From contig JAJEKV010000010.1 in NCBI GenBank assembly GCA_021234155.1, positions 24,259,335 to 24,323,334 of the forward strand: a DNA stretch of 64,000 nucleotides, in the 5' to 3' direction. Source of the DNA: Isoetes taiwanensis (Eukaryota; Streptophyta; Lycopodiopsida; Isoetales; Isoetaceae). The translations under genes and the position numbers were made by a program. The notes under the pieces were generated by a model. That model did not search any database and had not been told where the DNA came from. It saw nothing but the letters and a program-made list of their open reading frames with translations. Positions 1 through 64,000 of this stretch are shown here, piece after piece. Position 1 is the first letter of the stretch. Each line of letters begins with the position of its first letter.

Positions 1-240
1 TCCTCTTCCTCTTTTTCCCATGTCATTTTCCCTTCCCTTTTCCCCTTTCCCCGTTCCCCTTTTCCTCGTGCCTTTTTATCCTTCATTTTCCCCTTTTGTC
101 CTCCCTTTTCCTTTTCCTCTTCCTCTTAAGAGATCAAAGCGTGACTAATCACAGTGGTGGGAATGCAATCGGATGATCTCAACCATCCAAATTAGGGTTT
201 CATTCATGACATACTTACGCTATAACATTATAATATAAGA
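1..240 (-). mobile_element. Helitron A, 5' terminal part, runs off the left edge
   Basis: Read on the minus strand, this element starts at 240 with TCTTATATTATAA. The base before the TC is A, as expected for Helitron insertion between A and T. It then carries the same subterminal block as the other Helitrons here: AAACCCTAATTTGG, GATTGCATTC, a GTGATT box and the palindrome CTCTTAAGAG at 123-132. From about 122 down to 1 the minus strand is nearly pure purine, like the bodies of the Helitrons at 20.8 and 22.7 kb. No RepHel coding sequence is visible. The 3' end lies outside the window. Confidence 0.75.
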
Positions 241-768
241 TGAAGATGTCATTTGTAGATCAGAGAGGAACTCAAATAATAGTTGATGCTAAAATGATAC
301 CTAGCTAAACAAGTAGGAAACGCAGTAGACATTTTCAATCCTGCAGGCAAAGCTTGAAGCTCCGGGGTTTCCAAAGTTGCCCCCAAAACTTTTAACATAA
401 TTCTTGGAGTTTCGTTTCTTGATTAACGCACTTGTATAACTCTTGTGCCAAAGGCACAACTTACAACTTGTAACTATAGTGCATGGAGGATAGATCCCAG
501 CAAGAAAAATAAACGATAGAATTTACATCTTCAATGACTCACCATAAATTTTTTCAAAGCAGAGCACTTCTTGGCGGTGGGGAAAGCAGACCACTATGAT
601 ATGTTTGCATGAGTGCATTGTAATTTTACATATCAACAGGAAGGCTCATTGCACTTGAATTTGAAACAACTCTAAGTGCATTATTGCTTTCAAACTTTGA
701 TATTCCTTTTTTTTTTTTTCTAAATTATGCCCGACGAAAAGCCCAGCAACGCTGGGCACTTTTTCTAG
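241..768 (+). mobile_element. Helitron B, 3' terminal part, 5' end outside window
   Basis: The stretch ends with the family hairpin GCCCAGCAACGCTGGGC (741-757) followed by ACTTTTTCTAG ending at 768, and the next base is T. This is the canonical Helitron 3' end (hairpin, CTRR, insertion before T). Its matching plus-strand 5' end is not in the window. Helitron A therefore most simply sits nested inside this one, and 241-768 is the right-hand remainder. The interior shows no recognised gene. A short minus-strand open stretch near 540-600 is followed by a GTGAGT that could be a captured splice donor, but I cannot identify it. Confidence 0.7.
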
Positions 769-813
769 TATTATAATAAAAGATAATAAAAGATAGCCTC
801 AGAAAACGTCTTA

Positions 814-885
814 GGGTATTTGGTCTAGTGGTATGATTCTTGCTTAGGGTGCAAGAGGTCTCGAGTTCAATTCTCGCAATACCCC
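814..885 (+). tRNA. tRNA-Pro (AGG)
   Basis: This is a 72-nt cloverleaf without intron. The acceptor GGGTATT pairs with AATACCC, followed by discriminator C. The D-arm is GGTCTAGTGGTATG. The anticodon stem CTTGC/GCAAG closes loop TTAGGGT, giving anticodon AGG. The T-arm is TCGAG-TTCAATT-CTCGC, with one mismatch at its outer pair, so function is slightly less certain than for the TGG copies. It closely matches the well-known plant tRNA-Pro sequence. It is the first of five copies in a tandem block. Confidence 0.88.
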
Positions 886-1006
886 ATGAACTATGGTGTT
901 TCATTTATTTGATATAAGCATTTAACATCTCACTCATGTCAGAAGGTCAAAGGGATGCAAAGCCGATACAACTTTATTTCTCGTAATAGACTCATAATAT
1001 ATGTTA

Positions 1007-1078
1007 GGGTATTTGGTCTAGTGGTATGATTCTTGCTTAGGGTGCAAGAGGTCCCGAGTTCAATTCTCGGAATACTAC
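1007..1078 (+). tRNA. tRNA-Pro (AGG), acceptor stem damaged
   Basis: The sequence is the same as the copy at 814 through the anticodon arm (AGG), with a fully paired T-stem CCGAG/CTCGG. The 3' acceptor strand reads AATACTA instead of AATACCC, so the first pair is lost and the second is a wobble. It is therefore possibly a pseudogene. It lies exactly 193 bp after the first copy with the same flanking sequence. Confidence 0.75.
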
Positions 1079-1199
1079 ATAAACTGTGGTGTTTCATTTA
1101 TTTGATATAAGCATTTAACATCTCGCTCACATCAGAATGTCAAAGGGATGCAAAGCCAATTCAACTTTATTTCTCGTAATAGACTCATAATATATGTTA

Positions 1200-1271
1200 G
1201 GGTATTTGGTCTAGTGGTATGATTCTTGCTTTGGGTGCAAGAGGTCCCGAGTTCAATTCTCGGAATACCCC
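1200..1271 (+). tRNA. tRNA-Pro (TGG)
   Basis: This is a 72-nt cloverleaf with perfect acceptor pairing (GGGTATT/AATACCC) and discriminator C. The anticodon loop TTTGGGT gives anticodon TGG, and the T-stem CCGAG/CTCGG is intact. It is 193 bp after the preceding copy. It differs from its neighbours essentially by the A-to-T change in the anticodon, so the two isoacceptor types are interleaved in one array. It is the best-formed copy. Confidence 0.93.
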
Positions 1272-1675
1272 ATTATGCTTTCTGTGAGGATATCACTTCG
1301 TGCAACATTCAATGACATGATTGAATTAAACACTCTAGGTTGCCTAATGTTACGACGGATGTATTCTAAAAATACACCTTCCTTCCTAATTCCGTGACTC
1401 TAGGAATACGCCAAAGAGATGTATTCTAGTTATATTCATGGAGTGCTCATTCAAAAATCCCAAGATCAAGTTGTCACTATATCTCAATCTTTATGAATAT
1501 TTAAAAAGAAAATAATGTAAAAGCAATTGAATATTCATAGAAGACAAATTGCTCACGTAAAATAGTTTAATTATCAGCCTAATTGTGAGCTTAAGTAAAA
1601 ATGTGTACAAGTAAATTGTGGGCAATTTTCACCAACAAGTGCCAACCTGAGATTGTAGATTCATAGTATGTTTTA

Positions 1676-1747
1676 GGGTATTTGGTCTAGTGGTATGATT
1701 CTTGCTTTGGGTGCAAGAGGTCCTGAGTTCAATTCTCGGAATACCCC
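1676..1747 (+). tRNA. tRNA-Pro (TGG)
   Basis: The acceptor and anticodon stems are complete, with anticodon TGG. The T-stem is CTGAG/CTCGG, in which one Watson-Crick pair becomes T-G wobble. It is separated from the previous copy by a 404-bp unrelated AT-rich stretch (1272-1675). Confidence 0.91.
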
Positions 1748-1874
1748 ATGAACTATGAACTATGTCCTTTCTCTTGTTTGATATAAGCATTTAATATCCA
1801 CTAATGTCAGGATTTTAAAGGGATGCAAAGCCAATAAAAATTTATATTTCATAATAGCCTCAAAAAACGTCTTA

Positions 1875-1946
1875 GGGTATTTGGTCTAGTGGTATGATTC
1901 TTGCTTAGGGTGCAAGAGGTCTCAAGTTCAATTCTCGCAATACCCC
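1875..1946 (+). tRNA. tRNA-Pro (AGG), T-arm degraded
   Basis: The acceptor stem is intact and the anticodon is AGG, but the T-stem TCAAG/CTCGC has two mismatches, so this may be a decaying copy. The 120 bp after it (1947-2065) is nearly identical to the sequence after the first copy, which shows it arose by segmental duplication of that unit. Confidence 0.8.
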
Positions 1947-2090
1947 ATGAACTATGGTGTTTCATTTATTTGATATAAGCATTTAACATCTCACTCATGT
2001 CAGAAGGTCAAAGGGATGCAAAGCCGATACAACTTTATTTCTCGTAATAGACTCATAATATATGTTAAACCATCATTCAATTAAATTGGG

Positions 2091-2126
2091 ATTCCTAGGA
2101 TGGGTCCTAAGACACAACAAGTGGCC
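2091..2126 (-). repeat. Split direct repeat B2 (right element end)
   Basis: This is a 36-bp stretch starting ATTCCTAGGATGGGTCC and ending CAAGTGGCC, identical base for base to 2790-2825. Its ATT edge is taken as the recombination core, with host DNA to the left. Confidence 0.8.
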
Positions 2127-2630
2127 AGTGAAGTGGTGTTCTCATTGAGCTTTGTAAAATCGTACAGTACACAATTGGTTCCCCCACTGGGGTAGAACTA
2201 TGAAAAAGAACTTGAAAACTTCGAGTGCTCCGAAACTAGACAATCACCGAGAGCACGAAGAGAAAAAATATAAGGGGTGAGATGATAACAAAGGCCGACG
2301 ATCGATGCCCAACGTCCTAGGAACAAGTACCCCCGCGTCTGGCTCGTGAACCGCGAGCCCTGCAAAAAGGAGACCTGGACAATATAAACCGTTAGACGTT
2401 AGAAATGAGAACAGGGCTGGGATCGATGCCGATAAGATAGAAAAAAAACTCGAGGTCAGCAGGCACAATCGAGAGGATATCACCTCGACCAACCGGTACA
2501 AAGAAAGAAAAAGCAAAACGCACAAAAAGACCGGTTGGTAATCGCCGAGGCGACAAAAGCCACGCCGAGAATGAATAAAGAGACCAAATAAACCATCAAG
2601 CCACGCGAAACCGACCGAGAGGGAGGGGGC

Positions 2631-2792
2631 GGAAACCGTGTAAAGGCGACCGTAACTAGGAGACAAGCTCAAAGGAGAACGCCCGATAACCAAAGACAAG
2701 GGAAAATGAGCTATAAAAGGGCAAGGAGTTGAGGTGGGCGTCCCCCATCCAGGAATGGCGGTTCTATTGCTAGCTAATAGAACCCAAGCATT
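2631..2792 (-). repeat. Split direct repeat A2 (internal)
   Basis: About 162 bp, nearly identical to 7458-7618, including GCGACCGTAACTAGGAGAC and GAGCTATAAAA. Close to the ATT edge it carries inverted arms GGTTCTATT/AATAGAACC around GCTAGCT, a likely recombinase binding site. Confidence 0.82.
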
Positions 2793-2825
2793 CCTAGGAT
2801 GGGTCCTAAGACACAACAAGTGGCC
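2790..2825 (-). repeat. Split direct repeat B1 (internal)
   Basis: Identical to B2 over 36 bp and directly abutting A2 at the shared ATT (2790-2792). This internal B1-A2 junction is what a circular intermediate of a PAT-like element would look like. Confidence 0.82.
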
Positions 2826-2844
2826 GATAGAAGAGGAACCTACC

Positions 2845-3842
2845 TCAAAGACCAAGGTGGCGAGATACAATAAGGCGCCCCGAACGCCGGGAAGAATATA
2901 GCCAATGGGAGGAGGCAGAGCGCCAACGCCCATGGGAACGGACAAAGTCCGGAAGGGACGAAGAAGCAAAGAATGGGTGGCGCCTCACGTGCACTGCATG
3001 GTGCCAAACCGAGGCTCCCGCCGATAAGACGAAAGACTCAAACCACCGTGAGCTGGGCAGCCGCATATGACAACCGGGCGGGAGGAAGCCAAGGAAGAGC
3101 GAAGAGCCGACCACCCGGTGGGTCAATGGTGCTTAAAAGCAATGTGCAGACAATAAACGATGCAAGAATATCACCGACAAGAGGGAGAAAAAGTGCGAGC
3201 AATGAGGACTTCCCCGACCGCGCCAGCCTTTGGTCGTGACTTGGACGGCGGATAAACAACCGACATGATCGGAAAAAAAGAAAGATCGCGCTAATCAATT
3301 CAGATGCAAGGCCTCGATCACGGAGGAAACCAGCAAAGATGGTAACAAGACATGCTTTCATAATACTCACGCCAATGGGCCCGCGGACGGGCAAGTATAA
3401 AGAATGATTTGGCTTAACGGAGCCGCAGTAATGGTAGACGACCCGCTGAAGGGCTATGGACACGCTGGGCCCTCGGATTTTAACTAAGGTAGGAAGGTGC
3501 GAGCAAGGAGATCGGAAGTTGACCAAGCCATGAAAAAAGGCGATAGCAGCCAGACGCGATACCTATGGAGTTAGGATCGGTGGGCGAGATAACAACGAGG
3601 AGAAAACGCAAGAACATGTAGGGAGGAGGCGTGTAGTGCCGTGAATCATCGAGCTGCACCAATGACGAAAAAGATAGCCAGCGGAAGAATAGCCGAGCAA
3701 GGTAGACGATGCACGGACCTGAGGACGATACCAATGCCGAGGCAAAAGAAGGGCAAAGAGGGATCGTCGAAGAAAGGTAAGATATCCGAAAACGAGACAA
3801 AAACACAAGAGTCAAAAACCTATAATAAATCACAACAATCAA
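2845..3842 (-). pseudogene. Tyrosine recombinase remnant of the DIRS element
   Basis: The clearest piece is a minus-strand frame at 2845-3126. It contains HVRR (H46 and R49 of that ORF, an HxxR match), then LPDFVRSHGRWRSAS and a tyrosine at residue 77 in SHWLYSS. This resembles the C-terminal catalytic block of DIRS tyrosine recombinases (H-x-x-R, GRW.S and the nucleophile Tyr). Upstream frames (3038-3526 and 3480-3842) probably hold the N-terminal half, with the first catalytic Arg perhaps in AGFLRDRGL, but this is uncertain. At least two frameshifts break the gene. Its position between RNase H and repeat B1 fits the DIRS order. Confidence 0.55.
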
Positions 3843-4140
3843 ACGATGCCAACCAACCTTTAACTATCAAACATAACCTAGAACTAAAGAACAAACCGAC
3901 TAGAAAACAAGAAAGATCTATTCAATGGAAAAAAATTACAACGTAAGGCAAATAAAGCGCATGCCGATTGAGAGCCCGCGATGGGAGAAGAGAGTGAAGG
4001 GAGTAAGGCATGTGTGAATTCATGAAAGAAAACTGCATCGCGGGAACAAAGGGCTGCCAAGAAGCTGAGTCGACAAAGAAGCAACGGCCACCAAGGTGCA
4101 GAGAAGGCCACGCAAACACAACTAGTGTAAGTCGCGGCTC

Positions 4141-5738
4141 TCAGAAAGACGGGCGTGATGCAACACTTCGGGAATCAAGGCAAAGGGAGGAAAGCAAGAG
4201 GTTATTGAACAAATGCCAATCATAAGATAGTGCATCAAAGCGGAATTTATGGAGGGTAAAAATCCTTAGTATTGAAGACCGGCAAAGCAAGGCATTAGAA
4301 GGGCTAGCAAAACGATCCACATGATGAGGGGCCCCAGCGCCTCCCAAGAGATGAAAACAGAAGGGGATAAGGAAAAACTCATCAAAGGCCCGGATCTTTG
4401 AAAGATAATCAGCCCACTTCGTTCTCCAATCGTGGAACCCACACCGCTCCACCCGAATATGATACCGATAGCAAAAAATTAGCACTTCTAGAAGCAAAAA
4501 TGAAGTGTCGGGAGAACGTGAACCGCCACTCAGAATGAAAAAAAACACATTCTCGTTATCCCCGCTGAAGCTATGACACGGGATGCAGCCAAAGAAGGGA
4601 GCACACTCCTCGCAAGATCTGAAAAAGAGCAAAGAGTTCGCGCCAAGTAGAAGATTGCAGGCGATCATCTCGCCGAGAAAACACCGAGAAGGAGAGAAGC
4701 CGAGAACCGACGTGAAAGCCAGCCGCCCCCATCCCTCATCACTAGCATCAAAACCCAAGGTAGACTTGAGCACGGGGGGGGCCACCGCGGGGCTCTATCA
4801 AAGTGACGTATAACAGTCTCCCAAAGCTGGATTTCCTGTGACGCAAGAGGGGACAGCAGGAGAGGGGTATCCCAAAGGTCAGCATCACGTAAATCGGAAT
4901 GGAGGCCCCAAGTCAAGGCAGCACACAAATGGCCCAGGACTAGACGCAGAGACTGGATAAAACCAAGAAACCGAGCAATATGGCGAGGAGTGGGTAGAAC
5001 AAAGAGACAAGACCCGCTCCTTTTTAGCCTGGGAAATGCGAAAGAAACCCTCCTGTGCATCCACTATGAAGCCTAAAAAAGGTGGCGGTGTGAGAGACTT
5101 TTAAACCGACACTTTTTCCATGCTAAGAGAAAACCGCCCGTTGTAAGTCGGCAATGACGCTGAACTGAGAGACTCGGGGGAGGGACCGCATAGAAACAAA
5201 ATATCATCGACATAGGGCAAGCAACGAATACCCTGACCTCGCCAAAACCGAACTAACTGTCTAACTAATTTGGTAAAGACAAAGGGAGCGGAAGCAAGAC
5301 CAAAGGGGAGGACATTAAAGACGTAAAAACGACCTTCAAGCTCAAAACCCAAAAAAGTGCGGTGAGGAGGCCAAATAGCGACATGGTGATACCCAGACTT
5401 AAGGTCAACCGCAAAGAGAAAATCATTAGGCAGACATAAATGTGAAAGCAGCTCAAGGGACTCATACCGAAGGGAGGAATTGTTAAGAAAGAGTTCAAAC
5501 ATCGTAAGTCAAGGATAAGGCGAAACTTGTTTATGCCTTTGGGGACAACACCCAAGGGGGAGCAAAAGAAAGGGCAGGAGAGGACAAGGGACGCGGCACC
5601 CGTATGCAAGAGATAAAAAACGGCCGAGCGTGCAAAGTCTAGGTGGGCAGACAAAGAAGAGTGATTTGGGGCGGAAAAAGCAACAGATGGACGAGAAGAT
5701 GACCAAGGGAGGCGATAACCAAACTGGATCCAATGCAA
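4141..5738 (-). pseudogene. Reverse transcriptase-RNase H remnant of the DIRS element
   Basis: In two minus-strand frames, RT starts with SPLGVVPKGINKFRLILDLR (5738-5490 frame). After a frameshift it continues as FAVDLKSGYHHVAIWPPHRT, LPFGLASAPFVFTKL and the catalytic YVDDILF (5502-5101 frame). FLGFIVDAQEGFFRISQAK follows in the next frame. RNase H pieces follow: LGFDASDEGWG with its first Asp, and a late RTKWADYLSKIRAFDEF that matches the terminal (N)ADxLSR region. The FLGF.L.G..Y.F..LPFGL.SAP wording is typical of DIRS-type RT rather than Ty3. At least three frameshifts or stops are needed, so it is a pseudogene. Confidence 0.78.
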
Positions 5739-6591
5739 AACCTGTTGCGAGGAACAGATAGATCGCCGTGAAAAGGAAAAGCGGTCTCGAGGCGATTTAG
5801 AACCACAGAAGCAGAAGCCAAATCATCAGCAGGGGAGGGGTCGATGCCAAGATGAGGGATGATGGAGGTGATCGGAGCACATTCTGAAAAAAATGGGTAT
5901 AAACCGTAAGTCATGTTGCCAAAAGAAAAACAAACCAAGTTAGTCGAGTGGATAACCATGGATAAAACAACACCTCTAAAGCTAACACCAAACACAATGA
6001 TCACAACACCGCATAAACCCATAGAAACCCGGAAAACATCCAACTATAATACCGAAAGTAAGACAATTAACATCCTACCGTTTTTAGCAAAACCTAAAAT
6101 ATCTAATTTGAAAGTGAAAATTCAACCTATCCAAGAAAAATTAGACAAGAAAAACACAACCACACCCGACCAATAGAACCAAAACTTAATTCAAAGAAAT
6201 CTATAAGAAAAACAATAGTCTTGAAAAGGGGACCAAATTTGTATTAATATTGAGAAACTATGACAACAGAAGAAATATGCACATGTGGAGAACTAAGAAT
6301 CAAGGGCCGGACGAGGAAAAAACGGAGTCGGGCCGGTACCAAAGGACCTGTGGGTGGAACCAAAGGCGGAGGGGAGCAACAGGAGAGCCCGTGGTTAGCT
6401 TAGAATGGCACGCTTAATGCGATGGCCCAAAGGCCCACAAAAAGTGCAAAATGGGCGGGGATCCCCGACCGAGACGAGAAAGGGGATTGAGGTGTGGCGA
6501 GAAGGTGGAGCCGAGAGGGCAGGTGCGCCGGATCTAGAAACAGGAGGGCCGATCACGATGCATCCGCCGAGCTAGTTTTAATTTTTTAGAA

Positions 6592-7371
6592 TCATCGCCA
6601 GCCGTATGTGGCCCGATGGTCATCAAAATCCAAGGCGACGCCATAGCCCTCGCGATCGCAATAATCAAGAACTTCATCCTCCGCAAAGTGACGGCCTTTA
6701 CCTTCTTCAACAACTGGAGGACAGCGCCGGGCACTTTCGAGGAGACAGGGGCAATCAATCGGGCATGAAGCTCCGGAATCACGGACTCGATTGGTACAAA
6801 GAAACTCGATCGGGTGGCGCCGATGACTCTCTCTTAAAGCCGGGAACCGATCGCGGAAGAGCCGCTCTCGAACTTCTTGGCGCAACACTTCGATCTGCTC
6901 ATGAACATTAGTGTTAGAAGTGAGTGTCGACTGAAGACTCTGGATCTGTGCCATCTGTAACTGAAGGGTTTGCAAAAGCTGAGGCACCATATCTACAAAC
7001 TGAGAGGAGGGAACCGCAGAACAAGCAGTCGGCAAAGAGTGGCTCAAACCCACAGCGGGACCCGCAGAAGCAAAGGAAAAAACAGGAGGCGGCACAGAAG
7101 CAAATGACACAGAAGAGATAGCCCGAGAAGGACCAGCTGAGCCAGAGTGAGAAGCGACGCCCGTGCATCTGATAGTGGAAAAAACGGGACTGATAGGCTC
7201 AAGAGAAGCCGCGGGGGTATGCACAGCAGACACCTCAGAGGCAATAGAAACTCCAGTGGTGCGGGCACGTCGCATAGGTGGGGTGGACGGGGCAGTGCTT
7301 GCCGCGACCCGCTTAGCCCTCCGAGCACGCAAAGAAACCTGAGAGGTACTAGGAATGTCCTGATCTGCCAT
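6592..7371 (-). CDS. Gag-like ORF of the DIRS element
   Basis: A 259-aa open frame beginning MADQDIPSTSQVSLRARRAK, placed just inside repeat A1 as the first ORF. The N-terminal half is Ser/Ala/Pro rich and basic at the start. Residues about 125-175 (QLLQTLQLQMAQIQSLQ through EQIEVLRQEVRERLF) form a probable coiled coil. There is no zinc knuckle, which fits DIRS gag proteins. The frame is intact, but the C-terminus may come from a frame shift because it reads through without a recognisable domain. The span 5739-6591 between it and RT is AT-rich, with only short open frames. Confidence 0.5.
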   Translation of the reverse strand: MADQDIPSTSQVSLRARRAKRVAASTAPSTPPMRRARTTGVSIASEVSAVHTPAASLEPISPVFSTIRCTGVASHSGSAGPSRAISSVSFASVPPPVFSFASAGPAVGLSHSLPTACSAVPSSQFVDMVPQLLQTLQLQMAQIQSLQSTLTSNTNVHEQIEVLRQEVRERLFRDRFPALRESHRRHPIEFLCTNRVRDSGASCPIDCPCLLESARRCPPVVEEGKGRHFAEDEVLDYCDREGYGVALDFDDHRATYGWR

Positions 7372-7457
7372 CTCGTGAAATGTCTTGAAAAAACTTTCTT
7401 GAGTAGGGACGTAGACGGTAGGCGCACAGTTGAGCGCTTCAGGCTTTTCTGAAGGTA

Positions 7458-7618
7458 GGAAACCAGGTAAAGGCGACCGTAACTAGGAGACAAGCTCAAG
7501 GAGTACGCCGATAACCAAAGACAAGGAAAAATGAGCTATAAAAAGGGCAAGGAGCTGAGGTGGCGTCCCCATCCAAGGAATGGCGGTTCTATTGCTAGCG
7601 CAATAGAACCGAAGCATT
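7458..7618 (-). repeat. Split direct repeat A1 (left element end)
   Basis: A direct repeat of A2 with small indels. Next to the ATT edge (7616-7618) it has a perfect 11-bp inverted pair GGTTCTATTGC / GCAATAGAACC with loop TAGC (7585-7610). A TATA-like GCTATAAAAAGG motif at about 7534 lies inside the repeat, on the plus strand. Unrelated DNA starts at 7619. Confidence 0.82.
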
Positions 7619-7792
7619 ATGTCTTAATTTTGGGACAAATTTCATATCGCATGTTTTTAGTAGCATATTCAAATTCACACATTTCACCTCAAAATTATGA
7701 AAACGTAATATCATGTTATTTACAAAATAGTCAATATTTCACAATATAGCACCATATCATAAAAACGTGATAACAAAAATTCACATAGTTAT

Positions 7793-9435
7793 TCAACTTT
7801 CTTCAAGCACCCCCAATGATATCATAGCCTTCTTCCTGACATCCTGAGGTATTGTAATTCTCGCATTTCTAGCTGGAATAGTGTTTGGAGTCAATGAGTA
7901 CAAAACACTTTCATAGTCTAGCCAAAGATCAGGATCACTTGGATTTCTCCTCCATCTCTTTGTCCAACAATCTGAGTACCTTTCTTTATCCGAAGGAGGA
8001 GGAGCATATTGCTTGCGAGCGCTACTTACAGTGTCATCAACATCCCCAGCACCTGCTAAGGTCTTTCATCTAGTTTTAGGCAACCACCCTTCTTTCAATT
8101 CATCTGAGGATGTGTCTATCTCCCCCAACAGGTTAATCACCTTCTTCCAGTAAGCCACCAAGGCACGGTTGGTGTCATCTGGATTGGTTTGCCAATGCTT
8201 TATATAGTCCTGGATTCCTTCCTTAGTCAATCCCAATTGCTTCACTTCTTCAGTAGGTTTTAGAGCTTTTGGTTGACCTGGAGGTATCATAGGCTTGCCA
8301 TTCTCATCTCTACGCCATATTTCCTCCCCTCCTCTCCACTCATCCTCTGAAGGTCTCATCTTCCATTGGAAGATTGGAATCCCATCTCTCACCCAAAAAG
8401 TGAACTGCAGAGGCCTGGAATGACCTTCAAGGTCCAATGTATAACCATCTACAAAGCTCTTCCAATCGGGCACTTCTTCTATAAGAGAAGCTATAGGGTT
8501 TGGAGTAGTGCATTCATGCAAGATTTCCATTAGCCTAGGAAAGTTGGTCACTGTCTGCTGCTTCAGTATACAACTATATTTGCCAAATAATGCATCCACA
8601 TCCTCATGGGTATGCCCAGGCATAAGAAACCCTAAATTAACTCTTTCAAATATCCCCACAGCTGTTAAGTAAGATAGGAAAGAAAACATTCACCTGTTCT
8701 TATTTTGGCCAGCACAATTATCAAGTTGCAAGAGAAACCTTTTGGGTAGATCTTGAGGTCTAGCACGTGAAGTTGAAGCTCCAACATGTTCATTAGACCC
8801 ATGCTTCCTAAACCTTGCCTTGCTGAACTTTTCAATATTGTTAGGGTTTCCATCTAACAATGCTCTATGTAGTGCCTGGCTAGCTGTAGGGTCCTGGAGG
8901 TGACCATTGTATCTATTTTCATAGTTTCTCAAACACCTCATGATACTCCCAATATGAAAATCTGGACCATCACTCCACAACTCCAAACTAAAATGGCCAT
9001 AGTAGGTTTGAGTCTGCCCATGCAAGATTGCCCCAGTCATTGAGATCTGTAAAGGGTATGATCTTCCACATGACTTTGGTATGTACTTGAATTGTGGAAG
9101 ACAAGTCTTTTGCTGGTCCATCTTGTCATGTATAATACATAAATAGTTATTGGGTTCCAATGCAGATAAAGTCCTCCACATTCAATAACATGATCTACAT
9201 GCTAGTTGGTCAGTCATATGGTCCTTCATATGCTCCCTTATCCTAGCCCTTTGACTAGGTTGCACAGTCTTATCAAGAGTCTCCTTCAACTTAGCACATA
9301 AATTGCACTTTGCAAAGTTGTTTGAAGTTGCTATGGTGACATGATTGAAATGCTTCTTCCATAACCTACTAAAGCTAGGTTGGGATATTGGAAGAATTCC
9401 CAATTCTCGAAGTAGGGAATTCACTTCTTCCAAAA
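7793..9435 (-). pseudogene. DUF7869 transposase-like gene, C-terminal part
   Basis: This is the downstream part of a minus-strand gene split by Helitron C. It contains in order KCNLCAKLKE (about 9307), IIHDKMD (about 9133), LDNCAGQNKNR (about 8728) and GHTHEDVDALFGKYS (about 8617). These are the hallmark blocks of the DUF7869 family, whose D...D...E/D pattern suggests a DDE-type nuclease fold. In-frame TGA codons at about 9182 and 8690 interrupt it, and both could be CGA changed to TGA. After the stop near 8066 a different frame continues with YAPPPSDKERYSDCW and ends in LEES-stop at 7793, so there is a frameshift or short intron. Family function is not established; such genes are numerous in several seed-free plants. 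Confidence 0.75.
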
Positions 9436-10693
9436 CTAGTAATAGTGCCCAGCGTTGCTGGGCATAAGGTTGGCATTAAATGTTTTGGCCGCAATTAGAA
9501 ATGTTTTGAACAATGTTTTATAAGAAATGTAGCTCTATGCTAGATAGTGTTGGATCTGTATATTTTTTTAGCTTTAAGTGGTGCTTGTTCATAGCAAGTC
9601 TAAGTGAGGAAATTGTTAACCTGAGTTTGTTTTGGGTTAAGACTATAGTCAAAGTTTGTAACTATACTCAAAGTCTATAACTGTTTGTGAGGTTGGACAT
9701 AAGATGGCACATTGTAAATGACAGAGATTGGCAAACTTCTCAAAAACAACTGAAACAAACGTGCACGCTTTGCTTGAGTCTCTCTCTCTCTTTCTTGCTG
9801 TGACTTAGTATCCTCCCTCCCCCTCCCTCCCCCCATCCCTCACTCTCTATGATACTACCTATTGAGCATAGTACCAAATCCAACATTGCTGCGCTATTAG
9901 TTTTTTGTGTTTATAGGGATGGGCTATATGATTTTTTGTGTTTATAGGGTTGTGCACAGTTAGAACCTATAAGTTTGAGTTTCTTGCATGTTAAGCTAGT
10001 TTCTCCCCAGCATTTTAGGGTTTCATTCATCATGACATACACATTAATTTCACATATCAAGTACATTTATGTTTATTAAGCTTGGAGGAGCTTAAATATA
10101 TGCATTGAATAATGCCTACACATGACATATTCATGAAGTTGACATATTCATAAAGCTTATTGTACACTGGATTGGCATGCTTTTGTTTTAAATGCATCTT
10201 GTGTCTATCCATGCAACATATGTAGAACAATATATGCAACATATGTTTTAGGCACATGTTTGTGGTCTTTTGTTGACGCATTTTTTTGTAAAAATGTTCT
10301 CTAGGTTTTTAGAATAATGAAACAGATAACATTTGTATCTTGCCCCTCAAAATTGCATTTGCGGTATTGAATAATTCTTAGCCAATGGCAATATCTCTAT
10401 GCTCCATCCCAACCTGCAATAGCAAATGCTTCAATCTACCGGGAATGAACAAATACATGTGAGGATTCCATTTATTAGGGACAAAGAACTAAAGAAAGAA
10501 ATATGCATGGCCACAAACAATTAAGAAGGATGAGAGTCATTGTAGCACAAATGCTCAATAGGAATCCTGTGCTTAACTTATGATAGAAGAAGAAACTTGG
10601 CTGAAATCGGGTTTGGCATGCTATCTTAACAATAAAAGTGCATGCACAAGTAGCCTCGACAACAAATATATCAAAATAGCATAGGTTAAAAAA

Positions 10694-10905
10694 TTTGGAT
10701 TGGATGTGAATGCCAACGATCTTGTTGTGTCTTGTATGCTTTCAATGAATATCACGGGAGCTTGCACATTGTTGTGTCTGTGTGCTATATAGAAAAAAAT
10801 TTGGATTGGATGTTAATGCCAACGATGTTGTGTCCTGTATGCTTTCAATGAATATCTGGGAGCTTGCACATTGTTGTGTCCTGTATGCTATATATATATG
10901 ATTCT
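10694..10905. repeat. 106-bp tandem duplication
   Basis: TTTGGATTGGATGT followed by AATGCCAACGAT and CTTTCAATGAATATC occurs at 10694 and again at 10800, with small indels. It lies within Helitron C and is non-coding. Confidence 0.8.
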
Positions 10906-11250
10906 CTGGAAGCTCGTAGAGGCACTATAAAGGTACAAAAGAAATACCAACAGTCATTATATTTTCACAAAGTTAACATGAAATTAAGCAATCACCAATG
11001 TCAAGGAGTAATAGAAAATACATTATGTTTCTTGATACTGGTACAATAAGCAAGAAGTACAACATCAGTTTAGAGCAGAGCAGACCCACGAATTGCTTCA
11101 ATCTTATATTATAATGTTTTGTTGTAATTCCTGGATTTGGATCCAGCCCTAGATTGGTTGGCTGAGATCCATCTTAGTAATTTCGATGGTCAGGATTTTT
11201 AGGGCGATTTTTAGGGCTTGCAAAAACGGAGAGAAGCGCGGGGATTTGGC

Positions 11251-11540
11251 ATGGCTCCTCCGGCGCCCAACAGAATGAGATGCCTATACATTTACAATCG
11301 TAATGGTGTGTGCCTGCATTACCATGTATGGGATAGACACCCTTCTCCACATTGAGCCCGCATCAGGATCACAAGCTCATGTTCGGGCTTCTCTTCTCTA
11401 GGTTTTCGATTCCGGCACCATTACCATGTATGGGATAGACACCCTTCTCCACATTGAGCCCACATCAGGATCACAAGCTCATGTTCGGGCTTCTCTTCTC
11501 TAGGTTTTCGATTCCGGCAAGATCGATGGTCTCATTTAGT
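11251..11540 (+). pseudogene. Captured TRAPPC1/BET5-like first exon, duplicated and broken
   Basis: From ATG at 11251 the frame reads MAPPAPNRMRCLYIYNRNG then VCLHYHVWDRHPSP. After a +1 shift it continues TLSPHQDHKLMFGLLFS. YxxNRNGxCLxYxxW.R followed by PQQDHKLMFGLLFS is the N-terminal signature of TRAPPC1 (yeast Bet5), a small longin-fold subunit of the TRAPP vesicle-tethering complex. The second half of the exon is repeated in tandem (units at 11318 and 11420, period 102 bp). The frame is broken, so no functional subunit is expected. It lies inside Helitron D next to a kinesin exon piece, so it is a captured fragment. Confidence 0.7.
11318..11520. repeat. 102-bp tandem duplication inside the captured TRAPPC1 exon
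   Basis: ATTACCATGTATGGGATAG starts at 11318 and again at 11420. The two units are almost identical up to GGTTTTCGATTCCGG, differing at GCCCGC versus GCCCAC. This suggests a recent local duplication after capture. Confidence 0.9.
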
Positions 11541-12140
11541 ATCTCTTGAAGTGAGATGATTTTTTCCTATCTACGGAAACTTCATTGCCGACCATGCATA
11601 CTGCAGGTGGAGGTATACACCATCTTGCTACTTTCGTTTGTATAAAAGATGAATACAAAAGTTAAATTCTCTTTGGCTCTTCATGGCTTTGCTAGAAGAG
11701 TTGGGTTGTTGGCTATGTTTTGTATAAGGAAGCTTTTCTTCTTGCTCCAAATATAAACAATTTCGAGCTTTGTTGGTTGCTTTCGAATAGCATTTGGCAT
11801 TCGGATGGGCATCCACTTGCTAGCATTCGTAGGTGCATAGTATCGGGGCCATGATTTATAACCTTAATCCATCTTGGCCAAGTATATCTCTGCTTAAGCA
11901 TGTCATACTTACATGGAGCTAGACTGGACCAACCTAAATATATGGCGTGCAGAATTGGACTTGCAAAGCGCCATAGCTGCAGCAAGTCTAGCCTTATCTA
12001 GCTCTCGTTTGTTTTTTTCTCGTTTGTTTTGTTGTGGGTTGAGAGGTCTCATAATGCCTAATCTTTCGTTTCTTTTATTGTACAGATAATGCATGCTAAT
12101 GAAGTGGCCTCTTTGTCATTTTTACGTTGGAACAGGGCAA

Positions 12141-12208
12141 AGGTCATCCGTAGAAGGTGATCCTCTTAAAGAGGCGACCAACATCAACAAGTCTCTTCTA
12201 ACACTTGG
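12141..12208 (+). pseudogene. Captured kinesin motor-domain exon fragment
   Basis: The plus strand reads RSSVEGDPLKEATNINKSLL followed by TLG and then GTATGC, a splice donor. EGxxLKEAxxINKSLxxLG is the conserved switch II/alpha-4 segment of kinesin motors. The normal preceding LAGSE of switch II is not found upstream, so only part of an exon is present. The exon border is at the usual place after LG. It is in the same orientation as the TRAPPC1 piece, as expected for gene fragments gathered by a Helitron. Confidence 0.75.
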
Positions 12209-13355
12209 GTATGCATGTCACATTTTATAGCCCAAATAATACTGAGACCTCGATAATAAACCTATCCATGCGGGCAAGTTATCATGGCATTAGTGCAAAA
12301 GAGTGCCGCCGATTTTCATATTCTGCAACTGCTTCAGTGGAAATTATTTTGTATGTTTGCTGCTATACAGTTTCAAATTGATCACAGTTTGTTCAGGGAA
12401 TAAAATTCGAGCTAAAGTGGGAGCTTTGATGCAGTGGAGCATTGTGCTACATTATTATGTTGCAGCAGTTTTTCACAGGGCCATGGCTAGGAAGGCACCG
12501 GATCGAGGGCTTATGTCTTTGTATTTATTGGTCTGGCTTGGCTCTTGCTCTTCATTCCTCCGAAAAAGAGGTAAGAAAGAGTATCTTGGAAAAGACACTA
12601 GGGTGGGTTCAAGGAAAATCTCAACACTTTGCTACAAAGAAAAAGGACCCGTGTGCTTTCACGGCGATGTGGAAGCAAGCATATTGTTTACAAGGATATG
12701 TGTGGTAAACATTTGTTAGTACCTAACATCATCACACCATAATCATTCTTTGTGTCATGCCTCAATATGACCATGCATCTCTCTACATCTTCAAGTATTA
12801 AGACATTCAGATGGTTCAAACTTCATTCAAAAATACCACTCTACATTAAGAAATACCATACCACTCTACATTAATAGATATGGTGCAGATAGAGGTAATC
12901 AAGCACAATGTCCATGATGTTCTTGCCATCATTAATCAACTTATATAATTATATTTTAGCATTCTGCGGTTGGAGTCTTGGCACAAAACTGAAGAGTTCG
13001 CTATATAGTATGTGTGCACTTTGCCAATATTCTGTAACTCTAATAAAAGGTTCATTTTCTTTGCTCCAAAATAGTGCTCCTGAGCAATCGCTAATGTAGG
13101 CTTGATTCATCATCTGACTAATACGGGGTTTGGACGTAGTAATCTTTGGCACTTAATGAGAAAATGGCAATCCATCTGCAGATTGTAAGTTGAAAAGAGA
13201 TAATAACTCTTTTATGGACGTTACAACAATATCAAAATTGGTTTATCTATATGCTAAATGTATTTCTAATTTCTACATGTTTCTAAACATTCAACCTATG
13301 CGTAGAAAATATTAAGACATTTGATCAAAGGAAATAATACAAAACAAAGAAAGCC

Positions 13356-13391
13356 GCCTCCTCCTCCTCCTCCTCCTCCTCCTCCTCCTCC
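13356..13391. repeat. (CCT)n microsatellite
   Basis: About twelve uninterrupted CCT units. The polyproline open frame over it is a by-product of the repeat. Confidence 0.95.
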
Positions 13392-14655
13392 AAACTCTTT
13401 AGACTATTCAGAAGAGAAATTGAAAAGATCAAAACCAATTGCAAATGAGTATATAGAAGAATCAACAATAACATGTCTAATACCACCAAGAAGCAATATC
13501 ACTTAATATTATAGGCACCCCAACATTTGCAGGTTCCAAATTATGCCCAGCAACGCTGGGCACCATAACTAGTAAAAGATTAAAGCTGTCTGGTCACATA
13601 TCAAATCTCATAGCTAAAAAATGTTAGCAAACATATTACTTAAAGAAGGATCATGTCTGCAAGTTAAATTCCAAGCTTGTCTGAAGGGAGACATTCTAAA
13701 ATTGTCCAAATTGATAAAGCAGCATTGCATATAAAACACAGAATGAGTGGCCTTAAGATCACTTTTGCAACCAAGAGTATTAATTAAAACTTGCCAAAGG
13801 CAGCTTGAGAAATTTTCAGCTTGCTGATTGGTAAGAATTAAAGCATGGGTCAAACATAATATCAAGGAGAATAGTTTTTTATAGTCTACGCACAAATTGC
13901 TATTACATGCATGCTTTTTAGCAAAAAAATCAATTTTCTGTTGATGGGATCATCTATGCCACACCAGGCTGATTTCTTTGTAACCTATGCAAGAATATAT
14001 TATATAAAGCCTACAAATAAAAAGACCTCATGCGTGCGCCATCTTAATTTCTAAAACCTCAATAGAATCTAGAAATAATGACAATAACAGTAGAACAGTA
14101 GAATGTAATGCAAAAGGATGCAGGAGCGCCATACTGACCGCTTCTTGCCTTGGAACCATAGCTATCAAGTCCAGAGGAGCTATTGAAGCTTCACATTCGA
14201 TGGCGAGATCCACTTTCCCCTCCTTTTCCGCTACTTCTAATCGAAGCCCAAATCTACTTATTAGCACTAAACACTTTGAATGTGATATTTAAGAGCAGAT
14301 CGATCAGCTTTGGCAAATAGATCATCCTCATCGATCTTCATCAATCTGGAAAATGCAGTTGAAACCCAGATGGAATGAAAATATATTGTTTGAGCCTATG
14401 CATGCCCATGCTATTGCCCTGTTCAACTATTCTTTAGCAAACATTTTGGCAACATCAAATCCTTGTAGGCCTTCTGCTGCCCCAAATACCCTGTAACGGT
14501 CATGGCTGCCTTAAAGAACGTTCATGCAACTTTGAGCAACATCCCGCAAAAGCTACAAAAGATCTCTCTCGAAGTGCTCAAGTGCTCCAACAATTCATTC
14601 CTAATTTGCATCATGCAAGTAGACATGGCATCTTCTATTACCATGTCTCGCATCC

Positions 14656-14787
14656 CTAATCTCTAATCTCCGAGCATAAACAACCAATCACCGACATCGC
14701 AACCTTGCCCTCAACCTCGAAAACCTTGTAAAGCTCCTCGGGGCTTCTCCCAAGTCCTGCGAGGGTCCCATTAACTTCGTTATCCAT
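14656..14787 (-). pseudogene. Short coding-like segment inside Helitron C, not recognised
   Basis: A 43-aa minus-strand frame starting MDNEVNGTLAGLGRSPEELY. Soon after its stop, another frame reads MRDMVIEDAMSTCMMQIRNE and on through ELLEHLSTSREIF. The composition is protein-like and balanced, and the two frames look like one damaged exon, so this may be a captured host fragment. I cannot assign a family. Confidence 0.3.
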
Positions 14788-15104
14788 CAACCAATACTGT
14801 TTTGATTTGAAAAACAAAAGAAACCTAACTCTAAATAACGTAAGCCTCTACCGTTCTGAAGCTTCCACCCGCCTTCGCCATAGCTCGCCATAGCCATAGC
14901 CATACCCGTCTTGAAGCGATTCTATGTTGCATAACTGCCATCGCCGAGGGAGAGGAGATGCAAAATCGTTTTTGGTTCTGTGTTGCAAATCTTGCATCAC
15001 CGAGAGCTGAAGAGGAGATGCGAAATCGACCGTCCAAATTTTCAATCGAATCTTGGCCATCGGATCTAGGGCGTGGTCCATTACACAAACATTATAATAT
15101 AAGA

Positions 15105-16087
15105 TACTCTTTTGAGTACAATGTGATGGCAACCTTTTCTCAACAACTGCTCTTCCCTTTTCATCCCTTCTGCTTTTGTGTGGCATAGACTCTGCATTGA
15201 AATCAATATATTTTTTAAATATCTCCCTGGCAGCCAAGGTCCTAGCTGTTGGTCTCAACAAACCATTATTTCCATGTAAAGCAATCCTGTTCCCCTCTGC
15301 CTGTTTTTTTTGCCAATTATGTCATGAAGAAGTTGGAATTGCATGGATGTTCTGCCATGCTTTTGCACATATCCATTTGCCTAGCAAAGGGTATCTTTTT
15401 CTGTTTGGGTTTCTTTCATCCTGAAGTGCATGCTCGAAGATTGTGTACATGTAGGTCCTCCTCTCATCAACAGTGTACTCTTGAAAAGTGGCTCTTGCTT
15501 CCACCAATTGTTCTATTGTAAAGAATTGCATACAAGCACTTCAACAACAATCTGAGCCCCTAACCTTCACCATTATCTCACGTTTGGTGTCACTAATCAA
15601 CTTGACTCTTTTGCTAGGATAATGTCTGGCAACTGATACTTCTCCCCTTTTGCCTAGGTTTAGAGTTCCAACTGCCAATGGATCAATATCAAGACAATCA
15701 TTGTCCCCAACAACCTCGGGCTCGAAAAAAATATAATCCTCCACAAATTGAACACTACTTATAGGCCATGCCATGATGCAAGGAACCTCCAATTGCTTGA
15801 CACAACCAAAACATTCCTTGTCACCCAAACCTTTACCTTTCCAGTTGTCTTCCAACATCGAAATTGCAATACCAATATTGTCTTCCCTAGCCTTTCATCA
15901 TTAACGACTTGACCGGGATCGCTAGCACAATGACTCCTTGGCCTACTATTTCCTTGTTGCACTTGTGCATGATTCTCACCTTCTTGTTCCTCCATTGCAC
16001 CCTACTATAGAGGACTAATTGTTTTTCTTCAACATTCTTGCTAGGAGTTGGTTTTTCATTGATATTGCTCTTTTCAATATGTTGCAC
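15105..16087 (-). pseudogene. DUF7869 transposase-like gene, N-terminal part
   Basis: The upstream part of the same gene. It holds the blocks ECFGCVKQLEVPC (about 15820), QFFTIEQLVEARATF and LGKWICAKAWQNIH (15531-15322), and LRPTARTLAAREIFKKYIDF (about 15258). It ends RAVVEKRLPSHCTQKS exactly at the Helitron boundary (15105). With the Helitron removed, CTQKS reads in frame into ILEEVNSLL at 9433. One in-frame TGA lies near 15541, there is a frameshift near 15320, and the 5' end beyond about 15860 is ambiguous between frames. The start codon is not certain. Confidence 0.68.
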
Positions 16088-16099
16088 ACCATCTTGAGT

Positions 16100-16550
16100 T
16101 GGAGAGGCACCATTGACCTAGGCAAATTGCACCCTTTTTAGTCAATGAGTAGGAAAAAATTATTACACCATAAGATAAAAAATGTACGTACATTTATGGA
16201 ATATGTAGAGGTAAATCAAATTTTTTTAAAAGCAAGAAATTCCTTGGAAATAGGTTGAATATAATAATAAGAATGGGTGTAAACGAAATCATTTAAAACA
16301 AGAATTTTCGTGGCAACAACAAGGAAATGACATTTATATAAATATATCCAAATTTTAATTATCAAAAATTTGGATATATGATTTATATAACTGATAGCGT
16401 GAGAATTTATTATCCATATAATAATATACCCTAGATGATATAGCTGGCGGGAATTTCGTACGCCTGGCATGTTATTTGAGGCAATCAATTATTCACGTTA
16501 ATTTCTAATTAACCCTATATTCTGTCCAAAAAAAATTTTGTCTGCCCGCC
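16100..16550. other. AT-rich spacer with a small hairpin
   Basis: No gene is seen. It contains a 15-bp inverted pair, ATATATCCAAATTTT at 16342-16356 and its complement at 16365-16379, which could be the core of a tiny MITE. No target duplication was identified. Confidence 0.6.
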
Positions 16551-16855
16551 ATGAAGCGTTCAGCCTCAGCGCTCGAACTTTATGAAGAACCCGAGGTCTC
16601 CTCAAAGAGACGTCGGGTTGAAGAACCCCTCAATCCCCAATAGATTTTCTTTCCCAATTTCTCCTCGATTCCAATTCAGGAGGATGAAGAGGAGGAAGAG
16701 GAGGAGTTGGAGGAAGAGGAGGAGTTGTCCTCTCAAGAACACATGACCGCTCTGCCCAGGGGGGTTGGCTTGACCACGAAAACAGAATGAAATCTCTGAA
16801 GAGTCGGAGGAGGAGCACAAGGCACCCAAAGATTTAACTATCATAGATAACCACT
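16551..16855 (+). pseudogene. Acidic, NLS-bearing protein exon, broken; family unknown
   Basis: From ATG 16551 the frame reads MKRSASALELYEEPEVSSKR, RRVEEPLNPQ and then TAG at 16641. The same frame continues past the stop with SSIPIQEDEEEEEEELEEEE and SSQEHMTALPRGVG to a TGA near 16788. A +1 shift then reads EISEESEEEHKAPKD. SSKRRRVEEP looks like a nuclear localisation signal, followed by a Glu-rich stretch. This is most simply the first exon of a nuclear-protein gene with one CAG-to-TAG stop and one frameshift. I do not recognise the family. Confidence 0.4.
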
Positions 16856-18377
16856 AGAAAACCACTATGATAGTGGTTTCCCATGCAAAAATAATTTTCC
16901 TTAATAAAATCCACCTATTATAGTGGTTTTTAGAATGGAACTATGGTTTTGCATGCTAGTTTATACTCTTATATGGTTAATTGAGACTGATGAAGGTTTT
17001 TATCCAGGTCTTTGCTACGAGTTTGGCATGTCATAGTGGTTAATTATGCAATTTGCAACATTGAGAAGAAGAAAGTAATGCTTACTAGTTTTTTTACACA
17101 TGTAGATGGTTTTGGGAGTGGTTTTAACTGGCAATACTTCAATGTTCATATATATGGTTTAACAAAGTCCTTTTATTTGTGATTTTTCATTTGGATTCTT
17201 TAAGCAAGCACGGCTTGCCAAAACGTTAGTGGTTTTTGACTGGTAATACTATAATGTTTCTAGACATAGTTTAACAATGTCTTTTTATTTGAGGTTTTTC
17301 ATCGTAATTTTTTGGGCTAACATGAGTTGCCAAATTGTTAGTGGCTTTTAACATGGTTTGGTGGTTGACTTTTTTACTTTCCTGTTGAGATAGATAGATA
17401 GATAGTATGTTAACGTCACGCCACTAGGCAGCATCCAACTGGACATGTGACCACACACCACACTACATTGCTCGGTTGGGCCCTGCCCCCAACCACCTTA
17501 CATTGCGTCTGTTAGGATTTGACCCCCAACAGTACCGAGTGCGATTCTGGGCACCACATTGCTAGGGAACTAGTGTGTTACCACTAGACATGGTTAGTAC
17601 ATGGTTTTACATCTAATTTTCTAGGGTAATATGATTCTAAACTTCTTAATGGTTTTTTACATGGTTTGTTGGTCGATCTTTGTAATGTAGTAGCTAACAT
17701 GGTCTATGGCCGAGTTTTTTTTTATGGTATTTTATAGTGGTATTATCCAATCTTAATGAGCATATTTCGGAGGTATTAAGTACACCATTCATCCCTACAT
17801 ACTAATATCAAGGATGTTGAGGGAAGAGAGTTATGAATCAACATGTTGTTCACATCGTCATTTGTTGTAGTTGAATTCATTGCTAATAATCATCACCTAA
17901 GTGAGCAGTGTGTGTGATTCAACGATAACAATACATAGGTGCTCAATAATGTTTGACATTCAGCCTGTCATTAAAAAGGTTTGAGATAATGATATACATT
18001 TTGCTCTGGAGGGGAAGGTCCGAGTCTAGGCATATTAAACAACATATTCCCTCTCACACAATCTGGGCCAGAAATTTTTTTAAGAAACTGATGTGGAGGA
18101 CTGAGTGCTAATTACCTTAACATTTAGCTATTTTTCCATTGAGTGTGGTGTTAGATTGATTTATTTTACCCCGCAACATATGTCTTTGAGGGGCAAAATT
18201 AAGTCTCAAAACCACATAGTCAGTGTGAAGACATCAAACTGATTTTGTAGTTGTGGATTTGCATTCATTATCTTTGGGTATTATTATTTTAAATGTTAAA
18301 GTTTGTTTCTTCTAGATCATTTGTGATATTGAGAAAGGAACAAATGAAAGTAATTTGGGATTAAATAATATTTTAAT
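16856..18377. other. Non-coding stretch
   Basis: No gene is seen. It opens with the hairpin AACCACTAT / ATAGTGGTT (about 16859-16878), and TAGTGGTT words recur to about 17750, which suggests remains of an AT-rich inverted-repeat element. A GATA tetranucleotide run lies near 17390. Between 18378 and 19004 the minus strand has two open frames of 92-101 aa (one ending HVDEESWKKFVEQRWKRQ) that I cannot place. Confidence 0.5.
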
Positions 18378-19150
18378 TCAATGATGTAGTTCATTTTTAA
18401 AAGCATGTGGTTTATGCACAATCACAGTTATCTCGATGGCATACAACATGATTGGAAATAGTCTAGACAAACATAGTCTGACTGGTCTGGTATGTGAAAA
18501 TAGGCGAACAGAAAACTCAGTCATGGCATATGAAAATAGGCGAATGACTGAACTTTTGCAATTCAAAAACATTCCGTGGCATATGAAAGCTTTTTTGAAT
18601 AAAGAGTAACCTAAATTAGGCAACCGAAAAACATTCTTCCCTCCTTCTAGTGCATAGGCTTTCATCTTTGCCAAAATTTGCATTAAGAAGACTTGACAGT
18701 AGCATTTTAAAGTTGTTCCATGTGCCTATTGCCTTTTCCATCGTTGTTCCACAAACTTCTTCCAACTCTCTTCGTCCACATGCATTGGTCTGGGTGCATT
18801 ATTGTTGCGGACTTTTCTGCGAAGGTGTTCCCTGAAATTGCAAATTAGAGAATCTTCTAAGTTGTACATACCTAGACATTTAACAAAGCAAAGGTTGCCC
18901 TTAGCCTTCCTAAACTTATGGATCCTGTTACTATATAAGAGAAACTTATAAACAGGACTTACTAATTTCAGTATACTACCAAGACAACAAAAGCAGGTTC
19001 CCAATGCTTAACAAACATTTTATTAACAGCAAAGACTTAGAATTCAGATTTTTGAATAAAATGCTCACCATATCAGATTCCCTTGTTGCTTGATCATACA
19101 CTTGTCACATCTAAAAAAGTAAATAAAGAGCTTTAGATATTTGTGAGATA

Positions 19151-19411
19151 TTGCTTGGAGACTGCATGTCCAAGAGAAAGAAGAGCAAGACGCGTTTGGG
19201 TCGTGCAAATGCGAGGCCTGAAAAAAGAATTAGGACATGTCCCTATTACACCAACCCACAACCCGTGGTTAAAAATCACAATTCTGAGGTTGTTGACATA
19301 GAACAACTATTGAAGGCTTCTAGGGTGAGCATGGATCTTTGTACCTTACTTCAAGTTGCACCGAAGTATAGAGATCTATCTGCAACTCAAGCTTGTGTGG
19401 CAATAGAATGA
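19151..19411 (+). pseudogene. Possible LTR-retrotransposon gag-pol fragment
   Basis: An 86-aa plus-strand frame, basic at the N-terminus (SKRKKSKTRLG). It then reads VVDIEQLLKASRVSMDLCTL and LQVAPKYRDL. The LLQVxPxYRxL wording resembles the linker before the protease in plant Ty3 polyproteins, but the match is short. No flanking protease or LTR is seen. Confidence 0.25.
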
Positions 19412-20132
19412 GGGCATCCACAACTTGTGGCGAATTTGCGGCTAGGGACTTGGAATTTGCCAAAAGTTGTGGACCTTTTCACAATAATACAATGCCTTCT
19501 AACTTGTAGCATCACCTAGGGATTGTTACCATAACCATCTAAAGCCTTTCTGAGGACAAACAAACCAGCATTGTGCTAATTCATTATAGTTTGTAGAATA
19601 TGGAGCTCAATTCATTCAAGGTTACAGTTATACTTCATGCAAGCTCAAGTGTGCCTCCCATTGTCAAATTGAAGTACATTGAAGACTCTAATGGTCCAAT
19701 CTCTCATTCCTAGACTTTGAATTTGGAGAGCATTTTTACTAGTTACAGAGAATTTTCTTTGCTCTCAAATAGTAGCTTTTGAGTTGAATGCCAGACCTAG
19801 TGCATTGACCAAACGGTTTAGTAGTCTCTGACACGAACTCTCAGGTCACCTAGACATCCAGGAATTTACCAAGTTGACCAAGTGTTCCCATTGCGAGAAT
19901 CTAAAGCGGAAACACTAGACTCCCTATCAAAATTGCTATGAATTTTTTAGCCTTTAGATTCAAATACACTCGCCTCTAGAAATTTTACCTTCAGCTTTAG
20001 ATATTTGTGAGCTATTGCTTGGAGGCAGCATAAGCTTATATTGAAACAAATATTTTGGAATTTTTCTTATTTCACATTAATGACAACAGAAACCCTAGAA
20101 TACGTTGAGGAAGAACCTCAAAACCTAATGCT
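19412..20132. other. Non-coding stretch
   Basis: No gene or clear repeat is seen in this AT-rich stretch. Confidence 0.5.
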
Positions 20133-20251
20133 ATGGCGGTGGCGGTGGACGTTTCGATCGGCAGGATGATCAATGATGGCTACTGGCAGAGAAACGGGGG
20201 CTGGCTAGCTGATTGCTGGCCCCAGAAAAATTCCAAGAAGAATCCTTCAAC
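20133..20251 (+). pseudogene. Possible first exon interrupted by a foldback element
   Basis: ATG at 20133 opens MAVAVDVSIGRMINDGYWQR and continues to PSTIS, followed by a GTACCT that could serve as a splice donor. Upstream GCTATGGCGGTGGCG gives an acceptable plant start context. The foldback element begins 40 bp later. The protein is not recognised; it may be chance. Confidence 0.25.
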
Positions 20252-20762
20252 GATTTCAGGTACCTATTTGCATTGTGGTTCTGAAGGGAGTGAAATTTTT
20301 TTTAGTATAACAACCAACACATAACTACCATTAACATTAATTAACACAACCATTGGGTCCAACGCATTTAAATTAAAATCCCCCTTAAACCCCCTTTGGT
20401 TTGGGTGCATATTCACACGGGGGGTGACTCCGGGCAACGAGAGCTGTTGGATAGGCATATTCACCCCTTATTCCTTAATCTACACCGTACGTAAAGTTCC
20501 TCGTTTATGGGGTATGCAAGTACAAAATTTGCTATACTGTATAACAAGATTTGCAAAATACAATAAGATTTCAAGCAAAATACTATATGGTGTTGATTTT
20601 GTACGTGAAAAATATAATTATAAGGGCTCTCGCTGCCCTACGTCACCCCCCGTGTGAATATGCACCCAAACCAAAGGGGGTTTAAGGGGGATTTTAATTT
20701 AAATGCGTTGGACCCAATGGTTGTGTTAATTAATGTTAATGGTAGTTATGTGTTGGTTGTTA

Positions 20763-22542
20763 TCTTATATTATAAAGTTTTAGCGTATGTCTTCAATCAA
20801 ACCCTAATTTAGATAGTTGAGATCGTCTGATTGCATTCGAAGGCCGAGATTTATCGCACAACTTCCCACCACCGTGATTGGCCATGCTCTGATCTCTTAA
20901 GAGGAAAGGGAAAATGGCAGAGAAAAGGGCAAAGTGAGAGGCAAAAAGGCACGGGTAAAAGGGAAAGACGGAGAAGGGAAAAGGAAAGGGAAAAGAGCAC
21001 GAAAAAAGGAAAGAAAAAAGAAATGGAGAAAAAGGAAGGAAAAAAGGACACTATGAAAAGGAAAAGGGGGAAAGGGTGAGGACAAAATAAGGGAAAAGAA
21101 AAGGGGAAGAGAGGAAAAGGAAGAAAAATAGGGCAACGGGAAAAAGGTAAAACGGAAAAAAAGAAGTGTGGAAGGGAAAAAGGGAAGATAAGAATGATGG
21201 AGAGAAGGAAAAAAGGGCATGGAAAAATAGAAAGGGAAGGAAGAAGGAAAAATGAGGCAAAAAAGGGAAAAGGGCATGAGGAAAAGGGAGGGAAATGAGA
21301 GAGGAAGGAGAAAGTGGCACGAGAAGAGGAAAAGGGTGAGGAAAGGAAAAAAAGGGAAAAAGAAATGGAAAAAGAGATGGAAAAGGGAAAAGGGAAAAGG
21401 AAAAGGTTAAAAGCAGAAAGAGAACAGAAAACATGGAATAGGAAAAGAGGAAAAGGGAAAAGGGGAAGAGGGTGGAAAAAGGAGGAAAAAGGGCATGTGA
21501 AAAAGGTGGAAAAAATGGAATGGAAAAAGGTGGAAAGGAAAGAGGAAAAGGGCATGCAAAAAAGAGAAAAGGATGAAAAAAAGAAGGAAAAGGAAAAAGG
21601 AAACGGAGGCTTAAAGGGGAAAGGGGAAAGAAAAAGAACACGAGGAATAAGGAGGAAAATGGAAAAGAGGAAGGGAAAAAAGGCATAGGGAAAAGAAAAA
21701 AAAAAAAAAAAAAAGGGGAATATGGAGAGGGGAAAAAGGGGAAGAGGTAGAGGAAAAGGCGGAAGAAAAGGCAAGTAAAAAAAAGTGGAAAAAAGGGAAT
21801 GGAAAAATACATGGGAAAAAGGGAAAAGGAAAAAGGAAAGGGAAAGGGAAAGAGAAAAGGAAGGGGGGAAGGAAAGAGGAAAAGGGCACGGGAAAAAGGG
21901 AAAGGGTGGGGAAATGATGAAAAAAGAAGGAAAAAAAAAAAAAAAAGGGAGGCGGAAAGGGGGGAAGGAAAGGAAAAAAGGCATGAGAAAAAAGGAAGAA
22001 GAAAATGGGAAAAAAGAGACATGAGATAAAGAAGAAGAGGGTGAGGAAAGGAAGAAAAACATAAAAAAAAAGGTGGGGAAAAGGGAATGCAAATAGGGCA
22101 TGAGAAAAGGGAAGGGAAAAGAGAAAAGCAAAAGGAATGGAAAAAGGAAAGGGAAAAAAGAGCATGAGAAAAATGGGAAGGGTGGAGAAAGGTGAAAAGT
22201 GAAGGAAAAAAGCCGTCAAAAAAGGGAAAGGGAAAGGGAAAAATGAGAAGGAGAAAAGGAAGGAAAAGAGGAGGGAGAAGAGGGTAAAAAAGAAAAGAAA
22301 AAAAAAAAAGAGAGAAGGAGAAAAATAAATGTGCAGGAAAAATAAGAAAAGGGAAAAAAGAAAGTGTGTAAGAAAATGAGGAAAAAAGGATATGCAGGAT
22401 AGAGCAAAGGGAAGGTTATCAAATGCACAAAAACCTCTTATAGCCTAGATATGATGGACTTGGTTAATGAGTCTGAGCTGAATAGGTTTCCATCCACAAA
22501 TGTTCCCAACATTTGCCCAGCAACGCTGGGCACCATTACTAG
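20763..22542 (+). mobile_element. Helitron E, non-autonomous, purine-filled
   Basis: It starts TCTTATATTATAAAG at 20763 after A and ends with the hairpin GCCCAGCAACGCTGGGC plus ACCATTACTAG at 22542 before T. The first 130 bp is the family subterminal block (AAACCCTAATTT, GGCCATGCTCTGATCTC and the palindrome CTCTTAAGAG). The rest, to about 22400, is a homopurine tract. No gene is present. Its borders are proven by the repaired inverted repeat of the host foldback element. Confidence 0.9.
20894..22400 (+). repeat. 1.5-kb homopurine tract (Helitron E body)
   Basis: The plus strand is almost only G and A, built of variations of GGGAAAAGG with scattered GCATG or GCACG words. Long open frames on both strands (Phe/Pro/Ser-rich on minus, Lys/Glu/Arg-rich on plus) follow from the lack of stop codons in such a tract and are not genes. 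Confidence 0.95.
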
Positions 22543-23084
22543 TACTAAAAAAAATTTTGGGCCCTACGGGCCCTAAAAAAAGCAAACATACGTAAAAACA
22601 TGCAAAACTCGTATGATGTTCTTTCCATACATCTATGGCAATGTTCCTTTATCCGCATTTACATCTTATATTATAAAGTTTTAGCGTATGTCATGAATCA
22701 AACCCTAATTTGTATGGTTGAGATCATCTAATTGCATTCGAAGGATGAGATTTATCGCACGACTTCCTACCGCCGTGATTGGCCATGCTTTGAAAAGGGA
22801 AAGGGAAAAGGAAAAGAGAGGAGAAAAGGGCAAAGTGAAAGGCAAAAAGGCACAGGTAAAAAGGAAAGAAGGAAAAGGTAAAATAAAAGGAAAAAGAGCA
22901 CAGAAAAAAAGGAAAGGAAAAGAAAGGGAGAAAAGGAAGGAAAAAGGGCATTACGAAAAGGAAGTTTTAGCATATGTCATGAATCAAACCCTAATTTGTA
23001 TGGTTGAGATCATCTAATTGCATTCTGGCGAAGGATGATTTATCCTCGACGACTTCCTACCGCCGTGATTGGCCATGCTTTGAA

Positions 23085-23905
23085 AAGGGAAAGGGAAAAG
23101 GAAAAGAGAGGAGAAAAGGGCAAAGTGAAAGGCAAAAAGGCACAGGTAAAAAGGAAAGAAGGAAAAGGGAAAATAAAAGGGAAAAGAGCACAGAAAAAAA
23201 GGAAAGGAAAAGAAAGGGAGAAAAAAGGAAGAAAAAAAGGGAAAGACTGAAAAGGAGAAGAGGGAAAAGGTGAGGACAAGAGTAAAAAGGTAAAAGGAAA
23301 AGGGGAAGAGGGAAAGGGTAGAGAGAAGGGAAAGGAGGAGGAGGAGGGAGTGAAAAGGGACACTGGGGAGAGAGAAGAGGGAAAAATGTGGGGAAGAAGA
23401 AAAGGAGAAAAAGGACACAAGAAAAGGGGAAGAGAAAAAGGGAGGGGAGAAGAGAAAGGAAAAGGGAAAAGAAAAAGAGAGGGGAAAGCGGGGAAGGGAA
23501 GGAAAAATGCACAGAGAAAACTGGAAGAAGGAAGGGGAAAAGTGAAGGGAAAAAAAAAAAGAAAGGTGAGGGACAAAAGGGGAAGAGGAAAAGGGTAGAG
23601 AGAAGAGAAAGGGGGAGGAGGAGGGAGTGAAAAGGGACACTGGGGAGGGAGAAGAGGAAAAACATGGGGAAAGGAGAAAAGGAAGGGAAAAAGGACACAA
23701 GAAAAGGGGAAGAGAAAAAAAGGAGGGGAGAAGAGAAAGGAAAGGGGAAAAGAAAAAGAGAGGGGGAAGCGGGGAAGGGAAGGAAAAAGGGCATAGAGAA
23801 AACTGGAAGAAGGAAGGAGGAAAAGTGAAGGGAAAAAAAGAAAGAGGGAAAGTGTGAGGAAAGAGAAAAAGGGAAGGTATGGAAAAAAGGAACGGGAAAA
23901 GAAAT
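23085..23905 (+). repeat. Homopurine tract with 277-bp tandem duplication
   Basis: Purine-only plus strand. The segment around GACACTGGGGAG repeats at 23360 and 23637, with matching flanks over roughly 270 bp. The open frames here are artefacts of composition. Confidence 0.9.
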
Positions 23906-24049
23906 GGACCATATATAGATAAAGTTATAGTGTAAGTATGTCATGAAGCAAACCCTAATTTGTATGTTTAGATCATTTGATTGCATCCATAGGCCGTGAT
24001 TTATTGCACAACTTCCCACCACCGCGATTGGCCATGCTTTGATCTCTTA

Positions 24050-26010
24050 AGAGGAAAGGGTAAAGGAAAAGGGAGGAGGAAAGAGGAAAAGTGAAGGGCA
24101 AAAAGGCATGGACAAAAGGGAAAGAGGGAAAGGAGAAAAGGGCAGGGAAAAGGGAAAGAGAAAGAAAAAAAAAAGAAAGGGAGAAAGGGAAGGGAAAAAG
24201 GACACCGAGAAAAGGGAAAGAGGGAAAGGGAAGGGAAAAGTGAAAAAAGGAAAAGGGTAGGGGTGAAAAAGAGCATGGGAAAAGGGAAAGGAAAAGGGGA
24301 GGGGGGGTGTGTGGGAAGAAAGAGAGGACATTGGGAAAGGGAAAGGGTAAGGGGGAAAGGGGAAAAGGGAAGGGAAAAGGACAAGAGGAGAAGGAAAAGA
24401 GAAAAAGGGAAGGGAAAAGGACAAGAGGAGAAGGAAAAGAGAAAAAGGGAAGGACGAAGGGAAGGGAGCGAAAAAAGAAAAAGGGAGGGGGAAAAGGGGA
24501 AGAGGAAAAGAAGAAGGAAAAAAAGAAGGAAGAGGGAAAGGGTACGGAAAGGGGAAAAAGAAAAGCATGGGAAAAGAGAAAGGGAAAGTAACATATGAGG
24601 AAGAAAAGGGCAAGGGAAGAGGGAAAGGGAAAAAGGGGAAGAGGAAAAAGGTGAGGAAAGGGAAAACGAGCACGAAAAAAAGGGGAAGAGGAAAATGATG
24701 GGGAAATGGGAAAGTAAAAAGGAAATGGGAATGGGATAAAGGAAAGAGAAAGGGAAAAGAAAAGAGAGGAAAGGGGAAAAGGGCACGTGGAAAAGGAAAG
24801 GAGAAAAGAAAAAGGAGGAATGGGAAAAAGGGCACGCGGAAAAGGAAAGGGGAAAAGGGGGCAGGAAAAAAGAGAAAAAGGGAAAGGGTGAAGAAAGGGA
24901 AAGCGAATCGAAAAAGGAAATGAGAGGATAAAAGGAAAGAGAAAAAGGGACACGGGAAGAGGAAAAGGAGGAAAAGGGAAGGAAAATGGGTACCGGAAAA
25001 ATGGGAAGTAGAAAAGGGTGGGGAAAAAGAAAGGCATGGGAAAAGGAAAAAGGGGGAAAAGGAAAAAAGAGAAGGAAAGGGAGAATGTGAAGGGCAAATA
25101 GGCACGAGGAAAAGGAAAAAAAAATAGAGAATGCAAAAAAGGGAAGGAAAAAAGGCATGGGAAAAAGGGAAAAGGGAAAAGGAAAAAGGGAAGGAATAAA
25201 TAGCTTGGGAAAGGGAGTAGAAAACGAATGGGAAAAATGAAGGGAAAAAGGGCACCATCAAAAGGGGAAGAGGGAAAGGGTGGGAAAAAGAGGAAAAGGG
25301 AAGGGAAAAAGGGGAACTGGAAATGGAAAAGGGAAATGAAAAAATAAAAAGGGAGGGGGAAAGTGGAAAAAAGAACCCGGGAAAAAAAGCAAGAGGAAAA
25401 GGGGAAGAGGGATAGGGAAGGGGAAGAGGAAAGGGTGAACAAAGGGTAAAAGGGAAGCGAAAAGAGCATGCAAATGGAAGGGAAACAAGGCATGGGGAAA
25501 AGGGGACGAGGGAAAGAAAGAGCAAGAAAATTAGAAAAGAGAAGGAAAGAATGTCATGGGAAAAGGGAAAGGAAAAAAGGAAAAATAGAGAGGGAAAAGG
25601 GGAAGGAAAGGGTGGGGAACGGAGGAAAATGGAAGGGAAAAAGGAACGAAAAAAGGGGGGAAAGAGGAATAGCTTAAATGGGAAAAAGAAGGAAAAAGGC
25701 ACAGAAAAAGGGCGAAAAGAAAGGGAAAAAAAAGCCAAGAAGAGCATGGAAAAAAGGAAAAAAGAAAAAAAAAGAGGGAAATGTTGGGGAAAAGAGAAGA
25801 AAAAAAAGGAAAGAATCAACCAGGAAAAGGTTTGGGAAGAAGGGAAAGGGAAGGGCAACATAGGGGGAAACAAGGATGTGAAAAAAAAAAGAAAAAAAAA
25901 AAGAAAGAAACAAAGGAAGCATGCAAGGAAAATGAAAAAAAAAAAAGGAAAAGGAAAAAGGGAAGTGTGAAAACGAGGAAAAGGAAAAAGAAAAGAGTAA
26001 AAGCAGCGTA
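24050..26010 (+). repeat. 2-kb homopurine tract (Helitron F body)
   Basis: Nearly all G/A on the plus strand. It includes a 40-bp tandem repeat at 24381 and 24421 (ACAAGAGGAGAAGG unit). There is no credible gene, although open frames of up to 608 codons exist on the minus strand. Confidence 0.95.
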
Positions 26011-26307
26011 AAGAATGGTATCGAATATGTTAACAATGGAGTACTTTCGGGTTATTCTCTCATTGCTATTGTGTATCATTTACAGGGTCTCAGTCAACTT
26101 ATGCCCAGCAACGCTGGGCACCGTTCCTAGTGATTATGTATCATTATATGCCAGTTACCACAACATACCACTCATATTCATAAGGCTATCCAATTCATAA
26201 GGCTATCCAAGGTGCCTGAGCAAAAGTAAATTCTTGGATGAACTAGAAGCACAAATACAAAGCCTACTTCTACAAGGAAAAAGTTGCAGCAGGATATGCC
26301 TCAATTT

Positions 26308-26362
26308 CCATACATCTATGGTAATATTAGTTTACCACATTTACATGATTATGTATATCATT
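26308..26362 (+). repeat. Empty-site paralogue of the Helitron F target
   Basis: CCATACATCTATGG, then ACATTTACATGATTATGTAT, matches the left flank of Helitron F (22618-22663) joined directly to its right flank (26131-26150). It shows the uninterrupted A|T target. Confidence 0.8.
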
Positions 26363-26479
26363 CTCTGCACGAGACAACTAAAGGCTTTGGCAGAAGGAAT
26401 TCCTGACAACATTGTCCCTAAGTAAATTTGAAACTTAGTTTATATATTTAATACATTCCACTTCTGTAGCTAATGTTAC

Positions 26480-26997
26480 CTGTGGCATCTTATTGATAAA
26501 TCTTGATGCATTTGCAAGATATGCTGCACTTTGTATTTCCTCCATAGTTGCATCTGGCTTGCCGTATATAATATTTTCTTTCACTGAAGCCCCAAAAAGA
26601 ACAGGTTCCTGACTTACTACCGCAATTTGCTGTCTTAGCCATCTTAATTGCATTTTCTTGATATTAACATTATGAATAAGAATCTCACCACCTTGGGGAT
26701 CACAAAACCTCTCTAACAAATATATAATTGTAGATTTTCCACTGCCACTTTCTCCAACCAATGCAGTTGTCATGCCTGATGGAATGCTTAGTGAAAACTT
26801 GGAGAAAATTTGAACATCTAGACGTGCTGGATAGGTAAAATCGACATCCCTAAACTCCACATTTCCCTTCATATTTTCAACCGTTACATCATCCGTTTTG
26901 CATACATCTATTTCAGGAATTCTTTGAATGACTTCAAACATCTTATAAGCGGCTGCTCGTCCAGCTGCAAATGCATGCAAGCAAGGGGAAGTTTGAC
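26480..26997 (-). pseudogene. ABCB (P-glycoprotein/MDR-type) transporter exon fragment
   Basis: A single 518-bp exon on the minus strand. It opens GQTSPCLHAFAAGRAAAYKM after an AG acceptor. It contains the first nucleotide-binding domain start, Walker A GESGSGKST, a Q-loop SQEPVLFG, and ends NKMPQ at a GTAACA donor (26479). It stops before the LSGGQ signature, at a normal intron position for plant ABCB genes. No transmembrane exons or later NBD exons are nearby, so it is an isolated exon. Only 25 bp upstream lies the splice donor of an unrelated exon, too short for a real intron, so the fragment was joined to other DNA within introns, as in transposon gene capture. Confidence 0.85.
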
Positions 26998-27022
26998 CTA
27001 TTCAAATTCAACAAGAACTCAC

Positions 27023-27355
27023 GTTCATTTTCATTTAGCAATGTGGACTGTTGCTGAACAGGAGCAGGTATTGGAGCAGATACAGGAACTGGATATGCAA
27101 TAAGAGATGATCAGATTATAGCTCTCACAACAGATCTCAAAACAACACTAACGCCTTCCAAAAAAAAAAAGGGAACACAAACAAAAGAAAACAAAGAAAG
27201 AGGTGCAAAGCCATGTCATACTTGGATTGAAGAGGAGAAGCGGGTTTGATGTGCCAGCCCCGTTGAGAAACTGGTATTGCATGTCCTCCAAATTGGGTGC
27301 TAGTCCAAACGGATTCATAAGGTTCCTGTTTCCATTTGCATAGCCCTGCCGAGCT
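27023..27355 (-). pseudogene. Two-exon fragment of an unrecognised gene
   Basis: The minus-strand exon from about 27355 to 27222 reads GYANGNRNLMNPFGLAPNLE, then DMQYQFLNGAGTSNPLLLF. A GTATGA...CCAG intron of 131 bp follows, then exon 27088-27023 reading IPVSAPIPAPVQQQSTLLNE and ending at GTGAGT. The reading frame is kept across the intron, which supports a real gene origin. It is Asn/Pro/Gln rich and I cannot name the family. It lies directly beside the ABCB exon in the same orientation. Confidence 0.45.
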
Positions 27356-28021
27356 CTGTTGCATTGCAAATTACATATTAGGCATATTAGCAGTTTGCAC
27401 GCATATCAAATGTAAAAATGATTTGGGTTAGATCAAGGCAAGAATATGAATTCAAACTCTCGTACCTAATGCAAAAATCAGCAACCGGTTCAAAACCCAG
27501 GTTTATCCGACATAATGCTTCAAAGCAATCGACAGAACTGGGAGTTTCTGATCCTCAAGGGCATCTTTGCCGGACTTGTTTCTACTCCAAAACGGTCGTG
27601 TAGCCATTGTTCCTAAACTTTAAAGCTACTAATCTAGCCATCAGAACCCTAAAGTCGAACCCACCAAGCCATGCCATGAAAACTTTGAATATGTAGCACA
27701 AACTGCTGAAGCAAGCATCCGGCCGCATCATCCTCTGCATATTCATCTGAGAAACTGTGAAATTGCTCTGTTGCTTGGATTCAGGTATGTCTGTTTATTT
27801 GTAAACTCTGATAAGGATCAGCATGAATAAGCATTGTGGGATGGTTGTCAGAGTGAATCTTTTTTCAATTCTTGTTAGCAATAAATTATGCATTTTGAGA
27901 TACAGTTATAAGGAAGTAAATGTGTCTGCTGTGAAATTAATTAAACAGGTGAAGTTCCCCTTATAAATTGTTAAGTATGTCCCCTAAGATTTCATCTCAT
28001 CATCATGGTATTAAAGCTTTG

Positions 28022-28391
28022 CGATGACTTGTGATGTCTGATGTCTGTGCTGCATGTGGCATATCTGCATCATCTGACCAAGTGCTGAAACCATATCAAC
28101 TCGTTGGTGTGAACTTCTTGCTTTTGCTGCATCGGAAGAATGTTGGAGGAGGTATGGTCATCTTATGCCTCATAGGAAAAGTAGATTGGGTATGAACTTT
28201 TGTATTCCCTACTTTCATAGTTAGTTGGCATGTTATAACTCTAAGATGGCTCTCCTGCACCTCACTCTTGATGTTTTTGTGTTGTTCCGAATTGGTCTTT
28301 GCCTTAGAACGTTCTGACATGGGATTTTTCTTTTTCTTACAGCCATTCTTGCGGATGAGATGGGCCTTGGAAAAACAGTCCAGGGAATATC
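28022..28391 (+). pseudogene. SNF2 helicase fragment, SMARCAD1/CHR19-like, two exons
   Basis: Exon 1 reads LKPYQLVGVNFLLLLHRKNV then GG, ending at donor GTATGG (28152). The intron ends TTCTTACAG at 28342. Exon 2 reads AILADEMGLGKTVQGI, and the split codon G|CC gives the expected GGAILADEMGLGKT. This is motif I of SNF2 ATPases, and the upstream wording fits the SMARCAD1/ETL1/CHR19 subfamily. The frame stops within a few codons and PPR sequence follows, so only the nucleotide-binding start is present. Confidence 0.8.
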
Positions 28392-28399
28392 ATGATATC

Positions 28400-28960
28400 T
28401 GGATATACACTACATGGGGGGGGGTAGAAGGGCATTGCAGGCGCTTTCACCAAATGCGGATGACAGGCATGTTAGGAGACAAAGTGACATTTAATAGTGT
28501 TCTTGATGCTTGTGCTAGTTACTCATGTATAGTAGAAGGGAAGTTAATGCATTCATTAATTCTTATTATCGGTGTTCCCGTGGATAGCAAAGCACTTATT
28601 AATATGTATGGGAAATGTGGTAGCCTTCAAGATGCATGTAGAACCCCTTGTAAGCATGTATGCTAATTGGGGGCTCGGAAGATGTAGAGAAGATGTTTCA
28701 AAGACTTTTAAGTCCAAACGTGGTCTCATGGAACACCGGGATCGCAGCATACATTCGGCCGCAGTGCATGAAAGCATAGCCATCCAACTATTTCAAGAAA
28801 TGGAAGTTGAAGGAATAAGGCCGAAAGGATGAGCTTTCGACTATATTTTCAAACATTCTCAAACAATCTTTGTTTTTGGCTGATGGAAAGAGAGTGCATT
28901 GTAAATTTGTGGACAAAAGATATAGGCAGGTCCTGCAGAAATGGCACAATATTGCCAGAG
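28400..28960 (+). pseudogene. Pentatricopeptide repeat (PPR) protein fragment
   Basis: The plus strand reads GDKVTFNSVLDACASYSCIV, EGKLMHS, ALINMYGKCGSLQDA, then (shifted) VSMYANWG and IQLFQEMEVEGIRPKG, then LADGKRVHCKFVDKRY. These are consecutive PPR motifs of the PLS class, typical of plant organelle RNA-editing and processing factors. At least three frame changes are needed and both ends are missing. It is fused to the SNF2 fragment upstream and ends shortly before the LTR element. Confidence 0.75.
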
Positions 28961-29057
28961 TTCATGGGCTCTTCTCTTTCCAAATCCTCCTTTGAAATGA
29001 ATGTATACAAAATTCCGCCTCATTTAGAAAGGGAAAAGTTGTCTCCGCTGTTAGCCC

Positions 29058-29617
29058 TGTACGTCCTGGTACAGGACTATTCATGCACACAAAGGACCAG
29101 GTCAAGAACAAGGAGACGACCACGGGTCAGACGTCCAAAGGTCCTCAGAAGACCAAGGCACAGTAGCCTAAGCCGCAGCTGGTCAAAAAGAGGCGCACAG
29201 AGAAATGACGTGTGTCTCAGTCAGCGTCATTTCAGGGTTTCAAGAGGCACCACTGGGTGTCCTACAAATCAGGCCTTCATTCAAGGAGTCGGCACCGAGT
29301 AGGCTCATTGTGTCTATATTGGGCCAAAGGCCGTTGTACTATATATAGCAGTAGATGTAGCCCTCACGGGCAGATGAGTTTTTGGAGTCTTATCTCATTT
29401 TTTCTGTCTTCTCTCATTGGAGAGCTCATGTAATCTTATGATATCAAGGAGTTCATTGCTTGACCATTGTTCTCTCATTGTGTTTTCTGTTTTCTCATTG
29501 TTCTCTCATCGTTCTTTTGCAAATCCCGCGTGACACACCTACCGGATCCTCCTGTTTGATCCACGGGTCCTCACAGAGGACTGTCTTGAAGGATTCCCCG
29601 AACCCAGACCCCAAACA
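29058..29617 (+). repeat. Putative 5' LTR of the Ty3/Gypsy element
   Basis: It begins TGTACGTCCTGG, with an inverted pair CCTGTAC/GTACAGG at the edge, and ends AAACA just before a primer-binding site. A TATA-like CTATATATA is at 29339-29347. No second copy was found downstream, so the borders rest on position and on the TG...CA form only. Confidence 0.5.
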
Positions 29618-29618
29618 C

Positions 29619-29634
29619 TGTCGCCGCTGCCGGG
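29619..29634 (+). promoter_or_regulatory. Primer-binding site, tRNA-Asp-like
   Basis: TGTCGCCGCTGCCGGG resembles TGGCGCCGTTGCCGGG, the complement of the tRNA-Asp 3' end used by many plant Ty3 elements, with two substitutions. It lies 1-2 bp after the LTR edge. Confidence 0.55.
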
Positions 29635-29664
29635 TCTGATTCAATTTTCCTTTATTCTGTTACA

Positions 29665-31320
29665 ATGTCTGCACGAACCTTCACTCCAGAAGAACTTCTT
29701 ACCCAGACGGCGTCTCGATTGGAGCGCCACCAACGACGGGAAGTTGTTCGCGACATGTATGGATCTGCTTATGACATTGAGGGAGGCCACATTCGGTCTA
29801 GGGCTCAGTCGGCGCCACCTACTCCTCGTGTCCTGTCTCGTCCCAGTTCCCCACCTCAGACGTGCAAACATTTCCCAGCCTCAGTCACCTCATCATTATC
29901 AAGAGCAATATCAGGCTCAACCTTCTCAACAGTACTTTCAGACCCCCGAGAATGCCTATATCCATCTTTCTTCTGGCCATACACCTCTGCCTTCACAACC
30001 ATCATCTCCTCCGGGCGGACAGGGATGTCCACATGTCTCTTTTGCTCCTCCCCAGGAATTTCCATTCCCTACATTTCCAACCGCTCTTCCTGTTTACAAC
30101 CTTACCGACCTCAAAGCCAATGATCAGGCACCTCCAGTACCTCCACCTCAGGCACCCCTTCGTCAGGGCCCTTCTGGCACTATGCCACCCCCCACTCCGC
30201 CTCAATATAATCCTTATCCATTACCTATTCAACCAAGCACTTTAACCTCTACCTTTCAGACCCTCAAGCTGACTTATCCAACCTTTGGCAACACAAAAGG
30301 CAAACACTTAGACCAAAGTGCTCAGGCCCACATGGAAGAATTTGAGGCTCTGGCTGCCCTCAATAGTCATGCCCAACCTCAACTGAAATTCCACATCTTT
30401 TCCACCACGCTGCGTGGCTCTCCTCATCAATGGCTCATGTCCAACAAAAGCCACTGGAAACAAGATTGGTCAGAAATGAAAACTGCTTTTCTTTCTCACT
30501 ATGGTACCACGGATGATGATCAACTTCATCTCAAGCAACTCAATGACCTTCAAACAGAGCCCACAGAGTCCGCCAGGGATTTTGCGGATCGTCTTCATAT
30601 ACTGCTCAGCAAACTTAAGGAGTACCCGACACAGAGCCAGATTCTGGTCTGGTTTCTCCAGGGACTTCCTCCAGCTATCCGGCTCATGACTGAATACCTG
30701 CGCTCGAAGACTTTGGAGCAGGCTATCGACCTTGTCAATCACTCAGTCAACGTTTCCTCTCGTGGAGTGGCTCTTCAGGAGCTCCCCTTCATTCCACCGG
30801 TCATGGTTCCACAGACTGTTGTTCAGCCTCAACACGCCAATCAGCAGGGCAGTCAGATCTGGTGCCATATTTGTAAGTATCAAGGCCACTTGGCAAATGA
30901 GTGCAACTCCACCAATGGCCCACCTCATTGCAAACGATGCAACATGTGCAATCATGCCACGGAAGAGTGCACTCGCACTCATCCTACACCTTTCAGAAAT
31001 AAGATGGTTTATCAAGTTCAAACCACACCTCAGCAACAATCAGCATATCACCCGCAACAAATGCAGGCTCAACCGAGTCAACAATATCCACAATCTCAGC
31101 AACCACGGGGACCAAGCACTCGCCCCCCTTTTGATCCTTCTAAGGCTCAGTGTTATCACTGTCAAGAATGGGGTCATACCACCACGGCATGTCCTCAACT
31201 TCCTCAAGTTCAAGTGCAACTTCCAGGCACAAATCAGACCACCTCAGTACGCCTCACGGCTTATCAACTGTGGATTGTCAATGGCAAACAAGGCCCGCGT
31301 CCAGTTCTTCGAAAACCACC
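29665..31320 (+). pseudogene. Gag with three CCHC zinc knuckles
   Basis: It starts MSARTFTPEELLTQTASRLE at 29665. A frame change near 29850 leads into a Pro/Gln-rich segment and then a capsid-like core (FEALAALNSHAQPQLKFHIF, LRGSPHQWLM, WSEMKTAFLSHYG, ESARDFADRLHILLS). Three CX2CX4HX4C knuckles follow: CHICKYQGHLANEC, CKRCNMCNHATEEC and CYHCQEWGHTTTAC, at about 30861, 30939 and 31150. Most plant Gags have one or two. The protein would package element RNA. At least one frameshift breaks it. Confidence 0.8.
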
Positions 31321-31399
31321 ACGCGTGCCTCAGCAATCACGATATCAACCAGCTCCTGCCAATCAACCTCAGCTGGATCAACAAGCCAGAAGAAAATTT

Positions 31400-32500
31400 T
31401 TCGTGCTCTTAATCCTCCAAGATACCCAAATTGGGTCGGTTTGGTTTCACGCCAGACCAGGGCGTCATGCCCCTTCACCATTCTTCCTCATGGCACGCAA
31501 CCTGCTTTTGCAGTCGACACGATTCCTCATGACGAGAAAAAAAAGGTTCACTTTGCACCTGACTTGGAAAAACTCATGCCTCATGTCATGCCTAAAGTCC
31601 GCCAAAGCATTCTGAACCTCATGCAAGCTGCTGAAGGCCGCACGTTGGCTAATGTCCATGCCACCACCAGAGCTCAACAAATAGCCGGGGATACACCTTC
31701 CACATCTCAACCTCCACGCTCTCAGACATATCTGAATATTGCTGCAGAGGTGGAGCTCCTCAAAGAAGTCGCTGCTTCCTTACCATGCACTCCAGCTCCA
31801 TTGGATCGAGCGGATCCCTTTTCTTATGTGCCTCTAGAACTCCAAGAGGAGCTTGCAAAAATCAAAATTCCTTTAAGTTTGGCAACTATTTTGAAACTAT
31901 GTCCTGTTCTCAAGGACCAGTTACCCCTTCCTACAGTTTTGGTTGGGGCCGTCGCTACCTCCACACCCACGGTACATGCCACAGTGGGCAATCAACAAGT
32001 CAATCATGTTCAAATTGACGGCGGTAGCGCTGTAAATCTCATCACGGATAAACTCCGCAAGCAAATGGGCATCAAACAACTCTATCGTGCCCCATATGAC
32101 ATCAAATTGGCTAATGGCCATATCACGCGACCTCAAGGCGTCACGCCTCTTATTCACATCAACATAGGTGATCTCAGATTCCCCTTGGAATTTGGTGTTT
32201 GGAAGCTGGAGAAGATCCGTGTGATTAAGAAATGTTGGTCGGCAGACCTTTTTCTCCGCCGTGCCAAGAGTATCCATTACCGGCCCACGGATCAGTTAGT
32301 CATCACAGATGGTCACCTCAATGCCACTATGGACTTGGAAACTGGCAAGATCATTTCGGTAGACAATGCTGAACCTTCTCTCTCCGACACCGATTCTGAG
32401 GAAGCACAGAATATTTATCACGCTCAGGGCTCCTCCGCGAAGTCCGCCTCATTCATCCTACCCCGAATATGCCGATCCTTGGGGAGAGATGACTCTTGAT
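31400..32500 (+). pseudogene. Protease region of the Ty3/Gypsy polyprotein
   Basis: In the frame ending at 32499, the linker reads KKKVHFAPDLEKLMPHVMPK and IPLSLATILKLCPVLKDQLP. The aspartic protease active site is VQIDGGSAVNLI (about 32011), followed by GIKQLYRAPYDIKLANGH. The frame differs from that of gag, so a shift lies near 31400. The downstream DSEEAQNIYHAQ is unassigned. Confidence 0.75.
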
Positions 32501-32636
32501 CGTGACAGGCCGCGGGCTGCTTTGCTTGACCCCTACCTGGCTCCTTGCAATCGCATCAAATGTGTAGATCACTTTTCAGATGCAGAACTTCCTCCAGAAA
32601 CAGTTGATGTTCACGCTGTCATGAAGCAACCTTTGC

Positions 32637-34250
32637 TTGATGACAATCAAGAACCCTCTTCTTCACCACGCAGAGCCACTCATCCCTGTCATGTTTCAAC
32701 CTCCTCGCCATGTTGTTCAAGACACGGAAGTTATCCCACATATTCGTGACTCCTCGGTCGAGATTGTGGACGTTGGCAACAATCAGCCCGCCGGCCTTGC
32801 TGCCAATCTCCCAACACCCTATCGTAAAAGGGCCGTCACGCTGTTCAAAAAGTTCAAATACATTTTCGCCTGGAGCTACAGAGAACTTCGGGGGATCAAC
32901 AAAAACTTGGGGGAACTCACCATTCCTACCAAATCCGATGCACGTCCCGTGATACCAACGACAGCACCGGCTCAACCCAAATTACCGTGATTGCGTCAAG
33001 GCAGAAATTGACAAACTTCTAGCCGCAGGTTTGATCTATGAGGTCAAACATTTCAATGGGTGAGCCCCATCGCCATTGCTCTCAAACACAATGGTAAAAT
33101 CCGCGATTTGCGTGGACTACCTAAAAATTCAATCAGGGCCACGAGCGTGATCATTTCCCACTTCCCTTCACTGCACTGTGTTCGAAGAGGTCATTGGACA
33201 TAAGATGTACTCCTTCATGGATGGTTTTTCCGCTACAATCAAATCTCAATCAAAGAATCTGATCAACTTAAGACTACTTTCACCACCCCGGGGGGTACCT
33301 TTTGCCTACAAGGTGGTTCCTTTTGGGTTATCAAACTCTCCATCAACGTTTCAACGCATCATGCTCTCGCTTTTTTCATGATTTTATGAAGGAAAATCCC
33401 TTCCCCGCAAATTTTTCAAGATGACTTCTCTCATTTACAGTTCCATGGATGACCATTTGGATAAATTGGAACTTGTCTTTCAGAAATGTGATGAGTCCGC
33501 ATTAGTCTCAATCCGCAGAAATGCACCTTCTCATCACCTCCTGTTCTCATAGGGACATGTTGTAAAGAAAGTGTATCACCACCGGATCCCGCCAAAATCG
33601 GGCTTGTGTGCTCAAAGCTCAAGCACTACCAATATCAAGGAGACACGCCCTTCCCCGGTAAGGTCAATTATTACTCCACCTTCATTCCTGGACTCGCAGC
33701 CATTGCCGATCCCATCCATAAACTCACGGATGATGAATCCACTTGGGCTTGGAATTCCCAGGCGGATGCTGCTTTCCAACAGTTGAAGCTTTTACTTACT
33801 CAGGCCCCGGTTCTTGTTCCTCCTCAATGGGACAAGCCCTTTCATGTACATGTTGATGTCTCGGGCGTTTGCTATTGAGTCGTTCTTTCTCAAGAATATG
33901 ATGAGCATTAATCGACAAACCCAAAACAGATATGCCGCCAGAAAACTCAACTCGCTGGCGCAACTACTCTACCACCTGAGGTAGAGGACTTGGGTTTAAA
34001 TTCGCGGTCCAACGCTTCCCTCACTATCTCTTAGGCAGTCAGATCAAGTTCTTTGTTGACCACCAAGCACTCCTTTACTTGATCAACAAATCCACGCCCA
34101 CGGGCCGAATTGCTCGTTGGGTCCTTCTTCTGCAAGAATTCGACCTTTTGAAATTGTCCATAAGGCCGGCAAATCTCATGTCATACCGGATTATCTTTCA
34201 CGCATCCACACAAATGATCCCTCCACGGAGTTTCGACGACGATTTCCCGA
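32637..34250 (+). pseudogene. Reverse transcriptase and RNase H of the Ty3/Gypsy element
   Basis: The frames in order read FKYIFAWSYRELRGINKN, the palm start DKLLAAGLIYEV (about 33007), YSFMDGFS, GVPFAYKVVPFGLSNSPSTF (33290-33350), a damaged QDDF (the YxDD site, about 33419) and MDDHLDKLELVFQKCDES. The connection and RNase H follow as VNYYSTFIPGLAAIADPIHK, WAWNSQADAAFQQLK, FHVHVDVSG and FFVDHQALLYLINKSTPTGR. Premature stops and shifts occur about every 200-300 bp. The Tyr of the RT active site appears lost. Confidence 0.8.
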
Positions 34251-34349
34251 CGCTCAACTCTTTTCTCGTCACGGCCACGCCACATTGGTTCCACAACTTT
34301 CAGCAGATCTCCTACTGTGTGCTCTTCCATCGAAGACGCCACGCCTTCC

Positions 34350-35510
34350 GAAAAGCTTAAATCGGGCCAACGCCAATTTCTTTCGCGAGGTCCATGACTA
34401 CACCATGGTTGCAGGCCATCTTTACAAACGCGGCAAGGATACAGTTCTTAGACGCCGCTTGTTTCCTCATGAAGTCCCGTGATATTGTCCGAGAAGCACA
34501 TGAAGGGCTTGGTGGTGGTCATTTTCATGGTGACACCACAAGACGCAAAAATCCTTCTTAGTTATTTCGCCCACGCTTTCAAAGACGCCACGCCATGCCC
34601 GCACGTGTGATGTATGTCGGCGTGGTGGAAGGCCCACGCCCGTGACGCTCTTCCATTGACGCCGGTCGCCACGCCCACTTCCCTTCAAAGAAATGGGGAA
34701 TGGATTTTGTGGGACCCATTGATCCTCCTCCTGCGGCACACCCGCGCGCCACTACATTATGGTTCTCACCGACTACGCTTACTAAATGGGTGGAAGCTTA
34801 TGCACTTCCGCACAACACCGCAGAAGCACAACCAAGGTCATCTATACGCAAATCATCACGCTGCTTTATTGTCCCACCCAATGAGCTGGTCCGCGGATCG
34901 AGGTGTTCATTTTGTCAATCATACTATAAAGGAGCCGATGGATTATCTATTGATACATCATCACAAAAGCACACCTTACTATCCTCAAGGGAATGGTTTG
35001 GCTGAAAGCACCAACAAGACTCTCGTCACTATTCTCAAGAAAATTTGTGATGCTTCTCGCACTGACTGGCACAACAAGCTTCCCACTGTTCTTTGGGCTT
35101 ACAATACGAGTTTTAAAATTGCTACGGGCCACACTCCTTTCAAATTGGTTTATGGTCAAGAAGCTCTTATGCCCTTTGAATATATTCTTCCAACTCTCCT
35201 CCGCTTCCACCTTGCTACAAAGACATAATCCACCCGCTTGCACTCCGTGAAGGAACGGGTTTATCAATTGGAACAGCTTGGATGAACTTCGACGAGATGC
35301 TTACATTCGTGTTCTTCATGGACAACAATTGCGTAAATCGTTACATGACAAACGCCTCAAGACAAAACATTCAAAGAAGGTGATTTGGTTCTTCTTTATG
35401 ATTCTCGCTACAAAAATTTTCCCGCAAGTTAAAGTTCGATGGTTTGGTCCTTATCAAATTATTCAAGTTGTTCAACCCAAGTTTTTTCAAGCTCACTGAA
35501 GTTAGATGGC
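34350..35510 (+). pseudogene. Integrase of the Ty3/Gypsy element
   Basis: The zinc-binding part is GLGGGHFHGDTTRR ... CDVCRRGGRPTP (34490-34640, spread over frames). The catalytic core is MGNGFCGTH/DFVGPIDPP (about 34690). The second part reads STPYYPQGNGLAESTNKTLV with the catalytic Glu (about 34970), then LPTVLWAYNTSFKIATGHTP and FKLVYGQEALMPFEY. A 4-bp insertion (ACGC) within FKDA-HART at about 34575 is one of the frame breaks. Confidence 0.8.
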
Positions 35511-36557
35511 ACTCCATTACCTACATTGGTTAATGGCTTTCGGCCAAACAATTTCATACAACCGAAAAGTGACAATCATACACCGATGCGCCAGTTCCGC
35601 ATACGCACACAACAGATAGTGACTAAAAAGCCGCATATTTATATTATCGAGGTGAAATTTTTACAAAATGTGAGCAAATACCATCTATTTCCGCTTATGG
35701 GCAGAGCCAGATTTACAAAAAACGGGATGAGAGCCCTATATACAAAATCCTAAATTTAACACCCTCTACTCCCGGTTGGGAGAGGTGATGCGGAGGATAT
35801 GGTACCGCTTGTGCTCGGGTCCCGGGCAAGCAGTGAATCACCACCTCCATCCCGCTGGTGGGGATCGGATGCTCACCATCCCCCAAGCACCACCCATCCA
35901 TGGCAATGCCACGGTTGTGACACCTCCACAGTCCAAGCAGTCCATCTTGCATGTTATCCACTCAAGGCGCTCGGGGATGGCATGGTGCAATTGTCGGAAG
36001 TCCCGCAGCAGCCATACGAAAGCCATCGGATGTCTCAAAGATCACCCACTACGCTTGTCTTATATAGCCAACCGAGAGACCTCCTGCCGACGTGGACCAA
36101 TCAGAAAATTCGCCAACGGTTAGCAATGCAAGGCTCTTTCTAATTCCAGAATCCTTTTTCACGCCGCATATCTAGCCTTGGTACCTTTCTCGACAATTCC
36201 TTTTATGATATCCCTCCTCGAAGTTGCCGACATTAAATGATATTCCCTCCTTTCAAGCCCGCTACCATTAATATGGGTACATCGCCACTGTCACATCGCC
36301 TTTGTTAAGTTCACGCTTTCATCTCCACCGCTTCATCGCCTTTAATCGCTTGGGGACTTAGCCATATTTTTTGCCTCTCAAACGCCTCCCTTTGATCTTC
36401 CACCACCCGGCAACATCCACGGCCGCCGCTTTCATCTTCATCGCTTCGCCGCCAACACTTGCGCCCTAAAACCTTTTTCGCCTCGTCTTTTCCTTCCACT
36501 TCCGCTTCTTCCTCCGCCGCCACGCCAAGTCATCACATCTCAATTCAAATATTTCCA
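35511..36557. other. Spacer between integrase and the extra 3' coding region
   Basis: No recognised domain. It contains short C-rich open frames and several CACGCC words. No polypurine tract or LTR edge could be placed. Confidence 0.5.
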
Positions 36558-38670
36558 AATGGCCACCACACAAAGATTTCTCGCCTTCAAGCATCCGCTT
36601 CCACGAGATCCGCTCTTTTTGAGTCAACAAATTTCACCGCACCAACTTTCAAAGAAACCCTAACGGGCCCGAAGTCGAGATGTTGTAGAACGCCATGGGC
36701 TGCTTCTTCATGTCCACCATGGATCTACCGCAGACTAAATCTAAAGCGAACTCCGCCAGCTTTGTGGCTCATATGGTTAACACAACCGATGGCTATGAGA
36801 CCACAGTTGATGGGACAAAAATTTCGCTACCATGGGGCTCTTTTTCGAGGTATTTAAAATTCCCTTTTCGAGACCTTGTTTATCTTGCAATCAAATCAAT
36901 GATCGATGTCTCTCGTATGGCGACTTCCTTACCAAGCCATCGGCCCAACCGGCTTTCCAACATCGCCAAACCTCATGACTCTTTTGTCAAATTCTTATGG
37001 CTTAAAATTCTATGGGTATTCTATCAAGAACACCCACATCAATAAACCCTTCTACAATGTTGTCATCATGGCAATCAATTCCCTCTTGATCCGATCGAAC
37101 CAAATTTTGCTTTTTCACCTTCTTCATGAAATTGATCGTCCAGCGTAAACCCTTCTTCAAGCTCAAACCTCTATGGGAGCCCATTTGCAAGCCCTAATCC
37201 GCCATCACCGCCTCTACCCCTCGCTTTCTTCTAGATCCTCCACTCATTCTTATCACACTCTTTCCCAAAACCCTCTGGGGAACCTTCAAAACATCCTCAA
37301 TCCTCTCATCCTTCAGAAAAAAAACCACCTCCCATGTCACCTTTCTTCCACTCGACACCATGCCCCGGCCATTCTCATGCAAACTCTCGACATCACAACA
37401 CAACATCGCCAGGCCCCCGCCACCTCCTACACGACGCATGTGCCCTCTATCAATATCAGCAAGAAGTTCAAGCAGCTGTCCACCAGCTTCAAGCCTCCAA
37501 CTAAAACATTTATGAATGAAGTTCGCTTACATGGAAGCCTCGAGAGGTCGCTCCGCAGGGATTTTCAAGCCGCAACTACGCCGCATCATCTCCCTCGAAG
37601 ATCAACCGCAAGACAAGCACCCATGCTCAAGCATGCACTGCGGACTTTTCAAGGAAGCCACAGATAAATATAATCTGCTGGCTGATCAACAGGCAGATCT
37701 CCAGAAGACCCTGGAAGATTTGGTGTTACAGCTCAAAGCCAAGGACACCCGCCTTGAAGCACAAGAGAAAGCATTCAGCGACACTCAGAAGCTGTACACA
37801 GAGCTTTCTCAGAATTACACATCTCAAGTCCACGACCTTACCGAGCGCAAAGCTCGCGTCACGGAGTTGGAGACTCAGCTCTCTACGATGACCGGTCAAC
37901 TCCAGCTCCTCCAGAACTAACTTCATGACGCAGACAAGCAAAAAATCATTGACGATGCAGAAATTGCCACTCTTCGGCTTCAACATACTACTCATGCCGC
38001 ATCATCCTCTCAGGGCAACGTCTCTCAACGCCGGGCCAAGGATCAGTCACGCCTTTTACTTGAAAAGGAAAATCGATTCGCGGACTGAACTCCAGCCTAG
38101 CACGCTTATTCAATCATGAGGATGCTCAACAGAAGCAGGATGGTCAACAGAAGCAGGATGGCTATCTTGACATCGACGTCCGCATTACAGAAGATTTCTA
38201 CCGTCCCACTAGCTATTTGGATTATGTGGTTGCCCGACACCACCACTTCCTTCTGAAGTGGTATGCCGCAGGCGGTCAAGTTAATACACAACCTTTACGC
38301 AGTGGGGACTTTCTCCCGATCCGCCGCACCTTTCCATTGCAGCATAAAGGCTTGCTCGCGGCCCTTTTGTCTATGAGAGCATCACCGTGAAGATCCTGAC
38401 TTAATCACTTTCAGGGTTGTTCAGCCCATGGCCTATGTCTTCCATGATTTTTATCTGGCTGACACGCAAGATCAATTCAGTGATGAAGCCCACCGCATTT
38501 TTCAGGGTGACTCTAATGCTGCTTGGCTGTTACAGGATTCAAACCCCTATTTCAGCAATCATGATCACACTCACACCTTTGCCACGGAGTACATGCCTGA
38601 GTTGGCACATCATTTACACCCGGAGGGTGGAGAAAAAGCGTCACCCAGCGGGCGGAAGAAAACATGCTAA
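36558..38670 (+). pseudogene. Extra 3' coding region of the LTR element, coiled-coil protein
   Basis: Broken plus-strand frames form one protein-like path. They read MATTQRFLAFKHPLPRDPLF; DLPQTKSKANSASFVAHMVN with SLPWGSFSRYLKFPF; and TGFPTSPNLMTLLSNSYGLK. A coiled coil follows (YNLLADQQADLQKTLEDLVL to about ETQLSTMTGQLQLLQN, 37670-37918). The C-terminal part reads EDFYRPTSYLDYVVARHHHF and MAYVFHDFYLADTQDQFSDE, ending at a stop near 38670. I do not recognise the family. Its place after integrase and similar decay suggest it belongs to the retrotransposon, but it could be a separate gene. Confidence 0.4.
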
Positions 38671-38689
38671 ATAGAAATTTGCGTCACCA

Positions 38690-40640
38690 TCAAGGTGGAA
38701 AGAAACAGCACCACCCACAAAAAATGGTCCAATAGAAACCCATGTCCAGATACATCCAATATTTGGCACATCCAGATACATCTAAATAGCAAAATATGAT
38801 GTAGAATGATAGCACAATGCACAATGCTAGCACAGTGCACTGTGAAAAAAGAGCTCAACAGCTAACTAGAAATGAAGTTCCCGGCAAATGACGCATAATG
38901 ATAGCACAATGCACAATGAGAGCACAATGTACAGGTTAAAAGATCTCAACAACCAACGAAAAATAAATGCCCCAAGACAACGAGAATTAGGCAGGACTAG
39001 CACCCGGCACAAAATCAGAATGCGCCCAAGATAATACCTCATGCACAATAACTCCATATACGCGACATCTAGAGAAAGATAAGCATCAATGTAAACCCAT
39101 AAAAAAGAACGTCAAGAACACGAAAACAAACTAAAATTGGCCAAATAAACGTGCTTTCGACAAAAAATGCAATACACTCCATGCATGACTAGACGCACCA
39201 ATAGGAATGATACTTTTACAGAATGAGGAAGAAGGTGGAGGTAGAGGTCAAGGAAGGGCAAGAAGGGGAAAGAGATTGAAGTTACATTCGGATCACACCG
39301 TGGGTCAAGCAAAGAGAGGCTTATGAAAAACAAAGAAGGTCGAAGTGTGAGTCCGAAGTCAAAAGTGAGATTAAGAACAAGGTAAAAGAGGCGATGGGGT
39401 CAAGTGCCGACATCAAGGGGGAGAGCAAGGAGGCTAGCCATGCAGCAGAATGAGAAAAAGGAATAAGTGATTATGCAAGGATGTCATAATGTTAAAAAGC
39501 TAGCCATACCAAAATAGAAAAAGATCCACTCAATAGACAGCTAGAGGGATTTCTCGAGATAACTAGAATCATGCAGAACCAGAACCATGCACAAAATGAG
39601 AATGTGCCCCAATATAACACCTTGTGTATAACAACGTAAGACACTCCACATCTAGATAAAGAGAAGGATAAAATGAAAGATGATCCAATAGAAAACCATG
39701 TCGCAAAATCGCAATGCGGTGCCAAACGCAATATGCATCATATCCAGATAAAGCCAAATAGCAAATATGCCAATGATATATAATGATCATACCAAAATAG
39801 AAAAAGATCCACTACCAAACAAGAAAAAGTTCTCAAGAGACAAATTTAGAATGGATTTCTCGAGATAACTAGAATCATGCGTAACCAAAGACCATGCATA
39901 AAATTAGAATATGCCCAATATAACACCCGTGTATAATGTTCAACGAAGATACCCCCATCAAGACAAAGAGAAGCATAAAAAGGAAAGATGATCCAATAGA
40001 AACCCATGTCGCAAAATCTCAAGGCGGTGCCAAACGCAATATGCATCATATCCAGATAAAGCCAAATAGCAAATATGCCAAGGATATATAATGATAGCGC
40101 TAAAAAAACCTAGAATACTAAAGAACTTCAAGAACACGATGTCAAACTAGAATTTGCCAAATAAGACGGTTTATGATAAAAAAAAAATGCAATGCAACGC
40201 ATTTGTTAAACAAGATGTGAATGTTGAATAAAAGAGAAAGGATAGTGTTAAATGAGAGGTCATAAGGAAAATAGTAGGACATTTGGAGCGAGGAAGGGAT
40301 GCGGCAATATGAATAGCAACGCGGAATATGAAGAGGTGGAGGGAGAAGTGGCGCATATGTCAAGACAAATCAAGAGGAAGGTCAAGGGAGAGGAGAGTGA
40401 AGTTAAATTTGGATCACATCATCACATCATGGATCAAGAAAAAACGAGGCTTAAGTTTGAAGAAAAGGAGAATGGCTATGCACAAACAATTCATGGCAAA
40501 TGTAAGGCCAAAGTCAAGGTGAGGTTATGGCCAAGAGAAAAAAGGAAAGGAAAATCAACAGTGGCAAGGTCAAAGAGGAGTGCCAAGAGGTTAGCCATAT
40601 GGGAGAATGACTACATAGAAGGACATATTGTTAGCAAAGC
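38690..40640. repeat. Diverged ~1-kb block repeated with 303-bp internal duplication
   Basis: GATTTCTCGAGATAACTAGAATCATGC begins near 39550 and again near 39853 (period about 303 bp). Both copies carry ATGATCCAATAGAAA and the 40-odd bases following GCGGTGCCAAACGC. Parts recur near 38726 and 38996. The purine-rich GTCAAG/GAGGCTTA section at 39215-39500 matches 40320-40620. No gene is credible, although a 200-codon frame crosses 40252-40854. Confidence 0.7.
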
Positions 40641-40695
40641 TAGGGCCGTACAGATGGTCTGCAATAAGAAAGCAAATGAGGGGATGTACATGTTA

Positions 40696-40850
40696 AATGA
40701 GAATGAGAATGATTTTTTATCGTCCACTGAGGCCAATCGGCCTATGGGACCCACAAGGAGCGCAACAAACTTATTACTGTCCGGGTTAAAACCCCTCACT
40801 CAAGGGTTTTCGAGGAAAACCGTGGGCGTAATAAGAATTTCACAAACCGC
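40696..40850 (-). mobile_element. LINE 3' end, 5'-truncated (minus strand)
   Basis: On the minus strand it carries GGGTCCCATAGGCCGATTGG, CCTCAGTGGACGATAAAAAA and a (CATTCT)n-type tail. The sequence before it (AAAACCCTTGAGTGAGGGGTTTT-like hairpin, GTAATAA) matches the 3' UTR of the LINE ending at 51137. Confidence 0.75.
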
Positions 40851-41700
40851 ATAAGTATACATCAATGTATATACACATGTCAAGTGTGTGCCTGAGGACA
40901 TAGCTGATCTCGCATGTCCATAACCTCCTGAAGGTATGATCCCAGCACCCGTACGGATGCTGTGCTCAATGTCACATGTAATGGCTGGCCAGGCCTGACC
41001 AACTCAGCATAGCGCGTCCGAATTTGATCATATGCTGGGCAACTTTGAAGGGTGCATATGGGTCGATGAGGTAAGGTTGAAGGTTGAGGAAAGATTGCTG
41101 AAAAAAAGGCCTACACACGCCGGCTGTGTGAGGTTTGTTGGTACAAGGGTGCAAAGAAGATCCCAAAATGTGCCAAAAATATGTTCCAAAGACTTCCTGC
41201 ATGAAAAGGGGATTGAAAGTTTTGCGCGAAGTCACGCCGTGAGGGGCCATGACAATTTTGATGAACTCACGCCGTTGGGCCGTGATTTTGTTGCTGAAAG
41301 AGAAGGATGCTGCTGGACTTATGGATTGATGAAACGTTGTGCCTCCAAAGGCATAATGCCTCAAAAATTAGACAAGAGGTCAAGAAGTCACCATTAAAAA
41401 GTCACGCCAAGGGGACGGATCGAAGCAGCAAATGAAGTTGTCAAGAATGGCCTTAACATGCCGTTGGGCCATGTAAGGTTAAGGTATGAAAGGGGCGGAA
41501 GGTTGAATCATCTTCACGCCATTTGCTTATAAGCACGCCATGTATAGAACGTGATAGATGGTAGCAAAAAAAACCTCTTCAATAGTAGAAGAAGTGGAAA
41601 ATACCAAGAATGTTGCCCATCTTGAATGGCCCAAGTGCCAAGTGTCGCCATAAAAGAATCGAGTCATTGAAGATATGTGTGTGGAACCATGCCGATTTCA
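40851..41700. other. Non-coding stretch
   Basis: No gene is seen. Short frames of 120-130 aa on both strands lack recognisable motifs. CACGCC/GCCGTTGGGCC words recur at about 41235, 41263, 41402 and 41515. Confidence 0.4.
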
Positions 41701-42450
41701 TTTTTTTTTTTTTTTTTTTTAATGGTTGTGGGCCGCGACGCCAAAATCGGGTACCACGCCCGCGGAGGGTCAGCCGACGCCGAAGGTGCCGGGCCACATC
41801 CCGATGGGCCGTGGGATTCTCGAGGGAAGGGAAGGCCACGCCGCGATAGCCCGCGGGAGGGTCCACGCCAGCGAGGGGCCGGGCCCGGGGGCTCGATCCT
41901 GACGCACGCCGTGGGGAGGCCGTGGATATGCCGAAAGTGATGGGCCGTGGACGGACTTACTGTGGCCGCGGTGAGGGTAGCACGCCCGAACGGGTTATGG
42001 CCTTGAAGCTTGTTGCCGGAGAGTTGCGTAAAGGTCTCCAAGACTTTGTTGCCACCGCCGGAGCGACAAAGCCCACGCCGGCGGAAGATGTTGCAGACCG
42101 GCCACGCCGCGGATGGCCGCGGGCTTTAGGAAGGTTGGGCGATGCACCGCGGAAGGTTTTGCGATTGAAGCCACGCTGGTGATGGCCGTGGGCTTTGGTG
42201 ATGCAGCACCAAACCCTTTGAAAAAAAAACACGTGCAAAACTCTAGTGGTTGATCGGTTTTGACGGGCAAAGATGGTGGTGGTTTTTGAAAATCTTGGGG
42301 TCACAGAGCCGCGGGTGGGTGGGCGCCATGCTTCCCATTTTGTGAAAGCTATAGATTGTCCACGCCGGAGGGCCGCGGGAGGTGGTTTCTTCAACGTAGC
42401 CTTGAGAAGATGCACGTAATTCATGCCCAAGTTTTGCCGTAAGATCGGGC
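41701..42450. other. GC-rich block with poly-T lead and recurring CACGCC / GGCCGYGGG words
   Basis: A T20 run (about 41701-41720) precedes a GC-rich stretch unlike the AT-rich surroundings. CACGCC or CACGCCG recurs at about 41755, 41838, 41863, 41905, 41981, 42072, 42100 and 42360, often facing GGCCGTGG or GCCGCGGG 10-20 bp later. Overlapping frames on both strands look composition-driven. I cannot assign a function. Confidence 0.4.
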
Positions 42451-43598
42451 TTGTTGCGTAAAAGAGTGCCTTTGATTGCCATTTAAAATATTGAGGGGTA
42501 TCACCGCACCGCGGAGGAGAAAGTCGCCGGAAAGATGGCGCTAAAAAAAAATTTCGATGCAGTGGAAAAACACGATGCTCGCTTTGTCGCTATGCCGACA
42601 CAAGCTTGATTGATTCTCGGCGCTGGAAAACCGCTGTCACGCCATGGTCCGCTGATAGATGCGTATGAAGTGCGTAAGTGATGCCGGGCTGCGCCCAAAG
42701 CCGAAAAAATTGTTTGTTGCGTAAAGAGGGCATCTCATTGTCTCCGAAAATGGTCCAGAGAGATGGATGAGAGATCGGTTGGCTATGCAAACCCAAGACG
42801 GCTTTTAAGATATTGCTGAATTCATGGCTAATTGGCATAACAAATCCATGGGGCTTTTGAGGAAAAGGGAGCGAGCTTGATCCCATGGAACTGGAAAAGA
42901 CATTACCCCAGAAGATTGAACTGTTGATGCAAGAAAATTTGTTTGGGGCTTGTTTGCCAACGAATCATCTGTGAGGACAACCTGCATTCGGTTTGAAAAA
43001 AAGGTTAAGTGCCCCCCGGTTGTACTCACGCCAGGCGCATAAAGCTCGAATGCGCATCATAGAAACTTGTGAAATTAGCCGAAGTTGGGCAAAAAAACGG
43101 ATGCTACATCAAGAAAACTCTGAGTAAAGAGCAGAGCACCAGAGTGATGTCTCTGTTTTGCTTCTTTGTAGATCAAATTGGGGTCGTCTGATTGCGGGAT
43201 TCCGAGAAGAATTTGATGTGGCTGGATATTTGGGAGTTGGATCCTAAAATTCGCAGCAGCTGGAAACGAAAATGAGTTTTTTCGCCCAAAACCCTGTGAT
43301 CCCGTGAGAGAGCCATACCGAGGTTGGTCTTCGTAATTGGGTCTCGCTAGAATTGTAATGAAAATGGGCGGATGCTTTGCTCAGAAAATTTATGGCATGA
43401 GGCAATGGTAGCAGCTTTGTGCATCATATTCATCTCCTACACCTCATTTCGCACATTGCTGAAGGAAACTGAGTGTGTCCGTGTCGGGCATCTTTAATCC
43501 AGGACTAGAAAGTTCTGGATTTCTCTGTTTTGCGCCTTTAGAAATGCTTATTTGCAGATGAAGAGAAGACAATAGATTTAGACTGTGCGCACCGATGG
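42451..43598. other. Non-coding stretch
   Basis: No gene, RNA or clear repeat is recognised. Confidence 0.4.
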
Positions 43599-44290
43599 AT
43601 GTCTTGGTGGCTTGGTGGCTTGCTGGTGGATATCCAGGAAATATCGGAACAGTGCTCAGAATTAATTCAAGAAAGAAATTACGGGTTTCCTACTGAAGAT
43701 CCGAAGGGCATCTCCAGTACCCAAAAGAAAACCCCAAGATATATGGACTGGATAGTATTGAAGACCCGGAGGGCATCTGCAACACAAAATTACACCGATA
43801 GCAAAAATAGTGTCGATGATAAACCCAAGCAAATGGAACATGATGAACCCAAGCAAAAGGGAAAAGATATATGAAAAGATATACGAAAAGATATATGCTC
43901 CTTGCTTATTTTCCCAAAATCACGCGGCCCCTCAGAACGGGCAAATATCGAGATAAGAATCAAGAAAGTGTTGATGTAGAACCAATATTTTTGCATAATA
44001 ACTTTTGGAGATGCTTGAAAGAAAAACAAGAAATTGATCATGAGCCCAAGAGACCCCGGCATGAGGCGCCAGTGTTGATATTTGGGGTTCTTGGCATCAC
44101 CTTGCAGCAGCAGTCCCCACAAGGCTGCCAGAAATGCTCATGGATCAACAAAAGAAGATGGGAAGAACTCCAAGAACAAGAACAAAGCAAAGAATGAACA
44201 AAACAGAATCATATTGATGCTCCAAAAGGAGGTGCTCCAAAACGTGAGCAAAAACCTAAACAATGAGAGGAAATGCTCTCTCTAAATAGT
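43599..44290. other. Open frames without recognisable domain
   Basis: A 91-aa plus-strand frame (43599-43874, MSWWLGGLLVDIQEISEQCS) and a following 108-aa frame (43871-44197) are Lys/Gln/Glu rich at their ends. GAAGAYCCGRAGGGCATCT occurs twice (43697 and 43766). There is no homology I can name, and these may be chance frames. Confidence 0.25.
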
Positions 44291-44488
44291 AGAGCAAAAC
44301 CCTAACCCTAACTGACATCTCACCTTCCACAGATCTAGGCTGAATCTGGGCCATAGATTGTGGGGTCCAATATGACAAATACATGTGGCCTATGCCACCT
44401 ACCACATATGTGGGCTAAATCTGGGCCCTAGATCAAGTGGTCCAATGTGATAAATACATGTGGCCTATGCCACTCATACATATGTTTA
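44291..44488. repeat. 75-bp tandem duplication beside a short telomere-like motif
   Basis: CCCTAACCCTAAC (about 44300) is followed by two copies of a 75-bp unit beginning GCTGAATCTGGGCC at 44339 and GCTAAATCTGGGCC at 44414. Both contain ACATGTGGCCTATGCCAC. No gene is present. Confidence 0.75.
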
Positions 44489-44990
44489 GCCCAAAGGGCT
44501 AACAGGACCTGCATTTTTGTCATTCCGGATAGAACCTGTATTTCTGCCATGCCACGTCAAAGTTATCCCTTTACCTGCCAATTGTAGAAGAAGAGTACAA
44601 TACATAAATCTGCCATGTTCACTATAGGCTTGTACCCTTACTGCCATAATCCTGCTGTCAGCCAATATTTGACAAAGCATTTTATCACTGCCAAGTTGCC
44701 AACAATTTAGGGTGGTCCCAATCTTTTGGAGGCCAACCTTCTTACATTGCAGCATTACCTTAACAAGCAAGCTAGAGTTTCGGGTTAACCAAGGCACCCT
44801 TATGCCATGCCTTAACTTCTTAACACAACCATCATTCTACTACTTAATATGAGAAAACATACATAATCGCACGGGAGATGGTTCAAAAACTTACCTCCAA
44901 GACGAGATAAGGCTCCCATAGAGTAAGTCGCAACAAAAAACTGCTTAAGGGATAAAATTCCCTCTATATGTATACTAACTGCCATTAGTT

Positions 44991-45362
44991 TTAGGCTGTC
45001 CTTTTTCCCCTGCTAGCACCTTCCGAGATAGAGTGCTTATAAAGGACCTCGGCAATAATTCCTGGTTCAAACGAGACCCTCTTTTGCTGTCTTCCCTTCT
45101 TTTTCTTCTCTATGGCACCTGTAAAGGGCTTTGTGACGGGCCAGTCCTCTGCCTCATTTTTTGCTTCAATATCTTCCAAGATGTCAGTGATTTTCTCCAA
45201 GGTGGCTCCCTCTTGAAGGTTGGCTAACTCTTCATTGTAATTCAGTTCCATTCCTTGGGAGCCAGGTGTGCTGCCATGCAAAGTGCTGCCATGCAAGATC
45301 CTTCTATGTTCATCTAACTTGGGTGCAGATTTGTCAAGATCAGATGGGTTGATGCCCACCAT
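44991..45362 (-). CDS. Hypothetical 123-aa ORF
   Basis: A minus-strand frame starting MVGINPSDLDKSAPKLDEHR. The middle is acidic (ITDILEDIEAKNEAEDW), followed by a strongly basic KKKKGRQQKR and RVSFEPGIIAEVLYKH. It could be the tail of a retrotransposon protein or a real small gene. No family is recognised. The remaining DNA from 45363 to 46177 shows nothing. Confidence 0.3.
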   Translation of the reverse strand: MVGINPSDLDKSAPKLDEHRRILHGSTLHGSTPGSQGMELNYNEELANLQEGATLEKITDILEDIEAKNEAEDWPVTKPFTGAIEKKKKGRQQKRVSFEPGIIAEVLYKHSISEGASRGKRTA

Positions 45363-46177
45363 GGCACTGGTCAGGGCAACTCGGCTGGTTGAATCCGGCT
45401 CTCATTTCTTTCATAACTCATTATGATGGTTTAAATTCTAGGCGAAGTTTCCCACACTGGACTCCGCCTTTATTTTGTTATTTTAAATCTTTCTCTTTCT
45501 TATGATGCCGGGACTCCGGTTTTCATCTTAGAAGTCATTTGAACAATACTGCCTTGTTTCTATAATTACATTTAGTAATACTTCCATTCCATGTATCTAC
45601 ACACTCTAATGTGGCATGTTTTTATATGCTGCATTACTTGCTGTTGAGAGCCCTATTTAAGCTTCAACAAGGGTCTTTATAGGTAGGATATCTTACTCTT
45701 TCAAACCTTGTGAAGGAGAAGAAGATAGGGCACGCATTTTTATTGATTGATTTTATTGTATATGGATATGCAATTCATAGGAGGACAAAGCCATGGTTTT
45801 ACTATTTCTTGATTTGTTAGAGTTCAAAGTTACAACGTTGTTGACTCTAAGATTTGGAATATTTTGCAGACCAATCTTGTTTTGTTCGAAGATGGATCCC
45901 AAAGATGGATTATGTGATTGAATTATTTGCTTCATTGGTTGATATTTGCTCTAGCATGTAGCGCAGAATTTTGAAGAAGGTTATTTATTCTGGGACTGCA
46001 ATTTTCATGGCAATTTTATCTCAACGGTTGTATTGTATAAAAGGTTTATTGGATTCTCCAGTTCTTCTGTCAACATTACAGATAATGCCCTTGAACTTGC
46101 CTTGCATTTTATATTCCTTTTAATTAAGATGGATGTTGTGCTTGTATTTGAAATGATGCCTCAAAAGTGTTCTTGTT

Positions 46178-46378
46178 TCATGCCACTTTAAAGCGGGCAC
46201 AGCCATGACCAACGACTAGAACATTTTTGCTGCCTTCTTTCCTTAGTAGCAGCCATGGCGCTACAGGATCACCTCCAGCAAAGGAGAAGAGCTCAGAGCC
46301 AGAAACCATTTCAAGCTTTGTGTCCAAATCATTTCTAAAACCAGGAGCTAGGAGCACCATCTCACCTCTGCAGTGCCC
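46178..46378 (-). pseudogene. Isolated exon-like segment, unrecognised
   Basis: After an acceptor-like CACTGCAG the minus strand reads EMVLLAPGFRNDLDTKLEMV, SGSELFSFAGGDPVAPWLLL and RKEGSKNVLVVGHGCARF. This has the balanced composition of a real exon. No neighbours in frame are found, so it is probably a stranded or captured exon. The 46391-47180 stretch after it has no gene. Confidence 0.35.
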
Positions 46379-47677
46379 TGGTGTGTTTTTCTCAGAAGTT
46401 TAACAATTGGTTTTTCATGTAGTGAACATAATGCAGAGAGACTTAATAACAATTTATGGTTGGTTTGTACTTTATGCAGATATGTGAGGAGCAAGCATGT
46501 CCAAGCCAGTAAAAAATGAGCAGCTTAAGTTCTCTAATGAAAGCAGAGATATAATCAAGTATCACTAAACAAATCTATAAACAATAAGGTTGTGCGTGAG
46601 TAAGGATGTAGGTTGTCTGTTATACAAACACTTTCAGAACATATCACAACAAGACGGTACCGCTTATGCGTAAAACCTCTTTCATGAAAACCTTTTGTAC
46701 ATGTTATTTCTAACCTCTTCTACATGTTCTTTCTGGATGTCAGTAGGGCAGGCTTGGGGTAGAGGTTAGGTGGTCTCAGATTGGAATTTTTTACATTGTT
46801 AGTTTCGTGGAGTGGGGAGGGGCTCGGTGAAAACACTTGTGTTTTATCAGAATGATTGGAACCTGGAGCTTTTGATTTCGTTGTCGGGCACCAAATTCCT
46901 AAGGTTTTTGTTTGGGCAGGAATCCTTCTTTTTCATGTTTTTATCGCTTGCATGTTTTATGCTTTGCACTTTGCTGGCTCGTCTTGTTTAACTATGGAAT
47001 GAACCTTCTCATGCTATGGAGATAAAAGAATATGCATTTTTTTATAGTCTATGGTAACGTAACTACTAAGTGGACTTGTGATGTCAACTATATAAACTAT
47101 TGTACAAATTGTTATCCTAACATGAATAAATTTAAAACCATTAGAGATTACTTTTGCAATTAATTTTTGGCCAGGAACAGAGACGCAGGAGCCGCAATGT
47201 GGTAGTGCGAGGCCTGATGGAGGAGTCGGGAGAACATCTCACTTCCCACCCTCCGCATAAATCTTGACCGGATGATGTTCCCAAAGACTGTGACCATTGA
47301 AAGGCGAAGCCGCCATGGAATTCACCGGACGCCTCGTGGTCATCTTCACGCTTGAGAGCGCAAGGTGAGCGGGTAGCCATCCCGCCGGCCGGAAGTTGAA
47401 GGGGACGGCTCAGACGCTGACCGACTTTGACCCCAAAGACAAAGAAGAGACCCGGCGGAGGAGGGCCAAAGTCGTGGATTGCCGCAGCACATGGAGGGGC
47501 AGCGGGTTGGTCCGGGAAGGATGCGGGAATTGTGCAGCCAAACAGGATGTGCACTCCCGCCCCTCGAAGTCCCTCTCGAGGCGCCCCAGCCGCACGTGCA
47601 TCCACATCTTCCGCTTCCCCCGGGACCACCACTACCACCGACCGGCGGCGTATGCATGCCACTAAATAGGGATCGCG

Positions 47678-48330
47678 GCTCCGCGTGGTATCCCGGAATT
47701 GCCGTGGCTTTCCATGGCGTAAGGGGAGGCCTCATTCCGCCGCCATGGACATGGACCTTTATCTTCCCTCATGGAAACATGGGAACATGCCGGGTCACAA
47801 AGCTACCGATTTGCCAGATACCGGCCACACTCGGCCTTCAATGAGTGCACCGGAAAACGAGGACACGGAGGAATTATGTTGTTACTACCTGCATGCCTCT
47901 TTGGCCCACCTGGCTCTCCCTCAGGCGCATTGTGCACAACAGATAACTGTGGGTACGAAGTGTAACCGCCGATGGCAGCCCCTTTGTGGCGGTTTTGCTA
48001 TTTCCCACATGCCGAGAGCAACTTTTACCACACGCACTTTGATGTGGACAAAGTGTGAGCCCTATGTCGCATCTATATGATGACATACAAGAGTACGCAT
48101 AATTGGGCAAGGTCATGTTGTTGGAGATTTCAATGCGCCGCGACAGGGGCAGAGCAGATCCCAAAATACCGCGACTCTCCCCAGTCGAGGATGTGTTGCA
48201 AATGGACCCCGCAGAGATGGTTTGGCCAAGGGCGCCGATGACGCCTTCCGTGACATGGTATGGCCGCCAACCGGGCAAAGATCTTTGACCCGGTCATTTG
48301 CAATGGTCGGCATTGGGTCAGCCCCTCCAC
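47678..48330 (+). pseudogene. LINE endonuclease domain
   Basis: It starts LRVVSRNCRGF (the usual LxVxxWNCRG, with Trp replaced by Arg) at about 47678. It later has HVVGDFNAPRQG at about 48112, the conserved GDFNA loop with the catalytic Asp and Asn of AP-type endonucleases, which nick target DNA to prime insertion. The intervening frames are shifted. Confidence 0.7.
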
Positions 48331-48899
48331 CGCCACTTGCAGAGATGAGAACTGGGGGCTGCACCTTCGGGGTGGTGGATTACGCGGTTAGCGGACGAGC
48401 AATGCCTTCTCTTGATCACTCGCTTCAAGTTCCGGACAAAAGGGCCGAGATGAGGAAGTAGACCCACCATCACCGTTTGCAGATAGATTGGCAGCCAACC
48501 GAGCACCCATTGCCCCAACACCCCATGTACCACGGTTAAGGCTCGATCTATGATCATGCGGCAGCCTATGCGAGGATGCTTGAGCATGAGCCGCCGGGAG
48601 TGCCGCAACTCCCCACACTTCAACAACAGACGCCCAAACCAACCAGCCCTTCCGAGGGTAGGGGATGATGCTTTGGGAGAGGCCGCCGACGATCCACGTG
48701 GGCTCGCAACCACCTTCCCCACAATCACCGGTTCGATGACGAATGTCGGAGTCGAAACGATGGTTCGCCAAGTGCCGGACCCCACCATTCGCCTCAAGCA
48801 GTCACCGGCCAATACCGCCCTTCCTCAAGACCAAGAAAGCTGTGTACCTTATGAGCACCAAAGAATGATGTTTGGTCTTCTAGACCGCCACCCTAGGGC

Positions 48900-50628
48900 C
48901 TTCTCGAGAAAGGTCTTGAGTAAGCCCGCACAAGACACCCTACGTGAAATATTATTCGAACAATGGGTGAGATACTTAACAAATGTGATGACCCAATGGG
49001 AAGCGGGCACCAAGCATTCTCCAATGCATGTGCCTAGCACCGGGTCATTAACAAGGGGATGTCATAATGGGCCCGCAACGCCGCTAATGGGAAGGCAGCA
49101 GATTTGGATGGTATGCGTGTAGAGCTTCTCAAGTGGGCCGGGCCCCCAATGGTGTCGGTTCTCACAACACTCTTCAACAGTGGCATTGCAAGAAGGTTTC
49201 CCCGCGACCGACTACCAAAGAGTTGTGCCCATATACAAAGTGGGGACCCCCACGCCCACCAACTATCGCATTCATTATGGTCGGTTCTGTTTTGCCAAGT
49301 TGCTTGCCAGATTCTTGAGCGTTTTAATCGATACTTTGGGCGAGGATGGAGAAGTGCGGCTCACGCTAGTGCAAAGCTCGCCCCGCATTCTACTATTGAC
49401 CATATCTTCACTGCTAACACTCATAGAAGATAGCCGGAATCAACGCCGTAACTGATCGCTGTTTTGTGGATTTCGCAAAGCTTTTTTGACACACGCTGCC
49501 TCGATAAGTTGTGGGATAGACCGAGACAGCCTAGGGACCCCGGCCGACTTGCGTAATGCCATATACGCACTATACCAGGCTTGCTCCGGCCGCCTCACAC
49601 CGTCGGGGGAGCCCGTTGTTAGTAGCATGGGGTGCGCCTGTATTTGCCCCTCTCATCCCCCGCCTTCTGGGCTTGGCATTGACCAGCTAGAAGAATGGCT
49701 ACCGAAAGCACGGGGGGGAGGCCAGCTTGATGCACCACATAACCGCAACTCATATATGCCGATGATGTTGACCTGCGCCGCGATATACCCCTGCAGGACA
49801 TGCAACGCCACCTAGATGCTTTGGACACTTTCTCGCCAATTCACCGACATGAGAGTTAACTTGGCTAAGACAAGGGTGTCAGCTGGTCCCATCATCCCAA
49901 GATCCACGCCTTTCCCTCATTCACTTACCGGGGGTGTAGTGGAGGTGGGCTCAGCCTTTATAAGTATTTGGGCATTGAGTTTTCTACTACCACACATTGG
50001 GATGCATCCATCGTTACGGGTCACCGCAGTCGGAAAGCCCTCAGATGCAATGCAAAACAACAAATACAAGGTAGAGTCAGATGCATGGGGGTCACCAGCA
50101 CACTTGTTCGTGGCCTTGGTTGAACCGGTCCTCCTCTATGGGGCGAAGTGGGGGGGCTGATATCCCTCACCACTTGGAACCATCTAGAGCATGTACGTAA
50201 GGCCTTTTGGCCCGGGCAATCGGGAGGAAATCCACGGTCCCATATCGATCTTGCTCCGTGAGATGTGCTTCCTTCCATTACAGAGGGTGCTACCGAGCTG
50301 CCACATTATTTACTTCCGTAAGGTGGTGGCTATGGATGAAGCCCGCCGCCCAACCTTGCTTTGGCAGTTGGCGATGGGCCCCAAAACTCAAAGCCCGCGG
50401 AAAGGCAAGCAAGCCTGGTTCTCGCTATGGAATGTGCAGCACACGATGTGGACCAAAGTGCATACACCGGCGAACGGCCGCCTTGAAGCAAGATTTGATG
50501 CTTGCTTCATGGCCAAGCTTTGGGATGCAGAGGCTGGTCACATGTCAAGGTGGCAAATTATCGACGCCAGGTTAATCCCATGCTCACGAGGGGCCCACAC
50601 CACCACCCGCGCATCCATCTACCCATGA
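48900..50628 (+). pseudogene. LINE reverse transcriptase domain
   Basis: The pieces in order are NGKAADLDGMRVELLKWAGP (about 49085), VVPIYKVGTPTPTNYRI (about 49210), FAKLLARFLSVLIDTLGEDG, VDFAKLF/FRKAF (about 49470), LGTPADLRNAIYALYQACSG, SGEPVVSSMG, LGIDQLEEWL and the catalytic IYADDVDL (about 49753). The thumb follows as MRVNLAKTR, then YKYLGIEFS. LARAIGRKSTVPYRSC and the C-terminal segment reach about 50628. Catalytic Asp pairs are still visible, but at least five frame changes are present. Confidence 0.78.
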
Positions 50629-51137
50629 AAAGCATTGTGGTGATTGCTTCCATTCAAGACAGGTGCACACCACCTCCGCATTGAGACATCGCGGAGATGG
50701 ATTTGGGAGCCGCTGAGGAGGAGAGTCCGGGCCGCCAACAGGGCGCCATTGAGGATGAAAGTCACGCCTCCGTGCCAGGCCCGCGCATTTGAGCATATCC
50801 GGCTCGGTATGCTTGCTAGTTGTGCCCCATCGTGCCTTGCATGAGCTACCGGAGCACGGCCTCCGTAGGGCTTGTTGGGATCGTACTCCGGAGGTAATGG
50901 ATACGCCGGACTCGCTTATGCCCCCCGTCCCACATTAACCTCACCGCATTTGTGATTATGTATATAACTGCAAAGATGTCAAAGATCCTTATTGCTACTA
51001 AGGTTTTTCCTAAAACCCTTCTGGGCGGGGTTTTTAATCCTCGGTAGTAATAACGCCTTCTTCTTTTTACTTGGGTCCCATAGGCCAGCTTGGTCTCCTC
51101 GTGGACTATAAAAATCATATTCTATTCTATTCTATTT

Positions 51138-52338
51138 ACTCACAAGGCAAAGATCACGCTATTTGACCGATGGTCTTGCAATCATGAAGACTAAGATCCA
51201 AGTGCTACAAGAGAATATCTACGGTACTAGGGCAGTTTGACTTAATTTCTAAGACTTGATCCGCACGTAATAGTTACTTAAACTAGCCTACCTCGATAGG
51301 AATACTGCAGTAAACGTTGCTTTAATTGTTTTATCTAGGAACTAAAATAAATCATAATATATTTATTCAAGCATGTTCATCCATGTGTCAAGAAGCAAGT
51401 CTTTCTCTTTCTCCACACTAAAAATATAGGGATGATCCTTTTCAACAATTGGAAAGAGTTTACAATTGCAAAAAGACCGTTTGGAAATTTTATCATCAGG
51501 ATTTAATGGATTTACTTGCAAAAATGCGGACAAAGAAGCATCAATGGTTAATGATAGGGGAATCATATTTGGATAGACCATCTTGATTAATGCGAATTAG
51601 AGACTGTTGATTTGAATCGAATGACTATAGATAGGATAGATGGCCTTGCCGGGGAATCATGTGTAGTAGTTTGACCTAGTCATATACAGGGACACTGAAA
51701 AAATTGCTGATACAAGAAAGTGTAAGGTAAAACAAAAACACAATAGATTAGCTGATTGCAAATGCATCGCTTTTGCGTGCATGTAACATGTTTGCATTTA
51801 GCATATCATTTTGCAGATTATGTAATTTGTTTTCACATATCGACGCGGAAGTGTGAGCCGCATTCATGTACCGATTGCTCATATCACGGGTTTGCTAAGG
51901 TATAGAAACTGCTAAGGCTAAACCATCAAATGTTTTTACAACGTCTTCTGCTTCTGCTACCTGAACGGGTTTACACTTTCGATAAGCATATTTAATGAAG
52001 CTCGGGTTGCATAAGTTCGCCCCTGTGATTGTTGAACTTGACTAGATTAGTGGAACGACTAAGTGCAGTGTTTTAAGAGTTCGCTTACGCATCTCCAAAG
52101 AACAATCAAAAGAATATTGCTACAGTTATATTCGTTGTTTGCTGACTTTCAGGAACTTATATGAAATGAATTTTGCCAGGAATAACTGACTCTACCAAAT
52201 CAACTGTGAAGAAACACACTCTTATTTTAGGACTCAGCAAGCGCATTACTTATAGTTCTTACTCCTCACGATTCCTGTTATGTACACATTTTTGCTTGGG
52301 AGCCTCTTCATGTGAATCATTTTGTTTCTCTATTTCAG
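51138..52338. other. Non-coding stretch
   Basis: No gene is recognised. It ends with TTTCTCTATTTCAG, the acceptor of the exon below. Confidence 0.4.
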
Positions 52339-52472
52339 GAACACCACACGCTTACACTCACCTGCCCAACGTGACTTCACCTATTCTTCCAGCGCCGACG
52401 GATCCTACCTCCTACCAAATACCAATGCCTAATGCCAAGCGTCATCCACAGATTGTGGCAAGCACAAGCTAG
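52339..52472 (+). pseudogene. Terminal-exon-like segment, unrecognised
   Basis: After the acceptor TTCTCTATTTCAG the frame reads GTPHAYTHLPNVTSPILPAP, TDPTSYQIPMPNAKRHPQIV and ASTS-stop. The Pro-rich but protein-like wording and good acceptor suggest the last exon of a gene, with a possible 3' UTR to about 52640. Upstream exons are not recognised, so it may be a stray exon. Confidence 0.35.
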
Positions 52473-55400
52473 GGGCATGGCACCATATCAGGGACCATAT
52501 TTACCTTACATATGCTGAATTGGCCAGCCCTGTTCTTGTTTCTCTTCTGTTCTTGTTTTTCTTCTGCATCTGCATATATATGTAGGAGAAATGAGTATAT
52601 TCATACATAATTTGCAAACATCCTCTGCTCTTGTAATTACTGGGAATCCCAATACACATTCTTATCCTTCATAATCGAAGGCATAGAATGATAGATTGTC
52701 GATTGTCTCTTTATGTAAAAATAAAACTGTTTAGTCACTTTCCCCGCCAACGCTAGGTAATTGGTTTGTATGTCCCACCAGGACAAACGCCCTTCGCGGA
52801 CATCCGAGATGACCTCGGTAACCTCTTTAATCGAACACGGACTTGTGCCCCTTGTATCTCTCTCACGCATCGTAATGCATTCGCCGATACAAAGTCCACA
52901 AAGCTATTGCGAATGGCACACCAAGCTCATCGGGTCCGAAAGCATATCTCTTTGCCTATTGTTGTCCCCGTGGACATCTATTTTAGTTGCAATGCTCGCT
53001 TCTAGTAAGAGAGAAAGAGATCTTTCTTGCCAAGACCTCCAAACTTTCCTTCGTACTAATGGGAACACAAGACATTTGATAGGGGCAACTAAAGATGGGA
53101 ACCGAATACATTGTATTGCTCGCTGGGTCGATATAGAAGTTGTGCTCAAATAGGCAATATATAATGCTCTATGCCAAATGATGGTTCAATAACGATGGGG
53201 TAAAGGTCCTTTGATGAACTTTTGGTCTCCGCTTTGGAGATGGAGATGATCATCTCTTTAGTGATAATGACAGCTTCCCCCCCAGGCTACACACAATGTT
53301 AAGGGTGCTTGGCCATCATACTCAAGCTTTGCCTTCATTTCTAAAGTCGCTTCTTTCCGCCAAAGCCCCAAGAAAATCAAGACATTAGCAAAATATATTA
53401 ATCTAAAATAAAATTTTCTTCCAAAAGATGACCCGCAAAGCTTCCCTCGACAATCTTCTCGATTCTTTTGAAAGCAACCCCAAGCTCTTTCTTGTTTGAC
53501 ACTACCGATATTTCGTCGAAAAGGTTATTTTGAGTGTTAGAAATGCAATAATCACCGCAGAGGACCGATTGAAAAACAACACCTCTATATCCTTCGTTGC
53601 TCGTAATATTTTTCATGAGCCACCAAGTCCACCTTACTAGCATCCTATAGAAGGACCAATTCGATATTGAAAACGATAATACTCACTAAAGCTTATAATC
53701 AAGACTCACAAGATGTGCTTTCAAGTCATATGCCGATCTATCTCGCTAAGCCAACACATTCAATCCATCCATGTGAGCATTCAATTTCAAAGATCCCAAC
53801 AATCTGCTGATAGTGAGCCATTTCATTGGCTAAATGTTGACGGAAGCTTAGCCCTGCTCTTATCAATACCAAGGGAAGTAAGAAACAAGTACGCCCGCCC
53901 AATGAAATACCCCAACGCCTCATTGTTGATTATATCCCGAGAGAAAGCCAAGATGAGAAGAAATGGTATAAAGAATCATTACAATAAGAACACAAAAAAT
54001 TACTTTTTCAACAAATTTTTCCAAGGTGAGATTTAGTAGGGCCTTTCATTGTTGTCTGCTCATCCCTTTGATATAAAAGGAACTCTAGATCAGCTACAGA
54101 CTTGAATTTTGGATGATTTATCATTTGGATCAACAAAATGTTCAATTTCAAGAAGAGTAAACTCACTGACTCTTAGTAGCCCTTTGCCTTGGTGCACTCA
54201 GAAAGATGCAAGTCAAAATGACTTGTGTTTATGTATCCAAACAATTTTTTCTTAACACATGCACCTTAACATGACGTGATGTGATGTCAATTAAGTGTCA
54301 ACCTCATTACTTAAATGCTTGACCAATTTAGGCCGCAAAGAAATGGAAGTTTGTTTCCATTATAATAGTATAGATCTTTAAAGTTTACAAAAGTTCCCTG
54401 GGCGGTTTTCGGACGCAAGTACCTACATGGACAAATAAACAGCTTTGTATAACGAGTTGAAATTGCAACCGATAAACATGTACAAATTAAAAAGCACGCA
54501 CTGTGCAAGGTCCCTGTTGGGCCAATGGAGGTCGCAAACATTAAGTTAAAGGGGAATGGATCGAGAGGTCATTCTTCGCTTCGAGCCTTGATTCCATACT
54601 ACTTTAATCTTTTGACCAAGCCGCTCACTGGTCAACTCATCTAAAGTCGCCAAAACACTACCAATTCATGCTTTTTTTTTCTTGTGGCATGTTTGGATTC
54701 TTTTCCAAGGTTTCTTTTTAACATAATCTTTAAGAAGGTGGTCTGCCCTAAAGCAAGAGCCTTCTTTTCTCATCTTTTAACCATAAGATCGTTGAACTTA
54801 TCCACATGACCTCGATGCCTTAAAAACAACCCCTGAGTAACATTGGGTAATCTAATTCCAAAGATATTCTCCTCCGTAACAAAATGCCGTGGGTAAAATG
54901 ACATGCAAATTATAAAGGAATCCAAGTGAAGCTAAACCTAATTCTAGAGCAAGATGATTTCCAAGAATTACAAGGAAAATAGGTTACCCGCTCCGTAAGG
55001 CAAGAACATTGGCTTTAATCAAGATCCCGAGGTCCATAATCATATAAACCAAATGACGCCGATAAATCTTGAATGATCGGAGATAGAAGAGTCTTCTTTC
55101 CAATGCATTTGTGGATCGCCGGCGAAAAACTTTCCCCGAATCGCTCGGGTTGACAGACCAAAGGGAGCCCCCGAGGCATTTCAATCGCCTAGCCATAGGT
55201 TTTCAGTGTATATGTTCAATGCGCAGAATGCACTTCCTTTTTAAGTCTTCGTATAAGAATCTTAAAAAACTTACTAAAGAAAACCAGAGCAAATGCCATC
55301 TTACTGCAAGAGCTTGTCTCTGACAACTGGCTTAAGATCTTCGCCCCAAAGACCATCGATTATCGAGGAAAAGTCGCCATTTCGCAAGATGTGGAACGCT

Positions 55401-56507
55401 GGCAAGCATTCTCCCCAACGCGCCAATACACGCTGGAATTTCCCTTAATTTTCTGTGACCGTCGATTAAATCTAACGATGGAAAGTGCATCCACGTGGAA
55501 AAAAGTCCTAGTTGGCAGCAACGTGGACACTCTAGAATTGCTTCAAAGTGTCCACTTGCGTTTGTGCAAACGTGCTAAAAAAAATGAGAGCTGCATAGTC
55601 TGTGTTTATCACAAGTCTCGCTTAAATGTACAGTGAAGAACGAAACACAAGAAACCATCTTCATTTAGGAAAATATGACATGAAGCTGTGCGATTCCTTT
55701 GGAAAAACATGGCATGCAGATGCTTGCACATCTGTCATATAACTCCACCGGAAGCAGATGCTTGCACATGCGACGTTAGGGATGGAAATTAAAAATCACA
55801 GGAAGGTTGAAACTAACCAGATTTGGTAGTACCTAAATGACAAGCAAGACTAGAATGATGAAAGAGTTTGTTGAGAAACCAATGATGAATGTTTTGACAT
55901 TCAATTGTCTGATGGACCAGTGCCATGATGCTGTTTGATCTAATTAAGGATATTACACGACAATCTTTAGTTATAAATATATTCATGTTAAGCATTTTTG
56001 AATCATAACAGTCTAAGTAGTACAGCAAGCAGAACAGAGAAAATGAGCATGTTTCTTTTAAGTGCCATTGATATGCAGCAATTATGAAAAATCTGAGAAC
56101 AAAAGAATACAAGAAATGTATCTTAAGGAATGACGTACCCGTCAATTCCGTTTAAGGAAATGGGTCTGATATTCTGAAGCAGGTTCCCCTTGTTGCTTAT
56201 ATCCTTGGAAATAAGTCTAGAATGCACCAATTTCCACCTTTTCAGCTGAGACGGTTCTCAATACCCATTACATTGATGCACAGAGTTAAGACAAGGTTTC
56301 AGCATCAGATTCAATAGCATTGAGGGCTTAGAACTCTAGAATAGATCTTTAAAAGAAGTGGATATACATAGCAAAGAATGAAGGAAGGAAAAATCATATT
56401 TGAAAGCCCAGAGTAGAACTGTATTTAGCAGTAGGGCAGGCTTGGGGCAAAGGAGGGTGGCGACAAAAGGAAGAAAGGTAAGATGAGATGTGACAGAAAT
56501 TAAAAAG
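52473..56507. other. Unrecognised region with scattered coding-like remnants
   Basis: Minus-strand frames at 53398-53643, 53738-53923 and 54984-55196 and a plus-strand frame at 52761-53153 look like protein but lack firm motifs. They may be decayed LINE pieces. Otherwise AT-rich DNA without RNA genes or clear repeats. Confidence 0.3.
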
Positions 56508-56560
56508 CAAGAATAAAATAGATTTTTTAATGTCCATGGAGACCAAGAGGTCATGGGACA
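56508..56560 (-). mobile_element. LINE 3' tail (minus strand)
   Basis: The minus strand reads TGTCCCATGACCTCTTGGTC, TCCATGGACATTAAAAAATC and an AT-rich ATTTTATTCT tail. This is a diverged copy of the tail at 51073 and 58376. The body before it is 5'-truncated. Confidence 0.65.
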
Positions 56561-56670
56561 CATACAATAGGCTAGTACAACCATTACTACTAGGATTAAA
56601 AAACCCATGCAGTCACTTATAAGTGTGTTGTTGTTGAAGGCCATGGACGTTGTTTCTCAGAATGCTTTCC

Positions 56671-56727
56671 TCCCATAGGCCGATTGGCCTCCGTGGACGA
56701 TAAAAAAAAACCTTCCTTCCTTCCTCC
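56671..56727 (+). mobile_element. LINE 3' tail (plus strand)
   Basis: TCCCATAGGCCGATTGGCCT, CCGTGGACGATAAAAAAAAA and a (CCTT)n tail. It lies 110 bp from the inverted tail at 56508. Confidence 0.7.
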
Positions 56728-58375
56728 TTGATGCTCGTGCTTACTTTGGTGGACGCACGCTAGCTATGATTATAAATTTGTATGTTGTTACGACATAGAG
56801 AAAGAAAGCAAACACTATGTCAAATTGTTACTTACATACAAGGATCATCATGGTCCAGACGTGTTCTAACTTAATCAAGAGAAGGTATGACATACACAAT
56901 CATTGCGCTAGTAGAGTTTTCATGTATTTATTTAACTTCACTTCTTTAATAGGGAGGAAAATGCAGACGATAATTAAGACTTCCGATAAATGTTGCAAGT
57001 TCAATGCACAGAAAGTTTGATGTGGGCACAATGCGTATTTACTATTTTTCCTCCTTAAATTCATATCTATCAGATATTAGTAATATTGCTTGCTTGATTC
57101 CAAATTATAACATCTAAGTTTATATTAGAACTAAGAGGTGCAATAATGCTCATGAAGTTGCATACCCAATCTTCATCTATTGGTCTACGCACAATGGCAT
57201 GCCATCGCTTGGGTTACTTAGTTTCAACAAGGTCCCACACAAATATCTCCCTACCTAATATCTTGTAAATTATTGTCTTGGGCACTACAACATATGCGAG
57301 TGCTAATCTAGTTGGTTTGAGATTATATTGAGTGACATGGAATTGGCGTGGACCATGGAAGGAATTCTAGACTAAATAAGAGTTGTGTGAAGCATTGGAG
57401 CAACCGGCATACCATATAATGGGCATTTTCTAGTTTTTAAATCTGCCATTTTATGGCCTCTTTTGTTGATCCTTGAAAGAATAGCATAGACCGTAATTGT
57501 TGTTAAGTTGTAGCCTCCGCCAAAGTTCCTTAACAAACTCTTTCAAGAATGGAATGGCTCTGAGAAGAAATTTGTTGCCACATTCAAAAATCATTCAAAT
57601 ATGGCAACCTTCCAATTTCTCCGTGATATTGTACAATTCAATCTATTCTTGTCCAAAATTTCAATACCCCCATAGATGTTATTCTATAAAGCTCAAGATG
57701 GTGCATGAGATAAATATCAATTACAGCCAAATATCAATGCCATGATCTTGTTTGCAAAGTTTATGAAATAAATAAGATTACACATTTATCAATAATGGAA
57801 GGTCTTGAATACATATTCTACCAATCAACCCATAGGGATCAGACATCCCATATTCCAGGAACAATCTTACTCTATTCAAAAACCAGTTTCTAGACATCAA
57901 GCTCAACCCACAGTGTATTTGAGTAACCTTGAACTGCATCTTTAAAGGTTATGTAACTTGATAAATTTGAGAAAATGTCTTTAACCGGGTTTCAACCTGT
58001 TTTTTGCAAAAAGGGGAAAAGGTAAGCCTTTACATACAAAAACGAGATTGCTCCAGAAAAGTTTTAGTGTTATGGCTTGTTCATGCAATTTGTTTATAAA
58101 ATACAAAGATCAAATATGGAAATCATAGGCCAACTTAAATAGTGTGCTAATGTGTTTATATCGACCGCCATCGAGAGAGAGTGAGAAATACTTGAAACAA
58201 GAGCTGCATTGAATGAATTGACTCCTTCCAATCTTGCTAAAAGAAAGTACAGGTGCTGGAGAGAGTTGCCCATTCGGTGTCTTTAATACACATCTATACT
58301 TTAATTATGGATTGATGAAGGGCAGCAGAAGAGTTATTTCTTTGTATCTAGTTATTCATCTTCCCCTGTTTGTAT
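56728..58375. other. Non-coding stretch
   Basis: No gene is seen. On the minus strand near 57430 the wording CPLYGMPVAPMLHTTL recalls a LINE zinc-finger end, but it is too weak to call. Confidence 0.35.
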
Positions 58376-58445
58376 GGGTCCCATGACCTATTGGTCTCCG
58401 TGGACGTTAAAAAACTATTCTATTCTATTCTATTCTATTCATTAG
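58376..58445 (+). mobile_element. LINE 3' tail (plus strand) with (ATTCT)n
   Basis: GGGTCCCATGACCTATTGGT, CTCCGTGGACGTTAAAAAAC, then five ATTCT units. It is the cleanest pentanucleotide tail of the family in the window. Confidence 0.75.
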
Positions 58446-60836
58446 TGCATCTTTTGCTCTCATGTCTTTTACATTGAAAAGGAATGGGATGAAACGGAAT
58501 GTGTAAAAATGTGGTTTGACGGGAATGTGGACAATTCATAATAAGAAAAAATTGTACCATGACATGCTCCCGAGGATTAGCTATAGTGGTGCTACATATA
58601 ATGAAAGTTGGAGAAAATGCAACTCCTTTGGTGTCTCTAGCAAACTCTAAAGAGTATTTACTGGACTGGAATCCTTTTTCTGACTGGGTTCATTTAAGAT
58701 TACCTTATCTAGTATGGAGGAAGCTTTGGAACACATTAGACCAACTTGAAAATAGAACATTATACACTTACAAAGAATAAGATCAATACCTCAGCCAAAA
58801 GGGGTATGGCGTTATTGGCATATCAAAATGTTTTTGTGCAAGAACAAGTTATTCTCTCATTTCTTGCATTTTTGTCAATTGTTCCTATAGTACATAAGGA
58901 AAATTTATCAGTTCAGGAAATACACAAACTAATATAATATGTCATCATCGTGATACACTAACACTCAAGAAAATAAAAACTCAAAAAATTATTCGCTCAC
59001 TCACCCGGGCTTTGTTTTCAAGAGCTCCAAACCCACCTCAAGATCGCATTCCCCGGCCCTTTTCAGAGTGTCTTATCCTTACTTTACTTTTAAATTCAAA
59101 ACCCGAAAAATGCCAGAGTCTATAACATCCAATCCCCCATGCTAATTTTTGTGTCTATTCATCATCAATGAGATCCTACGTGTGGAACTGAGAAATAGCA
59201 AAAATGATTATTCTGGTCTGTGTGCAGAAAATGCATATAGGAAACAAAGGGCGGTTCTCAACTTTAAGAATGCTTAACCAAAAGAAGAAACGAGCAAACC
59301 AATTTGAAGTTAATTTGTAGTGAAAATATGCATAAGATACAAATTTATAGTCGGTGAAAGGGGAAAACATGACAAGCATTAGCACATGAAAGCATATGAC
59401 AGCAGAAGGAACAGAGCATGTGGAGGAGAGAGACATTTTAAAGCTTAGGAAGAAATGGAACAAGGAGTTCTACTTAGACATAGGACATATTATAATATTT
59501 TTAAGTGCTTAGACACAATGCAATCCGACCCATCTCTTAGTTGTTTCTGTGAATTGTAACTTTATGCCTTGTAACGATGCATTCAATGCTCCCACTTTCT
59601 CCACCAAATCAAGTTCATCCTGAAAATTAGAGAATATAAAAAAATTTTAAGCAACAAGATTCAAAAAAACTTCATAAAAGAAAGCCACCTCCATCATTAC
59701 TAACTAAGGACCAGCCATCTTATTTTGATGGATGCACATCCATAAAAATCAAAAAAGAATGTTCACTTGTGGACTCCATGCCCATAAAAAGTGGACATCC
59801 GAAGTTTCCTCCTTATTTCGCAAATTAAGTCCTTTCGCTTCAATAGCACATGACACATGAAGAGATAATATTTGCACAAAAGCCATCATGATTCGCCATT
59901 TCTTTTGCACCATCCACATTAGCAATTAGCGCAAGTGAGAGCCTTTATGCTATGCCATATTTTAAATGCAAGAAACAATGTAGGTGGTGCATGGCATCTT
60001 GCAAGGGTTGCTTGCTATGAATGAACAGCTTGCCCCCGAGTCGCCCGAAAGATGATGCATCAATTGCTTGCTATTAAAAACAAATAAAATTTCACAACAT
60101 GAGTACTAAAACCCATCTATGACAATAATGGTAGACAATCGATGCTTCGCAGGTGTAAGATCCATGGTCTAGAGGAACTTTGATGAAAAAGAGCTCGCTG
60201 TAGTGTAAGTGGAAGCAAGTTTATAGAGTCCATGATGTTCACATGTTTAAGACGCTATATTCAAAGCCTATGGTGTGTTTCTAAGCTAAAGCCCATCTAA
60301 GAAGGCCGAGACAATTTTAATAAACGGCAGGGTAAGCAAAGTCAGCAGGAAGGATCGCCAAACTCCGAGGCCAAACCCGGACAGAGAATTACTTGGGTTT
60401 CTAATTTCTTGGCCCTAGGATTCAAATTAGAGAACCTGACGACTAAAAATGATTTCTCGTGACGGGCAGACATGTGGCATAGCTAGAATTTCAGGAAAGC
60501 TGCAGCTCTCAAGTTAGGCAACCCCGCTAAACATATCTTTATCTCACTTAAAAATGCCAAGAAATTGTGGATCAGAAAGCTTCCACTCACGCCACTAGTT
60601 GCCGTAACAAAACATTCCATCTATTAGCAAAGAATCTACACCCCTCTATCTGTACAACTAGGGCGCATGCCATTGCAGCCGTTTCTCCAAAATTTTGACA
60701 GCATATAATGCTCTAATTGAATCTACAACTTCTCTATACGTGACTTCCCGGTGCAGCATGTTTGCAAAATATGCTAGAATATTCTCCCCACGGTCTAAAC
60801 GGGGTTGCGAATCTTTATCCACGATCATTTTCTAAA
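58446..60836. other. Non-coding stretch
   Basis: No gene, RNA or clear repeat is recognised. Open frames up to 95 aa have no motif. Confidence 0.4.
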
Positions 60837-60853
60837 CACGTGAAAATCACGTG
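60837..60853 (+). promoter_or_regulatory. Paired G-box/ABRE motifs
   Basis: Two CACGTG hexamers at 60837-60842 and 60848-60853 are separated by AAAAT. The second extends to the ABRE core ACGTGGC. They sit about 215 bp before the bZIP start codon. Group A bZIPs bind such sites, so the gene may once have been ABA-responsive or self-regulated. Confidence 0.5.
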
Positions 60854-61052
60854 GCACCATATACTTGGCGGCGCCCCTAGTCCATTTTGCCACCTTGAGG
60901 TTTTTCAAGTTCTGCGGTTTTGGTCGGGATTGCTCCACGGACTTGCAAGCTCGGATTTTAGGTATGATTTCCCAGTATTACCTCTAGCGATTTTGAAGCT
61001 TAAATACGGTGATCCAGCTTTAATTGATTTGTCGTACATTTTGACCTAAGCT

Positions 61053-62495
61053 TTGGCCGGAAGAGATTTGGTCATGGGCGCCGTTAGTCTTCCAGAAATT
61101 GAATCTGACAGCGTCCATTTTTCAAAACGGATGAAAGTTTGTAGGAAAACAATGGAAACCATGTCAGATGAAGCAGAACACTCTGAAATGAATCCTTGCT
61201 CTTCTAAGCCAAGAGGACGATTCCAAAGATATTCCGTCAGAATCTCAAGAAGATTACATGTCTAGTAAGTTAGGCGAGCTTGCAACGAAGAGCTTAGATG
61301 CAGAGGAATATACTGAGGAAGCTTCAAGGCCCAATATAGAACAGATAAATCACTCTGGAGACTTCTGAGACCGAAGTTTTAGAAAGGAAAGGTTCCTAAA
61401 TTTACAGTCTATTTTGAGTAGGAAAACCCTGGATGATATTTGGAAGGATATTCAGCATCGTTTAAATGAAGGCGGGTTGGAGTGGATGAGGAAGTTCCAG
61501 ACAATATGGTGGGGGTATGGACATTAGAGGATTTTCTTGTAAAGGTAGGTGTAGTGAAAGACGATGTGAGTACTCAAATGACCAGACTGTGAACCTGTAC
61601 AGAGGTATTTATAACGAGGAATTTATACAAATGCATCATGATCATGGCAATATGCAAGACATTGGGGACATGAAGCTACTCTGATACCTGATCTAATGTC
61701 GCAAAAAGACGGAGTATGATTTTAAAGATAACATTATTTCAGGTGGTGGACGAGTTTCTAAGGCTCGAATGAGGTTGCAGGAAACAGCCGAGGCATGAGG
61801 GCCAGGAAGAGAGCCACATTTGTAAGTTCAAATTCTTCGGCCAGGATGGTTTGGAAGGCAATCTTTGTGGGGACTGGGGCTGATACATCTGGAGCTGGGT
61901 TTTATATGTGTCAGATGGTACCTGGGGGCAGTGTAAATGCCATTTCCTCTGACATGAAATGTTGATGGACCATGCGCAAGCACCAAGAAGAGGAGCAGAA
62001 AAGATGTTATTGAGTGGCTGATCCTCGTCAACGTCGTATGATCAGAAATAGGGAGTCAGCTGCTGATCGCGGGAAAGGGAAGCAGGTAACTTGCTATATA
62101 TAAAATGTGTAACATAATGTGACTGTTAACTAACCACCAGATATGCCATTCATTGTCCATGGTAAGTGCCATATACGTTTGTGGAAGAGCTAAAATGTGG
62201 AAGGTGCCATATAAACGCTAGGATCTCAAGAACTATAAGCATATTTTGAGCATATACTTAATCATCAGTTAGCTTGATGCATTTGTCAAGGGAGCTTATA
62301 TGGCAGTCCAGCATTCCTGTATATAGGGTAGAAAAAATTTGAGGGATTATCAGTAAAACAAAATTATATTCTTTAATGAAACTAAGATTTCTTTGGGCTG
62401 TACTATTGAAAAGTTCAGGTTTATTTCAGGCTTATACTGCAGAGCTAGAGAAAAGAGTGGAAAACCTCAAAGAAGAAAAATGCAAGGCTAAGTAA
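61053..62495 (+). pseudogene. Group A bZIP transcription factor (ABI5/AREB/ABF-like), broken
   Basis: From the ATG at 61053 or 61074 (MGAVSLPEIESDSVHFSKRM) the path shifts frame to MSSKLGELATKSLDAEEYTE (about 61259). The conserved motifs of ABA-related bZIPs follow: LQSILSRKTLDDIWKDIQ (about 61403) and TLEDFLVKVGVVKDD (about 61534). Near the end are KKRSRKDVIE and the basic region RQRRMIRNRESAADRGKGKQ, closing at a GTAACT donor (62086). After an intron, exon 62430-62495 gives the zipper start AYTAELEKRVENLKEEK and then a stop. Normal family members read RxRARKQ before the intron, so DRGKGKQ has lost key arginines. Several stops and shifts make it a pseudogene. Confidence 0.78.
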
Positions 62496-64000
62496 AGACA
62501 AGAAGTATCAATGTTTCTTTGATGTTAATGGATAGTCTATTAAACTGGAATCTGAAGTTCATCTTTGTTGCAGGTAGAAAGGGCTTTTGAATGGAACCTG
62601 AAGGTATAAGTCCTTCTTAACCAGAGAAGATAAAGGAATGCTTTTTCCTGGTTTGAATACTCTTTGAAGTTTTGTGGTTTTGCTCCAACAATATCTTGCT
62701 TCAAGATGCTGCTTTATTTTTTCCAGCATGTTTTTTAGGATTTTCCATTTCCTGTAGGCATTGTCTTTTAATTTGTATTTAGAATGTTCTTGTCTGTTCA
62801 AGCTGCAGTACTTAAATCACCAGGAATGTTATTTATTTTTGACGAGAGACTGCTGACATGTCCTATTCTGTAATACAGATCATGAACCATTTGTTATCAG
62901 ATGTCAGTATGCTAGGGACAAGAATGCTCAGAAGATCACAGACAAATCCTTGGTAACTAGTATGTCAAGAATTTCGAGAGATTTAGTTTTGTACATGAGC
63001 TGGGGTTTTAAAGTAGCAGTTTATTATCTAGAAGTTGGATATGGGTTGTGGCTCCATTTATTCCCCATCGTCAGAATGGGGGTTACAATTGTGTTTTTAT
63101 GTATATGGAGAACCAGAGGAAATAGTAGAAGAATTAGGGACCAAATGTAATTATGGGTAGCAGGCAGGCCACATGGAGAGGCAAAAAGTTCACTTTTTTA
63201 ATTTGTTGAGCTTGGGATTGTATTTACATAGGTTGCACTTTCTCTTCCTGTTGGCCATTGGCTCAATTTGAAAAAAAAGTCAAGTAAGTGCTTCAGTCTT
63301 CAAAATTGTGATGGAATCATCGCTAGATATGCACGTCACCCAAGGAAGCATCTGGTGGAACAACAAGTTGCCAGAAACGTTAAAAATCCTTAGTAATTTA
63401 AATCAGTTGCCTAGGTTTTTTAACTTTTTTGGCGGGAAGATATAAAAGGAAATTATTGGAATGAAAGTATATATATTTTTGTAAAATTACGAGATTTACT
63501 CTATAGCAAAAAATTTGCAGCCTCGACTTGGCAACGGAGAAAATAAATAAATTTGAATTTGAATCTGAACTGGCTTTTTAATCGTTTCAAAACCAAATTG
63601 CTCATTGCAACACAATGGCATAATAGTAGCATGTCCTCTGTTTTTGATTTCGCTCCGCGTGAAAAAAAGGGGAATTGACATTTGTGCGCTAACTAAAAGT
63701 GGCTAGAATGTGACAGGAGGAACTGAGAAAATCAAAATGCCCCCTTATGCTCCTCGTGGCATGATATGATTGGTTCTTTTCGATTGTCTAAGGTTGGTCT
63801 TTTTAGATTCACCAAATGAAAAATAAATTGGTTGGTCCTTCAAGATTCATCTATGATATGGGGGGGCCAAGCCACAACCTACTATGCAATCTTTAAAATG
63901 TTGTGGTGTCAATGGATGCAAATCTTCAATGGATGCAGAGATTTTCCCATGTTCTAAAAATATTTTCGATGTCATTTGTTGATTATATACAAGGCAATGC
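62496..64000. other. Non-coding stretch
   Basis: No gene is recognised. It could include remains of the bZIP 3' region. Open frames up to 80 aa have no motif. Confidence 0.4.

Follow-up and report, generated by a model that had tools for sequence, protein, structure and literature searches.

Kilobase-long homopurine bodies in a family of non-autonomous Helitrons of Isoetes taiwanensis

The locus analyzed here, a 64-kb stretch of the Isoetes taiwanensis genome (hereinafter, the window), raises the question of how kilobase-long purine-rich tracts came to fill Helitrons, always on the same strand, and whether they have any role in these elements. The first of the two elements for which a first-pass annotation had reported such tracts, E (20763..22542, + strand), is a complete non-autonomous Helitron with TC...CTAG ends that sits between A and T. 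It consists of a 136-bp 5' leader (20763..20898), a homopurine tract of 1517 bp that is 91.3% purine (20899..22415), and a 3' hairpin (22515..22531) located 11 nt before the element end, all on the same strand. The second, F (22664..26130, + strand), also has Helitron ends and a tract, as annotated, but is a composite element, its one 3' end being preceded by three leaders and three tract pieces. Piece 1 (22792..22948, +, 93.6% purine) is homologous to the start of the E tract; piece 2 (23082..23904, +, 93.6% purine) contains a 277-bp internal duplication; and the innermost leader (23920..24048, +, limits approximate) is followed by the main tract (24049..26003, +, 1955 bp, 91.4% purine), which belongs to the L020 sub-family. 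The 3' hairpin of F (26103..26119, +) again lies 11 nt before the end. The identification of E and F as Helitrons with TC/CTAG ends and homopurine tracts (91–94% purine), and the tract lengths given for them, 1.5 and 2 kb, thus stand; the description of the tracts as nearly pure G/A does not: purine runs without a break extend to at most 74 nt in the E tract and, in the last tract of F, to 73 nt.

The remaining purine-rich sequence of the window had been assigned, at 1-122, to an element "A". The underlying run is real: positions 1-127 form a pyrimidine segment (92.9% Y), with the purines on the minus strand. However, "A" combines two elements. The run belongs to the 5' part of a third, minus-strand element, L041 (1..240), which includes the leader and the tract start, has its 5' end at 240 and continues beyond the window, where its hairpin lies; a separate element carries the hairpin found at 741 on the + strand. 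If "A" is read as one element, the strand rule is broken; split into two, the rule holds. No further purine or pyrimidine segments exceed the threshold elsewhere in the 64-kb window.

Several lines of evidence identify these elements as Helitrons. The hairpin is found at five sites of the window (10 matches counting both strands, at ≤3 mismatches, compared to a shuffle mean of 0.08), and its exact sequence occurs in 5,412 copies genome-wide, with 0 copies of the reversed control. The predicted folding energies are -11.6 kcal/mol for E and -9.5 kcal/mol for F (z -5.3 and -4.3, respectively), and CTAG follows within 15 nt of the hairpin in 55 of the 58 sampled hairpin copies. Both E and F have the 5' TC and 3' CTRR that define Helitron termini. 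An A on the left and a T on the right flank 17 of 22 elements as cut, which, as read from these flanks, agrees with insertion between A and T without target duplication; of the other five, two are altered at the 3' end and one at the 5' end. Judged from the sequence, the ends, the 3' hairpin and the A|T insertion all qualify the family as Helitrons. A genome search with Helitron_like_N yielded 1,813 first-look candidates, and the best 150, which were scored, were all above the cut-off. The size and composition of the elements, as seen in the list of open reading frames, imply that RepHel is absent; a related, non-identical hairpin follows a RepHel frame in one of the four stretches read (L085, 1936-aa frame). 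The alternative assignment to Helentrons or HINEs does not agree with the A|T insertion and the CTAG ends; a 5' leader palindrome of the HINE type was sought as well, and the leader folds no better than shuffled sequences (z 0.36).

The purines lie on the strand that carries the TC…CTAG ends in all 70 anchored tract-bearing copies examined (13 anchored by the hairpin, 20 by the leader and 34 by the 5' end, plus 3 in the window). The constant strand claimed in the first-pass annotation is thereby confirmed, and random tract orientation, one of the two outcomes that it had set against its own proposal, is not what is seen. Descent from an already oriented element accounts for this constancy, and no further cause is needed. 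The tract begins at a median of 136 bp from the 5' end (range 113-209, n=48 copies) and consists of degenerate, GGGAAA/GGGAAAA-like sequence. A weak periodicity of 6-7 and 13-14 bp is detectable in 9 of 9 tracts, in varying order and with no clear monomer, so that "satellite" is too loose a term for this body.

The other adverse outcome, most members lacking the tract, is found among hairpin copies overall but not in the sub-families defined by leaders. A tract is present within 600 bp in 13 of the 58 sampled hairpin copies and absent from that range in 45, whereas the leader-defined sub-families carry it in 16/20, 18/18 and 20/20 copies. The tract therefore characterizes sub-families rather than all hairpin copies; extrapolation from the 13/58 sample gives roughly 1,200 tract-bearing copies genome-wide. 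For the E leader, the best 40 scored matches, out of ~1,763 first-look candidates in the genome, all show 99-100% identity. The leaders of E, F, L020, L002, L083, L081 and L008 are 74-91% identical to the E leader, and alignments of the E tract with the tracts of those elements outscore 30 of 30 shuffles and the reversed control, under a composition-weighted scoring that replaced a plain scheme, which had separated homology poorly. Median pairwise identity among 17 E-type copies is 0.952, which implies fairly recent activity. In these copies, the leader diverges by 0.48%, a value biased low because the copies were picked by leader similarity, so that the 3' tail (0.96%) provides the fairer comparison for the tract, which diverges by 1.34% in clean context and by 3.3% over all aligned columns (L022, with its extra sequence, was kept in this alignment). 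The tract-length set (n=25) omits the split tracts L022 and L035, F, L048 (133 bp) and five leader copies whose cut stretch includes no hairpin, namely, L023 (955 bp), L025, L031, L033 and L034. In several sub-families, the tract is genuine and inherited.

A homopurine Helitron was not found in the open papers searched, in agreement with the first-pass annotation, which knew of none. A guanine-rich polypurine stretch is reportedly located at the end of the rat L1 element, which is comparable in harboring purine-rich DNA within a transposable element and differs in being a retrotransposon. Repeat-filled Helitrons, in contrast, are well described (PMC4683698, PMC7492417). The closest known elements are repeat-filled non-autonomous Helitrons such as rice DHH_Mothra, of which the homopurine body is an unusual variant. 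DHH_Mothra is likewise a plant, high-copy, non-autonomous family with a body of repeat blocs between short ends; its copies span 1.25-2.74 kb, with a variable number of repeats for which slippage or unequal crossing-over has been proposed (PMC4683698). It differs in that its blocs are direct repeats of ~20% and 40% GC, in reversed order in some copies, and the available part of that paper makes no mention of homopurine composition (PMC4683698). The present family has the Mothra-like organization, a repeat body between Helitron ends without RepHel, with very degenerate repeats. The Cg_HINE Helentrons of the Pacific oyster are likewise rolling-circle elements of the non-autonomous kind, and tandem repeats occupy their central part, the array being fixed in orientation relative to the flanks and the combinations of flank and array being exchanged; they differ in targeting oligo-T and in having arrays of mostly no more than 5 monomers, each of 140-180 bp (PMC7492417), as opposed to the A|T insertion, TC...CTAG ends and lack of a clear monomer seen here. 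DINE-1/HINE elements contain an internal microsatellite, and simple or tandem repeats account for about half of the length of some copies, but the microsatellite is short, the ends are different, and the targets are TT or T-rich (PMC4067079).

With respect to function, the H-DNA role suggested in the first-pass annotation finds no support beyond composition. Mirror repeats are within 2 sd of second-order Markov shuffles in 8 of 9 tracts and in clear excess in one only (L081, 37 vs 4.8, sd 3.2), so that, as far as homopurine mirror repeats beyond composition are diagnostic, the tracts would not belong to the H-DNA-forming class. G-quadruplex motifs exceed the Markov-2 expectation by >2 sd in 2 of 9 tracts (F and L020), both of one sub-family. 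Purine content and short-period repetitiveness are uncorrelated across 208 windows of 120 bp (rho 0.004, p 0.95), which is no indication of renewal by slippage. A coding function was also considered: minus-strand ORFs reach 608 aa, and as stop codons are rare in a strand made up of pyrimidines, long ORFs are to be expected there; the tracts of the 17 E-type copies contain 9.15 indels per kb per copy, which disfavors coding.

We consider it likely that these elements form a non-autonomous Helitron family with an inherited homopurine body that was spread by rolling-circle transposition and is mainly passive cargo, "cargo" being, of the earlier terms, the one that describes the tract best. An ancestral Helitron would have acquired the tract, and a related autonomous Helitron would have supplied the RepHel proteins that copied tract-bearing elements by the rolling-circle mechanism to perhaps 1,200 sites; as every copy would descend from a pre-oriented element, the strand would be constant. 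Mosaics are observed in L128 and L129, where tract halves from different lineages are joined and a deep-type tract lies behind an E-clade 5' part; a third element is probably a mosaic of the same kind. They would have arisen when one purine tract recombined with a similar one or when the copying machinery switched templates between the two. These mosaics suggest that tracts move between leaders.

That related Helitrons gained tracts independently, twice or more, by capture or expansion of purine microsatellites appears unlikely. The deep leader type (L016, L082 and L088) carries tracts that align weakly, or not at all securely, with the E tract, and in the best leader tree the tract-free L102, L104 and L107 group with this type. 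Support for that grouping is low, however, and the AU test is compatible with a single gain (p = 0.267); moreover, the strand, the start point and the 6-7 and 13-14 bp signal are common to 9 of 9 tracts, and in L128 and L129 deep-type tracts are joined to E-clade 5' parts. The poor alignability of the deep-type tracts to E and the indecision of the leader tree on the number of gains were counted against a single origin.

It is quite unlikely that the tract plays an active part in transposition. On this reading, a kilobase of DNA that folds poorly, or that forms stable R-loops when transcribed, could help the strands to separate immediately inside the 5' end, and selection on source copies would preserve where the tract lies, how long it is, its strand and its composition. 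Cutting and transfer are expected for the end-bearing strand, on which the purines lie; in Helraiser, junctions arise from the top strand only (PMC5876387), and the authors of the Mothra study suggest that repeat blocs improved transposition (PMC4683698). Position, strand and composition are constant across tract-bearing types whose leaders diverge up to a K2P of about 0.7-0.9, and purine content near the 5' end (90-96%) exceeds the 85-89% that would at most remain, at the depth of the deep leader, if a pure ancestor had decayed neutrally and symmetrically, a calculation that assumes a common history of leader and tract. This excess was counted against passive cargo, unless the tract moved between leaders; since the mosaics cast doubt on a common history, it is a point against passive decay and not proof of selection. 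Conversely, many members share the hairpin but have no tract (the 45 sampled copies above), and descent suffices for the constant strand. Transversions between lineages show no deficit either: the transition:transversion ratio is 193:61 for private changes and 63:23 between lineages (p = 0.66), which gives no sign of selection for purines in this one small, weak test, in which some members enter more than one pair and changes private to single copies are included. The 63:23 comes from clean blocks of four pairs (E–L008 9:4, Fouter2–L008 19:9, L016–L082 30:9 and E–Fouter1 5:1), L016–L082 being retained though arguably one sub-family; pairs within one sub-family or element were omitted (Finner–L020 17:12, L002–L083 4:5 and Fouter1–Fouter2 1:1), and adding these three raises the transversion share. 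More doubtful again is that the tract is a selected module, which would combine a zone that stays unfolded and readily forms R-loops, located on the transferred strand just inside the 5' end and raising transposition, with an exchange point where the 5' and 3' ends of sub-families recombine, its composition being kept and its sequence not.

Spread driven by host-protein binding, that is, chromatin or regulatory co-option, would be very unlikely. Its precedent is a Drosophila Helitron with a GA-rich MSL motif that came to serve dosage compensation (PMC6417741). In that case, too, a Helitron spreads purine-rich DNA, but the motif is 21 bp long and its binding complex is known, as opposed to a tract of kilobase length. 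No spaced motif is shared among the tracts here: GGGCAYG exceeds shuffles by >2 sd in only 2 of 6 tracts (E and L016), with irregular spacing. Finally, purine DNA poses problems for sequencing and assembly, and L128 sits on a 57-kb contig, but it is extremely improbable that the tracts or mosaics are assembly artefacts, given that copies of this architecture are spread over many contigs, several of them chromosome-sized, with the 0.952 median identity among 17 copies, and that L129 sits on a 24.5-Mb contig.

If the extrapolation of copy number holds, a single transposon family has dispersed ~2 Mb of kilobase-long, strand-asymmetric purine DNA in this genome. Tests of replication stalling, nucleosome exclusion and R-loops could then use its numerous insertions as replicates and its relatives without a tract as controls. 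The mosaics, in which Helitron halves have been swapped across a low-complexity body, bear on the origin of new non-autonomous Helitrons.

Composition scoring of the whole window (purine +1, pyrimidine -3, cut at a threshold) revealed four purine segments on the plus strand and one pyrimidine segment, with no others over the threshold across the 64 kb, and all five are enclosed by Helitron-like elements. Element E (plus strand, 20763–22542, opening with TC and closing with CTAG), inserted between A and T, contains the segment 20899–22415 and is composed of a leader of 136 bp, a purine tract of 1517 bp and a tail of 127 bp that includes the hairpin. Element F (22664 to 26130, plus strand), likewise inserted between A and T, contains the segments 22792–22948, 23082–23904 and 24049–26003. 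In both elements, the 3' limit of the hairpin lies 11 nt from the element end, and the hairpin folds better than shuffled sequences. The 5' region of F carries a tandem duplication of leader and tract start (290 bp) and a second, internal duplication (277 bp), followed by a further leader, tract and tail that belong to the sub-family of the copy L020; the junction between the second and third parts, taken as an exact 27-mer, occurs once in the genome. Partial or whole leader duplications are present in separate copies (window 22664-24048, L022, L082, L097, L098 and L103), and this recurrence is perhaps a trace of re-initiation in rolling-circle copying. The third element, on the minus strand, has its 5' end at 240, and the pyrimidine run at 1–127, with the purines on the minus strand, is the part of its tract that falls within the window; beyond the window, the element continues as a 1546-bp tract and a hairpin, after which comes ACCATTACTAG. 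The plus-strand hairpin at 741 belongs to a separate element in which no purine segment was seen, so that what the first-pass annotation had taken for a single element splits into two.

Several other features of the window are worth recording. A tract-free member at 11102-13572 (plus strand) shares the family hairpin, and its leader is distantly similar; inspection by eye suggests a kinesin-like fragment inside it, as would be expected for a gene-capturing Helitron. Immediately to the left of E (about 20300-20760), two long inverted arms appear foldback- or MITE-like by eye, and five tRNA-Pro genes, three with the anticodon AGG and two with TGG, lie in a row at 814-1946 (plus strand), three of them inside a 193-bp tandem repeat.

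The genome searched comprises 1.66 Gb in 1,110 contigs and contains 5,412 occurrences of the exact hairpin. We sampled 58 of about 100 listed places, all on contigs C1 to C50, mostly small. A purine segment longer than 100 bp was found within 600 bp upstream, on the hairpin strand, in 13 of the 58 copies (in one, L048, the tract is just 133 bp), and a pyrimidine segment in the same zone in none; for 38 of the 58, a tract farther than 600 bp upstream would escape detection. The proportion found (Wilson interval 14–35%) translates into about 1,200 tract-bearing copies (740–1,880), or roughly 2 Mb, an estimate that is rough because of the sampling. By tail type, a tract was detected in 8 of the 24 sampled copies with ACCATTACTAG and in none of the 8 with ACTTTTTCTAG.

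Anchoring at the other end gave higher proportions. Two exact 5' motifs occur 980 and 326 times, and the exact E-type leader/tract junction 295 times. Of 20 copies with the first motif, 16 have a sense-strand tract; three of the others (L102, L104, L107) represent a tract-free leader type, and the fourth, L096, has an interrupted 5' end, broken about 24 bp in by a reverse family member whose purines lie on its own sense strand. For the second motif, a systematic draw of 20 included two copies already in hand (L031 and E), and all 18 new ones have the tract, as do all 20 copies fetched from 40 scored E-leader matches, 15 of them with the hairpin visible in the 3.5 kb cut. Counting the three window elements, the purines lie on the end-bearing strand in 70 of 70 anchored tract copies, which bears out the first-pass proposal of a constant strand. 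Some loci contain further tracts whose ends fall outside what was seen, and these stand apart from the 70; one such segment, L033:1–324, runs opposite to the strand of the L033 leader and reaches the cut edge, with its own ends out of view. We attribute the constant strand to descent; the authors of an oyster study argue likewise for their arrays (PMC7492417).

The 25 unsplit tracts measure 1,158–1,937 bp (median 1,596). In a set of nine tracts analysed for composition, A makes up 52–55% and G 36–40%, with a purine fraction of 0.898–0.914 (0.878 to 0.935 in five more); autocorrelation peaks near 6–7 and 13–14 bp, and the most frequent 7-mer is AAAAGGG. The tract resembles a highly degenerate GGGAAA/GGGAAAA repeat. 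Among these tracts, mirror repeats clearly exceed shuffles in one of the nine and G-quadruplex motifs in two; the suggested triplex formation thus rests on composition. Among 17 E-type copies, tract substitutions amount to 1.34% in clean context against a majority yardstick, and indels to 9.15 per kb per copy, compared with 4.78 for the tail and 0.43 for the leader.

The leaders of F, L020, L002, L083, L081 and L008 are clearly homologous to that of E (74–91% identity), whereas the deep type of leader (L016, L082) shares about 54% identity with it. Under composition-weighted scoring, the E tract scored against the tracts of this main group above 30 of 30 shuffles and above the reversed control; the deep-type tracts were the exception, and against stricter, third-order shuffles showed weak likeness to some main-group tracts and none to others. 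In a tree of 15 leaders, the grouping of all tract-bearing types was decided neither way (AU p = 0.267). Given these alignments and this tree, we favour a single origin of the tract within the main group, which the deep type may or may not share.

That the tract is functional, with its purines under selection, appears improbable. The purine content does exceed what neutral decay would allow over a divergence as deep as that of the leaders, unless tracts switched leaders, and no renewal by local slippage was visible in the tracts tested. Under selection on purines, between-lineage differences should include a smaller share of transversions than private changes do, but no such deficit was found (63:23 versus 193:61, p = 0.66), although this test is weak.

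Some copies combine parts of different types, with cut points picked after a first inspection of the similarity data. In L129, the leader is of the E clade, and the tract at first (420 bp) matches the second piece of F and L008 (z about 12) and does not match L082, L016 or L126 (z about 1). For the remainder of the tract, L082 is the best match (z 22.8), followed by L016 (z 14.6), with the F piece at z 5.0, and the tail and end of L129 (ACCTTAACTAG) resemble, by eye, those of L068, the 3' part of L082. L128 is F-like over its first 500 bp (z 15.4 versus 3.6 for L126) and L126-like thereafter (z 24.2 versus 3.1 for F), with no hairpin seen within the 2.6-kb cut. By these similarity profiles, L129 and L128 show that exchange has occurred across the tract. 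L008, whose initial 650 bp are F-like (z 21.1) and whose tail shares 83% identity with the L016 tail, is a probable third mosaic only, because its tract gives ambiguous matches in the 3' half (best z 2.1). As the tract makes up most of the element, breakpoints within it are no sign of a hot spot. The mosaics would fit either template switching in rolling-circle copying or recombination among copies; Helraiser is able to bypass its own 3' end (PMC4778049), and new 3' ends are known to arise by this route.

Matches to Helitron_like_N are numerous in the genome (150 of 150 scored over the cut-off). None of four 10-kb stretches read around long-frame matches contains a purine segment. One of them, L085, encodes a RepHel-type frame of 1936 aa (14-5824), followed by a related hairpin, GCCCGGCAACGCCGGGC, with two stem changes relative to the family hairpin (6383-6399); this hairpin recurs before a head-to-tail junction of ends (9919-9990), in which CTAG is directly followed by TCTTATATT. 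In the open-access papers seen, among them PMC7492417, PMC4067079, PMC4683698, PMC3902901 and PMC6417741, we found no description of a homopurine Helitron body, in line with the first-pass remark of having seen none, although open papers alone make this weak evidence. The ends, the hairpin and the target class the family with the Helitrons, and its body places it among the repeat-filled ones as a new variant, closest to rice Mothra (PMC4683698).
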